The position numbers were made by a program, and so were the translations under genes. 64,000 nucleotides of DNA from positions 744,001-808,000 of the forward strand of contig NC_013525.1 of NCBI RefSeq assembly GCF_000025005.1, given 5' to 3'. The notes under the pieces are model-generated. The model ran no database searches. It was not told where the DNA came from and worked only from the letters and a program-made list of their open reading frames with translations. The DNA comes from Thermobaculum terrenum ATCC BAA-798. Its GTDB lineage: Bacteria > Chloroflexota > Chloroflexia > Thermobaculales > Thermobaculaceae. Below are positions 1 to 64,000 of the stretch, in pieces. Numbering within the stretch: position 1 is the stretch's first letter; each line of letters starts with the position of its first letter.

Positions 1-688
1 AATTCAGAATATAATTCCTTTTCCCACTTTTCAGACTACCGTATACAGCAAGGTTACCTTCCGGGTTTCGCACAATCCATTCCTTGCGCTGGGTCTTCTC
101 CATATGATTACGCTTCCACATGCTCGGAGTCAGACCATCAGCCCTTCTTATCGTTGCGGGTTCTGTGTGGTTATATAGCCTCCATGCATCCCATATGTCC
201 TGCTCAGCCAGGCTAGTTTCAGGTGTAGCCGGACCGGATCCTGCATTGAATATCTCGCGGCTAAATACTTTTTCCTCAGTGACTCTAGTGAAGCCTAGAC
301 TTACCAGTACCTCAACAAGAGGGTCATCCTCTGCCACTTTAGCTACTACCTTCTGTTTGCCCTCCCTCACAGCCCAAGCGCACACAGAAGACAACAACTT
401 CTCTCTGTAGATTTCTGTCTTAGGAGAATAATTTCCAAACTCTCCAAGGGCTACAAGGTGCAGTGTGTCCTCGTTCTGAGTTGTATGGGTATAGCATATG
501 CTTCTTATATGGGTTGGGGTAGTATAGGCGAAAGCTCGGTAGTGCTTTCTCATGGGATAAAGTGAAGACTTGAGAGCAAAAACTACTGGAGAGAAGCCTC
601 TAACCGAGGTTTCTGGCATATCTAGCGACGTGAGTCGCTGCCGCCTGATTAGATACGGTAGGTCCGTGATATGAATGGGCCTTATCAA
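1..688 (-). CDS. Partial GNAT-like acetyltransferase, C-terminus beyond left edge
   Basis: An open frame of 229 codons runs from a TTG at 688-686 off the left edge without a stop; an in-frame TAA at 709-707 closes it upstream. The start is chosen because AGTGGGGCAGGA lies directly before the TTG and because the protein then begins MIRPIHITDLPYL, a typical opening of GNAT domains. Residues about 1-147 end in LGFTRVTEEKVF, which resembles the last strands of an acetyl-CoA-binding GNAT fold. The next 80 or so residues (rich in W, R and E) may begin a second domain. The substrate cannot be told. No Walker or metal motif is visible. The frame is clearly coding: codon use matches its neighbours and there are no internal stops. 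Confidence 0.7.
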   Translation of the reverse strand, partial: MIRPIHITDLPYLIRRQRLTSLDMPETSVRGFSPVVFALKSSLYPMRKHYRAFAYTTPTHIRSICYTHTTQNEDTLHLVALGEFGNYSPKTEIYREKLLSSVCAWAVREGKQKVVAKVAEDDPLVEVLVSLGFTRVTEEKVFSREIFNAGSGPATPETSLAEQDIWDAWRLYNHTEPATIRRADGLTPSMWKRNHMEKTQRKEWIVRNPEGNLAVYGSLKSGKRNYILN

Positions 689-817
689 TCCTGCCCCACT
701 AAATATTTACCTAACACTAGAGTGTATATGAATAAGCTATCCGCTTTCAAATTTTAGCTAATAGTAATTCCTCTATACAGTATTTTATGGGAACTCTGAT
801 GCTACGTTGTAGAGGTT

Positions 818-1324
818 CTAGTTATTTTCTGGTTGTGGATAGCAATCTTCTTCATCTCCTGAGAGCTTTTCCAGCGCGTGCACTAAAGCTGGTATGATGG
901 CAGAAAGAGATTCCCTTACGCCCTTGGGGCTGCCTGGCAGATTTATAATTAGGGTGTCAGATCTTACTCCAGCAACTGCTCTCGAGAGCATGGACATGGG
1001 GGTATGCTTCAATCCCTCCAATCTCATTGCCTCTGCTATACCTGGTACCTCATAGTCTATGATCTGTAGTGTTGCATCAGGTGTAACGTCTCTGGGTGAT
1101 AGTCCTGTGCCTCCAGTGGTCAATATGAGATGAACGTCCTCACGGGTGGATAGTGTCAACAAGGTTGAGGCTATCTTGTTTAGATCGTCTGGCACTACTT
1201 GATACGAAACGATTTCGATTGGCAGGTCCTTTAACATATCGCGTATAACTTCTGCGCTCTCGTCCTTCTCTCTGACTCCTGCAAAACCTCGATCCGATGC
1301 AGTTACTATTGCGGCTCTAAACAT
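818..1324 (-). CDS. mogA: MogA/MoaB-family molybdenum cofactor protein
   Basis: The 168-residue protein has the MoCF_biosynth fold. It opens with FRAAIVTASDRG and carries the signature TTGGTGLSPRDVTPDA near residues 67-82, which forms the molybdopterin-binding loop. MogA adenylylates molybdopterin before molybdenum insertion; MoaB homologues are very close, so the exact enzyme step is inferred. The frame is open 24 codons further upstream, but the ATG at 1324 is preferred because it gives the family's normal N-terminus and overlaps the plsC stop by 8 bases (ATGTTTAG), which suggests translational coupling. It is the last gene of the dacA-rluB-cmk-plsC-mogA operon. No other molybdenum cofactor gene is in the window. 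Confidence 0.85.
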   Translation of the reverse strand: MFRAAIVTASDRGFAGVREKDESAEVIRDMLKDLPIEIVSYQVVPDDLNKIASTLLTLSTREDVHLILTTGGTGLSPRDVTPDATLQIIDYEVPGIAEAMRLEGLKHTPMSMLSRAVAGVRSDTLIINLPGSPKGVRESLSAIIPALVHALEKLSGDEEDCYPQPENN

Positions 1325-2045
1325 TACTCTGTTCCTCCCTAGAGGATAGATCTCTCTCAGATTCTTTCTCGAATTTTTCTTCAGAGTATACCCCACGCAT
1401 ATCTGGTGGAAGCATTTGAGCTATTCTGCTCATGATATAGTCTGTTACAGCTTTGGCATTTCCTAATTGCTGTATCTCTTCGGGAGAAATAGGTTTTCCT
1501 ATGATCATCTTTATTCTAGTTCTTGGGTGGAATTTGCGCCCCTTGAAAACTTGGTTAGTACCTATAAAGGCTATTGGAACCACAGGTACCTTAGATCGGA
1601 TCGCTAGCATCCCTACTCCTGGTAATCCTGGTTGTAGCTTGCCTGTTCTGCTGCGGGTACCTTCGGGGAAAATACCAAAAGGTCTTCCTGAAGCCAACAC
1701 CTCTTCAGCCTCCCGAAGAGCTCTTCTATCGTATCCTTCACGCTTGATAGGAATGGCTTCAACCCAGTTGAAGAAAGCTGCGGCTATTGGAAACCTCCAT
1801 AGCTCCCTTTTGGCCATTACTCTGGGAACACGTGGCAACTGCGACATCAGTAGTGGAGGATCAAGGTTGCTCAGGTGATTAGCAGCGGCTATGAATGGAC
1901 CCTCCTTGGGGATGTTTTCCCTACCTATGACCTCTAGTTTGACCATTAGAGGGGTAATTATGTGGACTATAATCCACCTGGCTATTATATGTGAGAGTCG
2001 GTCTTTTGGAGATCGGTTTGTACTGTGTTGATGTTTTACATCCAA
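1317..2045 (-). CDS. plsC: 1-acyl-sn-glycerol-3-phosphate acyltransferase
   Basis: PlsC transfers an acyl chain to lysophosphatidic acid to make phosphatidic acid, the precursor of membrane phospholipids. The acyltransferase box NHLSNLDPPLL (HX4D) lies near residues 56-66 and the second box FPEGTRSRTGK near residues 124-134; both are intact. The hydrophobic stretch WIIVHIITPLMV near residues 24-35 likely holds it at the inner face of the membrane. The length of 242 residues is normal. The start is a TTG overlapping the cmk stop by 10 bases; a later ATG at about residue 34 would remove the membrane segment and is less likely. It sits in an overlapping operon between cmk and mogA. Confidence 0.9.
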   Translation of the reverse strand: MDVKHQHSTNRSPKDRLSHIIARWIIVHIITPLMVKLEVIGRENIPKEGPFIAAANHLSNLDPPLLMSQLPRVPRVMAKRELWRFPIAAAFFNWVEAIPIKREGYDRRALREAEEVLASGRPFGIFPEGTRSRTGKLQPGLPGVGMLAIRSKVPVVPIAFIGTNQVFKGRKFHPRTRIKMIIGKPISPEEIQQLGNAKAVTDYIMSRIAQMLPPDMRGVYSEEKFEKESERDLSSREEQSNV

Positions 2046-2752
2046 TGCTCCACCTCTGCTAATACTTCCTGGATATTCTTACCGGTAGTATCTATTACTA
2101 CCGCATCCTTAGGTACCCTTAGTGGAGAAGCTGCCCTGCTTGAGTCCAGCTTATCCCTGCGGTGGATGTCCATGAGCACCTGCTCGTAGGTGGTGTTTAC
2201 CCCCCGAGATAAAAGCTCTCTGTATCTTCGATTGGCTCTCTCCTCTGGTGCGGCGTCTAGATAGATCTTTAGTTGTGCATCCGGCAGGACGACTGTGCCT
2301 ATGTCTCTGCCTACGACTACGCTCGGGCCAGATTTCGCTATACGCCTTTGATGCTCCAGCAAGGACTGTCTTACTTTTGGGTGCGCTGATACGATTGAGA
2401 CTATATTTTCGACCTCAGAGGAGCGTAGCCTGTCGGTAACGTCGCTTCCATCAACTATTACCTTATACATGGAGTGAGAAGTTGCAGGCGAAGGTAATAC
2501 GTCCACTCTCATACTTGATGCGATATTAGCCAGAGCTTCTTCATCTGTGGGATCTACGTTCTTCTCAATTGCCTTGAGCGCTAGTGCTCGGTAGAGAACC
2601 CCTGTATCGAAGAATAGATATCCGTATCGATCCGCCAAAAGTCTGCCTATGGTGCTCTTTCCGACTCCAGATGGCCCGTCTATGGCTATCGTCCGTGGTT
2701 TTGCTGAATGTTGGATATCTCTGGAGTTAGCCCCAGCTGACTCCTTAGCCAT
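2036..2752 (-). CDS. cmk: Cytidylate kinase
   Basis: Cmk phosphorylates CMP and dCMP, recycling pyrimidines for nucleic acid and phospholipid synthesis. The P-loop IDGPSGVGKST is at about residues 24-34, and VVGRDIGTVVLPDA plus the arginine-rich region RANRRYREL belong to the CMP-binding and lid regions of the family. At 238 residues it is of normal length. The ATG at 2752 is well supported by an AGGAGG sequence 5 bases upstream, although it places the first 67 bases inside the 3' end of the pseudouridine synthase gene; no other start codon lies between it and the P-loop. The cmk next to an rsuA/rluB-type gene is a common bacterial arrangement. Confidence 0.93.
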   Translation of the reverse strand: MAKESAGANSRDIQHSAKPRTIAIDGPSGVGKSTIGRLLADRYGYLFFDTGVLYRALALKAIEKNVDPTDEEALANIASSMRVDVLPSPATSHSMYKVIVDGSDVTDRLRSSEVENIVSIVSAHPKVRQSLLEHQRRIAKSGPSVVVGRDIGTVVLPDAQLKIYLDAAPEERANRRYRELLSRGVNTTYEQVLMDIHRRDKLDSSRAASPLRVPKDAVVIDTTGKNIQEVLAEVEHWM

Positions 2753-3447
2753 TTTGCCTCCTGATCACTTAGTTCTCTGTACTCACCAGGTTTGAGATTA
2801 CCTAGGCTCAGCGGGCCCAGTGCAACTCTCGTTAGCCTCTTTACCTTGTAACCCAATGCTGCTAAGGTCCTGCGTACCTGCCTCTTTCTACCTTCACCCA
2901 TCGTGATAAGTAACTTGCTCTTGTCACGGGATCTGCTGATGATCTTGGCATCTAGCGGCTTGCTGAAGCCGTCTTCTAACTCCACACCTTGCAGCAGGTC
3001 TTGAAGCGATCTATCCGAGAAATAACCCTCTACCTCTACCATATATTGCTTGTGCACACCGTAGCGTGGATGAGTAATCCTTTGGGCAAGCTCACCATCG
3101 TTGGTGAGTAGCATCAATCCTTCAGAATCCTTATCAAGCCTGCCCACCGGATAGACGCGGTTAGATTGTCCGAGTAGATCTATAACCGTTTTTCTGCCTC
3201 GTTCATCTTTTGCTGTACTCAGTACGCCTGCTGGCTTATTCAGCAGTATGTACCTCATTTTGGGTTGCTGTCGTACCAGCTTGCCATCCACCCTGATCTC
3301 GTCTTCAGGACTGGCCATCGCTCCAGGTGTATTGACGATACGACCGTTTACTGAGACTCTCCCCTCAGCTATCATTCTTTCCGCCGCTCTTCTGGACGCA
3401 ACGCCCATCTGTGCGAGCAGTTTGTGTAGACGTATTGGCTCATTCAC
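2686..3447 (-). CDS. rluB: RsuA/RluB-family 16S/23S rRNA pseudouridine synthase
   Basis: This enzyme turns a specific uridine in ribosomal RNA into pseudouridine. An S4 RNA-binding domain (RLHKLLAQMGVASRRAAERM) occupies residues 5-50, followed by the catalytic domain whose motif YPVGRLDKDSEGLMLLTNDG near residues 97-116 carries the nucleophilic aspartate. The C-terminal GEGRKRQVRR motif is typical of the RsuA/RluB/RluE/RluF group. The target could be 23S (RluB) or 16S (RsuA) RNA; sequence alone does not decide. The GTG start at 3447 has GGAGG 7 bases upstream and overlaps the dacA stop by 8 bases. Confidence 0.88.
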   Translation of the reverse strand: MNEPIRLHKLLAQMGVASRRAAERMIAEGRVSVNGRIVNTPGAMASPEDEIRVDGKLVRQQPKMRYILLNKPAGVLSTAKDERGRKTVIDLLGQSNRVYPVGRLDKDSEGLMLLTNDGELAQRITHPRYGVHKQYMVEVEGYFSDRSLQDLLQGVELEDGFSKPLDAKIISRSRDKSKLLITMGEGRKRQVRRTLAALGYKVKRLTRVALGPLSLGNLKPGEYRELSDQEAKWLRSQLGLTPEISNIQQNHGR

Positions 3448-4447
3448 CTCTAGCCTCCAGATAGTAGGGGTACATCTGAAGGTAGTTTACATGCGCAGTC
3501 GTTGGCGAAGTTATAGGTAGAATCGACTCTGCGAGGGAGTAACTACTGAACATCCAGTCGAGGATAGCCCTAGTATCGGCAAATCTGTCTTGCGATCCTA
3601 ATACAACCGCTATAAGCTCTATATTGCCCCTTTTCACATAAGATACTAGGTTCTCTCCAGCTGCGGGCGTAGTGCCTGTCTTGATACCCTGCATACCAGG
3701 ATATATGGGTAATAGATCATTGGTGGATACCAACGTGTGATATACAGGCTTTCCCCCCAAGTGTCCGATTACCCTTGTTCTATAAGTTCCAACAATCGAA
3801 GACAGTAGAGGGTTATCGAGCAGCTCCCTCCCCAGTTTGGCTAGGTCCAAGGCTGTTGAATACTGCCCGGGAGCATCGAAACCGTTGGGAGTACGAAACA
3901 CCGTATGGTCTAAACCTAACTCATGTGCCTTAGCATTCATCTCATCAACGAATACTTGGATACCATTGTCCCCTACCCCACCCAGGTACTTTCGTCCTAC
4001 GTAATCTGCTATTGTTACTGCTGCGTCATTACCGGATGGTATAAGGGCTGCCTTGAGGAGATCTGTCAGGGTTAGCTTTTCTCCTGCACGCAGGTAAGCA
4101 GTGGATCCGCCTACAAGGTCACGAGGATAGACTTTGATGACCTCATTTGGATCGGCATACTGTAGAGCAAGGATGGCCGTCATCATTTTGGCAGTGCTGG
4201 CCATGGCTAACTTCTTGTTAGGTTTGTAGGCCCATAGGATCTTACCGGTCCTACGATCCATTACTAGAGCTGATTTGGCAGTTATCTCAGGTTCCGGATA
4301 TGGCAAGACGACAGCGTTAGATGCGGGTAATGCAGCGTTGGCTGTTGATATGGGAACAATAATCCCTGCTATCAAGAGCAGAAAGACGATAAACAGGCAT
4401 GAAATACATCTTAGTGTTTGGTTGTTATGATCCTTGGACCACATCAC
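3440..4447 (-). CDS. dacA: D-alanyl-D-alanine carboxypeptidase (penicillin-binding protein 5 type)
   Basis: This exported serine peptidase trims the terminal D-Ala from peptidoglycan pentapeptides. The N-terminus has a hydrophobic signal segment (CLFIVFLLLIAGIIVPIS) ending near ANA. The three catalytic motifs of the peptidase S11 family are present in order: STAK (active serine, about residue 83), SGN (about residue 138) and KTG (about residue 256). The protein of 335 residues is shorter than E. coli PBP5 and seems to lack most of its C-terminal membrane-anchoring part. It is the first gene of the minus-strand operon and diverges from smpB; the 67 bases between them must hold both promoters. 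Confidence 0.92.
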   Translation of the reverse strand: MMWSKDHNNQTLRCISCLFIVFLLLIAGIIVPISTANAALPASNAVVLPYPEPEITAKSALVMDRRTGKILWAYKPNKKLAMASTAKMMTAILALQYADPNEVIKVYPRDLVGGSTAYLRAGEKLTLTDLLKAALIPSGNDAAVTIADYVGRKYLGGVGDNGIQVFVDEMNAKAHELGLDHTVFRTPNGFDAPGQYSTALDLAKLGRELLDNPLLSSIVGTYRTRVIGHLGGKPVYHTLVSTNDLLPIYPGMQGIKTGTTPAAGENLVSYVKRGNIELIAVVLGSQDRFADTRAILDWMFSSYSLAESILPITSPTTAHVNYLQMYPYYLEARGE

Positions 4448-4514
4448 AGCGATTATACATTATGTGTTATCATCATACTCTCGGTAGAGAACAGGGGCGC
4501 TAAGGTAGGGGGAA

Positions 4515-5000
4515 ATGTCAAAGACTCAACAATCATCTGCTGAAGGGCAGAAGACTATTGCTGTTAACCGTAAGGCCTTTCATGACTATGCCATAGAAGA
4601 TAAGATCGAAGCTGGTTTAGCTCTCACAGGTAGTGAGATTAAGTCCATACGTCAGGGTAAGGTAAATCTAAGGGATGCTTATGCTCGAGTCGAAAATGGC
4701 GAGGCTTGGGTGTACAACATGCACATATCTCCTTACGAACAGAGTGGGAAGTACTTCAATCATGATCCACTTCGACCTCGCAAATTATTGCTGCATCGTA
4801 AAGAGATAGCTAGCTTGGCGGGCAAGCAGCAGATAAGGGGCTATACATTGGTGCCCCTAAGGTTGTATCTTAAGAATGGGATTGCTAAAATAGAAATTGC
4901 CCTTGCTAAGGGCAAGCGCGAGTATGACAAGCGTCAGGCTATAGCCGAGCGGGATGCTCAAAGAGAGATCCAGGCGGCTATGAAGCATAGAGTTAGATAG
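4515..5000 (+). CDS. smpB: SsrA-binding protein SmpB
   Basis: SmpB binds the tRNA-like end of tmRNA and delivers it to stalled ribosomes. The 161-residue protein shows the conserved core [40 protein letters not shown] and [24 protein letters not shown]. The basic C-terminal tail ([20 protein letters not shown]) is the part that enters the mRNA channel of the ribosome. The ATG at 4515 is preceded by GGTAGGGGGAA, a good ribosome binding site. The tmRNA gene begins 15 bases after the stop, so protein and RNA partner are probably made from one transcript. Confidence 0.96.
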
Positions 5001-5015
5001 GCACCTTGAAAACAT

Positions 5016-5371
5016 GGGGATGACCGGATTCGACAGGGGTGTAGGGCGCGAAACTGCAGGCCGGGGATGCCTCGACCCCGTGACGAAGGGGCAAAAAAAC
5101 AACTGCCAACACAGAATACGCTCTAGCCGCCTAATTTAGCTGCGGCTACGTCCACTCAGTTCCTTCTCCGGTGGAGCTGAGATGGGCGTCGAGAAACCGG
5201 AGTGCGGCGCTAGCGCTTGCCGGAGCGCGAACGCCTAAGACTAAATCCGGCTGGCTTGAGTAACCCTGCCGGTCGGGAGTACTCAAGCGAGAAAGCAAAG
5301 ATCGGCTAAGCCTGTAGGATGTTTCGGTCCAAAGCCTCTGGACGGGGGTTCGACTCCCCCCATCTCCACCA
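5016..5371 (+). ncRNA. ssrA: Transfer-messenger RNA (tmRNA, SsrA)
   Basis: tmRNA rescues stalled ribosomes and adds a degradation tag. The 5' end GGGGATG pairs with CATCTCC at 5361-5367, giving a 7-bp acceptor stem with a G-U wobble at the third pair, the alanine identity element. GGATTCGAC follows as in other tmRNAs, and the T-arm GGGGGTTCGACTCCCCC precedes an encoded ACCA end. The tag reading frame starts at GCC 5105 and ends at TAA 5132-5134, giving ANTEYALAA; the ALAA ending is the usual ClpXP signal. The resume codon is inferred from the alanine start and the match to known tags. Its length is 356 bases. Confidence 0.96.
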
Positions 5372-5406
5372 GGGCGGGGAACCTTAGGTTCCCCGCTTTA
5401 TTTTTT
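5372..5406 (+). terminator. Intrinsic terminator of smpB-ssrA
   Basis: GCGGGGAACC at 5374-5383 pairs perfectly with GGTTCCCCGC at 5387-5396 around a 3-base loop and is followed by TTTATTTTTT. It begins directly after the tmRNA 3' end. Confidence 0.9.
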
Positions 5407-5526
5407 AGTTTCTCAGGCCTTGGTTTTTCCGGGGCTTGAAAGCTGCCTTCGTTAGTTAATAAGCAGCCCTGTTAGCTGGCCTTGTATACGATTCCAGCTT
5501 GCGTGGTGTGTCAACAGCCCAGTCCT

Positions 5527-5575
5527 ACATATAAAAATAGCTGGAGGATAATCACCTCCAGCTATTTTTATATGT
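5527..5575. terminator. Long perfect hairpin, probably a bidirectional terminator
   Basis: A 21-bp perfect stem (5527-5547 with 5555-5575) surrounds a 7-base loop. The outer part is A/T-rich, giving TATTTTTATATG after the G/C-rich core on both strands, so it can stop transcription from ssrA on one side and from tRNA-Leu on the other. Between this and the previous terminator (5407-5526) I see no gene. Confidence 0.75.
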
Positions 5576-5590
5576 CTTGTTCGCTTTAGG

Positions 5591-5672
5591 TGCGGAAGGT
5601 GGGACTCGAACCCACACGCCTTGCGGCACATGATCCTAAGTCATGCTCGTCTGCCAATTCCGACACTTCCGC
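5591..5672 (-). tRNA. tRNA-Leu (anticodon TAG)
   Basis: On the minus strand GCGGAAG pairs with CTTCCGC to form the acceptor stem, and GTGGGTTCGAGTCCCAC forms the T-arm. The anticodon arm is CATGA-CTTAGGA-TCATG with anticodon TAG, reading CUA/CUN leucine codons. A variable arm (GTGCCGCAAGGCGT region) is present, as expected for a class II tRNA. CCA is not encoded: the discriminator A is followed by CCT. Confidence 0.95.
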
Positions 5673-5724
5673 GCATAAAAAGTCTATCAACTCATAGCTG
5701 CCAAATTCAAGTCCTGTTGAGCTT

Positions 5725-7278
5725 CTAAAGGACTTTTTCCTTAGGCTTTAGCTTGTGGCTATTTTTGCTCTGTGTTGAGATGTAGAGGTTAGATGCCCAG
5801 TCCCTGCTTAGCATTGGATTAGGGGTGGCCTCGATGGTTTCCAATAGCCTGTTAGCGTCCTTGTAAGCTCGAGACGAAAGCAACATTAGCCTTGCGCCAA
5901 ATGCCTCAGCATCAGGGAAGGATTCTATAACTGTGCCTTCGGATGCTCTCAGAATACCTAGATCTTTCAGACCTTTCTGAGAAGCAAATCCAAGGGAGTT
6001 ACCTGCTAACACTATCTTCACCAACTCATTACTATCTATATCTGCCTTGGTGAGCAATTTATCCTGAAGATCTGCAAGTACCCCCTTGATCCTTTGAACT
6101 TGCCGTATGTGCGCTTGGGAAAGCAGGAATGTATCTGTCTGTGTGCGAATTCGAATAGATAGGTTCTTGTCGTTATGGACTATATCAAGGACTTCTATCT
6201 CTAGGATCTTTCTGTTAGGGGATGTGGGGTGGAGCAGTCCTTTATCATCAATTAGATCAATCCTTTTTAAGGCTATCGTGGCTTCGATTGCCTGTGCAAA
6301 GGTTGGTTTAAGTTCATCAGCTATATCGTGCTCAAAATTGAATAGATCCTTCCTGAAGAAGCCATTGTAGTCCCAGGTGAGTAGACATCTGTTTCCGACG
6401 GTGAGCAGAATCCATGGGTAGGGTTCCAGGGACATAAGCATGTGCGGCGCGTCTGTTTGTATATCTGCTCCCATCATCGAAGCAATCGCAAGCCCGCAAA
6501 TGGAAGGCTTCTCACGTCCAAAGATCTTATAGTTGCCTTCCTCTTCATCTATCCTCAGGGTTCCGTCTGTTACTATGAGTGCGTCGTTTATGTCAGAAAG
6601 TCGTCTGCCGTGCTTAAGACAAGCTGCTCTTAGCAAGCCCTGCAGAGACTGACCCTTACTGATCTCCTTGACTGTATCCGTGAAGATCTCCTCGCCACTC
6701 TCTAGATCGTGGGCCCACACAGAGATTCTTCTGTTTCTTACGACTGCTGCCACTCCTTGGCACTGTTTCTTACTTGCTCCGGGCTCCGTCTTTGTTAGAT
6801 CGCTCCCGACAGAATATAATGTTAGCTCCTTCCTGTAAGCTGTCAGGATAGTTATAGGCAGGATATGCCTGTTATCATCTGTAATATCTGATAGTGAGGC
6901 ATGTATTACTGTTTTTTGCGCGCTAGGTGCAAAGTTGTATTTGTACTCTTTGCCCTGTATACGCACCTTACCGGGCTTATTCGGTACTACCACTATAGAG
7001 TCCGAGTCTAGTTTTGCCTTGCAGGCCAGGCGAAAGCCTGCAGATAGCTCCTTGCTCTCAAAGTGTAGCCTGTCCCAACTTGTTGGTGGTGGGACGTTTT
7101 CAAGAAAGCGGACTCTACATCTCCCGCAGAACCCTGCCCCGTCACATGGGGACTCTATCCCCATGGCTGCGCTATCTTCCTGCTCCGTTAGGGTCTTATC
7201 TGCATTGAGGATAAATCTCTGGGCAGCTGGTAGAAGAGTTATTCTTATTTTCTTGAGTTGTCTTTCTTCTCCACTCAC
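5725..7278 (-). CDS. 2Fe-2S ferredoxin-domain protein with degenerate ASKHA/DUF4445 module
   Basis: The N-terminal ~100 residues form a plant-type 2Fe-2S domain: CDGAGFCGRC near residues 45-54 and a fourth cysteine in RLACKAKL. The C-terminal part matches the DUF4445/RACE layout (reductive activators of corrinoid enzymes): a stretch like ICGLAIASMM, then LLSQAHIRQVQRIKGVL, then IVLAGNSLGFASQKGLKDLGIL and FGARLMLLS. In known members the first half of the actin-like domain holds a DIGTT-type phosphate loop; here I cannot find it, and the conserved AG-FG and GNAAG motifs are altered. The 517-residue length is shorter than typical RACE proteins. No corrinoid protein or methyltransferase is nearby. 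The role is unknown; an electron-transfer or regulatory function is possible. The GTG start has a weak binding site. Confidence 0.65.
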   Translation of the reverse strand: MSGEERQLKKIRITLLPAAQRFILNADKTLTEQEDSAAMGIESPCDGAGFCGRCRVRFLENVPPPTSWDRLHFESKELSAGFRLACKAKLDSDSIVVVPNKPGKVRIQGKEYKYNFAPSAQKTVIHASLSDITDDNRHILPITILTAYRKELTLYSVGSDLTKTEPGASKKQCQGVAAVVRNRRISVWAHDLESGEEIFTDTVKEISKGQSLQGLLRAACLKHGRRLSDINDALIVTDGTLRIDEEEGNYKIFGREKPSICGLAIASMMGADIQTDAPHMLMSLEPYPWILLTVGNRCLLTWDYNGFFRKDLFNFEHDIADELKPTFAQAIEATIALKRIDLIDDKGLLHPTSPNRKILEIEVLDIVHNDKNLSIRIRTQTDTFLLSQAHIRQVQRIKGVLADLQDKLLTKADIDSNELVKIVLAGNSLGFASQKGLKDLGILRASEGTVIESFPDAEAFGARLMLLSSRAYKDANRLLETIEATPNPMLSRDWASNLYISTQSKNSHKLKPKEKVL

Positions 7279-7360
7279 GCTAACGACTCTATCAACTTGG
7301 AGTTACAGTTACTAGGATTTGTACTCAAGCTTTTACAGTTTTTGCTAGTCTATCTATGGA

Positions 7361-7963
7361 ATGCTGCATCGAAAGATCGTTTTGGCTTCTTCCTCACCAC
7401 GTAGAAAAGAACTACTCTCTGGACTGGGGATTCAGTTTGAGATCTTCTCACCTGATATTCCTGAAGATGTTGCTCCAGGTGAAAGTCCATGGAATCTCGC
7501 ACGGCGACTGGCCTATGAGAAGTGGGGGAATGTAGTATCCAAATCTGGCTTTGAAGACTACCTGGTGATCACTGCTGATACTGTTGTTGATCTCGACGGT
7601 CGCTCGCTCGGAAAGCCAAATTCCAGAGAGGAAGCTTTCGAGATGTTAAAGTCACTCCGAGCCAGAGAACACCTAGTGCATACCGCTGTCTGTGTTGGTG
7701 ACGGAACGCTGCTGCTTTGCAGCGTAGTGACGACTCGAGTAAAGATGCGCAACTATAGCGATGGGGAAATCGCCTCATACGTGGAAACTGGCTCCCCTAT
7801 GGATAAAGCTGGGGGATATGCTGTTCAGGATGAGTTTTTCTCGCCGGTGGAGAGGATGGAAGGATCATACACCAATGTAGTGGGCTTGCCTTTGGAAGCT
7901 GTAGTGAGAATGCTTGAGAGATTCGATATCAAAATGCTGGGTGGTGCTGCAGTTGTTAGGTAG
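7361..7963 (+). CDS. maf: Maf-family nucleoside triphosphate pyrophosphatase
   Basis: Maf proteins hydrolyse dTTP/UTP or modified nucleotides to monophosphates and are linked to division control or nucleotide-pool cleaning. The signature IVLASSSPRRKELLSGLG is at the N-terminus. ITADTVVDLDG near residues 70-80 holds the catalytic aspartate, and DKAGGYAVQ near residues 148-156 and EGSYTNVVGLPLE near residues 166-178 complete the active site. At 200 residues it is of normal length. The ATG at 7361 has only a weak binding site (ATGGA). Its 3' end overlaps the start of the formiminotransferase gene, so the two are likely co-transcribed. Confidence 0.93.
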   Translation: MLHRKIVLASSSPRRKELLSGLGIQFEIFSPDIPEDVAPGESPWNLARRLAYEKWGNVVSKSGFEDYLVITADTVVDLDGRSLGKPNSREEAFEMLKSLRAREHLVHTAVCVGDGTLLLCSVVTTRVKMRNYSDGEIASYVETGSPMDKAGGYAVQDEFFSPVERMEGSYTNVVGLPLEAVVRMLERFDIKMLGGAAVVR

Positions 7964-9470
7964 ATGGCTCGAGTGCGTACCCAACTTTAGCGAGGGCAGA
8001 GATAGGGCGAAGATAGAGTCAATAGCCTCAGCTGCTAGAGCATTGGGAGCTTACGTCCTGAACATACACTCAGATCCTGACCATAACCGTTCAGTTGTCA
8101 CTCTGGCTGCTCCTGCTGACCAAATAGTTGAAGCTGTAATGTCTATGATACGAAGGGCTGTGGAGTTGTTAGATATAAGGTACCACGTGGGTGTGCATCC
8201 CAGAATAGGGGTTGTGGATGTAGTGCCGTTTGTCCCGCTTGGAGCAGCTACTCAGGAGGATAGCGTAAAGGCGGCAATTGAGGTTGCATCTAGAGTAGGA
8301 AATGAACTCGAAGTTCCTGTATACCTGTACGAGTGGGCTGCGAGGCATCCCGAGTACAGGGCTCTACCGGATGTTAGAAGGCTTTATTCCCAAGCCATAC
8401 TAGCTGGGAATTTCCTGGAACCAGATTTTGGCCCTTTCATGCCGCATCCGACAGCAGGCGCTTGTGTTGTAGGTGCCAGGGGACCACTGATAGCCTTTAA
8501 CTGTGTTCTGGGTACACCTGACGTTTCTGTAGCAAGAAGGATAGCCTTCAGAATAAGAGAATCCTCTGGAGGTATGCTGGGTGTCAGGGCATTGGGCTTA
8601 TGGTTGGAGAGCCTGGGACTTGCTCAGGTATCAATGAATATAGTTGACCCGGTAAAGGCCCCACTACATGTGGTTTTTGAGAGGGTGAAGCAGCTGGCTG
8701 CTCAGGAGGGAACCTACGTGGTCAGTAGTGAGCTTGTGGGCCTAATGCCTTCTAGTGTGGCTCTTGGAGCTGCTTCGCATGCTCTTGGCCTACCAAGCTT
8801 GAGTTTTAGTCAGCTTGTAGAAATGTCGATACTTTCTAGGAGGTCTGAGGTGAATTTGGAAGAGTTTCTTGACAGCCTTGCCAGCAGTGCACCAACACCT
8901 GGGGGTGGTGCAGCCTCGGCACTTGTAGGGGCGATAGCAGCTGCACTCTCGTCTATGGTGGCCAACCTCACCATAGGGAAGAAGAAATATATGCAATTTG
9001 AGGAGGATATGAGGAAGGTGGTAGCTTCCTGTGGGGAACTCAGGTCCTCCTTGCTACAGCTTATGCATGATGATGAGGAAGCTTATAATGCTCTAATGAA
9101 TGCATTCAGATTGCCCAAAGATACCGAAGAACAGGTAGCTGCAAGGAATGCTGAGATACAAAAGGCATTGATTGGAGCTTGTGAGGTGCCTTTGACTATC
9201 GCTCAGAAATGCGTGGAGGTGCTCGAGCTATCTGAGTATGTGGCAGGTAATGGCAATGCTAATGCAGTTAGTGATGCTGGTGTATCTGCATTGATGGCTG
9301 AGGCAGCAGCGAGGGGAGCACTTCTGAATGTGTACATAAATTGTAACTTGATGAAGGATAGTACTCAGGCGGATGGATATAGGAGACGGGCAGAGGAAAT
9401 TGAATCCACTGCCAGATCCAAATCCAGCGAGGTGATGGCAATAGTTCGCTCCAGAATCAATGGGGGGTAG
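7953..9470 (+). CDS. ftcD: Fused glutamate formiminotransferase / formiminotetrahydrofolate cyclodeaminase
   Basis: The protein joins two steps of histidine breakdown: transfer of the formimino group from formiminoglutamate to tetrahydrofolate, then cyclisation with loss of ammonia. The N-terminal transferase begins WLECVPNFSEGRD and contains RYHVGVHPRIGVVDVVPFVPL near residues 70-90. The cyclodeaminase domain starts near residue 305 (LEEFLDSLASSAPTPGGGAASA). This two-domain order is that of mammalian FTCD; many bacteria have separate proteins. The frame is open from ATG 7914, deep inside maf; I chose the TTG at 7953, just before the conserved N-terminus, with GGGTGG upstream; GTG 7941 or 7944 is also possible. 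No hut genes lie in the window. The 3' end overlaps the convergent ABC gene by 14 bases. Confidence 0.88.
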   Translation: MLGRWLECVPNFSEGRDRAKIESIASAARALGAYVLNIHSDPDHNRSVVTLAAPADQIVEAVMSMIRRAVELLDIRYHVGVHPRIGVVDVVPFVPLGAATQEDSVKAAIEVASRVGNELEVPVYLYEWAARHPEYRALPDVRRLYSQAILAGNFLEPDFGPFMPHPTAGACVVGARGPLIAFNCVLGTPDVSVARRIAFRIRESSGGMLGVRALGLWLESLGLAQVSMNIVDPVKAPLHVVFERVKQLAAQEGTYVVSSELVGLMPSSVALGAASHALGLPSLSFSQLVEMSILSRRSEVNLEEFLDSLASSAPTPGGGAASALVGAIAAALSSMVANLTIGKKKYMQFEEDMRKVVASCGELRSSLLQLMHDDEEAYNALMNAFRLPKDTEEQVAARNAEIQKALIGACEVPLTIAQKCVEVLELSEYVAGNGNANAVSDAGVSALMAEAAARGALLNVYINCNLMKDSTQADGYRRRAEEIESTARSKSSEVMAIVRSRINGG

Positions 9471-10443
9471 AATCCGATTCGCTTGGGGCTGTTTTTTCTC
9501 TCCCCTGTAGCAGTCTTACGAAGACTTCGTCAAAATTAGGTCTGTACTCTTTTATGGACCTTGCAGATATGTCGCACGAGTTCAGGCAGGTGACCAGCAC
9601 CTGCGCGCTTGAGCTAGCATTGTTCACATAAAATCTCCAAGTGTTATCCGAAAGTTTTTCAACTCTTTTCAGTTCTTCAAACTGTATTACGTCTGCTAAG
9701 TCGCCTTGAATGACGCCCTCTAGCTCAACATCAATAGCATCCCCACCTATAGCTGTCCTCCTGAGGTTTTCAGGGGTGTCGTAAGCTACTATCTGTCCAT
9801 TTGACATTAGGGCTACATGGTCACAGTATTCTGCTTCTGTAACATACTGGGTTGTAACAAAGAGAGTCTTTCCTTCCCCTTTGAGTTGCCTGAATCCCTC
9901 CCAGATGTGCTCTCTAAGGATTGGATCTATGCCTGCAGTAGGTTCATCTGCAAACAGAATATCCGGATTGTGTACTAACGCAGCAGCAAGTTCCAATCTG
10001 CGTTGCATGCCTCCAGAGAGATCATCTGCTAACTTCTTTCGGTGAGGCCAAAGCTCCAGGAACTCTAAAGTGTTTCTTATGTACTTTCGCCTCTGTATAG
10101 GGAGTAACCCATAGAGGGATGCAGCAAACCGCATGTTCTCCATAACTGACAAGTTGGGATAAAGTACGAAGCTTTGGGGCAAGTATCCTAATCTCCTGCG
10201 ACCCTTTCGTCCAAGCTTGTTAGGAGGCATGCCAAGTACTCTTATATCACCCTTCGTAGGGAGATAATACCCAACTAGCATCCTTACCATGGTTGTCTTG
10301 CCGGACCCACTAGGTCCTATGAAGCCAAAGATCTCTCCCTGTGAGACTGTAAAGGACACATTCTTGACTACTGGAGTGCCATCGAATTCCTTCCAGACGT
10401 TCTTCGCTACGATGGCTATGTCATCTTGATGCTCTTCCCACAT
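9457..10443 (-). CDS. ABC transporter ATP-binding protein (ABC-2/drug-export type)
   Basis: The ABC ATPase domain fills the first ~225 residues: Walker A GPSGSGKTT (about 43-51), Q-loop LPQS, signature LSGGMQRR (about 143-150), Walker B ILFADEPTAGIDP and the switch region TTQYVTEAEYCDH. The H-loop position carries glutamine (TTQ) instead of the usual histidine. The C-terminal ~100 residues (DAIDVELEG to VFVRLL) resemble the extension of CcmA/DrrA-type exporters. A GGAGGCGAT sequence lies immediately before the ATG. It follows the Rad50-like gene by 43 bases on the same strand. No permease gene lies beside it, so the membrane partner is unknown. Confidence 0.85.
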   Translation of the reverse strand: MWEEHQDDIAIVAKNVWKEFDGTPVVKNVSFTVSQGEIFGFIGPSGSGKTTMVRMLVGYYLPTKGDIRVLGMPPNKLGRKGRRRLGYLPQSFVLYPNLSVMENMRFAASLYGLLPIQRRKYIRNTLEFLELWPHRKKLADDLSGGMQRRLELAAALVHNPDILFADEPTAGIDPILREHIWEGFRQLKGEGKTLFVTTQYVTEAEYCDHVALMSNGQIVAYDTPENLRRTAIGGDAIDVELEGVIQGDLADVIQFEELKRVEKLSDNTWRFYVNNASSSAQVLVTCLNSCDISARSIKEYRPNFDEVFVRLLQGREKTAPSESDSTPH

Positions 10444-10486
10444 ATCGCCTCCATAAGTGTTGGGCTAGTGGTCGCTATAGCATTCT

Positions 10487-12343
10487 TTAGGCCAGGCTTA
10501 ACTCTTCTCGTCTACTTAGGTTGCTAGAGGTAACTCTGCCATCCTCCATACGTATGAAGTACTGGAATGTACCCGGATCAAAGGACTTGCTGTGGGATAT
10601 TATGCATATCTGTGGAAATATCTTCGCCAGCTCTCCAATAGTTACCAGGTCTATTAGGGACTGCGTCCTCTCTTCATCGAACGAGCTCAGGGGCTCATCC
10701 ATAAACAGGAATCCTGGTGAAGTGCCCCTTTCCTGTGGCAGGCTGGCGATGGCAAAGGCCAATCGCAATGCAAGGCTCATTTGGTCCTTGGTACCGCCTG
10801 AGAAGATGTTTTTCCCTACGTATCGACCAGCTTCTTCGTCCCAGACTTCTATCTTGTAATCTTCACTTATTCTGGCATCGTGGTACCGACCAGCGGTGAG
10901 GACGGGTAGAAGCAGGTTCATGTTCCTCTCAGTATCAGGTAGTACATTGGAGATTATGCGCTTGGTTGACTCTTGCAGGATATGCACCGCAATTTCACGT
11001 ACTCTTATGTCCTCCTCAAGCCTGTCTATCTCCTTCTTGTACTCTTGAGGAGAGCGCAAGTTTTCTTCGCCAGAAGGTATTTCGCTTCTGAGCCAATTTA
11101 TCCTATGGTCAAGTACTTGTATTTCCTGCTTTATCTGATCGATCTTTTGTTTTCTACTTTGCAAATCTACACCAAGCACCATCTCAGGATTGGTTTGCAG
11201 GAACTTTATCTGTGCCTCATATTCGGCTATCTGCATATTCCTATGGTTTACCAGGTCTTGTAAGTCGTTAAGATCTTTCAACCCAAGACTAGTGCTTATT
11301 TCACTGACCTTACGATCGAGTGCCAATAATTGAGCTTCTGAAGCTTGAGAAGTTGCGTCCTTTGAGGTTAACCTCCTTAGATTGCTAACCACCAGGTAAG
11401 CTATAAAGGCTACAGAGGCTATGAGTAATAGACCTTTGATGAACCAACTTATATTTGCGAACAATGCTACAAGCAGGATAATTACTGATAGAAATAAAGC
11501 TGCTAGGGTATTAGGTTCCAGGAATGACCTATTGGGCTTATTAGCTGAGATGGTTCCTTCGAGCTCCCTTTTGCGAGCTAATAGCTGTTGTAACTCCGTA
11601 GCCTGCCCAAGGTCGTTCTTAGCGCTGGCTATTTTAGAGTACAGTGATTTGCTTTGGCTGGAGGCCATGTTTATGAGCCCATTCCTGTAGTCTTCTTCCA
11701 GCTCCTGAAGTGATACCAGCAACTGCTCCTTCTGCGACAGGCAGTTTGCAAGTTCATACCTAATCTTCAGTGCATCGAGCTGCTCTATCTCCCCTTTGGG
11801 TACTCGAAGCCTGTCCTCGATGTACGAGAGCTTCTCCAAGTTGAGTATCTTCATGAGGGAGTCTCGCCTTTCTTTGGCATCTAGTTCCTCAAGCTTGGAG
11901 AGCTTTTTTTGTTCTACTAAGCAGGAGTTAAGTAAAGCAGAGCCATCGATTCCACCAAGTTCCTGTACTATCCGGCTGTTTGCTGCTCTAACGGAGTTTA
12001 TAACCTCTTCTATCCCAGACCCGCTCATTACCCTGAGTGTAATCGTCGACCCTTTGCTTCTTTTCACGGTCCTGTCTATGTACAGGGTATTTTTGTCAGT
12101 ATGCACCGATAACTTTACTCGAAGCTGGTTTTCACCATAAGTTATGAGATCGTCCAGAGATTTCCTATTGGTCTCTGTGACTATGGGTTGACCATAAAGA
12201 GCAAAGTATATGGCCTCAAAGAGGGTACTCTTCCCAGATTCATTTGGCCCTTCTACCAGTATTGTTCCTTGACGCGGGAAAGTTATACAGAGCGACCTAA
12301 TTCTTTTGAAATTGGTGATTTGCAATTCCCCTAGTGTAATCAC
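10487..12343 (-). CDS. Rad50/SbcC-like ATPase with two membrane segments (YhaN type)
   Basis: The 618-residue protein begins with an SMC/Rad50-type ATPase half: LQITNFKRIRSLCITFP and the P-loop VEGPNESGKST (about residues 31-41). Coiled coil follows to about residue 270, then two adjacent hydrophobic segments (LAALFLSVIILLVALFANI and GLLLIASVAFIAYLVV, about residues 275-325), then more coiled coil, the signature FSGGTKDQMSLALRLAFAIA and Walker B GFLFMDEPLSSFD. No Zn-hook CxxC is visible at the coil apex; the membrane hairpin sits there instead. This architecture resembles B. subtilis YhaN. It starts with GTG overlapping the nuclease stop by 4 bases (GTGA). The pair probably works together on DNA ends near the membrane; this is inference. 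Confidence 0.82.
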   Translation of the reverse strand: MITLGELQITNFKRIRSLCITFPRQGTILVEGPNESGKSTLFEAIYFALYGQPIVTETNRKSLDDLITYGENQLRVKLSVHTDKNTLYIDRTVKRSKGSTITLRVMSGSGIEEVINSVRAANSRIVQELGGIDGSALLNSCLVEQKKLSKLEELDAKERRDSLMKILNLEKLSYIEDRLRVPKGEIEQLDALKIRYELANCLSQKEQLLVSLQELEEDYRNGLINMASSQSKSLYSKIASAKNDLGQATELQQLLARKRELEGTISANKPNRSFLEPNTLAALFLSVIILLVALFANISWFIKGLLLIASVAFIAYLVVSNLRRLTSKDATSQASEAQLLALDRKVSEISTSLGLKDLNDLQDLVNHRNMQIAEYEAQIKFLQTNPEMVLGVDLQSRKQKIDQIKQEIQVLDHRINWLRSEIPSGEENLRSPQEYKKEIDRLEEDIRVREIAVHILQESTKRIISNVLPDTERNMNLLLPVLTAGRYHDARISEDYKIEVWDEEAGRYVGKNIFSGGTKDQMSLALRLAFAIASLPQERGTSPGFLFMDEPLSSFDEERTQSLIDLVTIGELAKIFPQICIISHSKSFDPGTFQYFIRMEDGRVTSSNLSRREELSLA

Positions 12344-13503
12344 TCGTTGTAAAGCTCCAGTATGAGATCTCTTGCCTTTTGGATCAAATCGACCTGTGAG
12401 GGCTCGTTTGTGACGCCTATCAGTTCTTCAGCCACCTCGCGGATTCCGTCGACTTGAGATACTCTCAGTCCTCTGGATATACCTGCTGAAAACTCCTCTA
12501 CCACAAGCAGGCGTGTGGTATCTATCTCAAAGTGGAAATTAGCCTCCTGACCTGCCTTCAGCAGCTGTGCCAGCGCAAGAGATCGATAAGTTGTCCTTGA
12601 GATATCTCCCGATAACACTAACCTCATGAGTGTGTCTGGCGAAGCTGACTCCAGGATAGTTGAGAGGAGTTTTTCATGTAGGTTCGTGTCTCCATCAGTA
12701 ATGTATATGTTGTGGTTGATTCTTGGCTGGTGAGGAGTATCTACGTGCTGTATCTCTATCTTCATGTCTGAAGATATTTTGATTGCAGCAAATCCCGTAG
12801 GATTACCCGCTTCTCCAAACGTTATCTGTTCGGTAGCCCCTGGTATAAGCACTTGGACCCTACCAAGCTGAAATCTTTGATGCTGATGTATGTGGCCAGT
12901 GACCACAAGCCTGAGCTGCTGAGCCCTGTTAATAGATTCGAACTTGATTACAGGATCGTTTTCCATAGAAGGTGTAAGCCCCTCGACTGCAGCATGAGTT
13001 ACTAAGATGTCTGGCTCTAAGCCGAGATCCAGGACAGTTTCAAGGGGATCAGTTGAGCGGCTGTCAAAATCGGGTGTGAAGCTGATAATACTTAGATTTT
13101 TTCCTTCAAAGTTAACATTGAGCTGATATGGTTTGCCGCGTTCTGGCAAGCTGAGCGCGCCAAGCGTCGCTAACGGGGCTAGTGGTGATTTTCCACCTTG
13201 CACACTTTGGTTGGATGGCGTATCGTGATTCCCTCCTACTGCCAGGATCTTTGTGCCCCTCTGTAGGAGTCTCTTATAGCAGGAGGCCACAAAATCCAAG
13301 TCGGCGTTGGAAGGGTTAGGAGTATCAAATAGATCTCCTGCCTGCACGAATATATCGGCATTGTGTTGGATGGCATAGTCAACTGCCGCCTTAAAGGATC
13401 TCTGCAGCCAGGATCTTCTAGTCTCTAGCTTGCGGGGAGTTAGCTTGGCGTAGTGTTTGCTTAGGTGATTATCTGCAGTAGCAACGATAAGTAATTTGGA
13501 CAC
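12340..13503 (-). CDS. Mre11/SbcD-like metallophosphoesterase nuclease (YhaO type)
   Basis: The calcineurin-like phosphoesterase motifs of DNA-repair nucleases are all present in order: ADNHLS (about residues 10-15), GDLFD (about 57-61), GGNHDT (about 95-100), VTHAAVEG (about 160) and GHIHQHQ (about 197-203). These bind the two metals of the active site. After about residue 250 comes a less conserved region that would cap the nuclease and contact the ATPase. Of 387 residues, it is of normal size for SbcD/YhaO proteins. The GTG start lacks a strong ribosome binding site. It is the first gene of a three-gene minus-strand operon and diverges from the UDP-glucose dehydrogenase gene. Confidence 0.88.
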   Translation of the reverse strand: MSKLLIVATADNHLSKHYAKLTPRKLETRRSWLQRSFKAAVDYAIQHNADIFVQAGDLFDTPNPSNADLDFVASCYKRLLQRGTKILAVGGNHDTPSNQSVQGGKSPLAPLATLGALSLPERGKPYQLNVNFEGKNLSIISFTPDFDSRSTDPLETVLDLGLEPDILVTHAAVEGLTPSMENDPVIKFESINRAQQLRLVVTGHIHQHQRFQLGRVQVLIPGATEQITFGEAGNPTGFAAIKISSDMKIEIQHVDTPHQPRINHNIYITDGDTNLHEKLLSTILESASPDTLMRLVLSGDISRTTYRSLALAQLLKAGQEANFHFEIDTTRLLVVEEFSAGISRGLRVSQVDGIREVAEELIGVTNEPSQVDLIQKARDLILELYNE

Positions 13504-13631
13504 GTAATATTGTAAAGTTGTGATTGGTGATCACGCAATATAAGATGCAGGTTGCAAGAATCTGCTACAGGGTTGATATACTGCCTTGAAAATTTGGTGA
13601 TGAATACTAATAACCTTACGAGGTAAGGATT

Positions 13632-15011
13632 GTGCATGAGATAGCAATATTAGGCACTGGCTATGTAGGACTTGTAACTGGTGCATGCTTCGCAGAGCTG
13701 GGCAACTCAGTGATTTGTATAGACATAGATGTCGAGCGTATTGATGGTCTGCGAAGAGGGGAGATTCCTTTCTACGAGCCTGGGCTTGAGGAGCTCGTAC
13801 ATCGCAATGTTGCCAGCGACAGGTTATTCTTTACTACTGATTACAGTGAAGGGCTGATAAATAAAGATTTTATCTTTCTATGTCTACCTACTCCTCCCAG
13901 TTCCAATGGAGCCGCTGATGTGACCATACTACGAGCTGCTGTAGCCAGGATCGCCGAGGTAATACAGTCTTCGGATGTGCTGGTGGTGAACAAGAGTACG
14001 GCCCCTGTTGGTACATGCCAGAGCTTGCAGAGGCTGATATCGACAGTCAATCCTAGATTAGCGGGGGTTCAGGTGTTGTCTAATCCTGAATTCTTACGTG
14101 AGGGATCAGCGATCTCGGATTTCATGAGCCCGGATCGCATAGTGATAGGTGCAGAAGACAGGTATGCTGCTGAGCGCTTAAGGCAGGTGTATGAACCAAT
14201 TGATGCCCCGGTGCTTATTACAGATACCAAGAGTGCCGAGATGATCAAGTACGCTTCAAACGCCTTTCTTGCTACCAAGATAAGCTTTATCAACGAGATA
14301 GCGGATATCTGTGAGAAGGTTGGGGCTGATGTCTCGGTAGTCGCCGAAGGTATGGGATTGGACAAAAGGATAGGGAAAGCTTTCCTTCGTCCTGGCGTAG
14401 GCTACGGTGGATCTTGCTTCCCTAAAGATGTTATGGCCTTGGCACATCTTGGAGCGATACATGGAGCAGATCCCAAGCTCTTGAAGGCTGTGATGGATGT
14501 CAACACTCACCAGTTTCGTAGAGTCCTGTTCAAGCTAAGGGAGCAGCTAGGGTATATCGAAGGGCGAACTATAGGCGTATGGGGCATATCATATAAGCCC
14601 AACACTGATGATATACGCGAGTCACCATCTGTAGAGATTATGAGACTGCTCGAACAGGAGGGTGCAGAGATAAAGGCTTACGACCCAGTAGCCATGCCCA
14701 AGGCCTCAAGGAGATTGCCCAATGTCAGGATGTGCAGAAATGTATATGAGGTGGCTGAGGGTGCGGACGCTGTACTGCTACTTACTGAGTGGACAGAGTT
14801 CAAATCCATCGACCTCAAGAGAGTGGCTTCTATTATGCGCACGCCGATCATTATCGATGGCAGGAATGTTCTAGATCCATTGAAGGCTCAGGAAGCAGGA
14901 TTACACTACGTGGGGGTTGGTAGGGGTAAAGTCAGGAAGTACAGAGAAGTAGAGTCTGATGCGCTGATTCATCCCGATGGAGAATGGTCTACTCTCTCTG
15001 GTGAGGATTAG
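13632..15011 (+). CDS. ugd: UDP-glucose 6-dehydrogenase
   Basis: The enzyme oxidises UDP-glucose to UDP-glucuronate in two NAD-dependent steps for polysaccharide synthesis. The Rossmann motif ILGTGYVGLVTG is at residues 5-16. The central domain carries AEMIKYASNAFLATKISFINE, and the catalytic cysteine lies in GVGYGGSCFPKD near residue 260. The C-terminal UDP-binding domain includes WGISYKPNTDDIRESPS. The protein has 459 residues, slightly longer than usual because of a charged tail after GVGRGK. The GTG start at 13632 is supported by GAGGTAAGGA. A related UDP- or GDP-sugar dehydrogenase cannot be excluded. No sugar-polymer genes adjoin it. Confidence 0.9.
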   Translation: MHEIAILGTGYVGLVTGACFAELGNSVICIDIDVERIDGLRRGEIPFYEPGLEELVHRNVASDRLFFTTDYSEGLINKDFIFLCLPTPPSSNGAADVTILRAAVARIAEVIQSSDVLVVNKSTAPVGTCQSLQRLISTVNPRLAGVQVLSNPEFLREGSAISDFMSPDRIVIGAEDRYAAERLRQVYEPIDAPVLITDTKSAEMIKYASNAFLATKISFINEIADICEKVGADVSVVAEGMGLDKRIGKAFLRPGVGYGGSCFPKDVMALAHLGAIHGADPKLLKAVMDVNTHQFRRVLFKLREQLGYIEGRTIGVWGISYKPNTDDIRESPSVEIMRLLEQEGAEIKAYDPVAMPKASRRLPNVRMCRNVYEVAEGADAVLLLTEWTEFKSIDLKRVASIMRTPIIIDGRNVLDPLKAQEAGLHYVGVGRGKVRKYREVESDALIHPDGEWSTLSGED

Positions 15012-15052
15012 TTATTTCTATACTTGCGGCTGAGCAGATAACCCCTAACTTT

Positions 15053-15081
15053 TTGATGATGAAGCTTGCGAGGATTATACT
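15053..15081 (+). promoter_or_regulatory. Sigma-70-type promoter of the peptide transporter operon
   Basis: TTGATG at 15053-15058 and TATACT at 15076-15081 are separated by 17 bases, an excellent match to a housekeeping promoter. Transcription would start near 15088, leaving a 5' leader of about 50 bases before the binding-protein gene. Confidence 0.7.
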
Positions 15082-15139
15082 AATCTTAGCCCGCTTCTTC
15101 AACAGTGGTAACCTCATAATCCTCTCAGGAGAGTAAGAT

Positions 15140-16912
15140 ATGGACAGACGAAAGTTCCTGGGGCTAAGTCTCAAAACCAGTGCTCTGCTTGCGTTGGCAG
15201 CCTGTGGCAAATCCTCAACTGCTACACCGACTACTGGAATATCCATCACTGGTCCAACTGCAACTCCAAATCCTTCGCAACCTCCTTCGTCTCCCAGCCC
15301 ATCTCCGACTACAGTACCAAGCGCATCCCCGACTGTATCTGTTGTTAGCACCCCAATTGCAACTCAAGTATCTGGTGCGGCAACTCCTTCAGTTTTAGGG
15401 GTACTAAGGTGGGCTAATACAGGTATTTCTGAACCATCTAGCATAGATCCGGCTAACCCTAAGGATGCTCAGAGCATTCTTATTATCAACCTGGTGTTCT
15501 CTGGACTGGTCAAACTTAATGAGAAGCTAGAGGTTGTGCCAGACGCTGCGGAGAGTTGGAAAGTATCTAAAGATGGTACAGTTTATACATTCAAGCTCAG
15601 AACTGGTCTCAAGTATGCAGATGGCTCGGAGTGCACCGCCGAAGATTTTGCTTATGCAATCAATAGAGCCTTGACTCCAACTACGCAGAGCTTTGCTGCT
15701 CCTTTCCAGCTACAGGATATCCTGGGTGCAAAGGACGTAGCAAGCGGCAAGGCAAAAGAGGCTAAAGGTGTCCGTGTTATAGATAAGCAGACGTTAGAGA
15801 TAACCCTAGAAAGACCTATAGCCTATTTCCTAGACCTGATGACCTTCCCGTACTCGTTTGCTGCTCCCCGAAAGCTGGTTGAGAGTGGTAAGGATTGGAC
15901 AAACAAAGCTTTCGGCACAGGACCCTTCAGGATCAAAGAGTGGAAACACAACCAGAGCATGACTCTCGAGCCTAACCCCTATTATTGGCAGGGCAAACCA
16001 CAGATAAACATACAGATGCCATTTATTCAAAACAGCGAGACTGCTTATCAACTCTATCAAACCGGTCAGTTAGATATTACAGGGGGTGGGCAGGATGGTA
16101 TCCCAGCGCAGGAGATTCCTAACGTAAAAGGCAAGCCCGACTACAAGGAGGTACCAGCTCTGGCTGTGAGGTATATAGGCTTCAACAATAAGCTGAAGCC
16201 ATTCGATAATGTCCACGTCAGAAGAGCTTTTGCTTTCGCAACTGACCGCAATACATTAGCGGAGAAAGTGCTAGGCGGTACGGTCCACGCTACCGATCGT
16301 ATATTGCCTCAGGGAATTCCAGGATCTGATTTGCCTGTGAAGGGTCTAGAATATGATCCAGATAAGGCAAAGCAAGAACTAAAGCTTGCTGGGATTGACC
16401 CCTCCTCTATTAATGTAACTCTTGCTTATGGTCAGGAGGGCGACAATGAACGTGTTGTCGAGGCATTGCAGAGCATGTGGCAGACTAACCTAGGTGTAAA
16501 AGTCAACTTGCAGCCCATGGAGTTGGGTACTTTCTCAAAGAATTTGGATGTTACTCGCGAGAACCCTACGAAAGGATTGCAGTTTTACCTAAGTATTTGG
16601 GGAGCAGATTATCCAGATCCTCAAAACTTCTTGTCACAGCAACTACAGACTGAGTCACCAAACAACAACGGTCATTGGTCCAATAAAAAGTTCGATGAAC
16701 TAACTGAGAAAGCCGATATTATGAGCGCTAGCTCTCAGTTCAAGGAAAGACTCAGGCTCTATAATCAGGCTGAGCAGATAGCTATAAACGAGGTTGGTTG
16801 GTTACCTTTGTACAATCCACTGGTAACTGCTCTGATCAGGCCTTCTGTAAAGGGGCTTGTACTTACTGGTCAGGGCATAATGGCTCCTGACTGGTCTAAG
16901 GTGACTGTATAA
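15140..16912 (+). CDS. Peptide ABC transporter substrate-binding lipoprotein (SBP_bac_5)
   Basis: This family 5 solute-binding protein captures peptides or similar solutes outside the cell. The N-terminus DRRKFLGLSLKTSALLALAAC has a twin-arginine motif (RRKFLG) and a lipobox (LAAC, cysteine about residue 22), so it may be exported folded by Tat and lipid-anchored. A Pro/Ser/Thr-rich linker spans about residues 25-85. The binding domain follows, with PDAAESWKVSKDGTVYTFKLR and SWGADYPDP-like FYLSIWGADYPDPQNF near residue 485. The length of 590 is normal. It heads an operon with the two permease genes; no ATPase gene follows. The true substrate is not shown by sequence. Confidence 0.9.
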   Translation: MDRRKFLGLSLKTSALLALAACGKSSTATPTTGISITGPTATPNPSQPPSSPSPSPTTVPSASPTVSVVSTPIATQVSGAATPSVLGVLRWANTGISEPSSIDPANPKDAQSILIINLVFSGLVKLNEKLEVVPDAAESWKVSKDGTVYTFKLRTGLKYADGSECTAEDFAYAINRALTPTTQSFAAPFQLQDILGAKDVASGKAKEAKGVRVIDKQTLEITLERPIAYFLDLMTFPYSFAAPRKLVESGKDWTNKAFGTGPFRIKEWKHNQSMTLEPNPYYWQGKPQINIQMPFIQNSETAYQLYQTGQLDITGGGQDGIPAQEIPNVKGKPDYKEVPALAVRYIGFNNKLKPFDNVHVRRAFAFATDRNTLAEKVLGGTVHATDRILPQGIPGSDLPVKGLEYDPDKAKQELKLAGIDPSSINVTLAYGQEGDNERVVEALQSMWQTNLGVKVNLQPMELGTFSKNLDVTRENPTKGLQFYLSIWGADYPDPQNFLSQQLQTESPNNNGHWSNKKFDELTEKADIMSASSQFKERLRLYNQAEQIAINEVGWLPLYNPLVTALIRPSVKGLVLTGQGIMAPDWSKVTV

Positions 16913-16925
16913 AAGGCCGAACGCA

Positions 16926-17861
16926 ATGGGATCGTTTATAGCACGACGGCTGCTTAGTGCTCTGTTCGTGCTCTTTAGCTTGACGTTCATAACCTTTATG
17001 GTAGGACACTTAGCTCCTGGTGACCCCATCCTTATACTGATGGGGCCTCACCAGGATCCAACCACATACGCTCGTCTAAGACATGAGTATGGATTGGATA
17101 AGCCGTTATGGGCCCAATATCTGAGTTATATATGGGGATTGTTGCATGGTGACCTTGGACTCTCCTATAGATACGAGGGTAGAAGCGTATGGGATCTAAT
17201 TAAGTCAGGGGTACCTGTCTCGTTTAGGGTAGGTGGCTTGGGCCTAGTTCTGGGATTGATGATTGGGATACCACTGGGAGTCATTGCTGCCATAAAGCAT
17301 AACTCCGTGGTAGATAGGTCAATAGTATTTTTGACTTTGGCTTTTTATGCTGTTCCCTCATTCGTTCTTATCCCTATTGCTTGGGAGATAATAAGGTTTA
17401 TGAACAGTGCTGGATTGCCTACTTTGCCGGTTGCTGGATGGGGAACATGGCAGCACTATGTCTTACCAGTCGTAATATTGGCTGCTGCCAATATTGGTTA
17501 TATAACTCGCCTTACACGCAATAGCATGCTCGAGGTGCTTACCCAGGATTACGTTCGTACTGCTAGATCCAAAGGGCTGCCTAGACGACTGGTAATTTGG
17601 AGACATGCTTTTAGGAACGCTATGCTACCTTTAGTCACGGTAATAGGACCCTCAGTAGCTTTTCTTATCACAGGTGCTTTTGTGGTAGAAAACCTGCTTA
17701 ATGTTCCTGGTATAGCCTTCCTCACTGTTCAGTCGATTCAGCAGAGGGATTACGCAGTTATTCAGGGAACTACTATCCTCCTTGGTGTGGCTGTAGTTAT
17801 CATGAATTTATTGACAGATATGGCTTACATGATATTGGATCCCAGAATAAGGGTGAGTTAG
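16926..17861 (+). CDS. Peptide ABC transporter permease (DppB/OppB type)
   Basis: The 311-residue inner-membrane protein has six predicted membrane segments, beginning with LLSALFVLFSLTFITFMVG. The N-terminal domain motif APGDPILILMGP and the DppB signature region YGLDKPLWAQYLSYIWGLLHGDLGLSY are typical of the family. The ATPase-contact loop (EAA motif) is RTARSKGLPRRLVIWRHAFRNAMLP near residues 215-240. The gene begins 13 bases after the binding-protein gene and ends 10 bases before the second permease, so the three are one operon. Confidence 0.92.
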   Translation: MGSFIARRLLSALFVLFSLTFITFMVGHLAPGDPILILMGPHQDPTTYARLRHEYGLDKPLWAQYLSYIWGLLHGDLGLSYRYEGRSVWDLIKSGVPVSFRVGGLGLVLGLMIGIPLGVIAAIKHNSVVDRSIVFLTLAFYAVPSFVLIPIAWEIIRFMNSAGLPTLPVAGWGTWQHYVLPVVILAAANIGYITRLTRNSMLEVLTQDYVRTARSKGLPRRLVIWRHAFRNAMLPLVTVIGPSVAFLITGAFVVENLLNVPGIAFLTVQSIQQRDYAVIQGTTILLGVAVVIMNLLTDMAYMILDPRIRVS

Positions 17862-17871
17862 GAAGAAATCT

Positions 17872-18789
17872 ATGCAGGCTCAAGAAGAATCTGCAATCCA
17901 GCTGCTAGCAGAGCCATCACATGTCAGAGACAGCTACTGGCAGAGATTTCGCCGCAACAGAGTTACGTTCGTAAGTTTTATTGTCTTCGTGCTTATAGTG
18001 TTAGCTGCTTTGATAGGCCCTTTTGTATATAGAGTCGACCCAGCTGCTACCGATTTTTTAGCTATTAATAGCGCACCTTCTCTTTCTCACCCTCTGGGAA
18101 CAGATAACCTGGGAAGAGACACGCTTGCCCGTTTATTGCAGGGCTTAAGGGTCTCATTGCTGGTAGTACTTGTAGTAGAAGCGATCAATGTGCTTCTGGG
18201 AGCTACCATTGGCTTACTAGCAGGCTACCTGGGAGGGTGGGTTGACAACCTGCTATCTCGCCTGGCGGATATGCTTTTTGCTTTTCCGGGTTTGCTCTTG
18301 GCAATATTAGTTGCTGCAGTGTGGGGGGATTGGGTTACCAAGCACTTTGGGAGTATTGGTAGGCTACTTCTAGTAGCTACGGCGCTTAGCCTGGTAAGCT
18401 GGCCTCTTATGGCCAGGTTTGTGCGTGGTGAAACACTTTCTATAAGAGAGCGCGAATTTATTCTAGCAGCTAGAGCTTTGGGCGTAACGGACCGGCGTAT
18501 ACTCCTAAATCATGTGTTGCCTAACGTTACCGGCCTGGTCATTACAGCTGCAACCTTGGATGCTGTGGGAGTAATAATTAACGAATCAGTTCTAAGCCTG
18601 CTTGGACTCGGAACTCAGCCTCCGATGGCAAGCATAGGCAGGATGATAAATGACGCGGTTAAGTTCTTCTCTCAATCTCAGTTTCAGGTTTTCGTGCCCA
18701 GTGCTATGCTTGTCCTTCTGGTTATCCTTCTCTCCTATATAGGAGATGGTATTCGTGATGTACTGGATCCCTACAGTTCCAAGCGATAG
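17872..18789 (+). CDS. Peptide ABC transporter permease (DppC/OppC type)
   Basis: The second permease of the importer has 305 residues and the OppC N-terminal region (SYWQRFRRNRVTFVSFIVFVLIVLAALIGPF) with the first membrane segment. The motif HPLGTDNLGRDTLARLLQGLRVSLLV near residues 75-100 is diagnostic for the family. The EAA loop is LAARALGVTDRRILLNHVLPN near residues 200-220. Genes for the ATPases (DppD/DppF) do not follow: two tRNA genes come next. The complex must therefore use ATPases encoded elsewhere. Confidence 0.92.
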   Translation: MQAQEESAIQLLAEPSHVRDSYWQRFRRNRVTFVSFIVFVLIVLAALIGPFVYRVDPAATDFLAINSAPSLSHPLGTDNLGRDTLARLLQGLRVSLLVVLVVEAINVLLGATIGLLAGYLGGWVDNLLSRLADMLFAFPGLLLAILVAAVWGDWVTKHFGSIGRLLLVATALSLVSWPLMARFVRGETLSIREREFILAARALGVTDRRILLNHVLPNVTGLVITAATLDAVGVIINESVLSLLGLGTQPPMASIGRMINDAVKFFSQSQFQVFVPSAMLVLLVILLSYIGDGIRDVLDPYSSKR

Positions 18790-18811
18790 GTCTTGTATAG
18801 CCACCTTGGTC

Positions 18812-18841
18812 TTGACACCAAGACTGTACTCTTTCTATACT
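18812..18841 (+). promoter_or_regulatory. Promoter of the tRNA-Gly pair
   Basis: TTGACA at 18812-18817 and TATACT at 18836-18841 are 18 bases apart, close to the consensus. The first tRNA begins 30 bases after the -10 box, as expected for a stable-RNA promoter with a short leader. Confidence 0.75.
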
Positions 18842-18870
18842 ATCGATGCAATCGAGATGAACCTTGACAA

Positions 18871-18941
18871 GCGGGCATGGTGAAGAGGTATCACAGGTGC
18901 TTCCCAAGCACCAGGCACGGGTTCGATTCCCGTTGCCCGCT
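18871..18941 (+). tRNA. tRNA-Gly (anticodon CCC)
   Basis: GCGGGCA pairs with TGCCCGC for the acceptor stem. The anticodon arm is GGTGC-TTCCCAA-GCACC with anticodon CCC (reads GGG), and the T-arm is ACGGGTTCGATTCCCGT. The discriminator is T; CCA is not encoded (TCCT follows the stem). The length of 71 bases is normal for glycine tRNAs. Confidence 0.95.
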
Positions 18942-18952
18942 CCTAGGATGAT

Positions 18953-19028
18953 GCGGGGGTAGTTCAGTTGGTAGAACGCTTCCTTGCCAAGGAAGAGGTC
19001 GCGAGTTCGAGTCTCGTCCCTCGCTCCA
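18953..19028 (+). tRNA. tRNA-Gly (anticodon GCC)
   Basis: GCGGGGG pairs with CCCTCGC (one G-T pair). The anticodon arm is CTTCC-TTGCCAA-GGAAG with anticodon GCC, and the T-arm is GCGAGTTCGAGTCTCGT. The 3' TCCA encodes the discriminator and CCA. It lies 11 bases after tRNA-Gly(CCC), probably in the same transcript. Confidence 0.95.
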
Positions 19029-19032
19029 ATGT

Positions 19033-19067
19033 CTAGAAGGGGAGAGGTTAATCCTCTCCCCTTCTAG
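19033..19067 (+). terminator. Terminator of the tRNA-Gly pair
   Basis: A perfect 15-bp stem (19033-19047 with 19053-19067) with a 5-base loop follows the second tRNA; CTTTTAGCTTT comes after it on the plus strand. It also overlaps the last bases of the convergent small membrane protein gene. Confidence 0.75.
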
Positions 19068-19327
19068 CTTTTAGCTTTAAATATCATGAGTTGCGAGAGT
19101 ATGTATAAGCTACTAATAGCTACAGCTATAACTAAGCAGCTGATAGCTGCATGCCCAGGTGTTGCTATATACCATTCCGCGAATGCTTTGGTGGGGCCGT
19201 GAGAGGACAGCCAACCCAGATCTAGCACAAGATCTCTGAACTTTGACCTTCCTAGGTAAGAAAGAGCCATAACCAATACGAAGATCGTGCAGGATTCGAG
19301 TACTACATCTGCCCAGTTCCTACGCAT
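19064..19327 (-). CDS. Small membrane protein of unknown function
   Basis: The 87-residue protein has a hydrophobic N-terminal segment (VVLESCTIFVLVMALSYLG, residues 8-26), a hydrophilic middle, and a second strongly hydrophobic segment (AAISCLVIAVAISSLYILSQLMIF, about 58-82), so it is probably a two-pass membrane protein. I recognise no family. Coding status is supported by the clear membrane pattern, by a GAGAG sequence about 6 bases before the ATG and by lack of another use for the region. It lies between the tRNA-Gly terminator and the HtrA gene. Confidence 0.55.
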   Translation of the reverse strand: MRRNWADVVLESCTIFVLVMALSYLGRSKFRDLVLDLGWLSSHGPTKAFAEWYIATPGHAAISCLVIAVAISSLYILSQLMIFKAKS

Positions 19328-19415
19328 ATAAACTCTCAGCCCCTACAAAGATATCCCACAGGTTCTGTCTATTATGTTACCTGTGGGATACTCTCGTTTT
19401 TGTAGTATTTATGAA

Positions 19416-20693
19416 CTATGAATTAGATGGTCTCTCCGCTAGTACTAGTTCCTTTTGAATCTTCTTGCCGTTTCTTTCTATTGTTAGGGTAATTCTATCT
19501 CCAGGCTCGTGCTCTCTAAGTATCCTGACGAAGTCGCTTTCGTTGCTGATCTTATGATTATCTATGGCGACGATTATATCCCCTTCCTGCAGACCAGCCC
19601 TGGCTGCTGGTGTACCAGGTCTCACTCCGGGAACTCCTGGTGCACAGGGTGTTATTAGTTGACCTCTTACATTAGGAAGGTTCTGGCGTACTACATCCTC
19701 AGGGTAGATGAATGTCGTACATATGCCTATATATGGATAGGTAACTCTTCCCTTCTGTAGTATCTCCTGGACAACATCCTTGGCTGTGTTGATCGATACG
19801 GCGAAGTTTATACCTTGAACGGGGACTCCACCTTCAGTTAGTCTAGCCCCAAGCGTGTTTATGCCTATGACTTCGCCCTTGAGATTAAGCAAGGGCCCGC
19901 CGCTGTTACCAGGGTTGACTGCAGCATCCGTCTGAATTAGTCCATATAGGTTGGTTCCAGGCTGTGTCGGATCCGTGCTTGGCTCCTCCTGAGCTCGATC
20001 CAAAGCTGAAATAACCCCTACGGTGACGGTAGGATCGCCCATCAATCCCAATGCACTACCTATAGCTACTACGGTCTCTCCTACCTGTGCCTTACTGGAA
20101 TCTCCTAACTTCGCAGGCTGCAAGTTGTTGTCGTTTATCTTTATTAGGGCTACGTCCGTGAGGGGATCTGTGCCCACGACTTTGGCTTCTCTGATTCGAC
20201 CATCGTAAAGTATGGCTGTTACGCGGCGAGCACCTTCCACCACATGATTATTCGTCACTATGTGACCTTCTTTGTCGATGATGAAGCCTGATCCAGTACC
20301 GGAGCTACCGCGACTGCAATTCTCAAATTCACACGCTATTATCTCCACTACAGAAGGCTTCACCATGTGCACTACTTCCGGTATGCTTAGATCCCCCTCC
20401 TGCCGGATGAATTGAGGGATATTAGTATGCTTGTTTTGATTTGCGCTAGCGCTGCTGCTAGATGAGTTGCTTATATGTGTGGCGGTCGGGCTAGGAGGAG
20501 GGTTTTGAGAGGAACTCGCGGCAGGACTCGGGCTCGGTACACTGCTAACTTCCGTGGGCGTACTGCTTTTGTTCTGGCTGCCAGTTTCCTGCCCTATACT
20601 GCAGGCTGCTAGCAATAGCGTCACTACTAAGAACAATAGATATATCTTTTTCAGTGGTGTCCAAGAGGTGGATGATTGATGCTTCATTATCAT
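19416..20693 (-). CDS. HtrA/DegP-like serine protease, lipoprotein
   Basis: This S1C protease degrades or senses misfolded exported proteins. The N-terminal hydrophobic segment ends in LLAAC (cysteine about residue 31), so it is probably lipid-anchored. A low-complexity Ser/Pro/Asn linker spans about residues 32-90. The catalytic triad is intact: histidine in TNNHVVEGA (about 150), aspartate in DPLTDVALIKI (about 180) and serine in NPGNSGGPLL (about 264). One PDZ domain follows (TPAARAGLQEGDIIVAIDNHKI, about 355-376). ATG 20693 and a second ATG two codons later are both possible starts. The DUF1028 gene lies 87 bases upstream on the same strand. Confidence 0.92.
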   Translation of the reverse strand: MIMKHQSSTSWTPLKKIYLLFLVVTLLLAACSIGQETGSQNKSSTPTEVSSVPSPSPAASSSQNPPPSPTATHISNSSSSSASANQNKHTNIPQFIRQEGDLSIPEVVHMVKPSVVEIIACEFENCSRGSSGTGSGFIIDKEGHIVTNNHVVEGARRVTAILYDGRIREAKVVGTDPLTDVALIKINDNNLQPAKLGDSSKAQVGETVVAIGSALGLMGDPTVTVGVISALDRAQEEPSTDPTQPGTNLYGLIQTDAAVNPGNSGGPLLNLKGEVIGINTLGARLTEGGVPVQGINFAVSINTAKDVVQEILQKGRVTYPYIGICTTFIYPEDVVRQNLPNVRGQLITPCAPGVPGVRPGTPAARAGLQEGDIIVAIDNHKISNESDFVRILREHEPGDRITLTIERNGKKIQKELVLAERPSNS

Positions 20694-20780
20694 TACTCTA
20701 TAGTCTACTCCTAATGAATCCTCTCTGATGTACAGATGCCCACAGCAGGATATAGGCCAAGCTAGTGCTTCTGATGATGC

Positions 20781-21644
20781 TCAACGATTACTTGCCTTCT
20801 CCGCAAGAAAGTCAAGCACGATCCGATAGATCTTGTTATCTTCTCGTAGCCTTTCTTCCAGGTTTTCTTTCATTGCGAATTTTTCAAAGGCTTTCATGAT
20901 GGATTCTTTGTCTTGGTTACTATCTTCTAGGTAACCAAGAGAAGATAATGCGCTAGATATCTCGCTGAGGATATTATCGTCTATCTCTAGTAGCTCTTCA
21001 TTCTCCCTGGGGAAGTACAGCTTATGCAGTCTCAACAGCCTTGCTAATTCATCTATAGGTGATGAGTGATCATCGACCCGGAGATCTATGTATATGTCGT
21101 TAAAGCCACCATAACCCCCTTTATCTTTGACCACTAACAAGGCTGCTGATTGTTGCCCTCTGCTATCACCCCCGGCTTTCTGGCCAGCCTGCAGTGCAGC
21201 TATTAATCTATCTGCTAACTCTCCTCCGGTTTCGTTGAATGTCTGTTCCATGGCTATGACTGTGTCTTCGCTAACTAGTATGTTGCCTTGACAGGCATAG
21301 TAAGGACCATTTCTACCCCCTGCCCAGGGGAAGCACTCAGAGCCTGTGAAGGTTGCGGATCTGCCCTGGAAGTCCACTATGCCTACCTGGCGAAATTCCC
21401 TATCCGGATCCTCCTCTAGTAACCTATCTAACACCTCCTGAGGGGAAAGTCCTTGCTCGAGCAGATCCAGTCCTTTGGGACCATAAGAAGTGTTTGCCCA
21501 TGACTGAGTGGCTATGGCGCCCACCTTGGCTCTAGCCCAGGGTACTACCGACCCCACGGCTAGGAATTTACTTTGGGTGGCTACGCCCAATTCTCCAGTG
21601 GCTGGATCTAAGGCGACTATGGAGAACGTAGAAGGCTTTATCAT
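20781..21644 (-). CDS. DUF1028 family protein (Ntn-hydrolase-like)
   Basis: The N-terminus STFSIVALDPATGELGVATQSKFLAVGSVVPWARA and the motif GAIATQSWANTSYGPKGLDLL match the DUF1028 family, which has an Ntn-hydrolase-like fold and no firmly established reaction. SDAVxxMexAF-like text here reads SEDTVIAMEQTFN, and GGDSRGQQSAALLVV near residue 165 is conserved. The last ~80 residues are acidic and helical and could be the family's small C-terminal domain. The frame extends 14 codons further upstream, but ATG 21644 is preferred because AGGAG lies 9 bases before it and the conserved N-terminus follows at once. It diverges from the HU gene. Confidence 0.82.
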   Translation of the reverse strand: MIKPSTFSIVALDPATGELGVATQSKFLAVGSVVPWARAKVGAIATQSWANTSYGPKGLDLLEQGLSPQEVLDRLLEEDPDREFRQVGIVDFQGRSATFTGSECFPWAGGRNGPYYACQGNILVSEDTVIAMEQTFNETGGELADRLIAALQAGQKAGGDSRGQQSAALLVVKDKGGYGGFNDIYIDLRVDDHSSPIDELARLLRLHKLYFPRENEELLEIDDNILSEISSALSSLGYLEDSNQDKESIMKAFEKFAMKENLEERLREDNKIYRIVLDFLAEKASNR

Positions 21645-21755
21645 TAGGTACACTCCTGATAAAACTTTATTTATTGTGGCAGGCATCTTGCCGGCTAAGA
21701 GTCAAAAGTCGTGTAGCATATGGTCTATATACTATGTGAGTATAGCTGAAGTATA

Positions 21756-21764
21756 TGTTATAAT
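21756..21764 (+). promoter_or_regulatory. Extended -10 promoter candidate for the HU gene
   Basis: TGTTATAAT is a perfect TATAAT with an upstream TGn, which can work without a good -35 box; no clear -35 is present. The inverted repeat CTCAC-ATATATT-GTGAG at 21774-21790 lies between it and the ribosome binding site and could be an operator or the start of the leader. Confidence 0.5.
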
Positions 21765-21821
21765 CGCGGCCAACTCACATATATTGTGAGCAGGAGAGAA
21801 AAGTTTTCGGGAGGGACTAAC

Positions 21822-22076
21822 ATGCCTGGAAAGACAGAATTAATAAATCAGGTGGCAGAACGTACTGGTATGACTAAGTCGCAGGTCCAGAAAGTGTTCG
21901 AAGAGATGTTGAGTGAAATCAGATCCTCTCTTGAGAAGGGGGAGGACGTGATCATAAGAGGCTTTGGAACTTTCAAGGTTACTGAAAGGTCACCCAGGAA
22001 GGGTAGAAACCCCCGAACTGGTGAGGAGATAGAGATACCTGGAGGGAAGAGAGTTACCTTCAGGATGAGCAAATAG
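21822..22076 (+). CDS. hup: HU-family DNA-binding protein
   Basis: HU bends and compacts DNA as a dimer. The protein of 84 residues begins MPGKTELINQVAERTGMTK and shows VIIRGFGTFKVTERSPRKGRNPRTGEEI, the arms that wrap the minor groove, ending in the RVTFRMSK strand. The frame is open 12 codons upstream, but ATG 21822 has GGGAGGG 6 bases before it and gives the normal N-terminus. It is a single-gene unit: a strong hairpin terminator follows at once. IHF subunits look similar, but the length and the ends fit HU better. Confidence 0.93.
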   Translation: MPGKTELINQVAERTGMTKSQVQKVFEEMLSEIRSSLEKGEDVIIRGFGTFKVTERSPRKGRNPRTGEEIEIPGGKRVTFRMSK

Positions 22077-22088
22077 CTTACATTAATG

Positions 22089-22126
22089 GGACTGTTGATA
22101 ACTGGCATATCAGTTATCAACAGTCC
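22089..22126 (+). terminator. Terminator hairpin after HU, overlapping the trmD 3' end
   Basis: A perfect 16-bp stem (22089-22104 with 22111-22126) with a 6-base loop is followed by TCTTCTTTCTGCTTT on the plus strand. Its right arm contains the last codon and stop of trmD on the other strand, so it may also end trmD transcription. Confidence 0.75.
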
Positions 22127-22845
22127 TCTTCTTTCTGCTTTGCTCGGTGTGCTTGCACCCATTTAGCAGCTAAGTCCGGCCTAACTTGTTGTGTCCTCTT
22201 AAGGGCTTGTTCTAATCGCCAACTGGCGATGGCCTGGTGGTTGCCGCTGAGCAGGATGTCAGGGACTTTCATGTCCCTGAACTCTGCTGGTCTTGTATAT
22301 TGTGGGTATTCTAATAGCCCGGAGGTAAAAGACTCCTCCTTCTTGGACTCCTCGTCTATAACTCCTGGTACCAGGCGGGCTACGGCGTCTATTACCACCA
22401 TTGCCGGTAGTTCGCCACCGCTTAGGACGTAATCCCCTATAGATAATTCCATGGTTGCAAGGTGTTCCCTAACCCTTTCATCAACGCCCTCATAATGTCC
22501 GCATATCAGGGCCAGGCGCTTTTTCTGAGATAGCTTCTCGGCAAGTTTTTGCTCAAATCTTCGACCACTTGCACTCATCAAAATGATGGGTGTATCTCCT
22601 CTTTCCTCAGGGGATTTCCCGAGAACCTCTTCCACTGCCAGGAATATAGGCTCGGGCTTCATGACCATGCCTGGCCCGCCTCCATATGGATAATCGTCGG
22701 TGGTTTTATGTTTGTCTGTGGCCCAATCACGAATATTATGAATATGTATCTGGATTATGCCTCTTTCAACTGCTCGCTTGATTATGCTCTCGGTAAGTGG
22801 TCCCTGAAACATCTGTGGAAAGAGGGTAAAGACATCAAATCTCAT
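22117..22845 (-). CDS. trmD: tRNA (guanine-37-N1)-methyltransferase
   Basis: TrmD methylates G37 next to the anticodon and so prevents frameshifting. The start [16 protein letters not shown], the motif [18 protein letters not shown] (about residues 50-67) and the knotted SPOUT core [15 protein letters not shown] and [25 protein letters not shown] are all family signatures. The length of 242 is normal. The usual partners rpsP, rimM and rplS are absent; instead it follows murJ by 2 bases and probably shares its transcript. Confidence 0.96.
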
Positions 22846-22847
22846 AA

Positions 22848-24392
22848 CTAACTTACCCTCTCTAGAATTTTTTCGGGTATTAGGGATCTAACTATTATCT
22901 CTAATTCCTTCTGCCTAAACATCACGCTTACTAATACATAGACAATTAATCCGCAGGTTACAGGTGCCAATACTTGCAGGAATAGGTTTGAAGATGCAAA
23001 TTGCTGCGTTACGTAGATTACCGGAACTATCGATGCGCTGGCGACTATCTGCTTACCTATAGATGTGAAGAATGTTCTGTCCAAGAGGTTACCAATGCTA
23101 ACAGATAGATAAATAATCAGTATCGTAGAGTTGACTAGTGCCGAGGTAATAAAGCCGATTACCACACTCTCTATGCCCATCCTGCTGATAAGCAGCTCAA
23201 CGATAGAAATATTACAGATCGTTCCTAACAGAGAGCTAATAACTGGAGGCAGGGTTTTGGATAATGCATAGCTAGCCCTGGGTAGTAGGTCGAGCATGCC
23301 ATAGCCGACCATCCCAAGACTCATGAGTGAGAGTATGCTTGCGGTGGCTATGGTATCGGATCGGCCAAACTTTCCGTGCTCGTAGAGAAGTCTTATCACC
23401 TGTGTGCTTATTAGTCCTAATCCTATGGATGCGGGAAGTATAATAAACGTTACGGTGGTAATAGAGCTTTGAAGTAACCTTCTAAAGCTTTCTAGTTCCC
23501 TTTCTACAGCATTCTGTGACAGCCTCGGTAGAGTAACTGTTCCTATGCTAGCGCTGAAGACGCTTATAGGGAGAAAGAATACCACCCAGGCTAGGCGGAA
23601 AGCAGCTACTTCCGCTGGACCAATTCTGCTAGCGAATGCTACAGCTATTAGTAGGTTTATCTGTATTGTTGCTTGACAGAAGAGTCTTGGACCCATGTGC
23701 AAGAGGATGTCTTTTACCTCCCAACTTAGGCTACTTATTCCCAGACCTTTACTCAAACCAAGTCTTGCTAGTTGGGGTATGTGTAGCAGCAGGAACAGCA
23801 TAGCACCTATGACTACTCCTGAGGCTATGCCTATCATCCCGAACATTGGATATAAGAATATCGCGGAGGCAATAATACTAAGATTGTAAAAGATCGGAGC
23901 TATGGCAGGGATGAGGAATTTTTCGTACGACTGAAGTATGGATGTAGCTACCGTGGATAAGCTTAGAAAGATAGGTTGCAGCAGCACTAGTCTCAGTAAC
24001 TCCGACGTGAGTTGAGGAACTCTGGGATCGTTAGATCCTCTGAGAAGAACATGGTCTACTATGTACGGTGTCAACAACCATATGAGTGTGCATGTGATCA
24101 GGGTACCTATACCGATTACCAACAGTATATCCTTAGCTAGTTTCAGTGCATATCTTTCCCCTTTATTGCCCTTTACTTCGAGGAACTTCGGAATGAAAGT
24201 GGATGCAAGTGCACCTCCGGATAGGAGGACAAATATCGTGTCTGGTATCTGCATTGCCAATACATAAGCGCTAAACTGGTAGTTAGCACCTGTATGGGCT
24301 ACTATGATTTGATCTCGAAGTAAACCTAATAGTCTGCTTACTATAAAAGCAAGGGTGGTGATTATGGCAAAACGTGCTAGTCGCTTATCCAC
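22848..24392 (-). CDS. murJ: MurJ/MviN lipid II flippase
   Basis: MurJ moves the peptidoglycan precursor lipid II across the cytoplasmic membrane. The 514-residue protein has about 14 predicted membrane segments. The N-terminus [24 protein letters not shown], then [14 protein letters not shown] near residues 58-71, is the characteristic MviN start with the conserved arginine and glycine-rich turn. A more distant MATE/MVF flippase role is possible but less likely. It diverges from rpoB, with about 200 bases between the start codons, and is followed directly by trmD. Confidence 0.9.
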
Positions 24393-24461
24393 CTTTATTT
24401 TGTCTCAGTTTATGGTATATTACTAGTTTGAGTCTTCTACGAGGATTTCGCTAAAAAAGTA

Positions 24462-24491
24462 TTGACTCGTAGGATGATTACTTGTTATTAT
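24462..24491 (+). promoter_or_regulatory. rpoBC promoter
   Basis: TTGACT at 24462-24467 and TATTAT at 24486-24491 are 18 bases apart. A transcript from here would have a leader of about 95 bases ending in TTTTGAGGAGAG before the rpoB ATG. rplK-rplA-rplJ-rplL, which often precede rpoB, are absent here, so this promoter probably drives rpoBC directly. Confidence 0.65.
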
Positions 24492-24592
24492 AAAGGGCCG
24501 CATTCTATCTAGAGAGAGTTTGTGATAGAGCTTTTCACAAAACAAGAGATTTGGCCAGTCTCATTTCCCCCAAGTTTTGAGGAGAGTAGTAA

Positions 24593-27500
24593 ATGACGAA
24601 CACCTCGCAGGTCAGACCTAGCGTTGAAGCTCAGACACGTCCAGCATCTAAAGTTCAAAGAAAATCCTATGCTCGTATACCAGATACCATTGAAATGCCC
24701 AACCTCATTCAGATCCAGTTGGATTCATTTAACTGGTTTAAGGAGGAAGGGCTTCAGGAGCTCTTTGATGAAATAAATCCAGTAGTAGACTTCACTGGTC
24801 GTCTAATGGAGCTCCGTTTCGATAAGCCAGATTCCGGTCAGTTCTTTGGGGAGCCCAGGTATACCGAAAAGGAGTGCAGAGAAAGAGATTTCACTTATTC
24901 CGCACCCTTGAAGGTGAAGGCTACCCTGCTGGTCAAGGAGACCGGTGAGATAAAGGAGCAGGAGATATTTCTGGGTGACTTCCCTCTCATGACCGAGAAG
25001 GGTACCTTCGTTATAAATGGAGCTGAGAGGGTGGTTGTCTCCCAGCTTGTTAGATCGCCAGGCGTGTATTTCAAGGATGTATTCGATGAAGCCAGTGGTA
25101 AGACCCTCTGGACCGCAAAGCTTATACCGAACCGTGGGGCCTGGCTCGAGTTCGAGACCTCTAACAAAGATGTGCTATATGTCAAGGTAGATCGCAAGCG
25201 CAAGATTCCTGTGACCGTTCTCCTGAGAGCAGTTGCTGCCATAGATTCAGAGGTTGTTGAGGCTGAAGGCGACATGGGCCCAACTACTCCTGGTACAGAT
25301 GAGTGGCTATGGGCTCTATATGGTAAGGTTAGTCGCGATGGCCGCTACCAGAATCTTGCAGCTACGATCGAGCGAGATCCAACAAAGAACAGCCAGGAAG
25401 CTTTGGTGGAGCTTTACCGGAGGCTTAGACCTGGCGATCCTCCCAACCCTGAGAATGCTCGTACGTTGTTGCGTCAGTTGCTATTTGACCCCCGCAGATA
25501 CGATCTGGCTAGGGTCGGTAGATATAAGCTCACTCGCAAGTGGGAACAGCTACGCGAGGTAGTTGCGAGGTCTAATGGCCCCACATTTGATTTCGAGATC
25601 GATAGCCGGGTGTACGGTGAAAGGCTAAGAACGATAACGGGACGCGACCTGATCAACATCGTAGGGAACCTTATAAGGTTGAATAACCTACCTCCTGGCA
25701 GCGAGGAGGAAGGGGACGATATAGATCATCTGGGTAATAGGCGAGTCAGGGCGGTTGGTGAGCTGATACAAAATCAGTTCCGCGTTGGTCTGCTCCGTAT
25801 GGAGAGGGTCATAAAGGAGCGCATGTCCATCCAGGATGCTGAGAGTGCTACTCCTAACAACCTGATAAACATCCGGCCTGTAGTGGCCGCTATGCGAGAA
25901 TTCTTTGGCGGCAGCCAGCTATCGCAGTTCATGGATCAGGTGAACGCGCTCTCAGAGATCAACCACAAGAGAAGATTGTCTGCTCTTGGTCCTGGTGGTC
26001 TTAGCAGAGATAGAGCTGGTCTGGATGTGCGCGATGTGCACCCATCTCACTATGGACGTATATGTCCTATTGAGACTCCTGAAGGTCCTAACATCGGGCT
26101 TATTGGTCAGTTGGCAACGTATGCCAGGATCAATGAATATGGTTTCATCGAGACTCCTTACCGGAAGGTAGTGAAGTCGGTACCTGGTGATTCTATCGAT
26201 GCCATGGTTGGCCATATAACCAGGGAGCCTATAATGGACTCCAACGGTCAAGAAGTTGTGCCTGTAGGTACTGAGATAACCCGGGAGGTGGCTGAGAAGA
26301 TAGTCGCCCTAGGTCTTGATGAAATCAAGGTCAAGCCTAGGGTCTTGAACGAGGTTGAGTACCTGTCGGCTGATAGGGAAGATCTGTTTACTGTTGCTCA
26401 GGCCAACTCTCCTCTCGATGAGAGAGGTTACTTCCTTGAGGATAGAGTCGAGGCTCGAGCTAGCATTCGCCTGCGTCGTGGAGGCACAGAGTTCATGATC
26501 GTCCCAGTTGATGAGGTGGACTACGTTGATGCCTCTCCGAAGCAGGTCGTCAGTGTAGCGAGTTCGTTGATTCCGTTCCTTGAGCATGATGATGCTAACA
26601 GGGCTCTGATGGGTGCCAACATGCAGAGGCAGGCTGTGCCTCTGTTGGTGCCTGATTCTCCAGTGGTTGGCACAGGTGTCGAGGCTCAGGTTGCCCGAGA
26701 TAGCGGTCAGGTGGTGATAGCTAAGGCGGACGGTATCGTGCGTAGTGTTACTGCCGAGAGGATAGTTGTCGAGGAAGACGACGGGAACCTGAGGACCTAC
26801 GAGCTCGAGAAGTTCGTTCGCACTAACCAGGATACGCTTCTCAACCAGCGTCCGATAGTTAACAAGGGCGATAGGATCTATGCTGGACAGATAATCGCTG
26901 ATTCCGCCAGCACAAGCAATGGCGAAATAGCCCTCGGCCAGAATGTGCTTGTGGCGTTCATGCCGTGGGAGGGAGGTAACTTTGAGGATGCTGTGCTGAT
27001 CAGCGAGAGGCTAGTGAGAGATGACGTATATACCTCGATACATATCGAGAAGTACGAGGTAGAGGCACGTGATACCAAGCTCGGGCCGGAGGAGATAACT
27101 CGTGATATCCCCAACGTGGGCGAAGAGGCACTGGCTAACTTGGATGAGAGAGGCATAGTCTATGTAGGCGCTGAGGTCAAGCCCAACGACATACTCGTGG
27201 GTAAAGTCACACCTAAGGGTGAGACGGAAATGACTGCTGAAGAGCGCCTGCTAAGAGCTATATTCTCGGAGAAGGCCCGTGATGTTAGAGATACTAGCCT
27301 CCGGGTTCCCAATGGTGTGCACGGCCAGGTGATCGACGTAAAGGTGTTCACGCGGGTTGAAAATGATGACCTGCCGGCTGGTGTAAACCAGATGGTCAGG
27401 GTGATGATAGCCCAGAAGAGAAAGATAAGCGAGGGCGATAAGGTCGCGGGTAGGCACGGTAATAAGGGCGTTATATCCAGGATACTCCCGATAGAGGATA

Positions 27501-28204
27501 TGCCCTTCCTACCAGATGGTAGACCCGTGGATGTTATCCTGAACCCGATAGGTGTGCCCTCAAGAATGAACTTGGGACAGATCCTGGAGTGCCATCTTGG
27601 ATGGGCGGCTAGTACTCTTGGCTTCAAGGTGGCGTGTCCTGTTTTCGATGGAGCTTCTGAGGAGATGATCAAGGAAGAGCTCCGCAGGGCAGGGCTACCA
27701 GAAGATGGAAAGATAGAGTTGTACGATGGTCGTACGGGCGAGAAGTTTGATCAGCCAGTGGCTGTGGGTGTCATGTACATCATGAAGCTGGCTCACTTGG
27801 TGGAGGACAAGATACATGCTCGATCCACAGGTCCTTACAGCCTAGTTACCCAGCAGCCTCTGGGAGGCAAGGCTCAGTTCGGTGGCCAGAGGTTTGGCGA
27901 GATGGAAGTATGGGCTCTCGAAGCATACGGAGCTGCCTATACTTTGCAGGAAATGCTCACTGTCAAGTCTGATGATACAGTTGGTAGAGTCCGTACTTAC
28001 GAGGCGATAGTCAAGGGTGAGCCAATAAGTGGTGCGGGCGTGCCAGAATCATTCAAGGTATTGATGAAAGAGCTTCAGAGCCTTGGGTTGTCTGTTGAGG
28101 TTCTCAATGAAGATTTGGTGCCGGTGTCCATATCCAGCGATGGTCAAAGTGAGTACATAAGTGATTTGGATATAGATCTAAGCCATCCTGAGAAGGGCGA
28201 ATAG
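24593..28204 (+). CDS. rpoB: DNA-directed RNA polymerase subunit beta
   Basis: The 1203-residue subunit carries the rifampicin region ([41 protein letters not shown], about residues 445-485, quoted here by its first part) followed by [19 protein letters not shown]. The C-terminal catalytic-site and clamp region shows [13 protein letters not shown] and [24 protein letters not shown]. The rifampicin-pocket residues (Q, D, H, R, S) look like the sensitive type. The length is close to Gram-positive and actinobacterial beta subunits. It starts with ATG after GAGGAGAG and is followed by rpoC after 18 bases. Confidence 0.98.
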
Positions 28205-28222
28205 ATCGGCAGGGAGAGTGAT

Positions 28223-31200
28223 ATGGTACAGGTTAATGAATTCGGTGCTATCAGAATAAGCCTTGCTTCACCTGAGCAAATCAGGGCTTGGAGCTATGGC
28301 GAGGTCACTAAGCCAGAAACTATAAACTATAGAACCCAGAAGCCTGAAAGAGACGGACTATTTGATGAACGTATCTTCGGACCAACTAAGGATTGGGAAT
28401 GCTACTGCGGTAAGTATAAGCGTATACGCTACAGAGGCGTCATATGTGAGAAGTGCGGCGTAGAGGTCACTCGCTCCAGGGTGCGCCGTGAAAGGATGGG
28501 CCATATTGAGCTGGCGTCCCCAGTCAGCCATATATGGTTCTTCAAGGGCACTCCCAGCAGGATGGGTCTATTGCTAGATATGTCTCCTCGTAACCTGGAG
28601 CGCGTGTTGTACTTCGCCTCCTACATAGTTACCTGGGTAGATAATGAAGCTTTGGAGAAGATAAAGGCTTCCCTGGAAGAGGAGCTAGCTAGCAGGTCTG
28701 CTGAGATCGAGAGTGTGCTCTCTTCGAATATAGAAAATCTAGACCAGAGCACAAGAGATGAGGTTGCCCGAATAGAAGAGGCGGGCAGGATATCCATGGA
28801 TCAGATACTGGCTGAGAAGAAAGCCAAAGTTGCTGCGATAGATGAGGAGGCTAATGCTCTTGAAGAGCAGCTCTCTTCCATGATTGGTGAGGCTGCGTCT
28901 GAGCAGATATGGTTCGGCAAGGGGCAGCCATGGCAGCATGTGTTGGTGGAAGAAGGGGAAGCCATCAACGAGTCCAGGATAGAGGAGCTGCACGACATCG
29001 TAGAGAGCGTGATAGCACGCATAGAGAGAGAGTATGACGATAAGCTTGAGCGCGCCCGTGCCCTAATGGAGGCCGAGAGGGAGCAGTTGCTCTTTGCGGG
29101 CTCCTCTGATCGCCAGAAGGTTGCTGAGCAGGCTCATAAGGAGAAAGAGGCTCTGCGCAGGCAGCTCGAGGAGAAGAAGAGGCTTCTTGATATGCTGCGC
29201 CCCATGACGCTGCTAACTGATACGGAGTACAGGCAGCTGCAGGCTGAGTTCGGTGATATTTTCCGTGCCGGCATGGGGGCAGAAGCCATCCTTGAGATAC
29301 TAAAGAATATTGATCTTGATAAGCTTGCGGAAGAGCTCAGGCTTGAGATGCAGAGTTCCTCTGGACAAAGAAGGAAGAAGGCTACAAAGAGACTAAGAGT
29401 TGTAGAGGCCTTCAGGAGAAGTGGGAATAAACCTGAGTGGATGATATTCACGGCTCTTCCTGTTCTGCCTCCTGACCTGCGTCCAATGGTGCAGCTAGAC
29501 GGAGGTCGGTTCGCTACTAGCGACCTGAACGATCTATATAGAAGGGTCATCAACCGCAATAATAGATTGAAGAGGTTGCAGGAGCTTGGCGCCCCTGAGA
29601 TCATAATCCGTAATGAGAAGCGTATGCTGCAGGAGGCGGTTGATGCGCTGATTGATAACGGGCGTAGGGGCAGACCAGTAGCCGGCTCGAGCAAGCATAA
29701 GCTCAAGAGCCTGTCTGACATGCTCAAAGGCAAGCAGGGAAGGTTCCGCCAGAACCTGCTTGGAAAGAGGGTTGACTACTCTGGTAGATCAGTAATCGTG
29801 GTAGGTCCCGATCTTCAGCTTCATCAGTGCGGACTACCCAAGAGGATGGCGCTGGAACTGTTCAAGCCCTTCGTCATGCGCAGATTGGTTCAGAAGGGCT
29901 ACGCAGTAAACATAAAGAGCGCCAAGAGAATAGTTGAGCGCATGCGCCCGGAGGTTTGGGACGTCCTCGAAGAGGTTACGAGCGAGCATCTAGTGCTCCT
30001 GAACCGCGCACCAACCCTGCATAGGCTAGGTATACAAGCCTTTGAGCCCGTGCTCATCGAAGGTTCAGCCATACAGCTTCATCCTTTGGTATGTGCAGCA
30101 TTCAACGCTGACTTCGATGGTGACCAGATGGCGGTGCACCTACCGCTATCTCAGGCGGCTCAGCAGGAGGCTAAGGAGAGAATGCTCTCTAAGGTAAACC
30201 TGTTGTCGCCCTCAAACGGTGATCCGATCGTCACACCTACACACGATATAGTGTTGGGTGTCTACTATATGACCAAAGCTCGTCCTGGAGCCAAGGGAGA
30301 GGGCAAGATGTTTGCCAACCCCGAGGAGGCACAGCTTGCTTATGAGCTCGGCTACATTGACCTCCAGGCTCCCATCAAGGTGCGTCTGGGCAACAATGGA
30401 GACGCTCAGACGGTAGAGACTACTGTAGGTAGGCTTATATTCCTGGATGCTCTACCTGCTGAGATGCGGCGTGATCCTAAGCTCCTATCTGAGGTCACCG
30501 ATAGGAAGGGGCTGCGTAACATTGTGGCAGAGGTTTACAGGAGGTATGGTAGAGAGCGCACAGCTCAGGTAGTAGACGTAATCAAGAGGATAGGTTTCCA
30601 TTATGCCACTAAGGGTGGTATGACCATATCTGTAGATGACCTCCAGATACCTAGTATCAAGAAGGATCTGATAGCTCAGGCTAATGAAAGAGTCCGCATG
30701 GTAGATGAGGACTACGCACGCGGTCTACTCACTGCTGAGGAGCGCGAGCGAGAGACGATCAAGATATGGACAGAAACCAGGGAAGAACTTACCAAGGCCG
30801 TACAGGAGACGCTGGACGATTATGGCGCCATCAAGATGATGGCTATATCTGGTGCTCGAGGTAACATGCAACAGATCAGCCAGATGGCGGGCATGAGAGG
30901 ACTGATGGCGGATCCTCTTGGCAGAATAATACCTCTGCCCATTGTCTCGAACTTCCGAGAGGGTCTATCAGTTCTGGAGTACTTCATATCTACTCACGGT
31001 GCACGTAAAGGGTTGGCAGATACGGCTCTACGAACTGCAGACTCTGGTTACCTAACGAGGCGTCTGGTAGATGTTGCCCAGGATGTGATAGTTACCGAAG
31101 ATGACTGCGGTACGGAGAACGGTATAGTACTCAAGAATGAAGAGGATGAGAGCGGTCTAATACCTACCTTCTCTGAGAGACTGCTTGGTCGAGTAGCCGC

Positions 31201-32449
31201 CAAGCCCGTGGTCGATCCGGAGACTGGTGAGGTTATAGTTGAGCGTAATCAGGAGATCACAGAGGAGCTTAGAGACAAGATTCTAGAGCTTGGCATTCAG
31301 GAGGTAGTAGTCAGATCGCCACTTGAGTGCGAGACCTCGTTCGGTGTCTGTAGGATGTGCTATGGGCGCGACTTGGCCACAGGATCTCTGATAGAACTAG
31401 GCGAAGCAGTGGGTATTATTGCTGCTCAGTCGATCGGTGAGCCTGGTACGCAGCTAACGATGCGTACGTTCCATACAGGTGGTGTGGCTACAGAGTCCGG
31501 AGACATAACAAGTGGTCTCCCAAGGGTTGAAGAGCTATTTGAGGCCAGGACACCTAAGGGTCAGGCTCTCATATCCGAGCAGGACGGTACGGTTGAAATC
31601 ACTGAGAACGAGGACGGTACTCGCAAACTGAAGATCGTCTACGAGTATCCGTTCATCGATAAGTATAAGTTCCCAGAGGGCGCTGAGTTGCTAATCGAGA
31701 GTGGCCAATCAGTTGTGCAGGGTATGGCATTGGCCAGGTGGAAGGAAGGCGATTCCTGGGCTGATATAACAGCTCGAAGGGCTGGTCAAGCTGTGATCAA
31801 TGATGGTCGTATAGAAGTCTCTGGTATAACTCGAGAGGAGAAAGAGTATGTAGTACCAGCAGCTGCCAGGCTCAGAGTTGAGAATGGACAGCACGTCAAC
31901 GCTGGGGATCAGCTGACGGAGGGTAACTCTAATCCTCACGATATACTTAGGATCAATGGTAGGGAAGAGGCTCAGCGATATCTCGTAGACGAGGTTCAGA
32001 GGGTCTACAGAAGCCAAGGCGTGAACACGAACGACAAGCACATAGAGATAATCGTGCGTCAGATGCTACGCAAGGTAACTATAGATGACCCTGGCGACAC
32101 TGAGCTGCTCCCCGGTGAGCTTATAGATAAGTTCACCTTGATGGAGGTAAACTCCAGGGTTATAGCGGAGGGAGGTATCCCAGCTACTGCATACTATGAG
32201 TTGCTTGGAGTTACCAAGGCTTCTCTGAGGACTAGCAGCTTCCTGTCTGCAGCTTCATTCCAGGAGACAACTAGGGTCCTTACCGAAGCTGCAATAAACG
32301 GGAGCGTAGATTACCTCAGAGGGCTCAAGGAAAACGTGATCATAGGTAAGCTCATACCAGCTGGCTCTGGCTGGAAGAAGAGGACAGCCGAGGAGACTGA
32401 GCTTGCAACTGATGACCTGGCACTCATAGGACTGATGCAGACTGAGTAA
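28223..32449 (+). CDS. rpoC: DNA-directed RNA polymerase subunit beta'
   Basis: The 1408-residue subunit has the N-terminal zinc finger ([20 protein letters not shown], about residues 60-80), the active-site motif [15 protein letters not shown] (about 630) that holds the three Mg-binding aspartates, and the second zinc site [16 protein letters not shown] (about 1037). The trigger loop and bridge helix region ([22 protein letters not shown] and [31 protein letters not shown]) is intact. Residues about 140-325, between [11 protein letters not shown] and LTDTEYRQL, form a long charged coiled-coil insertion that E. coli lacks; actinobacteria have a shorter helical insertion at the same place. Confidence 0.98.
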
Positions 32450-32489
32450 AGTAGCTTGACTACTAGGGTTTCGTCTGATAAATTTATTG

Positions 32490-32522
32490 ATTGTGGTTGG
32501 GCATCCTCAGCCCAACCACAAT
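32490..32522 (+). terminator. Hairpin between rpoC and rpsL
   Basis: A perfect 13-bp stem (32490-32502 with 32510-32522) with a 7-base loop lies in the 116-base gap. The following TGTGTGTGCATTTG is only partly T-rich, so it may be a leaky terminator or a processing site that lowers read-through from rpoBC into the str genes. Confidence 0.55.
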
Positions 32523-32565
32523 TGTGTGTGCATTTGCAAATGAGTAGGAAACCTAGGAGTGTTCA

Positions 32566-32991
32566 ATGCCTACAATAAATCAGCTAGTTCGTAAGGGACG
32601 ACAGAAACCAACTAAGAAGACTAAGGCTCCGGCACTTAGGTACACAAACAACGCTCTTGGTAGGTACGCTGGTAGACTTAGACCACAGCCTAAGGGAGCC
32701 CCTCAGAAGAGAGGGGTGGCTGTGCAGGTGAGAACTGTTACCCCGAAGAAGCCGAACTCGGCCCTCCGAAAGGTGGCGCGAGTCCGGCTGAGTAACGGTA
32801 TGGAAGTCACCGCTTACATACCGGGAGAGGGTCACAACCTGCAGGAGCACTCTGTGGTACTCATTCGTGGCGGAAGAGTGCCTGATCTGCCAGGAGTCAG
32901 ATATCACATTGTGCGTGGTGCCTTGGATACTGCTGGAGTCAAGGATAGAAAGAAGGGTCGTTCCAAGTACGGAACTAAGAAGCCTAAGTAA
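32566..32991 (+). CDS. rpsL: 30S ribosomal protein S12
   Basis: S12 lines the decoding centre. The core [17 protein letters not shown] (about residues 59-75) and [32 protein letters not shown] are conserved. Two points stand out. The protein of 141 residues carries an N-terminal insertion of about 18 residues ([19 protein letters not shown]) before APQKRG. And residue 106 is proline (codon 32881-32883) at the position of E. coli Lys88, the site of many streptomycin-resistance mutations; the lysine matching Lys43 is kept. The start ATG follows a weak AGGAG. It opens the rpsL-rpsG-fusA-tuf unit. Confidence 0.97.
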
Positions 32992-33019
32992 TAATGTGCA
33001 TGTGGAGGAATAAGTAGAT

Positions 33020-33493
33020 ATGCCACGTCGACCCAATTCGTTCAAGAAGCCGGAGGTCTTGCCTGATCCGCGCTACAACAGTGTGATGGTTGCCAAGTTC
33101 ATAAACAAGGTAATGCGGAATGGCAAGAAGGGAGTTGCCGAGAGGATTGTATATGGGGCTTTCGACCTTGTCGGTCAACGCACAAACAGAGATCCAATGG
33201 AGGTTTTTGAGCAGGCAATCAGGAATGCAACTCCCGTGCTAGAAGTCAAGCCTCGCCGTGTTGGGGGATCGACGTATCAGGTGCCTGTGGAGATAAGAGG
33301 TGATCGCAGGCTTTCCCTAGCCATGAGATGGCTTATTCAGTCAGCTCGTGCTAGGGCTGGTAAAACCATGATCGAAAAGCTTGCAGCTGAGATAATAGAT
33401 GCCTCGAATAATGTGGGTGCAACTGTCAAGAAGCGCGAGGACACCCACAGGATGGCCGAGGCTAACAAGGCATTTGCACACTATCGTTGGTAA
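33020..33493 (+). CDS. rpsG: 30S ribosomal protein S7
   Basis: S7 binds the 3' major domain of 16S rRNA and starts assembly of the 30S head. The 157-residue protein shows the normal start [20 protein letters not shown], the RNA-binding region [25 protein letters not shown] and the ending [33 protein letters not shown] lies before the ATG. It follows rpsL by 28 bases. In E. coli S7 represses the str operon; whether that applies here cannot be seen. Confidence 0.97.
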
Positions 33494-33532
33494 ATATTGA
33501 CAATACTCTTTGAGTTCAGAGGAAGGTTAAAG

Positions 33533-35626
33533 TTGGCAGCGACTGTAGAAAAAGAAAGACTTACAGCACTAGAAAGAACAAGAAATATCGGTATCATCGC
33601 CCATATTGATGCCGGGAAGACCACTACTACTGAAAGAATCCTGTTCTACACAGGGCGAGTGCATAAGATGGGTGAGGTCCACGAAGGGGCCGCCACGATG
33701 GACTGGATGGAACAGGAGAGGGAGCGTGGTATTACCATTACTGCAGCTGCCACAACCTGCTTCTGGAGGGATCATAGGATCAATATCATCGATACGCCGG
33801 GCCACGTGGACTTCACCGTTGAGGTTGAGCGCTCGCTAAGGGTTTTGGATGGTGGTGTAGTGGTATTCGATGCCGTTGCTGGTGTTGAGCCGCAAAGCGA
33901 AACCGTTTGGCGTCAAGCCGACCGCTATGGTGTACCACGTATAGCTTTCGTGAACAAGATGGACAGAATGGGCGCCAACTTTGAGCGTACTGTCCAGATG
34001 ATGCGCGACAGGCTGGGGTCCAACCCAGTTCCTATTCAGCTACCGATTGGGTCCGAAAGCGACTTCCAGGGCGTAGTCGACCTTATAGATTATGACGCGA
34101 TCATCTATACAGATGATCTAGGTACTCGTCTAGAAGAGACCGCTATACCCTCGCATCTTGAAGCAGAAGCTGCTGCAGCCAGAGAACAAATGATAGAGGC
34201 TATAGCTGAAGCAGATGAAGAGTTCATGATGCTCTACCTGGAGGGTGAAGATATAACTCCCGATCAGATAAGGGCAGCCCTCAGGAGAGCTACAATAGCT
34301 CGTACTCTAGTGCCTGTTCTCTGCGGTGCAGCACTCAAGAACAAAGGCGTCCAGCCAATGCTGGATGCTATAGTGAACTATCTGCCATCTCCTATAGATA
34401 TACCTCCTGTACGAGGGATAGATCCACGTACTGGAGAAGAGGTGGAGAGAACGGTCGATGAGAACGAACCTTTCTCGGCATTAGTGTTCAAGATTGTAGC
34501 GGATCCTTTCATAGGTAAGCTTTCTTACTTCAGAGTATACTCCGGAAGCCTTAAGGCTGGTTCCTATGTGATGAATACCACTAAGAACCAGCGAGAAAGA
34601 ATAGGACGGCTCGTGCGGATGCATGCCAATCACCGAGAGGAAGTATCCGAAGTATTCGCAGGCGATATAGCCGCGGCTGTGGGTTTGAAGAATACTTTCA
34701 CAGGAGATACCCTGGCTGACGAATCCGCGCCTGTGGTGCTGGAATCCATTAAATTCCCAGAGCCGGTGATATCCGTTGCTATAGAGCCTAAGACCAAGGC
34801 TGACCAGGACAAAATGGCCAATGCCTTGGCACGTTTGGCTGAGGAAGATCCAACTTTCCGCGTACAGACTGACCCTGAAAGTGGACAAACTATCATCAGC
34901 GGTATGGGTGAGCTTCACCTGGAAGTCATCGTAGACAGAATGACGCGTGAGTTCAAGGTGAACGCGAATATAGGTAGGCCACAGGTGGCATATCGCGAGA
35001 CCATCACCCGCCCTGCCGAAGCGGAAGGTAGATTTGTAAGGCAGACAGGTGGCAAGGGTCAGTATGGCCACGTATGGATTAGGCTCGAACCACTAGAGGA
35101 CAAGACTGGGTTCGAGTTCGTCAATCAGATCACGGGCGGTGTTATACCTCGTGAATACATCCCTGCTGTGGAGGCAGGTATAAGAGAGGCCATGGATAAT
35201 GGAGTGGTAGCTGGTTATCCAGTCCTAGGAGTAAGGGCTATCTTGTACGATGGTTCTTACCACGAAGTGGACTCCAGCGAGATGGCTTTCCAGATAGCCG
35301 GTTCCATGGCTTTCAGGGCAGCTGCGCAGAAGGCAGGACCCATACTGCTGGAGCCAATAATGTTGGTGGAGGTTGTTACTCCTGAGGAGTTCATGGGAGC
35401 CGTAACTGGTGATCTCAGCTCAAGGCGGGGCCATATCGAAGGCATGGAACTAAGGGGTAATGCCCAGGCTATTAGAGCCAAAGTGCCGTTGGCTGAGATG
35501 TTTGGTTATGCTACCGATCTGCGTTCTATGACACAGGGTCGAGCATCTTACACTATGCAGTTTGATCATTACGAACCGGTTCCGCAATCTATTAGCGCTG
35601 AGATACAGGCTAGGAATAAGCGCTAA
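33533..35626 (+). CDS. fusA: Elongation factor G
   Basis: EF-G is the GTPase that drives translocation. G1 is [16 protein letters not shown]3 DTPGHVDF and G4 NKMDRMGA; domains II-V follow, with the domain IV motif [15 protein letters not shown]. The frame opens at a TTG at 33497, but the TTG at 33533 has AGAGGAAGG 5 bases upstream and gives a normal N-terminus ([21 protein letters not shown]), so I place the start there; the protein then has 697 residues. It follows rpsG by 39 bases and precedes tuf by 50. Confidence 0.95.
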
Positions 35627-35676
35627 GCTTTGGAAAATAAGATAACTAACAAAATCTTTACTAAGGAGGCCTGAGG

Positions 35677-36879
<1,203 letters not shown>

Positions 36880-36903
36880 TTACCATTATAGGATGACGAA
36901 ACT

Positions 36904-36943
36904 AGTCTGGAGCAGGTATAATAGCCTGCTCCAGACTTTGGTA
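36904..36943 (+). terminator. Terminator-like hairpin after tuf
   Basis: A perfect 13-bp stem (36904-36916 with 36925-36937) with an 8-base loop follows tuf. Only TTTGG comes after it, so termination may be partial. It divides the str unit from the S10 unit. Confidence 0.6.
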
Positions 36944-36992
36944 CGACTGGTGTTCCATTGGGTTTGAAAACTTTTAGTATCAGGAGAAGAGC

Positions 36993-37301
36993 GTGTCCAA
37001 GCAGAAGATACGCATCCGTCTAAAGGCATATGATCATAAACTTTTGGATCAGTCGGCTCAACAGATAGTTGAGACGGCTCAGAGGACAGGCGCGCAAGTA
37101 GCCGGGCCTGTGCCCTTGCCGACTGAGATAAAGAGGTTCACCGTGATCAGAAGTCCTTTCATAGATAAGGACTCTCAGGAGCAGTTTGAGATTCGCACTC
37201 ACAAGAGATTGATCGATGTGCTAGAGCCTAGAAGGCAAACTATATCTGAATTAATGAGCTTGAATCTACCCGCAGGGGTAGATATAGAGATCAAACTGTA
37301 A
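36993..37301 (+). CDS. rpsJ: 30S ribosomal protein S10
   Basis: S10 belongs to the 30S head and is also the NusE factor of transcription antitermination. The 102-residue protein begins [21 protein letters not shown] and contains [32 protein letters not shown], the family's loop and strand. The GTG start follows CAGGAGAAGA. It is the first gene of the S10 block; rplC begins 10 bases later. Confidence 0.97.
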
Positions 37302-37311
37302 GGCGAGAGCT

Positions 37312-37926
37312 ATGGTTGAAGGTTTGATAGGTAAAAAAATTGGAATGACTCATATTTTTGATGAAAACGGCCGTTTTGTGCCCGTTACTGTGATACAGGC
37401 AGGGCCGAATTTCGTGACCTTCATTAAAACTAAAGAGCGCGATGGTTACGAGGCTGTACAGCTGGGTTTCGAAGAAGTCAAGAAACTCAAAAAGCCGGAA
37501 AGAGGACATCTAAAGAATTTGCCACCGCTCAGGCATCTCAGAGAGTTCAAAGCAGATAACATCTCTGAGTTGCAGGTTGGGCAGAAGGTGGATGCTTCTA
37601 TATTCCAGGCTGGAGAAAAAGTTGATGTAACGGGCACCTCGAAGGGTAAAGGTTTTACTGGTGTGGTTAAGCGCCATGGCTTCGGGGGAGGACCAAAGAC
37701 TCACGGTCAATCAGATAGACACCGAGCTCCAGGATCGATAGGTGCTACTACCACCCCCGGTAAGGTGCTCAAAGGGCAGAGAATGGCTGGTCGAGCTGGA
37801 GGCGAGCGTGTTACAGTGAAGAGGCTCACCGTGGTAGCTGTAGATACGGATCGCAACCTGCTATTGGTCAAGGGTGCCGTCCCCGGAGCCAATGGTGGTC
37901 TTCTGCAGATTCGCAAGGCGAAATAA
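37312..37926 (+). CDS. rplC: 50S ribosomal protein L3
   Basis: L3 starts 50S assembly and reaches towards the peptidyl transferase centre. The start [28 protein letters not shown] and the central [37 protein letters not shown] region (about residues 109-145) are typical. The length of 204 residues is normal. The ATG follows GGCGAG. It lies between rpsJ and rplD in the standard order. Confidence 0.97.
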
Positions 37927-37950
37927 ATCTATTAGGTGACGGAGAGGGAA

Positions 37951-38622
37951 GTGCAACTACCAGTTTATAACCTAAATGGTGATATAGTTTCTCAGCTAGA
38001 GGTGAGCGATCTCGTATTTGGCATTCAGCCAAATCTTGCCGTCATGCACCAGGCACTGGTGCGTCAACTTGCTAACGCTCGCACTGGCACTCATGACACT
38101 CGTACTCGTGCCGAAGTAAGTGGTGGAGGTCGCAAACCGTGGCGTCAGAAGGGTACAGGTAGGGCTCGCCAGGGTAGCATACGGGCTCCTCAATGGAGGG
38201 GAGGCGGTGTGGTTTTCGGGCCCCACCCCCGCAGCTATGAGCAGAGGATGCCTCGCAAGATGCGTAGATTGGCGCTTCGTAGTGCTCTATCTCAGAAAGT
38301 AGCTGAGGAGAGGTTGTTAGTAGTTACTGGCCTTTCTGAGATAGAACCCCGTACGAAAGCAATGATAGCTGCTCTGGAGAAGCTAGGCCTTGCTGGTCAA
38401 AAGGTACTCATCGCGACTAACGGTCGTAATGAGTCCGTACAGAAGGCAGGGTCTAACCTTCCTAATGTAAAGGTCATACACGCTTCTAATCTAAATATCG
38501 CCGACCTATTGAAGTACGATTATTTATTCTTGGAAGACGGAGCGGTAAATTCCCTACAGGAAATTCTGCTGCGTAGCGTGGGGAAGCGTCGAGCAGCTCA
38601 ATTCACGGAGGCGACTAGCTAA
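37951..38622 (+). CDS. rplD: 50S ribosomal protein L4
   Basis: L4 contacts the exit tunnel; in E. coli it also represses the S10 operon. The region TRTRAEVSGGGRKPWRQKGTGRARQGSIRAPQWRGGG (about residues 52-85) forms the tunnel loop. The frame opens at GTG 37936, but GTG 37951 is preceded by GGAGAGGGAA and gives the usual N-terminus (QLPVYNLNGD), so it is preferred; the protein then has 223 residues. Its stop overlaps the rplW ATG by one base (TAATG). Confidence 0.95.
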   Translation: MQLPVYNLNGDIVSQLEVSDLVFGIQPNLAVMHQALVRQLANARTGTHDTRTRAEVSGGGRKPWRQKGTGRARQGSIRAPQWRGGGVVFGPHPRSYEQRMPRKMRRLALRSALSQKVAEERLLVVTGLSEIEPRTKAMIAALEKLGLAGQKVLIATNGRNESVQKAGSNLPNVKVIHASNLNIADLLKYDYLFLEDGAVNSLQEILLRSVGKRRAAQFTEATS

Positions 38623-38921
38623 TGAATGCCTACGATGTTATCAAGCGACCAGTAATTACAGAGAAGAACACCTTCTTGATGGATCAGGGGCAGTACACTT
38701 TTGAAGTTGACCCTAAGTCTACAAAACATGATGTAAAGGCAGCCGTGGAGGAGATATTCAAGGTCAACGTGCTGGCTGTCAACACGATCAACGTACCATC
38801 TAAGGTCAAGCTTAAGAGGAGAAGAGGCGGTAGGCCAATCGTAGGGAGAACCTCTTCTTGGAAAAAGGCTATCGTCAAGCTTGCTCCTGGTCAGAGAATC
38901 GAGATTTTTGAAGGGGTCTAG
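38622..38921 (+). CDS. rplW: 50S ribosomal protein L23
   Basis: L23 lies at the tunnel exit and docks trigger factor and SRP. The 99-residue protein shows DVIKRPVITEKNTFLMDQGQYTF and VNTINVPSKVKLKRRRGG, the normal N-terminus and the tunnel loop. Translation is coupled to rplD through the TAATG overlap. rplB starts 24 bases later. Confidence 0.97.
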   Translation: MNAYDVIKRPVITEKNTFLMDQGQYTFEVDPKSTKHDVKAAVEEIFKVNVLAVNTINVPSKVKLKRRRGGRPIVGRTSSWKKAIVKLAPGQRIEIFEGV

Positions 38922-38945
38922 AATTACGAGGTAAGGTGAGTCAAG

Positions 38946-39767
38946 ATGCCTATAAAGAAGTATAAGCCGACATCACCAGGAAGAAGGGGCATGACGGTCT
39001 CCACTTTTGAGGAGATCACTAAGGCTGAACCTGAGAAGAGTTTGCTCAAGCCCCTTGTCAAGGAAGCCGGTCGTAACTCTCAGGGTAAGATTACGGTTCG
39101 TCACAGAGGTGGCGGTCATAAGCGGAAGTATAGAGTAATCGACTTCAAGAGAGATAAGTTCGATGTGCCCGGCGTGGTTGTTGCTATAGAATACGACCCA
39201 AATAGGTCTGCCCGTATAGCGCTTATTCAATATGCTGATGGAGAGAAGCGCTACATAATAGCACCAAATGGGCTCCGGGTAGGCGATAGAGTCATGAGCG
39301 GTCCTAATGCTGAGATAAGAGTGGGTAATGCTTTGCCACTGAGCAAGATCCCGATAGGAACTCAGATCCATAACGTTGAGCTCACACCTGGAAAGGGTGG
39401 ACAGCTTGCTAGAAGCGCCGGACAGTCCGCTCAGTTGGTTGCAAGAGAAGGGGATTATGCCACTCTTCGACTGCCTTCGGGTGAGTTTAGGATGGTTAGA
39501 GTTGAATGCATGGCCACCATCGGACAAGTGGGTAATCTGGAACATGAGCTTATAAATATCGGTAAAGCAGGTAGATCCAGGTGGCTCGGCAGGAGGCCCG
39601 TGGTTCGCGGTTCTGTAATGAACCCGAGAGACCATCCGCATGGCGGTGGTGAGGGTAAGGCACCCATCGGAGGTCAACCCAAGACGAAGTGGGGTAAGCC
39701 TGCAATGGGTGTCAAGACTAGAAAATCTAAGCCAAGCGACAAATACATAGTACGTCGCAGGAAGTAA
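38946..39767 (+). CDS. rplB: 50S ribosomal protein L2
   Basis: L2 supports subunit joining and the peptidyl transferase centre. The 273-residue protein begins with the normal [14 protein letters not shown] and ends with the conserved [18 protein letters not shown] loop (histidine about residue 229, linked to peptidyl transferase in E. coli) and a basic tail. A GAGGTAAGG sequence lies upstream. It overlaps long open frames on the opposite strand, which are shadows. Confidence 0.98.
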
Positions 39768-39780
39768 GGGGGTTCTGCCT

Positions 39781-40065
39781 ATGTCTAGGAGTACAAAGAA
39801 GGGACCATTTGTAGATCCCAAGCTGTTGAAGAAGATACAAGAGATGAATGCTCGTGGAGAGCGCCGTATTATCAGGACTTGGTCGAGAGCTAGCACCATC
39901 TTTCCTGATATGGTTGGTCATACGATAGCTGTCCATGATGGGCGTAGGCATGTCCCCATTTATATAACTGAAAATATGGTGGGTCATAAGCTTGGAGAGT
40001 TTGCACCAACCCGTACTTTCAGGGGACATGGTGGTGCGACGGAAAGATCTACTAGGTTGAAGTAG
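39781..40065 (+). CDS. rpsS: 30S ribosomal protein S19
   Basis: S19 pairs with S13 in the 30S head. The 94-residue protein has [17 protein letters not shown] at the start, [24 protein letters not shown] in the centre and [14 protein letters not shown] near the end, all conserved. It starts 13 bases after rplB with a short GGGGG binding site. Confidence 0.97.
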
Positions 40066-40075
40066 GGTTTGCGAG

Positions 40076-40408
40076 ATGAAAGTAAGAGCTACAACCAGAT
40101 ATGTGAGGACTTCGCCTAGAAAGGCGCGCCTGGTAGCAGATGTGATAAGAGGTAAGTCGGTAGGAGAAGCCCTTGCCATTCTTCGCTATACTAATAAGGC
40201 TGTGGCAAGGGATTTCGATAAGCTTCTACGCTCTGCTATAGCTAACGCAGAAAACAACTACGAGCTGGACGCGGATACTCTCTACGTTGCAGAGGTTTAT
40301 GCCGACGATGGCCCGAGGTTTAAGAGATGGCGTCCAGCAAGCAGAGGTAGAGCACATCCATATGTCAAGCGCACATCACACCTTACAGTAGTGCTTGATC
40401 AGAGATAA
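40076..40408 (+). CDS. rplV: 50S ribosomal protein L22
   Basis: L22 lines the exit tunnel with a long beta-hairpin. The 110-residue protein shows RTSPRKARLVADVIRGKSVGEAL and, at the hairpin, DDGPRFKRWRPASRGRAHPYVKRTSH; mutations in this hairpin give macrolide resistance in other bacteria, and no deletion is seen here. It begins 10 bases after rpsS. Confidence 0.97.
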   Translation: MKVRATTRYVRTSPRKARLVADVIRGKSVGEALAILRYTNKAVARDFDKLLRSAIANAENNYELDADTLYVAEVYADDGPRFKRWRPASRGRAHPYVKRTSHLTVVLDQR

Positions 40409-40435
40409 AGCGGAGATCAGGTAGGAGGAACAGTT

Positions 40436-41116
40436 TTGGGTAGAAAAGTAAACCCTATAGGATTTAGGCTCGGAGGCATAAAGACTTGGGAGAGCAGGTG
40501 GTTTGCTGAGCGTAACTACACTCAGCAACTGCACGAGGACATAAAGATTAGATCGACAGTCTTCAACAGACTGTCGAACGCTGGCATATCTCATGTTGTC
40601 ATAAGTAGATCGGGCGACGATCTCAACGTTACAGTCTACACCGCTAAACCTGGAGTGGTTATAGGTAAAGGCGGTGCTACGGTGGATGCTCTGCGTACCG
40701 AGTTGGAAAATATGACTGGAAAGAAGGTAACGCTCAACATTGAAGAAGTGAGACAGCCTGAATTGGATGCTCAGCTTGTTGCTGATAGTATCGCAGAGCA
40801 GATAAGCAAGAGAGTGTCCTATAAGAGGGCTATGAAGCAAGCCGTACAGAGGGCTATGCGTGCTGGAGCTAAGGGCATAAAAATCAGGGTTTCAGGACTG
40901 GTTGGAGGCCCCTCTAGCATGTCGAGATCGATCGTTGAGATAGACGGTCGTGTGCCACTGCAAACCATCCGAGCCGACATCGACTACGCCCAAGTACATG
41001 CTTATACACCTGGAGGTCGTATAGGCGTCAAAGTCTGGATTTATAAGGGTGATGTGCTACCTGAAGCAGAAACTTCAGGCCAGGCTGCTACCACAGAGCT
41101 GGTAGGCTCTAGGTAG
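40436..41116 (+). CDS. rpsC: 30S ribosomal protein S3
   Basis: S3 forms part of the mRNA entry channel. The N-terminal KH domain includes [14 protein letters not shown] (about residues 72-85), followed by the conserved C-terminal domain [15 protein letters not shown] and [25 protein letters not shown]. The 226-residue protein ends in a short polar tail. The start is TTG with TAGGAGGAA 6 bases upstream, so the TTG is well supported. Confidence 0.97.
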
Positions 41117-41148
41117 TGGCTAGTAAGCGTTGGAGGAGCTAAGTAATT

Positions 41149-41583
41149 ATGTTGATGCCTAAGAGAGTCAAATATCGTAAACCCCATAGGGGTGAAACTA
41201 ACGAACAGACTGCTTCCAGAGGTACAACGGTTGCTTTTGGAGAGTTTGGTTTGCAGGCACTTGAAGCTGCCTGGATAGACAATAGGCAGATAGAGGCTGC
41301 CCGGCGCGCTATAACTCACCATGTCAAGCGTGGTGGTAAGGTCTGGATAAGAATATTCCCTGATAAAGCCATTACTGCTAAGCCTGCAGAGACAAGAATG
41401 GGTAGCGGCAAGGGTTCACCCGATCGATGGGTGGCGGTTGTCCGTCCAGGAAGAGTCCTCTTTGAGATAGCAGGTGTACGCAGAGAGGTGGCTGAAGAAG
41501 CTCTAAGGCTCGCAGGGCATAAACTTCCCGTAAAGACCAGAATCGTTGAGCGGGAAGGCGGAGTAGTAGAAACAAGTGAATAG
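41149..41583 (+). CDS. rplP: 50S ribosomal protein L16
   Basis: L16 helps position tRNA in the A site of the 50S subunit. The 144-residue protein contains [13 protein letters not shown], then [26 protein letters not shown] and [33 protein letters not shown], the signature region. ATG 41149 and ATG 41155 are both possible; the first is 13 bases from GGAGG and is chosen. rpmC follows after 18 bases. Confidence 0.97.
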
Positions 41584-41601
41584 AGGAGTTGAGCTGGTAA
41601 A

Positions 41602-41793
41602 ATGAGGGCTTCAGAACTTAGACAGATGGATGATGCCGCGCTCAAGCAGCAACTGCAAGACGCCAAGCAGGAACTATTTAATCTTAGGTTTCAGCTGGCT
41701 ACAGGCAAGTCCGTCAATACCGCCAGAATAAGGCTTCTAAAGAAGGATATAGCGAGGATACTAACTATACTACGTGAGCGTCGTGGACGGTAG
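41602..41793 (+). CDS. rpmC: 50S ribosomal protein L29
   Basis: L29 sits beside L23 at the tunnel exit. The 63-residue helical protein shows [18 protein letters not shown] and [20 protein letters not shown], the family signature. It lies between rplP and rpsQ, 8 bases before the latter, in standard order. Confidence 0.95.
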
Positions 41794-41801
41794 GAGTTCA
41801 T

Positions 41802-42059
41802 ATGGGAGAGCAAGGTAGAAGGCAAATAAAGGTCGGACAGGTAGTTAGCGACAAGATGGACAAAACTGTAGTCGTCGCAGTCACCTACCTCAAGAAGCAC
41901 CCCCTTTATCACAAGACTGTGCGTAGGGTGCGTCGATTCAAAGCACATGATGAGAACAATGAGGCCAAGGTGGGTGACATTGTGAGGATCATTGAATCTC
42001 GCCCTCTAAGCAAAGAGAAGAGATGGCGGGTATTAAACATTCTGGAGAGAGGCAAGTAA
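41802..42059 (+). CDS. rpsQ: 30S ribosomal protein S17
   Basis: S17 is an early-binding OB-fold protein of the 30S body. The 85-residue sequence has [32 protein letters not shown] and a central [29 protein letters not shown], which is the RNA-binding face. The start ATG follows TAGGAG. Its stop is one base from the rplN start. Confidence 0.96.
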
Positions 42060-42060
42060 G

Positions 42061-42429
42061 ATGATCCAGCCGCAGACTAGATTGCGTGTCGCAGACAACA
42101 CGGGTGCCCGCGAGATCATGTGCATCCGTGTCCTTGGAGGCTCAAATCGCAAGACCGCCTCTGTAGGTGATGTAATCATCGCATCTGTCAAGCAAGCCCA
42201 ACCTAATGGGGCTGTCAAGAAGGGTGATGTTGTGCGCGCTGTCATAGTGAGGACTGCGCAGCCTATAGCTCGGGAAGATGGTTCTTATATCAGGTTTGAC
42301 GATAACGCAGCAGTGCTTATAAATCAGCAGGGTAACCCAAGAGGAACAAGAATATTTGGTCCTGTAGCTAGAGAACTCCGAGAGAAGAACTTCAGCAGAA
42401 TCATCAGCCTAGCTCCTGAAGTGCTCTAA
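42061..42429 (+). CDS. rplN: 50S ribosomal protein L14
   Basis: L14 forms an inter-subunit bridge and binds silencing factor RsfS in other bacteria. The 122-residue protein begins [20 protein letters not shown], with the signature [12 protein letters not shown] and the ending [12 protein letters not shown]. It starts one base after rpsQ, which implies translational coupling. Confidence 0.97.
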
Positions 42430-42433
42430 TTTA

Positions 42434-42463
42434 TTGGCGCAAGCAGTTTGACTTGTATATAAT
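42434..42463 (+). promoter_or_regulatory. Weak internal promoter candidate before rplX
   Basis: The 74-base gap between rplN and rplX is the longest in the spc block. It holds a perfect TATAAT (42458-42463) with a poor -35 (TTGGCG, 42434-42439) 18 bases upstream. It may give extra transcription of the downstream genes, but A/T-rich sequence can match by chance. Confidence 0.3.
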
Positions 42464-42503
42464 AATATCTTGTGCCCGACAATAATTGACTGAGGTATTG
42501 GCA

Positions 42504-42821
42504 GTGAGAATAAAGAGAGGCGATGAAGTTTTGGTCATCGCCGGCAAGGATAAGGGCAAAAGGGGCGTAGTAAGAAGATCGATCCCTTCCGAGAACCGAG
42601 TGGTTGTGGAAGGGGTCAACATTGTTAAGAAGCATCAGCGAGGCCGCCCCGGAGTCCAACAGGCCGGCATAATTGAGATGGAAAGCCCTATACATGTAAG
42701 CAACGTAATGGCTGTATGCCCTCATTGTGGTGCGCCAACTAGAGTTGCTATCAAGAGGGATGAGAAGGGTCATAAGACTAGATACTGCCGAAGATGTAAC
42801 GAAAGTATTGAGAGAAGCTAG
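42504..42821 (+). CDS. rplX: 50S ribosomal protein L24
   Basis: L24 starts 50S assembly. The KOW motif VRIKRGDEVLVIAGKDKGKRGVV is at the N-terminus, and the C-terminus has a zinc ribbon (CPHCGAP then CRRCNES), the C+ form. The frame is open six codons upstream to a TTG at 42486, but GTG 42504 is chosen: TGAGG lies 9 bases before it and the KOW domain starts at once. The protein then has 105 residues. Confidence 0.94.
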   Translation: MRIKRGDEVLVIAGKDKGKRGVVRRSIPSENRVVVEGVNIVKKHQRGRPGVQQAGIIEMESPIHVSNVMAVCPHCGAPTRVAIKRDEKGHKTRYCRRCNESIERS

Positions 42822-42831
42822 GGGGTTATAG

Positions 42832-43386
42832 GTGGTACCTAGACTCAAGCAATTGTATAAAGAACAAGTGGTACCTGCTTTGCAAAGGGAGTTCAATTAT
42901 TCTAATCCCATGCAGGTACCTAAGATAGAAAAAGTAGTCCTCAATATAGGTCTGGGAGAGGCAACTCAGAACCCCAGAGCCTTGGATGCTGCGTCTGCTG
43001 ATCTTGCAGCCATAACGGGCCAAAAGCCGGTCATTACGAGAGCTAGGAAGAGCATAGCTCAGTTTAAGATCAGGCAGGGTAACCCAATAGGGGTTATGGT
43101 TACTCTTAGAGGCGATAGGGCCTGGGAATTCCTAGACCGTCTTATCAACATTGCTTTGCCTCAGATAAGAGATTTCAGAGGGGTTTCTGCCAGGTCTTTT
43201 GATGGTAGAGGTAACTATACATTGGGGCTCAGGGAACAGGTGGTTTTCCCTGAGATAGATTACGACAAGATAGACAAGATAAGAGGTCTTGAGGTCAGTA
43301 TAGTTACAACTGCTAAAACTGATGAGGAAGCAAGGAGGCTTCTTGAGCTTCTTGGTATGCCTTTCCGAAGGCAACAAGCTGCATAG
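42832..43386 (+). CDS. rplE: 50S ribosomal protein L5
   Basis: L5 binds 5S rRNA in the central protuberance. The 184-residue protein shows [18 protein letters not shown], then [21 protein letters not shown] and [17 protein letters not shown], all conserved, and [14 protein letters not shown] near the end. It starts with GTG after AGGGGG. It lies between rplX and rpsZ. Confidence 0.97.
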
Positions 43387-43408
43387 TCTATTGAATAGGG
43401 AGGCTTAA

Positions 43409-43594
43409 TTGGCAAGGAAAGCTCTTATAGTAAAGGCTTCACGCCCACCAAAATACAAGACCAGAGCTTACAACAGATGTAAGCTCTGCGGTAGGCCCAG
43501 GGCCTATATTAGAAAGTTTGGTATGTGCAGAATATGTTTCAGGGAACTGGCGTCTAAGGGGCAAATCCCTGGAGTGATCAAGGCTAGTTGGTAG
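43409..43594 (+). CDS. rpsZ: 30S ribosomal protein S14, zinc-binding type (S14Z)
   Basis: This short S14 (61 residues) has the zinc site [10 protein letters not shown]...CRICFRELA, with the four cysteines at about residues 24, 27, 40 and 43. It is the zinc-dependent C+ form found in Gram-positive bacteria, deinococci and Chloroflexota rather than the longer E. coli form. The TTG start follows AGGGAGG. No zinc-free paralogue is in the window. Confidence 0.96.
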
Positions 43595-43602
43595 GAGAAG
43601 TG

Positions 43603-44007
43603 ATGGGAACAACAACTGATCCAATTGCTGATATGCTGACAAGATTGCGTAATGCATCTCAGGCACGCCATAAGGTGGTGGCACTACCTTCCTCTAAGAT
43701 GAAGGAAGCTATTGCTAGGATCCTAAAGGAGGAAGGCTATATCGAGGACTACCAGGTTGTTCCTGGTAAGGGTAATCAGCCTGAAATAAGGATCACTCTT
43801 CGATACGATCAGGATAGACAGCCAGTCATAAGGGGTATAAAGAGGATTAGTAAGCCAGGTTTGCGCATCTATACCAAGCGTAGTCAGATCCCAAGACCTC
43901 TTAGTGGCCTAGGCACAGCCATCCTATCAACCCCCAAGGGGGTTATGTCTGGGCGCCAGGCCTATAGGCAAGGTGTAGGTGGCGAGATAATCTGCTACGT
44001 CTGGTAA
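43603..44007 (+). CDS. rpsH: 30S ribosomal protein S8
   Basis: S8 binds the 16S central domain and represses the spc operon in E. coli. The protein begins [21 protein letters not shown] and ends with the conserved [19 protein letters not shown] region and GGEIICYVW. The frame is open from TTG 43588, inside the end of rpsZ, but ATG 43603 has TAGGAGAAG just upstream and gives the normal start, so it is preferred (134 residues). Confidence 0.96.
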
Positions 44008-44026
44008 ATCGCAAGGAGTTGGAGAG

Positions 44027-44581
44027 ATGTCTCGAATAGGTAATGCTCCCATACAGATACCGTCTGGCGTGGATGTTACTGTACAGGATGGAGAGGTTAT
44101 AGTAAAGGGACCTAAGGGTGAGCTAAGGCAGAAGATAGTTGGGGAGATTGAAGTTATCCGTGAGGACTCCACCTTGCGGGTCGTTCGTAAATCTGATGAA
44201 AAATATCATAGGTCTCTCCATGGTCTCACCAGGACTCTTATAAACAACATGATAATTGGTGTTACTCAAGGTTTTCGTAAGGATCTTGAGATAAGCGGTG
44301 TTGGTTACAGGGCTACCAAGGAGGGAGACTCTTTGGTGCTATCTGTTGGGTACTCTCATCCTGTAAGATTGCAGCCCCCTCAAGGCATAACTTATGTAGT
44401 TGAGAGCCCCACGCGCATAAGTGTGCAGGGTATTGACAAGCAGCTAGTGGGGGCTGAGGCAGCACGCATACGGTCTGTGCGAGAACCGGAACCCTATAAG
44501 GGTAAAGGAATCAAGTACGTCGACGAAGTCATCAGGAGAAAGGCTGGTAAGGCCGGCAAGGCTGGTGGCGGTCGACGATAA
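44027..44581 (+). CDS. rplF: 50S ribosomal protein L6
   Basis: L6 lies near the factor-binding site. The 184-residue protein begins [16 protein letters not shown] and has the duplicated fold; the second half carries the signature [25 protein letters not shown] near residues 155-179. The tail is glycine/lysine rich. A GGAGAG site precedes the ATG. Confidence 0.97.
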
Positions 44582-44596
44582 GGGTGAAAGGGATAA

Positions 44597-44974
44597 ATGA
44601 GAGCAGCGAAGTACGTTGGTAAAAAGCTTTCTCCTCGTCAAAAGCGTCATATAAGGGTCAGAGGGAAAGTAAATGGTACGCCCGAACGACCCAGGTTGAA
44701 CGTGTTTAGAAGCGCAAAGCATATTTATGCTCAAATTATCGATGACACTATAGGCCATACCCTGGTGGCAGCATCTACTTTGGAGCCTGAGATCAGGAGC
44801 AAGATGGCTCAACTAACCAAAGTAGAGGAAGCTAGAGAGGTGGGGAAGCTCGTAGCAGAGCGTGCGAAGGCTAAGGGTATAAGCAAGGTAGTATTTGATC
44901 GTGGTGGTTGGCTGTACCATGGCAGGGTAAAGGCCTTGGCAGAAGCCGCAAGAGAAGCAGGACTTGATTTCTAG
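44597..44974 (+). CDS. rplR: 50S ribosomal protein L18
   Basis: L18 binds 5S rRNA. The 125-residue protein shows [34 protein letters not shown] and the C-terminal [28 protein letters not shown], both normal. It begins 15 bases after rplF and ends 9 bases before rpsE. Confidence 0.97.
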
Positions 44975-44983
44975 GAGGTCAAA

Positions 44984-45556
44984 GTGCCCCGTAAACGCAT
45001 AGATTCGAATCAACTTGAAAATCTGACCGAAAGGGTAGTGCAGATAAACCGTGTGGCGAAAGTCCATGCTGGTGGAAGACACTTCAGCTTCAGCTCTGTG
45101 GTCGTTGTTGGCGATGGACAGGGCCATGTGGGGGTAGGTTTGGGGCACGCGAGTGAGGTGCCCGAGTCTATTCGTAAGGGCGCGGAGGATGCCAAGAAGA
45201 ACATGATAGAGGTGCCTATACACAACGGCACTATTCCTCATGAGATAACGGTCAAGTACGGAGCGTCTAAGGTGCTACTCAAACCAGCAGCGCCTGGTAC
45301 TGGTGTAGTTGCAGGGGCCAGTGTACGTGCCGTTATGGAGGCTGCTGGTATCAGAGATGTTCTAACTAAATCCCTGGGTAGCAATAACCCAGTCAACCTT
45401 ACTCGTGCCGCTCTCAAAGGGTTGTCTCTAATGAGATCACGTGAACAGATTATGGCTCAGAGAAGAAGAGTTTCTACATCTAATCAAAAGAGCGGTAATA
45501 ATGGCTCTAGTGCAGTTAATAATGGCCAATCAACGGAGGCTCAGAATGGCCAATAA
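44984..45556 (+). CDS. rpsE: 30S ribosomal protein S5
   Basis: S5 lines the mRNA entrance and affects accuracy. The N-terminal domain has [27 protein letters not shown] and the second domain [29 protein letters not shown]. After about residue 160 there is a low-complexity tail rich in N, S, G and Q, longer than in E. coli. The GTG start follows TAGGAGG. Its 3' end overlaps rpmD by 11 bases. Confidence 0.97.
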
Positions 45557-45734
45557 GTTGAGAATAACCCTGAAAAGGTCTCTAATCGATAGAACTCCAA
45601 AGCAGAGAGCTACCGTTAAGTCTCTTGGTTTAAGGCGTATCGGCTCTGTAGTAGAGAAACCTGATACCCCTGTTTTTAGGGGTATGATTAGGAAAGTTCA
45701 GCACATGGTTTCTGTTGAGGAAATCAAAGAATAA
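45546..45734 (+). CDS. rpmD: 50S ribosomal protein L30
   Basis: L30 is a small protein of the 50S subunit. The 62-residue protein begins [20 protein letters not shown] and has the signature [19 protein letters not shown]. The frame is open 35 codons upstream, but that part overlaps rpsE; ATG 45546 gives the normal start, with GGAGG a few bases upstream. Confidence 0.95.
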
Positions 45735-45756
45735 ATTTGGGAGTGTAAGAGGGAAA

Positions 45757-46218
45757 GTGAAGCAGAACGAATTGCGTCCACCTGTCGGTGCTCACAAAGA
45801 TAGGAAGCGTGTCGGAAGAGGTACGGGATCTGGTCATGGTAAGACTGCTGGGAGGGGTACCAAGGGTCAGAAAGCTCGTACCGGCAATGATCTGAGGATA
45901 GGGTTTGAAGGCGGACAGAATCCTCTGATACAAAGGATGCCTTTCAAGCGTGGTTTTACAAATCCTAACAGGAAGGAATATAAAGTCTTCAACCTCTCTG
46001 ACCTGCAGCGTTTTCCCTCAATAAGTGAGTTCACTCCAGAGGTCTTTGTAGATCTAGGGCTCGTACCTAGAAAGAAGTTGGAGAGAGGTGACCTGCTTGT
46101 AAAGGTTTTGGGCGAGGGAGAGATTGATAGAGCCATAACCGTCAAGGTACATAAGGTCTCTGCCAGCGCCAAAGAGAAAATCGAGGCTGCTGGAGGTCGT
46201 GTAGAGGAACTGATATAG
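45757..46218 (+). CDS. rplO: 50S ribosomal protein L15
   Basis: L15 is a late-assembly protein of the 50S core. The region KRVGRGTGSGHGKTAGRGTKGQKARTG (about residues 17-43) is the Gly-rich signature, followed by FEGGQNPLIQRMPFKRGF. The frame opens at a TTG (45715) within rpmD; GTG 45757, preceded by AAGAGGGAAA and followed by the usual KQNELRPPVGA, is the better start (153 residues). Confidence 0.93.
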   Translation: MKQNELRPPVGAHKDRKRVGRGTGSGHGKTAGRGTKGQKARTGNDLRIGFEGGQNPLIQRMPFKRGFTNPNRKEYKVFNLSDLQRFPSISEFTPEVFVDLGLVPRKKLERGDLLVKVLGEGEIDRAITVKVHKVSASAKEKIEAAGGRVEELI

Positions 46219-46220
46219 AG

Positions 46221-47522
46221 ATGTTGCAAGCACTTGTTAATGCCTGGAGGCTACCAGATCTTAGACGTCGCATACTATTCACCCTGGGTATACTAGTTAT
46301 ATTCAGAGCGTTGGCTCAGATAACAATCCCGGGTGTGGATCTTGAGAGGTTGAGGAATCTTTTTGAGCAGAATCAGACGCTCAATCTCCTCAACATATTC
46401 TCAGGAGGCACCATACGTCACTTCTCCATAGTGGCTATGGGTGTTTATCCATATATAACAGCAAGCATAATAATGCAGCTTTTGATACCCGTTATCCCTA
46501 GCCTTATGGAATTGTCTAAGGAGGGGGGAGAACAGGGACGTATCAAGATCAACCAGTATACACATTATCTAACTGTACCGCTTGCTGCCCTCCAGGCTTA
46601 TGGTCAGGCATCTCTATTACACTCGCAAGGTGTCATACCGGAATTTGGGCTGTTTGGTCCAAGCTGGCTTACAACCCTATCGCTGATCGCTTCCATGACT
46701 GCTGGCACCATGCTGCTAGTCTGGATGGGAGAGCTTATAACTGAGCAAGGTATTGGGAACGGCGTATCAATCATCATATTTGGTGGTATAGTCGCGAACC
46801 TGCCAAGCATAGCTGGTCAGGTCCTTAGTGGTGGGACTGCATTCATTAGCTTTTTCCAGATCTTAGCAATAGTAGTAGTAACTGTTATCACTATTGCTGG
46901 AATAGTTCTGATAACTCTAGGGGAGAGGAGAATACCTATACAGTATACACGTCGTGTGCGTGGTGCCAGGATAGTACGCGGTGGAGGTAGCACCCACCTC
47001 CCACTAAGAGTTAACTATGCCGGTATGATCCCGTTGATATTTGCTATTTCAATCATGATCTTTCCTAGCACTGTAGCTAGCTTTTTCCTTGGTGCTCGTA
47101 GCCAGATAATTAGGGATATAGCACAGTGGGTTCAGGCTACCTTCAATCCAGAATCTTTGCTGTACCAGGTTGGCTACTTCTTCCTGGTGGTGGTCTTTAC
47201 TTACTTCTACACAATGGTCATATTCCAGCAGCAGAACATTCCAGAAAACCTGCAGAGGCAAGGAGGGTTCATTCCTGGTATACGTCCAGGCAGACCAACT
47301 GCGGTGTATCTGCAGAAGGTACTGAATAGGATAACCCTTATAGGTGCTCTCTTCCTTGGATTCGTGGCGATATTGCCCTGGCTAGTTGGAATCGTCACGG
47401 GATTGAATAATGTGCTGATAAGCAGCACTGCGCTCCTGATAGTAGTAGGAGTGGCTATAGACACGATGAGGCAGCTAGAAGCCCAGCTGCTGATGAGACG
47501 ATATGAGGGCTTCATAAAGTAA
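46221..47522 (+). CDS. secY: Preprotein translocase subunit SecY
   Basis: SecY is the channel of the Sec system. The 433-residue protein has ten predicted membrane segments, starting with LFTLGILVIFRALAQITIPG. The signature GVYPYITASIIMQLL (about residues 74-88) and the cytoplasmic loop QYTRRVRGARIVRGG (about 235-250) are conserved, as is the segment near the end LIVVGVAIDTMRQLEAQLLMRRYEGF. It begins 2 bases after rplO and is followed by adk. Confidence 0.97.
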   Translation: MLQALVNAWRLPDLRRRILFTLGILVIFRALAQITIPGVDLERLRNLFEQNQTLNLLNIFSGGTIRHFSIVAMGVYPYITASIIMQLLIPVIPSLMELSKEGGEQGRIKINQYTHYLTVPLAALQAYGQASLLHSQGVIPEFGLFGPSWLTTLSLIASMTAGTMLLVWMGELITEQGIGNGVSIIIFGGIVANLPSIAGQVLSGGTAFISFFQILAIVVVTVITIAGIVLITLGERRIPIQYTRRVRGARIVRGGGSTHLPLRVNYAGMIPLIFAISIMIFPSTVASFFLGARSQIIRDIAQWVQATFNPESLLYQVGYFFLVVVFTYFYTMVIFQQQNIPENLQRQGGFIPGIRPGRPTAVYLQKVLNRITLIGALFLGFVAILPWLVGIVTGLNNVLISSTALLIVVGVAIDTMRQLEAQLLMRRYEGFIK

Positions 47523-47548
47523 GAAATTTATTGTTTTGGGGTTGGATA

Positions 47549-48199
47549 GTGAACGTTATCCTATTGGGACCTCAAGGATCTGGAAAGGGTACCCAGGCAG
47601 CCGAACTTGAAACAAGATTAGGCCTAAGACATATAGCTAGCGGTGACCTACTGAGAGAGGCTAGGGAGCTAGATACGCCGCTGGGAAGACTGGTAAAGAA
47701 ATACTATGATGCTGGTGAGCTCGTTCCAGATGATGTGGTTATAGAGCTCATAGTGCAGGAGATAAACAAGCACTTAAATGGGCAAGGAGTTGTCCTAGAT
47801 GGGTTCCCTAGGAATGTAACTCAAGCCCAAGCTTTGGATAAAGCCTTGGCCAGTAATGGGAGTCAGATAGACAAAGTTGTAGAATTAGTAGCTCCTCTCG
47901 AAGTAGTCAAGAAGAGACTTACAGGGAGGCTAATATGCAGGACTTGTGGAGCGGTCTACAACCTCGAAACTAAGCCTCCCAAGGTTCCGGGCAAGTGCGA
48001 TCTGGATGGAGGTGAGTTGTATCAACGTCCTGATGATACCCCGGAGGCTATAGAAAAAAGGCTACAGGTCTGGGCCAAGGAAAACGAGGGTTTGGTTAAT
48101 TACTATCAGTCACGGGGAATACTTTATAAGGTTGATGCTAACAAACCGGTTGAGCAGGTAACCCAGGATATAATGACGATCTTAAAACGTGACTTGTAG
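47549..48199 (+). CDS. adk: Adenylate kinase
   Basis: Adk interconverts ATP, ADP and AMP. The P-loop GPQGSGKGTQA and the NMP-binding region IASGDLLREA are at the N-terminus. LDGFPRNVTQA is conserved. The lid has a metal site (CRTCG then CDLDG, near residues 124-150) with aspartate in place of the fourth cysteine, a form common in Gram-positive enzymes. The frame is open 6 codons upstream; GTG 47549 with GGGGTTGGA upstream is the normal start. The protein has 216 residues. Confidence 0.95.
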   Translation: MNVILLGPQGSGKGTQAAELETRLGLRHIASGDLLREARELDTPLGRLVKKYYDAGELVPDDVVIELIVQEINKHLNGQGVVLDGFPRNVTQAQALDKALASNGSQIDKVVELVAPLEVVKKRLTGRLICRTCGAVYNLETKPPKVPGKCDLDGGELYQRPDDTPEAIEKRLQVWAKENEGLVNYYQSRGILYKVDANKPVEQVTQDIMTILKRDL

Positions 48200-48225
48200 A
48201 CATAAACTTACTTCTGGAAGGCGTT

Positions 48226-48972
48226 TTGGCTATAATACTTAAGTCCAAAAAAGAAATAGATAGGATGAGAAGGGCAGGTCTGGTGTTGAGGGATCTGTTT
48301 GACCTTCTCGTGCCTAAGATTAAGCCTGGCGTCACTACGGGAGAATTAGACGCATTTATAGAATCTTACATACGGAACCAAAACTGCAAACCTTCTTTCA
48401 AAAACCTTTATGGTTTTCCAGCTTCTGCATGTATAAGTATAAACGAAGAAGTTGTGCATGGCATACCTAGCAGCAGGCAGCTGCGTGAAGGTGACCTTGT
48501 AAAAATTGATGTTGGGGCTTTGTATGAAGGTTTTCATGCAGACGCATCCAGGACTTTCTGGGTAGGTCATGCGTCTGCAGCTGCTAAGAGGTTAGTGAGT
48601 GTAACAGCTAAGGCTCTAGATGCTGGCATAAGCAAAGCGGTCCCTGGTAACAGAGTAGGAGATATATCTTCTGCAATCCAAACAGTGGTGGAGTCTGAGG
48701 GTTTCTCCGTGGTTAGGGATTATGTGGGCCATGGAGTGGGCAGAAGCCTGCACGAGGATCCTCAGGTTCCAAACTTTGGTTTTCCCGGGCAGGGACCTAT
48801 TCTTCGTGTAGGGATGACTCTGGCAATAGAGCCGATGGTTAACGAGGGTACTCATGAGGTGATTCTTGCAGAAGATAAATGGACTGTTAAAACCAAGGAT
48901 GGTAAACTTTCAGCGCAGATAGAAGATACCGTTGCTATCACAGAAGACGGTCCTTTTATACTAACTAGGTAG
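48226..48972 (+). CDS. map: Methionine aminopeptidase, type I
   Basis: Map removes the N-terminal methionine of new proteins. The 248-residue enzyme has the metal ligands of the family: VKIDVGALYEGFHADASRTF (two aspartates, about residues 93 and 104), GHGVGRSLHEDPQVPNFG (histidine about 167), and glutamates in LAIEPMVNEG and QIEDTVAITEDG. It starts with TTG after GGAAGG. It follows adk by 26 bases and precedes infA by 20, the standard order in Gram-positive bacteria. Confidence 0.96.
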   Translation: MAIILKSKKEIDRMRRAGLVLRDLFDLLVPKIKPGVTTGELDAFIESYIRNQNCKPSFKNLYGFPASACISINEEVVHGIPSSRQLREGDLVKIDVGALYEGFHADASRTFWVGHASAAAKRLVSVTAKALDAGISKAVPGNRVGDISSAIQTVVESEGFSVVRDYVGHGVGRSLHEDPQVPNFGFPGQGPILRVGMTLAIEPMVNEGTHEVILAEDKWTVKTKDGKLSAQIEDTVAITEDGPFILTR

Positions 48973-48992
48973 GGTAGGAGAAGGAAAGCAGG

Positions 48993-49214
48993 TTGTCGAA
49001 AAAGAAAGACGTCATAGAGGTTGAGGGTAAGGTTGTAGAAGCCTTGCCCAATGCCATGTTCAAGGTACAACTGGATAATGGGCATGAGATACTGGCACAC
49101 GTATCAGGCAAGATACGCCTCAATTTCATACGTATCCTGCCTGGAGATCGTGTGCTTGTTGAGTTGTCCCCTTATGACCTTACCAGGGGCAGAATTACCT
49201 ATAGATATAGATAA
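48993..49214 (+). CDS. infA: Translation initiation factor IF-1
   Basis: IF-1 binds the ribosomal A site during initiation. The 73-residue OB-fold protein has [22 protein letters not shown], the central [44 protein letters not shown] (abbreviated) and the normal end. It begins with TTG 7-16 bases after a GGAGAAGGAAA site. rpmJ follows. Confidence 0.96.
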
Positions 49215-49235
49215 CGTTGTAGGAGAGGTCTACTC

Positions 49236-49349
49236 ATGAAAGTTAGAGCTTCTGTAAAGGTACGTTGTGAGAAGTGTAAGATCATAAGAAGAAAAGGCGT
49301 TGTGCGTGTGATCTGTACTAATCCAAGGCATAAGCAAAGACAGGGTTAG
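49236..49349 (+). CDS. rpmJ: 50S ribosomal protein L36
   Basis: This 37-residue basic protein begins [20 protein letters not shown] and ends [11 protein letters not shown]. The zinc ligands C-x2-C, C and H (about residues 11, 14, 27, 32) show that it is the zinc-binding C+ form. An AGGAGAGG sequence lies 8 bases before the ATG. It occupies the usual place between infA and rpsM. Confidence 0.97.
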
Positions 49350-49361
49350 AAGGAGATATAA

Positions 49362-49736
49362 ATGGCGAGAATTGCTGGGGTCGATCTACCAAGAGACAAG
49401 AGAGTGGAGGTGGCTCTTACATATATCTATGGAATTGGACCTACGTCTAGTAAGAAGATCCTGGAAAAGACTGGCGTTAATCCAGATACCAGGGTCAAGG
49501 ATCTAACCGAGGATGAGGTTGCTCGTATTAGAGATGTAATAGAGCATGAATATGTGGTGGAGGGTGATCTCCGCCGAGAGGTGGCGCAGAATATAAGAAG
49601 GCTTATAGAGATAGGCTGCTATCGCGGTATAAGACATAGAAGGAATCTGCCTGTTCATGGGCAGAGAACACGTACTAATGCAAGGCAGAGAAGAGGTCCT
49701 CGTAAGACCGTTGGCGCACGTAAGAGCAAGAGGTAG
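49362..49736 (+). CDS. rpsM: 30S ribosomal protein S13
   Basis: S13 contacts the P-site tRNA and 50S bridge. The 124-residue protein begins [25 protein letters not shown] and contains the basic region [28 protein letters not shown] near residues 92-119. An AAGGAGATATA site precedes the ATG. It opens the alpha-operon part of the cluster. Confidence 0.97.
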
Positions 49737-49785
49737 TTTGCTGATATAGCTTGAACTAAAAAATTTTAGAGTAGTAGGAGTAAGG

Positions 49786-50190
49786 ATGTCTCAGGAGGCA
49801 AGAAGAAGAGCACAAGCAAGAGCAAGGCGAAGGGAACGCAGACAAGTTCCTCGCGGAAGAGCTCACATAGTATCCAGCTTTAACAACACTATTATTACTA
49901 TAACTGATCCCAGCGGGAACGTGTTGTGTTGGTCGAGCGCTGGAGCATCTGGTTTTAAGGGCTCCAGAAAAAGCACACCATATGCAGCACAAGTAGCCGC
50001 GGAAAATGCAGCCAGGAAGGCCATGGAGTATGGAATGCGACAAGTTGATGTGTTCGTTAAGGGGCCTGGGGCTGGCCGCGAAGCTGCAATTCGTTCTCTA
50101 CAGGCGGCTGGGCTTAACGTAATGTCTATTTCTGATGTTACGCCCATACCTCATAACGGTTGCCGTCCGCCTAAGAGCCGAAGAGTCTAG
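49786..50190 (+). CDS. rpsK: 30S ribosomal protein S11
   Basis: S11 forms the platform near the E site. The 134-residue protein shows [47 protein letters not shown] and the end [19 protein letters not shown]. Its ATG follows TAGGAG. Normally rpsD comes next; here only 102 bases separate it from rpoA. Confidence 0.97.
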
Positions 50191-50292
50191 TTATTTCTCG
50201 TTCTAGCTTAAAGGGAACTGGACGGCGTTATGCCCCAGTTCCTCAATTATTTGATATTTTTGAGAGTCCAAGCCCAGAGGAGGCTAGATTCA

Positions 50293-51333
50293 GTGATTGA
50301 ATTGACAACACCCAAGGTAGAATGCATAGGTATAGCTGATAACTACGGACGCTTCAGTATATCACCTCTAGCGCCTGGTTATGGTCTTACTATAGGCAAT
50401 GCGCTTAGAAGAGTATTGCTTAGCAGCTTGGAGGGTGCTGCTATCACCTCTGTACAGATAGAGGGTGCCAGGCATGAGTTCATGGCTTTGCCTGGTGTGA
50501 AGGAAGATGTAACCGACATTATATTGAACATAAAGCGTATTAGGGTCAGAAGTTATTCAGATAGACCAGTTACTTTGAGATTAGAGGCTACAGGACCTAA
50601 GGTTGTAACGGCTGCTGATATAAGGCCGCATGCAGACGTTGATATAGTTTCCCTTGACCAGCCTATAGCTACCTTAGATTCTGAGGATGCTACCTTGAGC
50701 ATGCAACTTACCGTGCAAAAAGGTAGAGGATATGTACCTGCTGAGTCGCAGGACTTCTTTGAGATCGGACGCATTCCAGTCGATGCTATATACAGTCCTG
50801 TGACAAAGGTCAATTATGTCGTTGAGCGCACAAGAGTTGGGCAGCGTACTGATTACGACAACCTAATAATTGAAATCTGGACGGATGGTACCATTGCCCC
50901 TGGTGAGGCTCTTAGTCAGGCGGCATCGATATTGGTAGGGCAGTTCCAGATTATAGCTGCCTATGCTAACGCTGAGACCAGCTTTGGTATCGAGCTACCA
51001 ACAGAGACCATGTCGGTGCCTGAGGTAGACAACAGGAGTATTGATGAGCTAGGTCTCAGTGCCAGGACTTTGAACTCCTTGAAGCGTGCCCACATTACGA
51101 CTGTAGGGCAAGTACTTAGTAAGACCAAGGATGACTTGCTCAGCATAAGAAACTTTGGAGACAAATCGCTTCATGAGCTTGAAGCCAAGCTCAAAGAGTT
51201 TGGATATTTGCCATCTGATCTCCCAGAGGGTGCAATAGAGAACGCTCCGGACGATCAACCCATAGGGGTACTGGCTCGATCTTCTAGTGACGCAGTGTCA
51301 GTTTCAACTTCTAATATGGAGGGAGAAAGTTAA
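50293..51333 (+). CDS. rpoA: DNA-directed RNA polymerase subunit alpha
   Basis: Alpha dimerises to start RNA polymerase assembly and contacts promoter UP elements. The N-terminal domain has LAPGYGLTIGNALRRVLLSSLEGAAI, and the C-terminal DNA-binding domain has LSARTLNSLKRAHITTVGQVL and KDDLLSIRNFGDKSLHELEAKL. The frame is open from ATG 50230, but GTG 50293 has GAGGAGG 9 bases upstream and gives the typical N-terminus IELTTPKVECIG, so it is preferred (346 residues). A short Ser-rich tail follows the C-terminal domain. Confidence 0.95.
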   Translation: MIELTTPKVECIGIADNYGRFSISPLAPGYGLTIGNALRRVLLSSLEGAAITSVQIEGARHEFMALPGVKEDVTDIILNIKRIRVRSYSDRPVTLRLEATGPKVVTAADIRPHADVDIVSLDQPIATLDSEDATLSMQLTVQKGRGYVPAESQDFFEIGRIPVDAIYSPVTKVNYVVERTRVGQRTDYDNLIIEIWTDGTIAPGEALSQAASILVGQFQIIAAYANAETSFGIELPTETMSVPEVDNRSIDELGLSARTLNSLKRAHITTVGQVLSKTKDDLLSIRNFGDKSLHELEAKLKEFGYLPSDLPEGAIENAPDDQPIGVLARSSSDAVSVSTSNMEGES

Positions 51334-51335
51334 CC

Positions 51336-51692
51336 ATGAGACATAGAGTAGCAGGGTCTCAGAAATTTGGCCGTAGACCCGATGAACGTGCCGCAATGCT
51401 AAAAAATCTTACTGTGTCCCTTATCAAGCACGATAAGGTACGCACCACACTTGCTAAAGCTCAGGCTGTCAGACGTATAGTCGAGCCTTTGATCACGCTT
51501 AGCTTGGAAGATACGCCTCATAATCGGCGTCTTGCTGAGTCAAGACTTGGCGACAGAATAGCTGTTGCTAAGCTGTTTGATGACATAGGACCTAGAATGA
51601 GTGGAAGGAATGGGGGCTATACACGCATCTATAAGCTTGGCAACCGCCAAGGAGATGGTGCTCCCATGGCGGTTATCGAGATAATAGAATAA
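51336..51692 (+). CDS. rplQ: 50S ribosomal protein L17
   Basis: L17 lies near the tunnel exit. The 118-residue protein begins RHRVAGSQKFGRRPDERAAMLKNLTVSLIKHDKVRTTLAKAQ and has the typical ending NRQGDGAPMAVIEIIE. It starts 2 bases after rpoA, so translation is probably coupled. Confidence 0.96.
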   Translation: MRHRVAGSQKFGRRPDERAAMLKNLTVSLIKHDKVRTTLAKAQAVRRIVEPLITLSLEDTPHNRRLAESRLGDRIAVAKLFDDIGPRMSGRNGGYTRIYKLGNRQGDGAPMAVIEIIE

Positions 51693-51719
51693 AAGTGTTT
51701 TGTAGAAAAAGGGATCCCT

Positions 51720-52442
51720 TTGAGCACCTGGAAATTAGTAATAAGCTATAAGGGGGAATATTTCTCAGGATCACAAATACAGCCTGGTAAACGTACGGTT
51801 CAGGAAGAGCTGGAAAATGCCTGGGAAAAGGTAACAGGTTCCAGGTGTAGGGCTGTACTCGCAGGCCGTACTGATGCAGGCGTAAGTGCTCTAGGCCAGG
51901 TAGCTACTATAAAAGCGGATTGGCCTGGTACTCCAGAAGAGCTGTTAGAAAAACTAAGGAAATACTTGACTCAAGGTATAGAGATCCGAAAGGTTGAGAG
52001 GGTCTCGGATAATTTTGATGCTCGGAAATCGGCAATCTGGAGAAGGTACAGATACGTTTTTTCAAAAGATGAGATAGCACGTTTTGGTTTTATATCCGTT
52101 GAAAGCATGAGGCAGGCAGCTAGGGCCTTGGTGGGAGAGAAAGATTTTGCTGCTTTTGCTTCCCAGAGCGAATTGGGGCCGCGTGGGACCGTGAGGCGAA
52201 TACTTGATATAAATGTAATCTGGGATAAGGCGGCTAATAACCTATGTATTGAAATTGTTGCTGATGCTTTCCTTCGCCAGATGGTCAGAAGGATTGTGAG
52301 CGCACTAATATGGGTCGGAACTGGTAAAATAGAGGTCGTTGAGTTATTAAGGGCCGTTGAGATCAAGGCTAGACAGCTACTTCCGGGGCCAGCCCCGGCA
52401 AAGAACTTAACACTAGTTGAAGTAGGTTACGGAGAATGCTGA
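51720..52442 (+). CDS. truA: tRNA pseudouridine(38-40) synthase
   Basis: TruA makes pseudouridine at positions 38-40 of the tRNA anticodon arm. The N-terminal [23 protein letters not shown] is family-typical, and the catalytic aspartate lies in [15 protein letters not shown] (about residues 45-59). YRYVFSK and [21 protein letters not shown] complete the signature. The protein has 240 residues. The TTG start follows AAAAGGGA. It sits between rplQ and rplM, the standard Gram-positive position. Confidence 0.95.
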
Positions 52443-52444
52443 GC

Positions 52445-52885
52445 ATGAAGACTTATACACCTAAGGCTAATGATTACACTAGGGATTGGTGGCTAATAGA
52501 TGCTACTGGTCAGAACCTGGGTAGATTAGCGTCTGAGATAGCCCGCTTGTTAATGGGCAAGCATAAGCCTGTGTACACTCCTTTCCTTGATACCGGCGAC
52601 TTTGTAATTGTAGTCAATGCCGATAAGATATCCGTTACCGGTAAGAAGCTACAACAAAAGGTCTACTACAGACATAGTGGCTATCCAGGAGGGATAAAGG
52701 CAACTACCTTGGAAGCCATGCTTGCTAAGCACCCTACCAGGGCGCTTGAGCTTGCTGTTAAAGGAATGCTACCTAAGAATAGAAGGGGTAGAGACCTATT
52801 TAGAAAGCTCAAAGTATATGCTGGACCTGAGCATCCTCACGCTGCTCAACAGCCAAAAGAATACAAAATCACTAATCTGAAGTAG
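52445..52885 (+). CDS. rplM: 50S ribosomal protein L13
   Basis: L13 is an early assembly protein. The 146-residue protein begins [30 protein letters not shown] and has the signature [25 protein letters not shown] near residues 110-135. An ATG three codons upstream (52436) is possible, but GGAGA lies 9 bases before ATG 52445 and touches the earlier one, so the later start is preferred. It is 2 bases from truA. Confidence 0.95.
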
Positions 52886-52902
52886 ATTGGACGGAGGGCA
52901 GA

Positions 52903-53307
52903 TTGACTAACACAGCAGTAAGATATTACTACGGAACAGGTAGAAGAAAGACCTCTGTTGCCCGAGTACGTCTTTATCCGGGTACCGGCCAGATAATAGT
53001 CAACGATAAATCTGCCGAGGAATACTTTGGCGGGAGAGATGCTTATCGAGTTGCTCTAGAGCAGCCCTTCCGTGTTACCGGTACTCAGGGCAGGTTTAAC
53101 GTGGTGGCTAAGGTCGAGGGGGGAGGTGTAACTGGGCAGGCTGAGGCAGTACGCCATGGTATTGCCAGGGCTTTGCTTGCATTTGATGAGAACCTGCGTC
53201 AGTCCCTCAAGCAGGCAGGATTATTGACAAGGGATCCGAGAGTCAAAGAGCGCAAGAAGGTGGGACTTAAGAGAGCTCGCAAGGCTCCACAGTACACTAA
53301 GCGATAA
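52903..53307 (+). CDS. rpsI: 30S ribosomal protein S9
   Basis: S9 touches the P-site tRNA with its C-terminal tail. The 134-residue protein has [26 protein letters not shown] at the start, [20 protein letters not shown] in the middle and ends [17 protein letters not shown], with the conserved K-R tail. The TTG start follows GGAGGGCAGA. It is the last gene of the super-cluster. Confidence 0.97.
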
Positions 53308-53354
53308 TATCCTGTAGGCTGATTTTGCCTTTCTATCTTGCCATCTTGAAGAGA

Positions 53355-53402
53355 ATAGTTCAGGGAGAGGGTGATAATTAACCATCTCTCCCTGAACTAT
53401 TT
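53355..53402. terminator. Terminator after rpsI
   Basis: ATAGTTCAGGGAGAG (53355-53369) pairs with CTCTCCCTGAACTAT (53386-53400) around a loop with a few more pairs, and TTTTGTTATTT follows on the plus strand. It also ends just beyond the DsbA-like gene on the minus strand, so it can serve both. Confidence 0.85.
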
Positions 53403-53404
53403 TG

Positions 53405-54064
53405 TTATTTGCTGATTTCGAATAGCAATCTATAGATCTCATCACAGTTGGAGCCTATACAGGGAGGCGGATTCAAACCTACTATCCTATCTCTATCCCA
53501 AGTAATGGATGCTGCCGCCGGATTGTACAAATGCTTACCGTTCGGGAGTACAAATGAATGGCTGCCCTGGGGATCCAACTTTTCCCGTCCCTGTTCGTAA
53601 TCCTGTTTTACAGCCTCGAGGGATTCCTCGGAATCCATATATTTCCTGAAGCGGTCTAGATCTAACCCTACCCTACTTGCGATACTTAGCAATACATCTA
53701 CTTTAGAGATATCCATCCCGTCTTGAAAGAGAGCTCTACGCACTTGCAGGTCAAATTCCAGGAACTTGTCATATGACTGTAATAGGGCAGCTTTACCTGC
53801 TCTGAAAACAGGGATGGCTGTATTAGGGAAAGTGTTGTCTCTGTACAAACCAAATACAGCTCTGCGATCATGAACTGCAGCTACCCACCATTCGGCCTCT
53901 AGAGATTCCCTGGATGTGGGGACTCCATTGACCCACTCTAAGGGTAGTGCTTTTATCTCAAGCTTTACACTGTTTTTGTACTCTTTTATAAGAGGGTCTA
54001 TCCTTACCCTTGCTACATACGCCCAGGGACATATGTAGTCGGCCCAGAACTCGAGCGTGGCCAT
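53405..54064 (-). CDS. DsbA-fold protein of the FrnE/HCCA-isomerase group, second active-site cysteine missing
   Basis: The 219-residue protein fits the DsbA-like thioredoxin-fold family. The N-terminus LEFWADYICPWAYVARVRI matches the FrnE start, but the usual CPWC/CxxC reads CPWA: only the first cysteine (about residue 12) is present. The helical insertion and the end of the fold (GSHSFVLPNGKHLYNPAA, about residues 168-185) are normal; two cysteines lie near the C-terminus (CIGSNC). Without the second cysteine, disulfide oxidation by the classical mechanism is unlikely; glutathione-type or isomerase-like activity, as in HCCA isomerases, is possible. It is the last gene of the acuC-NTase-prfB operon, 20 bases after prfB. 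Confidence 0.75.
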   Translation of the reverse strand: MATLEFWADYICPWAYVARVRIDPLIKEYKNSVKLEIKALPLEWVNGVPTSRESLEAEWWVAAVHDRRAVFGLYRDNTFPNTAIPVFRAGKAALLQSYDKFLEFDLQVRRALFQDGMDISKVDVLLSIASRVGLDLDRFRKYMDSEESLEAVKQDYEQGREKLDPQGSHSFVLPNGKHLYNPAAASITWDRDRIVGLNPPPCIGSNCDEIYRLLFEISK

Positions 54065-54084
54065 GATGTTCCTCCCAGCATTTA

Positions 54085-55204
54085 CTATACTCTTGCCGAG
54101 TCTCCTGCAGCTAGTGTTTGGCTCAGGTAGGCTTCGATAAATGGATCAATTTCTCCATCCAGCACGGACTCTACATCTGAGACCTCATAGCCAGTACGGT
54201 GATCTTTGACCATTGTGTACGGATGGAGGACATAAGACCTTATTTGAGATCCCCATCCTGTTGCGATGTGTTCTCCCTTAAGCCTAGCTTGTTCCTCGGC
54301 TTGCCTTCTCAGCTCTAACTCGAGTAGCCGAGCTCTAAGGATCTTTAGTGCTGTCTCCTTGTTCTGGAACTGAGAGCGCTCATTCTGGCAGGTTACTACT
54401 ATACCTGTCGGGATGTGTGTGATCCTCACCGCAGATGACGTCTTGTTTACGTGCTGTCCTCCTGCGCTCGAGGCCCTATAAGTATCGATTTTCAGGTCTT
54501 CCTCTCTTATCTGGACTTCGGGAGTTTCCTCAACGTCGGGAAGAACCTCTACAAGGGCAAAGCTTGTATGCCTTCTATGGGCTTGATCAAAAGGTGATAG
54601 TCTTACCAGACGATGCTGTCCAGCTTCGGCTTTGGCATAACCATAGGCATATTTGCCTTTGATCTCTATAGTGGCAGACTTATAGCCTGCCTCCTCGCCT
54701 TCTATGCTGCTGACCAGCTCGGCTTGCCAACCTCTTCTTTGTGCCCATCGGAGATACATTCTGACCAGCATGGAGGCCCAATCCTGAGCATCTATACCAC
54801 CTTCTCGAGCATGAATAGCTATGATTGCATCCTCCTGGTCATAACTTCCGGAAAGAAGTAGTTCTAATTCAAGGTGGTTTAGCTGGTTTTCCAGGGCACG
54901 AATCTGTGAAGCAGCTTCATGAAAATCCGAAGCTGAATCTTCTTCGTATGCTAAATCCAGTAATACTTCTGCATCCTCCAGCCGACGCTCTATCTTGCTC
55001 CATACTTCAAGCTGATCTTTAAGATCATTCAGGTTTTTCATCACTTTCTGAGCTTCGGCAGGATCTGCCCATAGCTCGCTGCTGGCGGCTCGTTGCTCCA
55101 ATTTTTCTATCTCTAAACGCTTATTCTCCAGGTCAAAGATGCTCCTTGAAGGTGGATATCCTTTCCCTGAGGTTATCTATCTTGTCCTTCAACTCTTCGT
55201 ACAT
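54085..55204 (-). CDS. prfB: Peptide chain release factor 2, with +1 programmed frameshift
   Basis: RF2 ends translation at UGA and UAA. The reading frame starts at ATG 55204 (GGAGGTGAAAGCAA upstream), runs 23 codons to an in-frame TGA at 55135-55133, and continues in the +1 frame from 55134 to the stop at 54085, giving about 372 residues. The codon-recognition motif is RLSPFDQAHRRHTSFA and the catalytic motif SSAGGQHVNKTSSAVRI; both are intact. The frame shift is the well-known self-regulation of prfB: when RF2 is scarce the ribosome shifts at CTT-TGA. It lies 15 bases after the nucleotidyltransferase gene. Confidence 0.96.
55132..55147 (-). promoter_or_regulatory. prfB programmed +1 frameshift site
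   Basis: On the minus strand the sequence is AAGGAG-CAT-CTT-TGA-C. AAGGAG acts as an internal Shine-Dalgarno 3 bases before the CTT slip codon, and TGA is followed by C, which weakens termination. Reading shifts from CTT to TTT and continues GAC CTG GAG. The spacing equals that of E. coli prfB. Confidence 0.92.
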
Positions 55205-55219
55205 TTGCTTTCACCTCCG

Positions 55220-55984
55220 TTAATTGGTCTTACTACACTTAGCAATCGTACAGGCGTAGTCAACTACCTCTTTCTGTCTTGGGCTCAGCATCTTGTAGAC
55301 CTCTTGTGCAGCAATATAGTACATGTCCAATGCTGCCTGACAACTTTCTGTGAGGACTACACCATCACAGAGTAGAGCCTGCTTCATAGCTTGGGAGAAT
55401 TTATGTCCCATAATGTTAGAGATCTTATCCCAGACCTCATTCTCGCTTCGATATAGAATCTTTTTTTGTACTGCCAGTATGACAGGGATTCTCAGTGCTA
55501 GCACTGATCTCTGAGCTGCTGCATTAGTCCAATTATGTTTATCCATGCTAACAACAAGCTTAACTACTTCTTCAGCGAGTCCAGTGATCTCGTCCGCTAC
55601 GTATCTGTCTATCCTCTTTGGATCTATCTCTTCCCAAGTCCATTCTAGTGCATGCCTCTTGATTTGGTCAGCAATCCCGCTGGGGTCGTATAATATGACT
55701 GCATCCCTCCATGCGGGTACGGTATAGACTGCTCGTTCAGGAGCATGGAATGCCAGGTATTCATCTTCCATCTTGTGCCAGGAGATGGAAACTAATCTGT
55801 TGTCTATGATTCTAAGGGTGTATCCTGGCCCTTCTCCCAGCGCATAGATGTCGATATCTGATCTGCTATCTGCATCTCCCCTGGCATTACTTCCTAGAAG
55901 GATCACCGCTGCAGCACCTTGTGCTGCTAATTCTCCGGATAGTCTTATGACCAGCTCGTTTACCTGCTCTTTGTTGCCTTCCAT
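55220..55984 (-). CDS. Nucleotidyltransferase-domain protein
   Basis: The motif GSNARGDADSRSDIDI near residues 32-47 is the GSx(R)G...DxD core of the DNA polymerase beta-type nucleotidyltransferases, with the two metal-binding aspartates. The rest of the 254-residue protein is largely helical and includes KLVVSMDKHNWTNAAAQRSV. Aminoglycoside nucleotidyltransferases and MNT toxins/antitoxins share this core, but I see no HEPN partner, and neither substrate nor acceptor can be told. It follows the deacetylase gene by 15 bases and precedes prfB by 15. Confidence 0.75.
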   Translation of the reverse strand: MEGNKEQVNELVIRLSGELAAQGAAAVILLGSNARGDADSRSDIDIYALGEGPGYTLRIIDNRLVSISWHKMEDEYLAFHAPERAVYTVPAWRDAVILYDPSGIADQIKRHALEWTWEEIDPKRIDRYVADEITGLAEEVVKLVVSMDKHNWTNAAAQRSVLALRIPVILAVQKKILYRSENEVWDKISNIMGHKFSQAMKQALLCDGVVLTESCQAALDMYYIAAQEVYKMLSPRQKEVVDYACTIAKCSKTN

Positions 55985-55999
55985 ATTTCTTAACCTAAT

Positions 56000-57124
56000 T
56001 TAGCTTGGGGTTATTCTGCTTTGGATCAATGCCTTCAGGTTTTGAACAGTCTTTTGGGTTGACTGTAGAGTTCTTGGGTCTTGTGTTTCGGGCTCTAATA
56101 TACTCTCCGGGGGGGAATATCCATAGGCTTCCTTAAACTTTTCTGTCCAACTATCAGGTAAGCTGTCTGGAGCCTCCTGACCAGAAACGGTCAAAGCTAT
56201 TGCTGCCCATGCCAGACACGCATTAGAGGGTTTGTACCCCCCTCCCCCTAGAAGTAACAACCTGCCGTTACATATTTCTTCTGATAGCTCAGCTATAGAT
56301 CTTGCGAAGTTGGTGTAGGTGTTGTTGCTCCAACTCAGCATGGCTAGCGGGTCTCCGTAGTGAGCATCAGCCCCACATTGCATGACTATCATTTCAGGTT
56401 TGAACTCCCTTATCGAAGGTTCTATGACTTCTCTCCAAGCATACATAGCTGAGTCATCGCTTGCACCGGGGGCAAGCGGTATGTTCCGCTTTAGTCCTAA
56501 TGCACCCCCCTCACCTATTTCCTGCACAAATCCAGTTCCTGGGAATAACGTTCTACCATCTTGGTGTAAATCTAAGTCTAGAAGCCAATCTTCAGCATAG
56601 AATCCGTAAAATACTCCGTCTCCGTGATGGACATCTATATCTATATATGCTGCCTTATTAATGCCATATTTGCGTCTAGCTATCTCTAATGCAATGGCTG
56701 CATCGTTGAGTATACAGAACCCAGAAGCTCTATATCTATGTGCGTGATGTAAACCTCCGCCCGGATTGAACGCATAGACGGATTCTGTTAGTACTGCATC
56801 CAGAGCTTGTAGCGTGGCGCCGACTATCCACAATGAGGCTTGCAGACATCCTCGGAAACTTGGGGTATCTCCTTGATCTAGATAGATGTCTCCTGTCTTT
56901 TCTACTTCCTGCAGGAAATTTATGTACTTTTCTTGATGAAAGGCAAGTGCCTCTTCTATGGATGCTTGGCGTATAGGTAGTAGTTGGTTCTTATGGGAAA
57001 ATAATCCCAGGTCTTTCATAAGATCAACAGACAGTTTTACTCTTTTCTGGTTAAATGGATGGGATGGCCCAAAGTAATAGGTTAGGATTTCATCCCCATA
57101 GAAAACATAGAGGGGTCTATTCAT
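56000..57124 (-). CDS. acuC: AcuC/histone-deacetylase-family hydrolase
   Basis: This zinc hydrolase removes acetyl groups; AcuC acts on acetyl-CoA synthetase in Bacillus. The family motifs are GGGLHHAHRYRASGFCILNDAAIA (about residues 122-145), IDIDVHHGDGVFYGFY (about 161-176), QCGADAHYGDPL and LLLGGGGY. The tandem histidines, the zinc-binding D-x-H and the later aspartate are present. The length of 374 is normal. The ATG follows TAGGAG. It heads the acuC-nucleotidyltransferase-prfB-DsbA-like operon; no acetyl-CoA synthetase is close by. Confidence 0.92.
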   Translation of the reverse strand: MNRPLYVFYGDEILTYYFGPSHPFNQKRVKLSVDLMKDLGLFSHKNQLLPIRQASIEEALAFHQEKYINFLQEVEKTGDIYLDQGDTPSFRGCLQASLWIVGATLQALDAVLTESVYAFNPGGGLHHAHRYRASGFCILNDAAIALEIARRKYGINKAAYIDIDVHHGDGVFYGFYAEDWLLDLDLHQDGRTLFPGTGFVQEIGEGGALGLKRNIPLAPGASDDSAMYAWREVIEPSIREFKPEMIVMQCGADAHYGDPLAMLSWSNNTYTNFARSIAELSEEICNGRLLLLGGGGYKPSNACLAWAAIALTVSGQEAPDSLPDSWTEKFKEAYGYSPPESILEPETQDPRTLQSTQKTVQNLKALIQSRITPS

Positions 57125-57229
57125 AATTAGGCTAACTCCTAGCTAGATAGATTATTCTTCCGTCAAACCCGTTCTTTGTAGATTCTTTCCTTGTATCATA
57201 CAAATTCTAGAAGGTGAACGGAGTTACTT

Positions 57230-58705
57230 GTGGTATCTGAAGGTCTTGCAAGAAATTCGCGCAAGCTGATAGTTGTGGGCCTTATGTTGGCCACTTTCCT
57301 CTCGGCTATGGATAGCAGCGTAGTAAGTACTGCTATGCCGACTATAACTGGCATTTTAGGCGGTTTTAGTCTTTACAGTTGGGTGTTCTCGATATACCTT
57401 CTGACGTCCACAGTCACTGTTCCGATATATGGGAAACTTGCCGATCTTTATGGTCGTAAGAGGGTTCTCCTGTTTGGTATTCTCGTGTTCTTGTTGGGTT
57501 CCGGTCTATGTGGCCTGGCTCAGAGCATGCTCCAGCTGGTCATATTCAGAGGTATTCAAGGTATTGGCGCTGGTGCGATACTCCCTATTACTATGACTAT
57601 CTTTGGAGATATCTTTAGTATTGAGGAGAGAGCCCGTGTACAAGGTTTGACGGGTAGCGTGTGGGGGATATCTGCCATAGTTGGTCCTGCTTTGGGCGGG
57701 TTAATAGTTGACAACACTAGCTGGCGCTGGGTATTTCTAATAAACCTACCGGCTGGTTTGTTATCTCTCCTGGTTCTCATATTTTTCTTTCATGAGAAGA
57801 CTCAAGTGCACCAACATTCTGTGGACTACGTAGGCGCGATTGCTTTGATGGCAGGTTCAGCAGCATTATTGCTGGCGCTCACGTCAGGAGGCAGGGACTG
57901 GGAGTGGGTCAGCGCGCAAAGCATATCGGTGTTTTTGTTTGCAGTGCTATCTATTATTGCATTTCTATTGGTTGAGGTCAGGGTTTCGGAACCTATACTG
58001 CCACTATCGATATTTGCCGATAGGATGATAGCTGTCTCTGGTATAGCCAGTTTGCTAGCTGGTGGGGTTATGATAGGTGCTACAACCTACGTTCCGTTGT
58101 TTGCTCAGGGATCACTGGGTACGTCCGCTACGGTGGCTGGGGCTGTGCTGGCAACGATGTCTATCGGGTGGCCTATAGCCTCATCGCTTTCTGGAAGGTT
58201 AATCTTGAGGGTAGGATACCGGATAACAGCCGTTGTTGGAGGAGTTTTCCTAGTCCTGGGTTCTGGGCTATTATTCTACTTCTCACATCTGAGCAGCCCC
58301 CTGCTGATTGCCGTTGCTTCGTTTGTTATAGGGGCGGGTATGGGTTTCTCTACTACGGCTTTTATAGTAGGTATTCAAAACGCGGTAGATTGGAGTCGTA
58401 GGGGAGTTGCTACATCCTCTAACTTGTTTCTTAGGAGCATGGGCGCGTCGATATGGGTGGCTTTATTGGGTGCAATAGCGAATAACGTACTTATATCCGA
58501 TCTTAACAGCCCAAGAGCCCCTCAGATGATAAACCAGTTGTTACAGCCTGGTTCATCCGGCGCTGTTGTCCAAGGCATGGAGTCTGTAAGGTTAGCTATC
58601 TCTCATGCTTCCCAGTCGGTATTCTTCTGGCAGTTAGTCACTGCCTGCATCACCTTCATCGCCATATGTTTTATGCCTTCTGGAGATATAAATGACAAGG
58701 GTTAG
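57230..58705 (+). CDS. MFS transporter, DHA2 (14-TM drug export) family
   Basis: The 491-residue membrane protein has about 14 predicted membrane segments. Motif A between segments 2 and 3 reads GKLADLYGRKRV (about residues 66-77), motif D1 FLSAMDSSVVSTAMPTI is at the N-terminus, and motif C in segment 5 reads GSVWGISAIVGPALGGLIVD. These place it among EmrB/QacA-type proton-driven exporters. Substrates cannot be predicted. It starts with GTG and diverges from acuC; queG follows after 28 bases. Confidence 0.9.
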   Translation: MVSEGLARNSRKLIVVGLMLATFLSAMDSSVVSTAMPTITGILGGFSLYSWVFSIYLLTSTVTVPIYGKLADLYGRKRVLLFGILVFLLGSGLCGLAQSMLQLVIFRGIQGIGAGAILPITMTIFGDIFSIEERARVQGLTGSVWGISAIVGPALGGLIVDNTSWRWVFLINLPAGLLSLLVLIFFFHEKTQVHQHSVDYVGAIALMAGSAALLLALTSGGRDWEWVSAQSISVFLFAVLSIIAFLLVEVRVSEPILPLSIFADRMIAVSGIASLLAGGVMIGATTYVPLFAQGSLGTSATVAGAVLATMSIGWPIASSLSGRLILRVGYRITAVVGGVFLVLGSGLLFYFSHLSSPLLIAVASFVIGAGMGFSTTAFIVGIQNAVDWSRRGVATSSNLFLRSMGASIWVALLGAIANNVLISDLNSPRAPQMINQLLQPGSSGAVVQGMESVRLAISHASQSVFFWQLVTACITFIAICFMPSGDINDKG

Positions 58706-58733
58706 CAGCACATTTTTGTTATAGTAAAGTGTT

Positions 58734-59885
58734 ATGCAGACTTCTCTTGTTCTAACCATAGAAGATATCAAGAAGCTGGCTACGGAATGTTCTCTCGATG
58801 TGGTAGGAGTGACTTCTGCTGATTCCTTTGATGATGTAAGGCAGATATACCTGGAAAGATATGCTAAAGGCTATTTTGGTGAGATGAGGTGGATAACACC
58901 AGAACGCATAAATTTGGGGTGCTCTCCTCAGGATATGCTACCAGGAGCTAGGAGCATACTAGTTTTCGCGTATTCGTACCTAAGAGATTCCAACGTTCCC
59001 AATGAAAATGATGGGGTTATCAGGGGTAGGGTTGCTAGATATGCATTAGGGGAGGACTACCACTATTTTCTAAAGGAGAAGATAGAGCTTTTCCTTGATA
59101 AGCTGAAGGTTATAACTGGCAAGGATTTCGCTTCCAGAATAAGTGTGGATAGTGGCCCTGTAATAGATAGAGCGGTGGCAGCCAGGGCAGGGGTAGGTTG
59201 GTACGGAAAGAACACCAATATTCTGATTCCAGGCTATGGATCTTGGGTACTTTTAGGAACTGCCTTAGTTGATATAGACCTCCCCCTTTCTTCGCATATA
59301 AGGAAGTCTTGTGGGAGTTGTACAAGGTGTATATCAGCTTGCCCTACAGGTGCTCTGGTAGCTCCTGGTGTTCTCGATAGTAGAAGATGCATCTCTTATC
59401 TAACGATAGAGTTAAAGGGTCCTATACCAAGGGACTTACGGCCACTTATCGGGGACTGGATATTTGGATGTGATATATGCCAGGAAGTTTGCCCTGTAAA
59501 TATAAAGGGCAAGAAGCCTAATCATCCTGAGTTTTCGGATCTACCTGGGTGGGGACATCGACCTGATCTCGTAAGCCTAATGAGAATGACTGAAGATGAA
59601 TTCAGAAACAAATTCAGAAGAAGCCCTGTGAAAAGAACCAAACGTAGGGGCTTATTAAGAAACGTGGCTGTGGCTCTTGGTAACTCCGGCGACAGAAGGG
59701 CTGTGCCAGTTTTGGTGGAGGCTTTGTCTGATCACGAGCCCCTAGTTAGAGGGCATGCTGCCTGGGCTCTGGGTAGACTCGGCGGGTCTGAGGCTAAATA
59801 TGCCTTGGAATCCCGCCTCCAAATAGAGGAAGATAGTTATGTAAGAGAGGAGATACAGCTAGCATTAGATGAGATTGAGGTATAA
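58734..59885 (+). CDS. queG: Epoxyqueuosine reductase
   Basis: QueG reduces epoxyqueuosine to queuosine at the wobble base of some tRNAs, with cobalamin as cofactor. The catalytic region shows DSGPVIDRAVAARAGVGWYGKNTN (about residues 140-163). Two 4Fe-4S clusters are bound by CGSCTRCISACPTGAL (about 195-210) and CDICQEVCPVN (about 243-253). The C-terminal ~80 residues are HEAT-like repeats (VALGNSGDRRAVPVLVEALSD, AAWALGRLGG), found in many QueG proteins. The protein has 383 residues. The 3' end overlaps the next gene by 17 bases. No other queuosine gene is in the window. Confidence 0.95.
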   Translation: MQTSLVLTIEDIKKLATECSLDVVGVTSADSFDDVRQIYLERYAKGYFGEMRWITPERINLGCSPQDMLPGARSILVFAYSYLRDSNVPNENDGVIRGRVARYALGEDYHYFLKEKIELFLDKLKVITGKDFASRISVDSGPVIDRAVAARAGVGWYGKNTNILIPGYGSWVLLGTALVDIDLPLSSHIRKSCGSCTRCISACPTGALVAPGVLDSRRCISYLTIELKGPIPRDLRPLIGDWIFGCDICQEVCPVNIKGKKPNHPEFSDLPGWGHRPDLVSLMRMTEDEFRNKFRRSPVKRTKRRGLLRNVAVALGNSGDRRAVPVLVEALSDHEPLVRGHAAWALGRLGGSEAKYALESRLQIEEDSYVREEIQLALDEIEV

Positions 59886-60324
59886 CTCTAGAGCCAATAT
59901 GCTGTTGCTGGTCTCTGTGATCATAGCTGCTAGTACCTGCATTTATGGGTGGATCAACTATCCTTTGCATGCAGCGCTGGTGAACAAATGGGAGGGTCCT
60001 AGCAATTATCGGGTGAGTAGTGGTTACTGTAGTAGATTGAGAGGCATTCTGCCTAGGATGAATCCTGACCCTCCTGAGATCCTAAAAATAGGAAATCAAT
60101 CATTCGTAAGGGATTCCGAGTCTAGGCTACCCGTAGATGCGCAATATCAGGGTTATAAGTTCAGGAGATGGCTTCTGTATAAATCGGGAGAGGATGGTGG
60201 CATCTATTTAGTCACAGAGGGTGGCACGCAAGTGACCAAGTACGAGCCTGGTAGCTGTAAATTAGCTACCAGGCTCAATTTATTTATCCTTCGTCCTCCA
60301 GTTGCACCCGAGCATGCCCATTAG
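59869..60324 (+). CDS. Unknown protein with N-terminal membrane or signal segment; 3' end uncertain
   Basis: The frame encodes up to 151 residues. A hydrophobic N-terminal segment (MLLLVSVIIAASTCIYGWI) follows about 10 basic residues, so the protein is membrane-anchored or secreted. The rest is hydrophilic, with two cysteines (YCSRLRG and PGSCK), and belongs to no family I recognise. ATG 59869 overlaps queG; ATG 59899 is also possible. The frame then reads through a strong terminator hairpin (60244-60276) and into the end of the DUF3090 gene on the other strand. A one-base change of frame would give a stop at TGA 60233-60235, just before the hairpin. The end annotated here may therefore be wrong. 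Confidence 0.5.
   Translation: MRLRYNSRANMLLLVSVIIAASTCIYGWINYPLHAALVNKWEGPSNYRVSSGYCSRLRGILPRMNPDPPEILKIGNQSFVRDSESRLPVDAQYQGYKFRRWLLYKSGEDGGIYLVTEGGTQVTKYEPGSCKLATRLNLFILRPPVAPEHAH
60244..60287 (+). terminator. Terminator of the MFS-queG operon
   Basis: GAGCCTGGTAGC (60244-60255) pairs perfectly with GCTACCAGGCTC (60265-60276) around a 9-base loop; AATTTATTTATCC follows on the plus strand. Confidence 0.8.
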
Positions 60325-60838
60325 AGGGTGGACAGAAGTGAGCTACACCAGGTGTAAGCGGAGTTTCGCATAGGGGGCAGCGGGGTCTGCCCGCTTTCAC
60401 TACGGTGTCAATTTGCTTACTCAGCTCTTTGAGTTGCTCCCTTGTAACCAAGCACCTGAAATCAGGTGCACCTTCTTGTTCTTCTTCAATATCATGTATT
60501 AGCAAAGCAAAGCGCCCTTTCCCTTCGTCGTAGCCAAGAGCTAGTCTCCCCACCTTGAATTCCACCGTCGGCGGTTGTGGGAAAGGTAGCTGAATGTTGG
60601 GTTCTTCCTTTTCTGGTTCATTGCTTACCAGGTCTATAAAAGGGTCATCACTAAGCTGCGCAAGCAATTGCTCTATAGCCTGCCCTAGTGCCTGCATCTG
60701 CTCTTTCTCTATCCACAGGTCAGCCCCCTCGCCGCGTTCGTTAAGAAATCTTAGGCGAAATGTCCTCTGACCCGGGAGTCCAACGGCGTCCGCGCCTAGT
60801 CTATCAATAACTCCGAAGTCGTAAGTCTCACTTGCCAT
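60284..60838 (-). CDS. DUF3090 family protein
   Basis: The 184-residue sequence matches the DUF3090 family known from actinobacteria and Chloroflexota: it begins YDFGVIDRLGADAVGLPGQRTFRL and has LWIEKEQMQALGQAIEQLL and VGRLALGYDEGKGRFALLIHDIEEE. The C-terminus ends in a zinc-ribbon-like CPLCETPLTPGVAHFCPPSNGH (two C-x2-C/H-type pairs, about residues 152-173). Its biochemical role is not known. It lies 21 bases after the anti-sigma gene on the same strand, so the SigR-like regulon block probably includes it. Confidence 0.85.
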   Translation of the reverse strand: MASETYDFGVIDRLGADAVGLPGQRTFRLRFLNERGEGADLWIEKEQMQALGQAIEQLLAQLSDDPFIDLVSNEPEKEEPNIQLPFPQPPTVEFKVGRLALGYDEGKGRFALLIHDIEEEQEGAPDFRCLVTREQLKELSKQIDTVVKAGRPRCPLCETPLTPGVAHFCPPSNGHARVQLEDEG

Positions 60839-60859
60839 ATAGTATTAGCTCGACCTCTA

Positions 60860-61093
60860 CTAATATGTTTTCTTCTTTAGGATCGATTTTATACGCGCCT
60901 TTAGATGGTCTGGGGCCTTATCACACCCACAATCCCTTTTAATAAGCTTGATCACTCCGGACTCGAAGCTCACCAACTCGAAGCATTCTTTACAGTTGAG
61001 AATATGCTGCCTTATCTCTATGACCTCCTCCGGAAGCAATTCCCTATCTAGGTAAAGGTACAGCCTTTGATGTACCTCGTGGCAATCACTCAT
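60860..61093 (-). CDS. rsrA: Zinc anti-sigma factor, RsrA-like
   Basis: The 77-residue protein has the ZAS pattern: [16 protein letters not shown] at the N-terminus and HILNCKEC (H-x3-C-x2-C) about residues 30-37. In Streptomyces RsrA these residues bind zinc, and oxidation to a disulfide releases the sigma factor. Additional cysteines (CGC, about residue 55) lie near the C-terminus. It overlaps the sigma gene by 8 bases, the usual coupling of sigma and anti-sigma. The redox function is inferred from family likeness. Confidence 0.85.
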
Positions 61094-61700
61094 TTTGTGC
61101 CTCCGGAGGCTCTACTTTATACCCTCTTTGGCGAGCATACTCCCAGAGCTTCTGCTGTAGCTGTTTTCTACCCCTATGTAATCTGGACATCACTGTACCT
61201 ACTGGAATCCCTAGAACGTCTGCTATTTCTTTGTAAGAGAAGCCCTCCACATCTGCCAGAAGCACAGGTAACCTGTACTGTTCTGGTAGAGAGTCTAAAG
61301 CTTCTCTTACCTCTTCATCAACAAACATATTCAAGACAGTTTGCTCTGGGTCCTCTCCAAGAGACTCACCAGCCTCTTTGACCCTTCTGAACAGATAGTA
61401 ATCTTCCATCTCGCCTAGCTCACCCATCTCGGTGGTTTGAGGCTGGCGAGACTTCTTCCGGTAATCGTTTATAAATGTGTTTGTCAATATTCTGAACAAC
61501 CAAGCACGCAGGTTTGTTCCTGGCTTGAAACTATCGCGGAAACGATGAGCCTTAAGATAAGTCTCTTGTACTAGATCCTCTGCATCCGCTGGGTTATTGG
61601 TTAATCTGAGGGCAGTGCGGTACAGGGAATCTATGTATGATAAGGCCTCTTCAAAGAATAGATCTTCAGTTTGTAGTTGTGTATCTGTATACTGTCCCAT
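61086..61700 (-). CDS. sigR: ECF sigma factor, SigR/SigH-like
   Basis: Region 2 reads [33 protein letters not shown], with [25 protein letters not shown] at its end; region 4 has [46 protein letters not shown]. These match the SigR (ECF12) group that answers thiol oxidation. The frame opens at TTG 61718, inside a hairpin; ATG 61700 ([10 protein letters not shown]) with GGGCAGAG upstream is preferred, giving 204 residues. The RsrA-like gene overlaps the end. Regulation by thiol stress is inferred. Confidence 0.87.
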
Positions 61701-61710
61701 AAGCAACTCT

Positions 61711-61731
61711 GCCCGCAATCATGTTGCGGGC
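61711..61731 (-). promoter_or_regulatory. Hairpin in the sigR leader
   Basis: GCCCGCAA (61711-61718) pairs with TTGCGGGC (61724-61731) around TCATG; the stem of 8 pairs lies only 11 bases upstream of the sigR ATG and could affect ribosome access. No T-run follows on the minus strand, so it is not a typical terminator. Confidence 0.4.
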
Positions 61732-61740
61732 TACAAATCT

Positions 61741-61765
61741 ATTATAGCCTATAGTTGGAATTAGA
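61741..61765 (-). promoter_or_regulatory. Promoter candidate for sigR
   Basis: On the minus strand a perfect TATAAT (61746-61741) lies 40 bases before the sigR start. The best -35 is TTGTCT 19 bases upstream (61771-61766), longer than ideal. Just upstream, the weak CCAGT/ACTGG pairing followed by GATTTTTT (61770-61804) may end sigA transcription. I do not see a SigR-type GGAAT/GTT promoter. Confidence 0.4.
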
Positions 61766-61823
61766 AGACAAAAAATCCCTAACCAGTTGTACCGGTCTAC
61801 TGGCTATTATGTTGATTGGAGAA

Positions 61824-62804
61824 TTATCCCATAAAAGATCTTAGAGATTCAGCATGAGGTCTAAGTTTAGAGAGAGCTTCTTTCTCTATCTGTCTTATCC
61901 TCTCCCTAGTAACTCCAAGGACCTTTCCCACCTCTTCTAGTGTGTAGCTATGGTTACCTGTTAGTCCATAGCGAAGATCCAGTACTTGCCTCTCCCTATC
62001 CGTGAGATCGTCTAATAATGCTAATATCTGCTCCCTTAGAATATCCCTTGAGACCTGGTCAGCAGGAGACTCTATATTAGGATCCTCTATGATCTCTTCG
62101 ACTGTGCCGTCGCCATCCTCTCCATATGGTTGTTCGAGCGACATTGGATATTGCGATGCCTTGACTACCTCTCTAACCCTCTCAGGGGTGATATTGAGCT
62201 CCGCTGCTATCTCTTCACTGGTAGGTTCTCTACCTAGTTCTTGAGAAAGTCTGTGGGATACCTTGGTGATGTTGTGCATCAGCTCCGTTACGTGGACTGG
62301 TAATCTTACTACTCTTGACTGGCTCGCGAGAGCTCTAGTCACGGCTTGACGGATCCACCACGTTGCGTAGGTACTAAACCTATACCCTCTACGATAGTCA
62401 AACTTGTCCGCAGCTCGCATCAGTCCCAGGTTGCCTTCTTCTATGAGGTCGGAGAGTGGTAGGCCTCTTCCAGCGTATCTTCGAGCTATAGAGACTACAA
62501 GCCTGAGGTTGCACTCGATCATTCTCCGACGAGCCATCTCGCCTCGTTCTTTATCTCTCAGTGCGGCTTCTCTCTCCTCAGGGCTAAGATCCTGGTGTAG
62601 CTTTCTAGTTGCTTGACGGCCTTTTTCTATGGCTTTTGCTAGCGCTATCTCCTCCATAGGAGTGAGCAAGGGAATAGCGCCTATATCCCTCAGATATACA
62701 GAAACTGAATCTTCGGATCCAGAACTCTCTTCAGCAGAGATATAGCTGTCATTCTCCTGCACATAGTCTTCAGCAAAGGGTTCGTCGGTGACGTGCATGT
62801 TCAT
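61824..62804 (-). CDS. sigA: Principal-type sigma factor (SigA/RpoD)
   Basis: The 326-residue factor begins with ~30 acidic residues in place of region 1.1. Region 1.2 is VSVYLRDIGAIPLLTPMEE; region 2 includes IEEGNLGLMRAADKFDYRRGYRFSTYATWWIRQA (the -10 recognition and melting part); region 3 and the region 4 helix-turn-helix YTLEEVGKVLGVTRERIRQIEKEAL follow. It ends LRPHAESLRSFMG. The length and the missing region 1.1 also fit a group 2 sigma factor, so it could be a second SigA; no other is in the window. It lies upstream of the SigR-like gene. Confidence 0.88.
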   Translation of the reverse strand: MNMHVTDEPFAEDYVQENDSYISAEESSGSEDSVSVYLRDIGAIPLLTPMEEIALAKAIEKGRQATRKLHQDLSPEEREAALRDKERGEMARRRMIECNLRLVVSIARRYAGRGLPLSDLIEEGNLGLMRAADKFDYRRGYRFSTYATWWIRQAVTRALASQSRVVRLPVHVTELMHNITKVSHRLSQELGREPTSEEIAAELNITPERVREVVKASQYPMSLEQPYGEDGDGTVEEIIEDPNIESPADQVSRDILREQILALLDDLTDRERQVLDLRYGLTGNHSYTLEEVGKVLGVTRERIRQIEKEALSKLRPHAESLRSFMG

Positions 62805-63060
62805 GGTTCTTACTCCAGTCTAGACCTATCAAGGCACTCCTAATCCCCTCAACAAAACTCACAAGATAATTTGCACAGTCCCTCCGAACCACCTCCCTTA
62901 CCGTGAGATATAGCTTTCATAGATATAAACACCCAAAGTACAAGTTTTGTGTCATTAATGATTACGTATTGTAGTTTCCTAAGGTTTCAATATTGAGAGA
63001 GTTAATAACCCTAACAGCATCTTCTATGCCGAAAATAGCGATTTAGAGGAGGAATTGATT

Positions 63061-63849
63061 ATGGACCTGGGACTTTCAGGGAAAGTAGCTATAGTTGCTG
63101 CCGCTAGTAGCGGTTTGGGAAAGGCTGTTGCTGCCAGGTTAGTCGAGGAGGGGGCAAAAGTAGCTATATGTTCAAGAGACCATGCGAGGGTTGATAAGGC
63201 CTCAAATGAAATCTCAAGGGGTGAAGATAGTGTCTTACCTGTGGTGGCTGATGTGACGAACCCAGATGACATAAAGAAGTTAGTAGATACCACTGTAGGA
63301 AAGTGGGGACGTGTTGATATATTAGTTACCAATGCCGGCGGGCCACCTGCAGGCGATTTCGAAGACTTCAATGATGATGATTGGTACAGGGCTTTTGATC
63401 TCAATATGATGAGCTCAGTTCGGCTTATCCGTCAGGTATTACCGATTATGAAGAGTCAACGATATGGACGCATTGCTAATATCGTCAGCACATCGGTTAA
63501 GTCCCCAATCAGAGGGCTCATACTGTCCAACTCTATACGAGCTTCTGTGGTAGGTATGGCCAAGACGCTGTCCCTGGATGTTGGGCGTTACAATATCACT
63601 ATAAATAACATATGTCCCGGAAGAATTCTTACAGATAGAGTTAGATCTTTGGACGAGATACGCGCCAGCAGGGAGGGGCGCTCTGTCGATGATGTGCGAG
63701 CTGAACAAGAGAGCTTCATTCCCCTTGGACGGTACGGTACTCCAGATGAATTTGCAGATGTTGTAGCCTTCTTTGTCAGTGATAGAGCTTCTTATGTCAC
63801 AGGGACAACATTACAGGTAGATGGTGGAGCGTTGCAGTGTATTTATTAG
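63061..63849 (+). CDS. SDR-family oxidoreductase with altered active site
   Basis: The protein has the Rossmann start SGKVAIVAAASSGLGKAVA and the NAG-like TNAGGPPAG (about residues 88-96). In ordinary SDRs a Ser-Tyr-x3-Lys set catalyses hydride transfer; here the segment is SNSIRASVVGMAKTLS, with Ser at the Tyr position and Arg at the Lys position. A conserved BKR-like SDR subgroup has the same change, so this is not simple decay. The C-terminal DGGALQ end is normal. The TTG at 63055 is also open, but ATG 63061 has AGGAGG 8 bases upstream (262 residues). It diverges from sigA. The substrate is unknown. Confidence 0.85.
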   Translation: MDLGLSGKVAIVAAASSGLGKAVAARLVEEGAKVAICSRDHARVDKASNEISRGEDSVLPVVADVTNPDDIKKLVDTTVGKWGRVDILVTNAGGPPAGDFEDFNDDDWYRAFDLNMMSSVRLIRQVLPIMKSQRYGRIANIVSTSVKSPIRGLILSNSIRASVVGMAKTLSLDVGRYNITINNICPGRILTDRVRSLDEIRASREGRSVDDVRAEQESFIPLGRYGTPDEFADVVAFFVSDRASYVTGTTLQVDGGALQCIY

Positions 63850-63877
63850 TTGTATTAGTTGGTAGGTTAAATCGATT

Positions 63878-64000
63878 ATGAGCAAACAACAAGTAAGCTT
63901 GGGCTTGATATGCGTGCTTGCTGAAGACTGGTATGAGTTAGTTGACTTCTATGTGGATGTAATTGGTCTATCCCCTGTAGATATAGACGAATCGAAAGAG
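63878..64000 (+). CDS. Partial VOC/glyoxalase-like protein, C-terminus beyond right edge
   Basis: An ATG at 63878 opens a frame of 41 codons that runs off the right edge. The sequence QVSLGLICVLAEDWYELVDFYVDVIGLSPV resembles the first beta-alpha-beta unit of the VOC superfamily (glyoxalase, dioxygenases, fosfomycin-resistance proteins), in which FYxxxLGL is typical. A GGTAGG sequence is 10 bases upstream. It starts 28 bases after the SDR gene, so the two may form an operon. The function cannot be told. Confidence 0.6.
   Translation, partial: MSKQQVSLGLICVLAEDWYELVDFYVDVIGLSPVDIDESKE

Follow-up and report, generated by a model that had tools for sequence, protein, structure and literature searches.

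The locus analysed here lies in a 64,000-nucleotide stretch of Thermobaculum terrenum ATCC BAA-798 DNA (the window; contig NC_013525.1, positions 744,001 to 808,000) and consists of two overlapping genes: an upstream gene encoding an Mre11/SbcD-like nuclease and a downstream gene encoding a Rad50-like ABC ATPase with a predicted membrane hairpin. An earlier note, made from the letters of the window, had given the coordinates of the pair together with a 4-base overlap; these, like the strand, proved exact, and the shared bases read GTGA on the coding strand. The same −4 spacing recurs in 13 of the 54 adjacent nuclease–ATPase pairs found among relatives. The features, in window coordinates, are as follows.

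12340..13503, minus strand: Mre11/SbcD-like calcineurin-type nuclease, 387 aa, the upstream gene; matches PF00149 and, by sequence, Mre11 structures
13465..13473, minus strand: nuclease motif I, D11-x-H13; invariant in the 23-row alignment A3
13333..13335, minus strand: nuclease motif II, D57 (GDLFD); invariant in A3
13225..13230, minus strand: nuclease motif III, N92-H93 (GGNHD); H93 invariant in A3
12994..12996, minus strand: nuclease motif IV, H170; invariant in A3
12886..12894, minus strand: nuclease motif V, H204-x-H206 (GHIH); H206 invariant in A3
12340..12343, minus strand: GTGA overlap, shared by the ATPase start codon and the nuclease stop codon
10487..12343, minus strand: Rad50-like ABC ATPase with predicted membrane hairpin, 618 aa
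12227..12250, minus strand: Walker A, residues 32-39 (GPNESGKS); G32, N34, E35, G37, K38 and S39 invariant in alignment A2
11543..11797, minus strand: outgoing coiled-coil helix, residues 183-267 (to 268 in one model); AlphaFold2 models
11450..11506, minus strand: predicted transmembrane segment 1, residues ~280-298; hydropathy, insertion energy and shuffles
11384..11443, minus strand: predicted transmembrane segment 2, residues ~301-320; hydropathy, insertion energy and shuffles
10898..11359, minus strand: returning coiled-coil helices, residues 329-482, with breaks; AlphaFold2 models
10781..10801, minus strand: ABC signature, residues 515-521 (SGGTKDQ); S515, G516, G517, D520 and Q521 invariant in A2
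10691..10711, minus strand: Walker B, residues 545-551 (FLFMDEP); D549 and E550 invariant in A2

The nuclease matches the Pfam Metallophos family (PF00149) at 45.5 bits, against a cut-off of 21.5, and its sequence matches Mre11/SbcD proteins both in NCBIfam and in the PDB. All of its motif residues—D11, H13, D57, N92, H93, H170, H204 and H206—are present, and these we take to be the metal-binding motifs by analogy with Mre11. The ATPase matches AAA_23, SMC_N and SbcC_Walker_B in Pfam as well as the NCBIfam Rad50 models, the latter below their cut-offs, and its best PDB sequence matches are Rad50 heads. Gln145 is conserved in the 16-row alignment A2, as are Walker A, the signature and Walker B, and the catalytic Walker B glutamate (Glu550) is present. 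Two single-chain AlphaFold2 models (mean pLDDT 83.0 and 80.3) display a Rad50 head with a short rod; Foldseek returned Rad50 heads first (best E 6e-21), and VIA-align likewise placed Rad50 first (Z 29.2, 349 residues aligned, rmsd 4.4). The pair has the hallmarks of the broad Mre11-Rad50 superfamily, i.e. a coiled-coil rod flanked in sequence by the two halves of an ABC head that carries Walker A, signature and Walker B, and a calcineurin-type nuclease partner with metal-binding motifs. The description of the pair in the earlier note, a Rad50-like ATPase coupled to an Mre11-like nuclease, is upheld by the complete head motifs, by Rad50 being the best match in both structure and PDB sequence, by the overlap of the genes and by the intact nuclease motifs.

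At the apex of the rod, where two adjacent membrane segments had been proposed to stand in place of a zinc hook, the best hydrophobic 19-mers start at residues 280 (KD 2.80) and 301 (KD 2.42); elsewhere in the ATPase the KD of 19-mers never exceeds 1.52. The apparent insertion energies of segments 1 and 2, calculated with the Hessa parameters, are −3.4 and −1.7 kcal/mol. Two non-overlapping 19-mers with KD of at least 2.4 within 45 residues were seen in none of 20,000 composition shuffles; a weaker test, some single 19-mer of at least 2.0, was not significant (1,071 of 5,000 shuffles). The window ATPase contains no CxxC, its only cysteines being at positions 19, 141, 201 and 580, and with no cysteine between 201 and 580 the apical zinc hook of SbcCD and canonical Rad50 is absent. 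Both AlphaFold2 models place the hairpin at the turn between the outgoing and returning helices, i.e. at the rod apex, a region of low confidence in both (10-residue blocks at pLDDT 40–68). The proposed segments are upheld, and the topology check on the window ATPase, in which an absence of membrane segments would have counted against the proposal, found two hydrophobic ones. From these properties of the sequence we predict that the tip of the ATPase is anchored in the membrane.

The genome encodes a separate SbcD–SbcC pair as well (L061:4020-8397, plus strand), in which a 1021-aa SbcC is directly preceded by its SbcD. In the middle of its rod this SbcC reads CPLNRDDC, with six residues between the cysteines and not a CxxC; three of its relatives within the family read CPMSRADC, CPLERSDC and CPLSRADC at the same place, and such a spaced cysteine pair may serve as a working zinc hook. 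The hairpin type is found in 7/7 genomes of the window's family, seven being the whole family in the collection, and the same seven carry a homologue of the other SbcC; at class level, 9 of 158 genomes match, namely the seven of this family and two of another. The earlier note had allowed that a separate SbcC might turn out to be the true partner of the nuclease. The first half of this stands, as such an SbcC exists, but it has an SbcD of its own directly upstream; given this, and both ATPase types in all seven family genomes, the other SbcC does not take the nuclease of the hairpin ATPase, and the hairpin pair is a dedicated second system. On the same two grounds we ruled out that the pair is merely a degraded SbcCD.

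Genes for Maf, a formiminotransferase-cyclodeaminase and an ABC ATPase (Pfam scan), together with a UDP-sugar dehydrogenase (by reading of frames), flank the pair. The ABC ATPase gene, of the DrrA-like transporter type (window 9457-10443, minus strand), is separated from the pair by about 43 bases on its downstream side and has the same orientation; it is not followed by a permease gene, the next gene being convergent. Three loci of the family also have Maf and formiminotransferase close to the pair, and the recurrence of Maf, formiminotransferase-cyclodeaminase and the DrrA-like ATPase near it in some family genomes points to a stable chromosomal locus. A scan for promoters and terminators gave matches no more frequent than in shuffles, and no yhaM-type gene was recognised beside the pair.

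With SbcCD/Mre11-Rad50 the window pair shares the Rad50-type ABC head (Walker A/B and signature), the two-arm rod and an Mre11-type partner next door, whereas the window ATPase lacks the zinc hook and has a transmembrane hairpin at its tip. The pair misses the NCBIfam cut-offs for SbcC (52.5 vs 478.5 bits) and SbcD (52.9 vs 77.65), as do the other SbcC and SbcD of the genome; since the SbcC cut-off is missed by all 251 phylum genomes searched, only the hook is informative against SbcCD. Pfam AAA_27 matches the genome's SbcC as well as the window ATPase. No transmembrane Rad50 was described in the open literature searched. The parts belong to a known superfamily; the zinc hook that defines canonical Rad50/SbcC is absent, its place being taken by a predicted membrane hairpin.

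The likeness to SbcEF (YhaN-YhaO) of Bacillus subtilis that had been suggested for this arrangement holds for gene order: a nuclease gene comes immediately before an SMC-like ATPase gene, and the two form a second Mre11-Rad50 pair beside a separate SbcCD. YhaN itself is annotated with two central transmembrane segments, and on gene order and these segments closeness to SbcEF is plausible. The two systems differ in their neighbours and in the window ATPase being a protein of 618 aa with a much shortened rod. The Bacillus gene order is that of the yhaONM cluster in PMC3896406, which also lists SOS (LexA) control for yhaO/yhaN of B. pumilus. SbcE is reported to interact with SsbA and with the transmembrane kinase YabT, its role has been termed poorly characterized, and SbcEF is reported not to be needed for rescue at a nick.

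Our main reading, to which we assign a probability of roughly 70%, is that the pair forms a hook-less, SbcEF-like complex of the Mre11-Rad50 type that is predicted to be tethered to the membrane and would act on DNA ends near it. A membrane-anchored complex might instead act mainly on entering DNA, during transformation or phage infection, and not on the broken chromosome. Its position at the membrane would fit such a role, and B. subtilis SbcE (YhaN) has been linked to both competence and break repair, to judge from the title of Krishnamurthy 2010; however, nothing recognisable as a competence or defence gene adjoins the pair, whose scanned neighbours are Maf, the formiminotransferase-cyclodeaminase and the ABC ATPase, and we regard this alternative as unlikely.

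The predicted tether to the membrane can be followed through the relatives of the ATPase. Scanning genome contigs with alignment A1 gave 234 relatives, the best 80 of which were kept as loci; an earlier contig scan with a single protein and sparse patterns had given 0 relatives, a zero that means little. Queried against the 251 phylum genomes, the ATPase has matches in 60 at E 1e-10, hairpin and hook types mixed. Once rows identical over the first 250 aa had been collapsed (144 to 105 sequences), typing assigned a hairpin to 77 sequences, a single strong segment to 6 and a 'hook' to 8, and left 14 with none, these last including truncated sequences. In a maximum-likelihood tree of 88 heads, a 100/99 branch splits off 6 hook proteins from 82 rows, and of the latter 74 are transmembrane (a label that pools two-segment rows with the one-segment rows L082, L088, L096 and L127), 7 have a soluble tip (a label assigned by hand after inspection, and including L044, whose CEAC was called a hook by automatic typing) and 1 has none, counts that are not independent events, as near-copies remain in the tree. 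Rows with no detectable Walker A or B are omitted from the tree, as are L072, L076, L078, L079, L167, L168, L173 and L185, and its deepest joins are unsure, with long branches (L071, L073 and the hook rows) meeting there. The window ATPase groups with short forms (100/99, 6 rows). Among relatives the outgoing arm ranges from ~93 to 563 residues, so that the rod varies about sixfold with the hairpin retained.

Across 72 hairpins from relatives, the eight residues on each side hold 0.219 K+R vs 0.031 D+E per residue, compared with 0.137 and 0.175 in the arms, and the loops are nearly devoid of Lys and Arg (K+R 0.029); flanks of 15 residues are net-positive in 63 of the 72 and net-negative in 4. 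Flanks rich and loops poor in Lys/Arg are typical of a hairpin whose two ends both lie on the inside. On the tree, the soluble-tip rows fall within the hairpin side, a placement that needs two changes, and these seven relatives indicate that membrane anchoring is dispensable within the family. In the Thermoflexus-type proteins (L057:5483-9166, L091:2458-5823 and L092:1471-5205) a soluble segment of unknown fold replaces the hairpin, and no Pfam domain was found in that segment in L057 or L091. One could take this nested lineage, together with the exchangeability of Rad50 tips (a MukB hinge can replace the yeast hook, according to PMC6969161), to mean that the two hydrophobic helices pack into a buried, soluble knob for dimerisation, which takes the place of the hook outside the membrane. 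Against such a knob stand the membrane-protein charge pattern on both flanks of the 72 hairpins and insertion energies that are strongly negative across the relatives' hairpins, and we consider it very improbable.

The partner nuclease was counted in 77 relatives, the window excluded, that have both Walker A and transmembrane segments; 4 of them had too little upstream DNA. A nuclease gene lies directly upstream on the same strand in 54 of the 73 testable relatives; among the other 19, two have it next door in convergent orientation and two more have it ~2.5 kb upstream. In several partner nucleases the motif-III Asn (N92 in the window) is replaced, by Thr in L094, L098, L138 and L145, by Leu in L055 and by Val in L063, and the activity of these proteins, which lack the Asn of GNHD, is in doubt. 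The nuclease frame of L084 is in two pieces (5769-6194 and 6465-7004, plus strand) beside an intact ATPase gene, L176 has the same gene, and the split frame appears to be a pseudogene or an assembly error. Two proteins of one family, L072:3439-6426 (plus strand) and L079:834-3821 (minus strand), have kept the hairpin and lost Walker A, and read FVWLEQS and FIWLEQS at the expected Walker B (DEP) site; they are likely pseudo-ATPases that retain the membrane hairpin. With the motif-III Asn lost in some nucleases and Walker A and B lost in this lineage, neither nuclease nor ATPase action need be the role throughout the clade. In Ktedonobacteria (14 genomes of one family) most genomes have a second SbcD-like frame; the three regions examined showed no recognisable SbcC-like frame next to it.

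A mobile or viral origin was rejected: among 72,556 plasmid and 50,697 phage records, 12 and 23 gave any match, and none reached 80% coverage of the query. The match on a Priestia megaterium plasmid is a hook-bearing (CPVC) Rad50, tblastn of a 925-aa relative against the plasmids gave no match, and a scan of viral contigs gave 2 weak relatives among 43 pattern matches. The ATPase is similar to Lamassu LmuB in being Rad50-like with a short rod, at the ~610–650 aa of these proteins, and some LmuB lack the hook, as stated in PMC10586767; it differs from them in its intact Walker B Glu, its Mre11-like partner in place of LmuA/LmuC and its membrane hairpin. A Lamassu-like anti-phage or anti-plasmid system with the ATPase as a compact LmuB-type sensor, favoured by a full-length match to the LmuB profile (E 5e-22, 77 bits) and by the short rod, is scarcely credible and was rejected, since that match is unspecific (the genome's SbcC scores 140 vs 77 bits), the Walker B residue is Glu where LmuB generally has Gln (PMC10586767) and the Pfam scan of neighbouring genes found no LmuA/LmuC-type partner, the partner being an Mre11-type nuclease; presence in 7/7 family genomes would also be unlike a typical mobile defence system, and the plasmid and phage result speaks against it as well.

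For the hook-less, membrane-tethered complex that we favour, we envisage that two ATPase and two nuclease subunits would form a cytoplasmic head, which ATP would open and close on DNA, and that the nuclease would cut at or near the ends, as in SbcCD. At its tip each rod would have a transmembrane hairpin, flanked on either side by cytoplasmic residues, that holds it to the cytoplasmic face of the membrane. Since Rad50 tips are stable dimerisation modules, replaceable by the MukB hinge (PMC6969161), the hairpin probably also pairs the two protomers within the membrane. DNA ends, hairpins or blocked ends would then be handled within reach of the rod; at 0.15 nm per helical residue this is ~13 nm from the membrane here, for 85 residues, and ~50 nm for the 340 residues of the rod in Ktedonobacteria. 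The wide occurrence of this kind of tip among relatives in one bacterial phylum suggests DNA-end processing at the membrane; for the substrate of the nuclease and its cellular task, our first guess would be double-strand-break repair at that site.

More broadly, the pair may represent a wide Mre11-Rad50 clade with its dimerising tip in the bilayer, in which the rod would be a spacer of evolving length that sets the distance for DNA-end capture, and the tip would be exchangeable among hook, hairpin and soluble insert; we see the chances of this wider view as evenly balanced. If the tip does anchor the protein in the membrane, nature has already run the tip-swap experiment: related heads bear a hook, a hairpin or a soluble tip, and their rods differ widely in length. 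With this natural variety, swaps could test what tip and rod each do. The compact 618-aa version would be useful for structural work. Finally, an anchoring tip would mean that, in much of the phylum, break processing is organised in space around the membrane.
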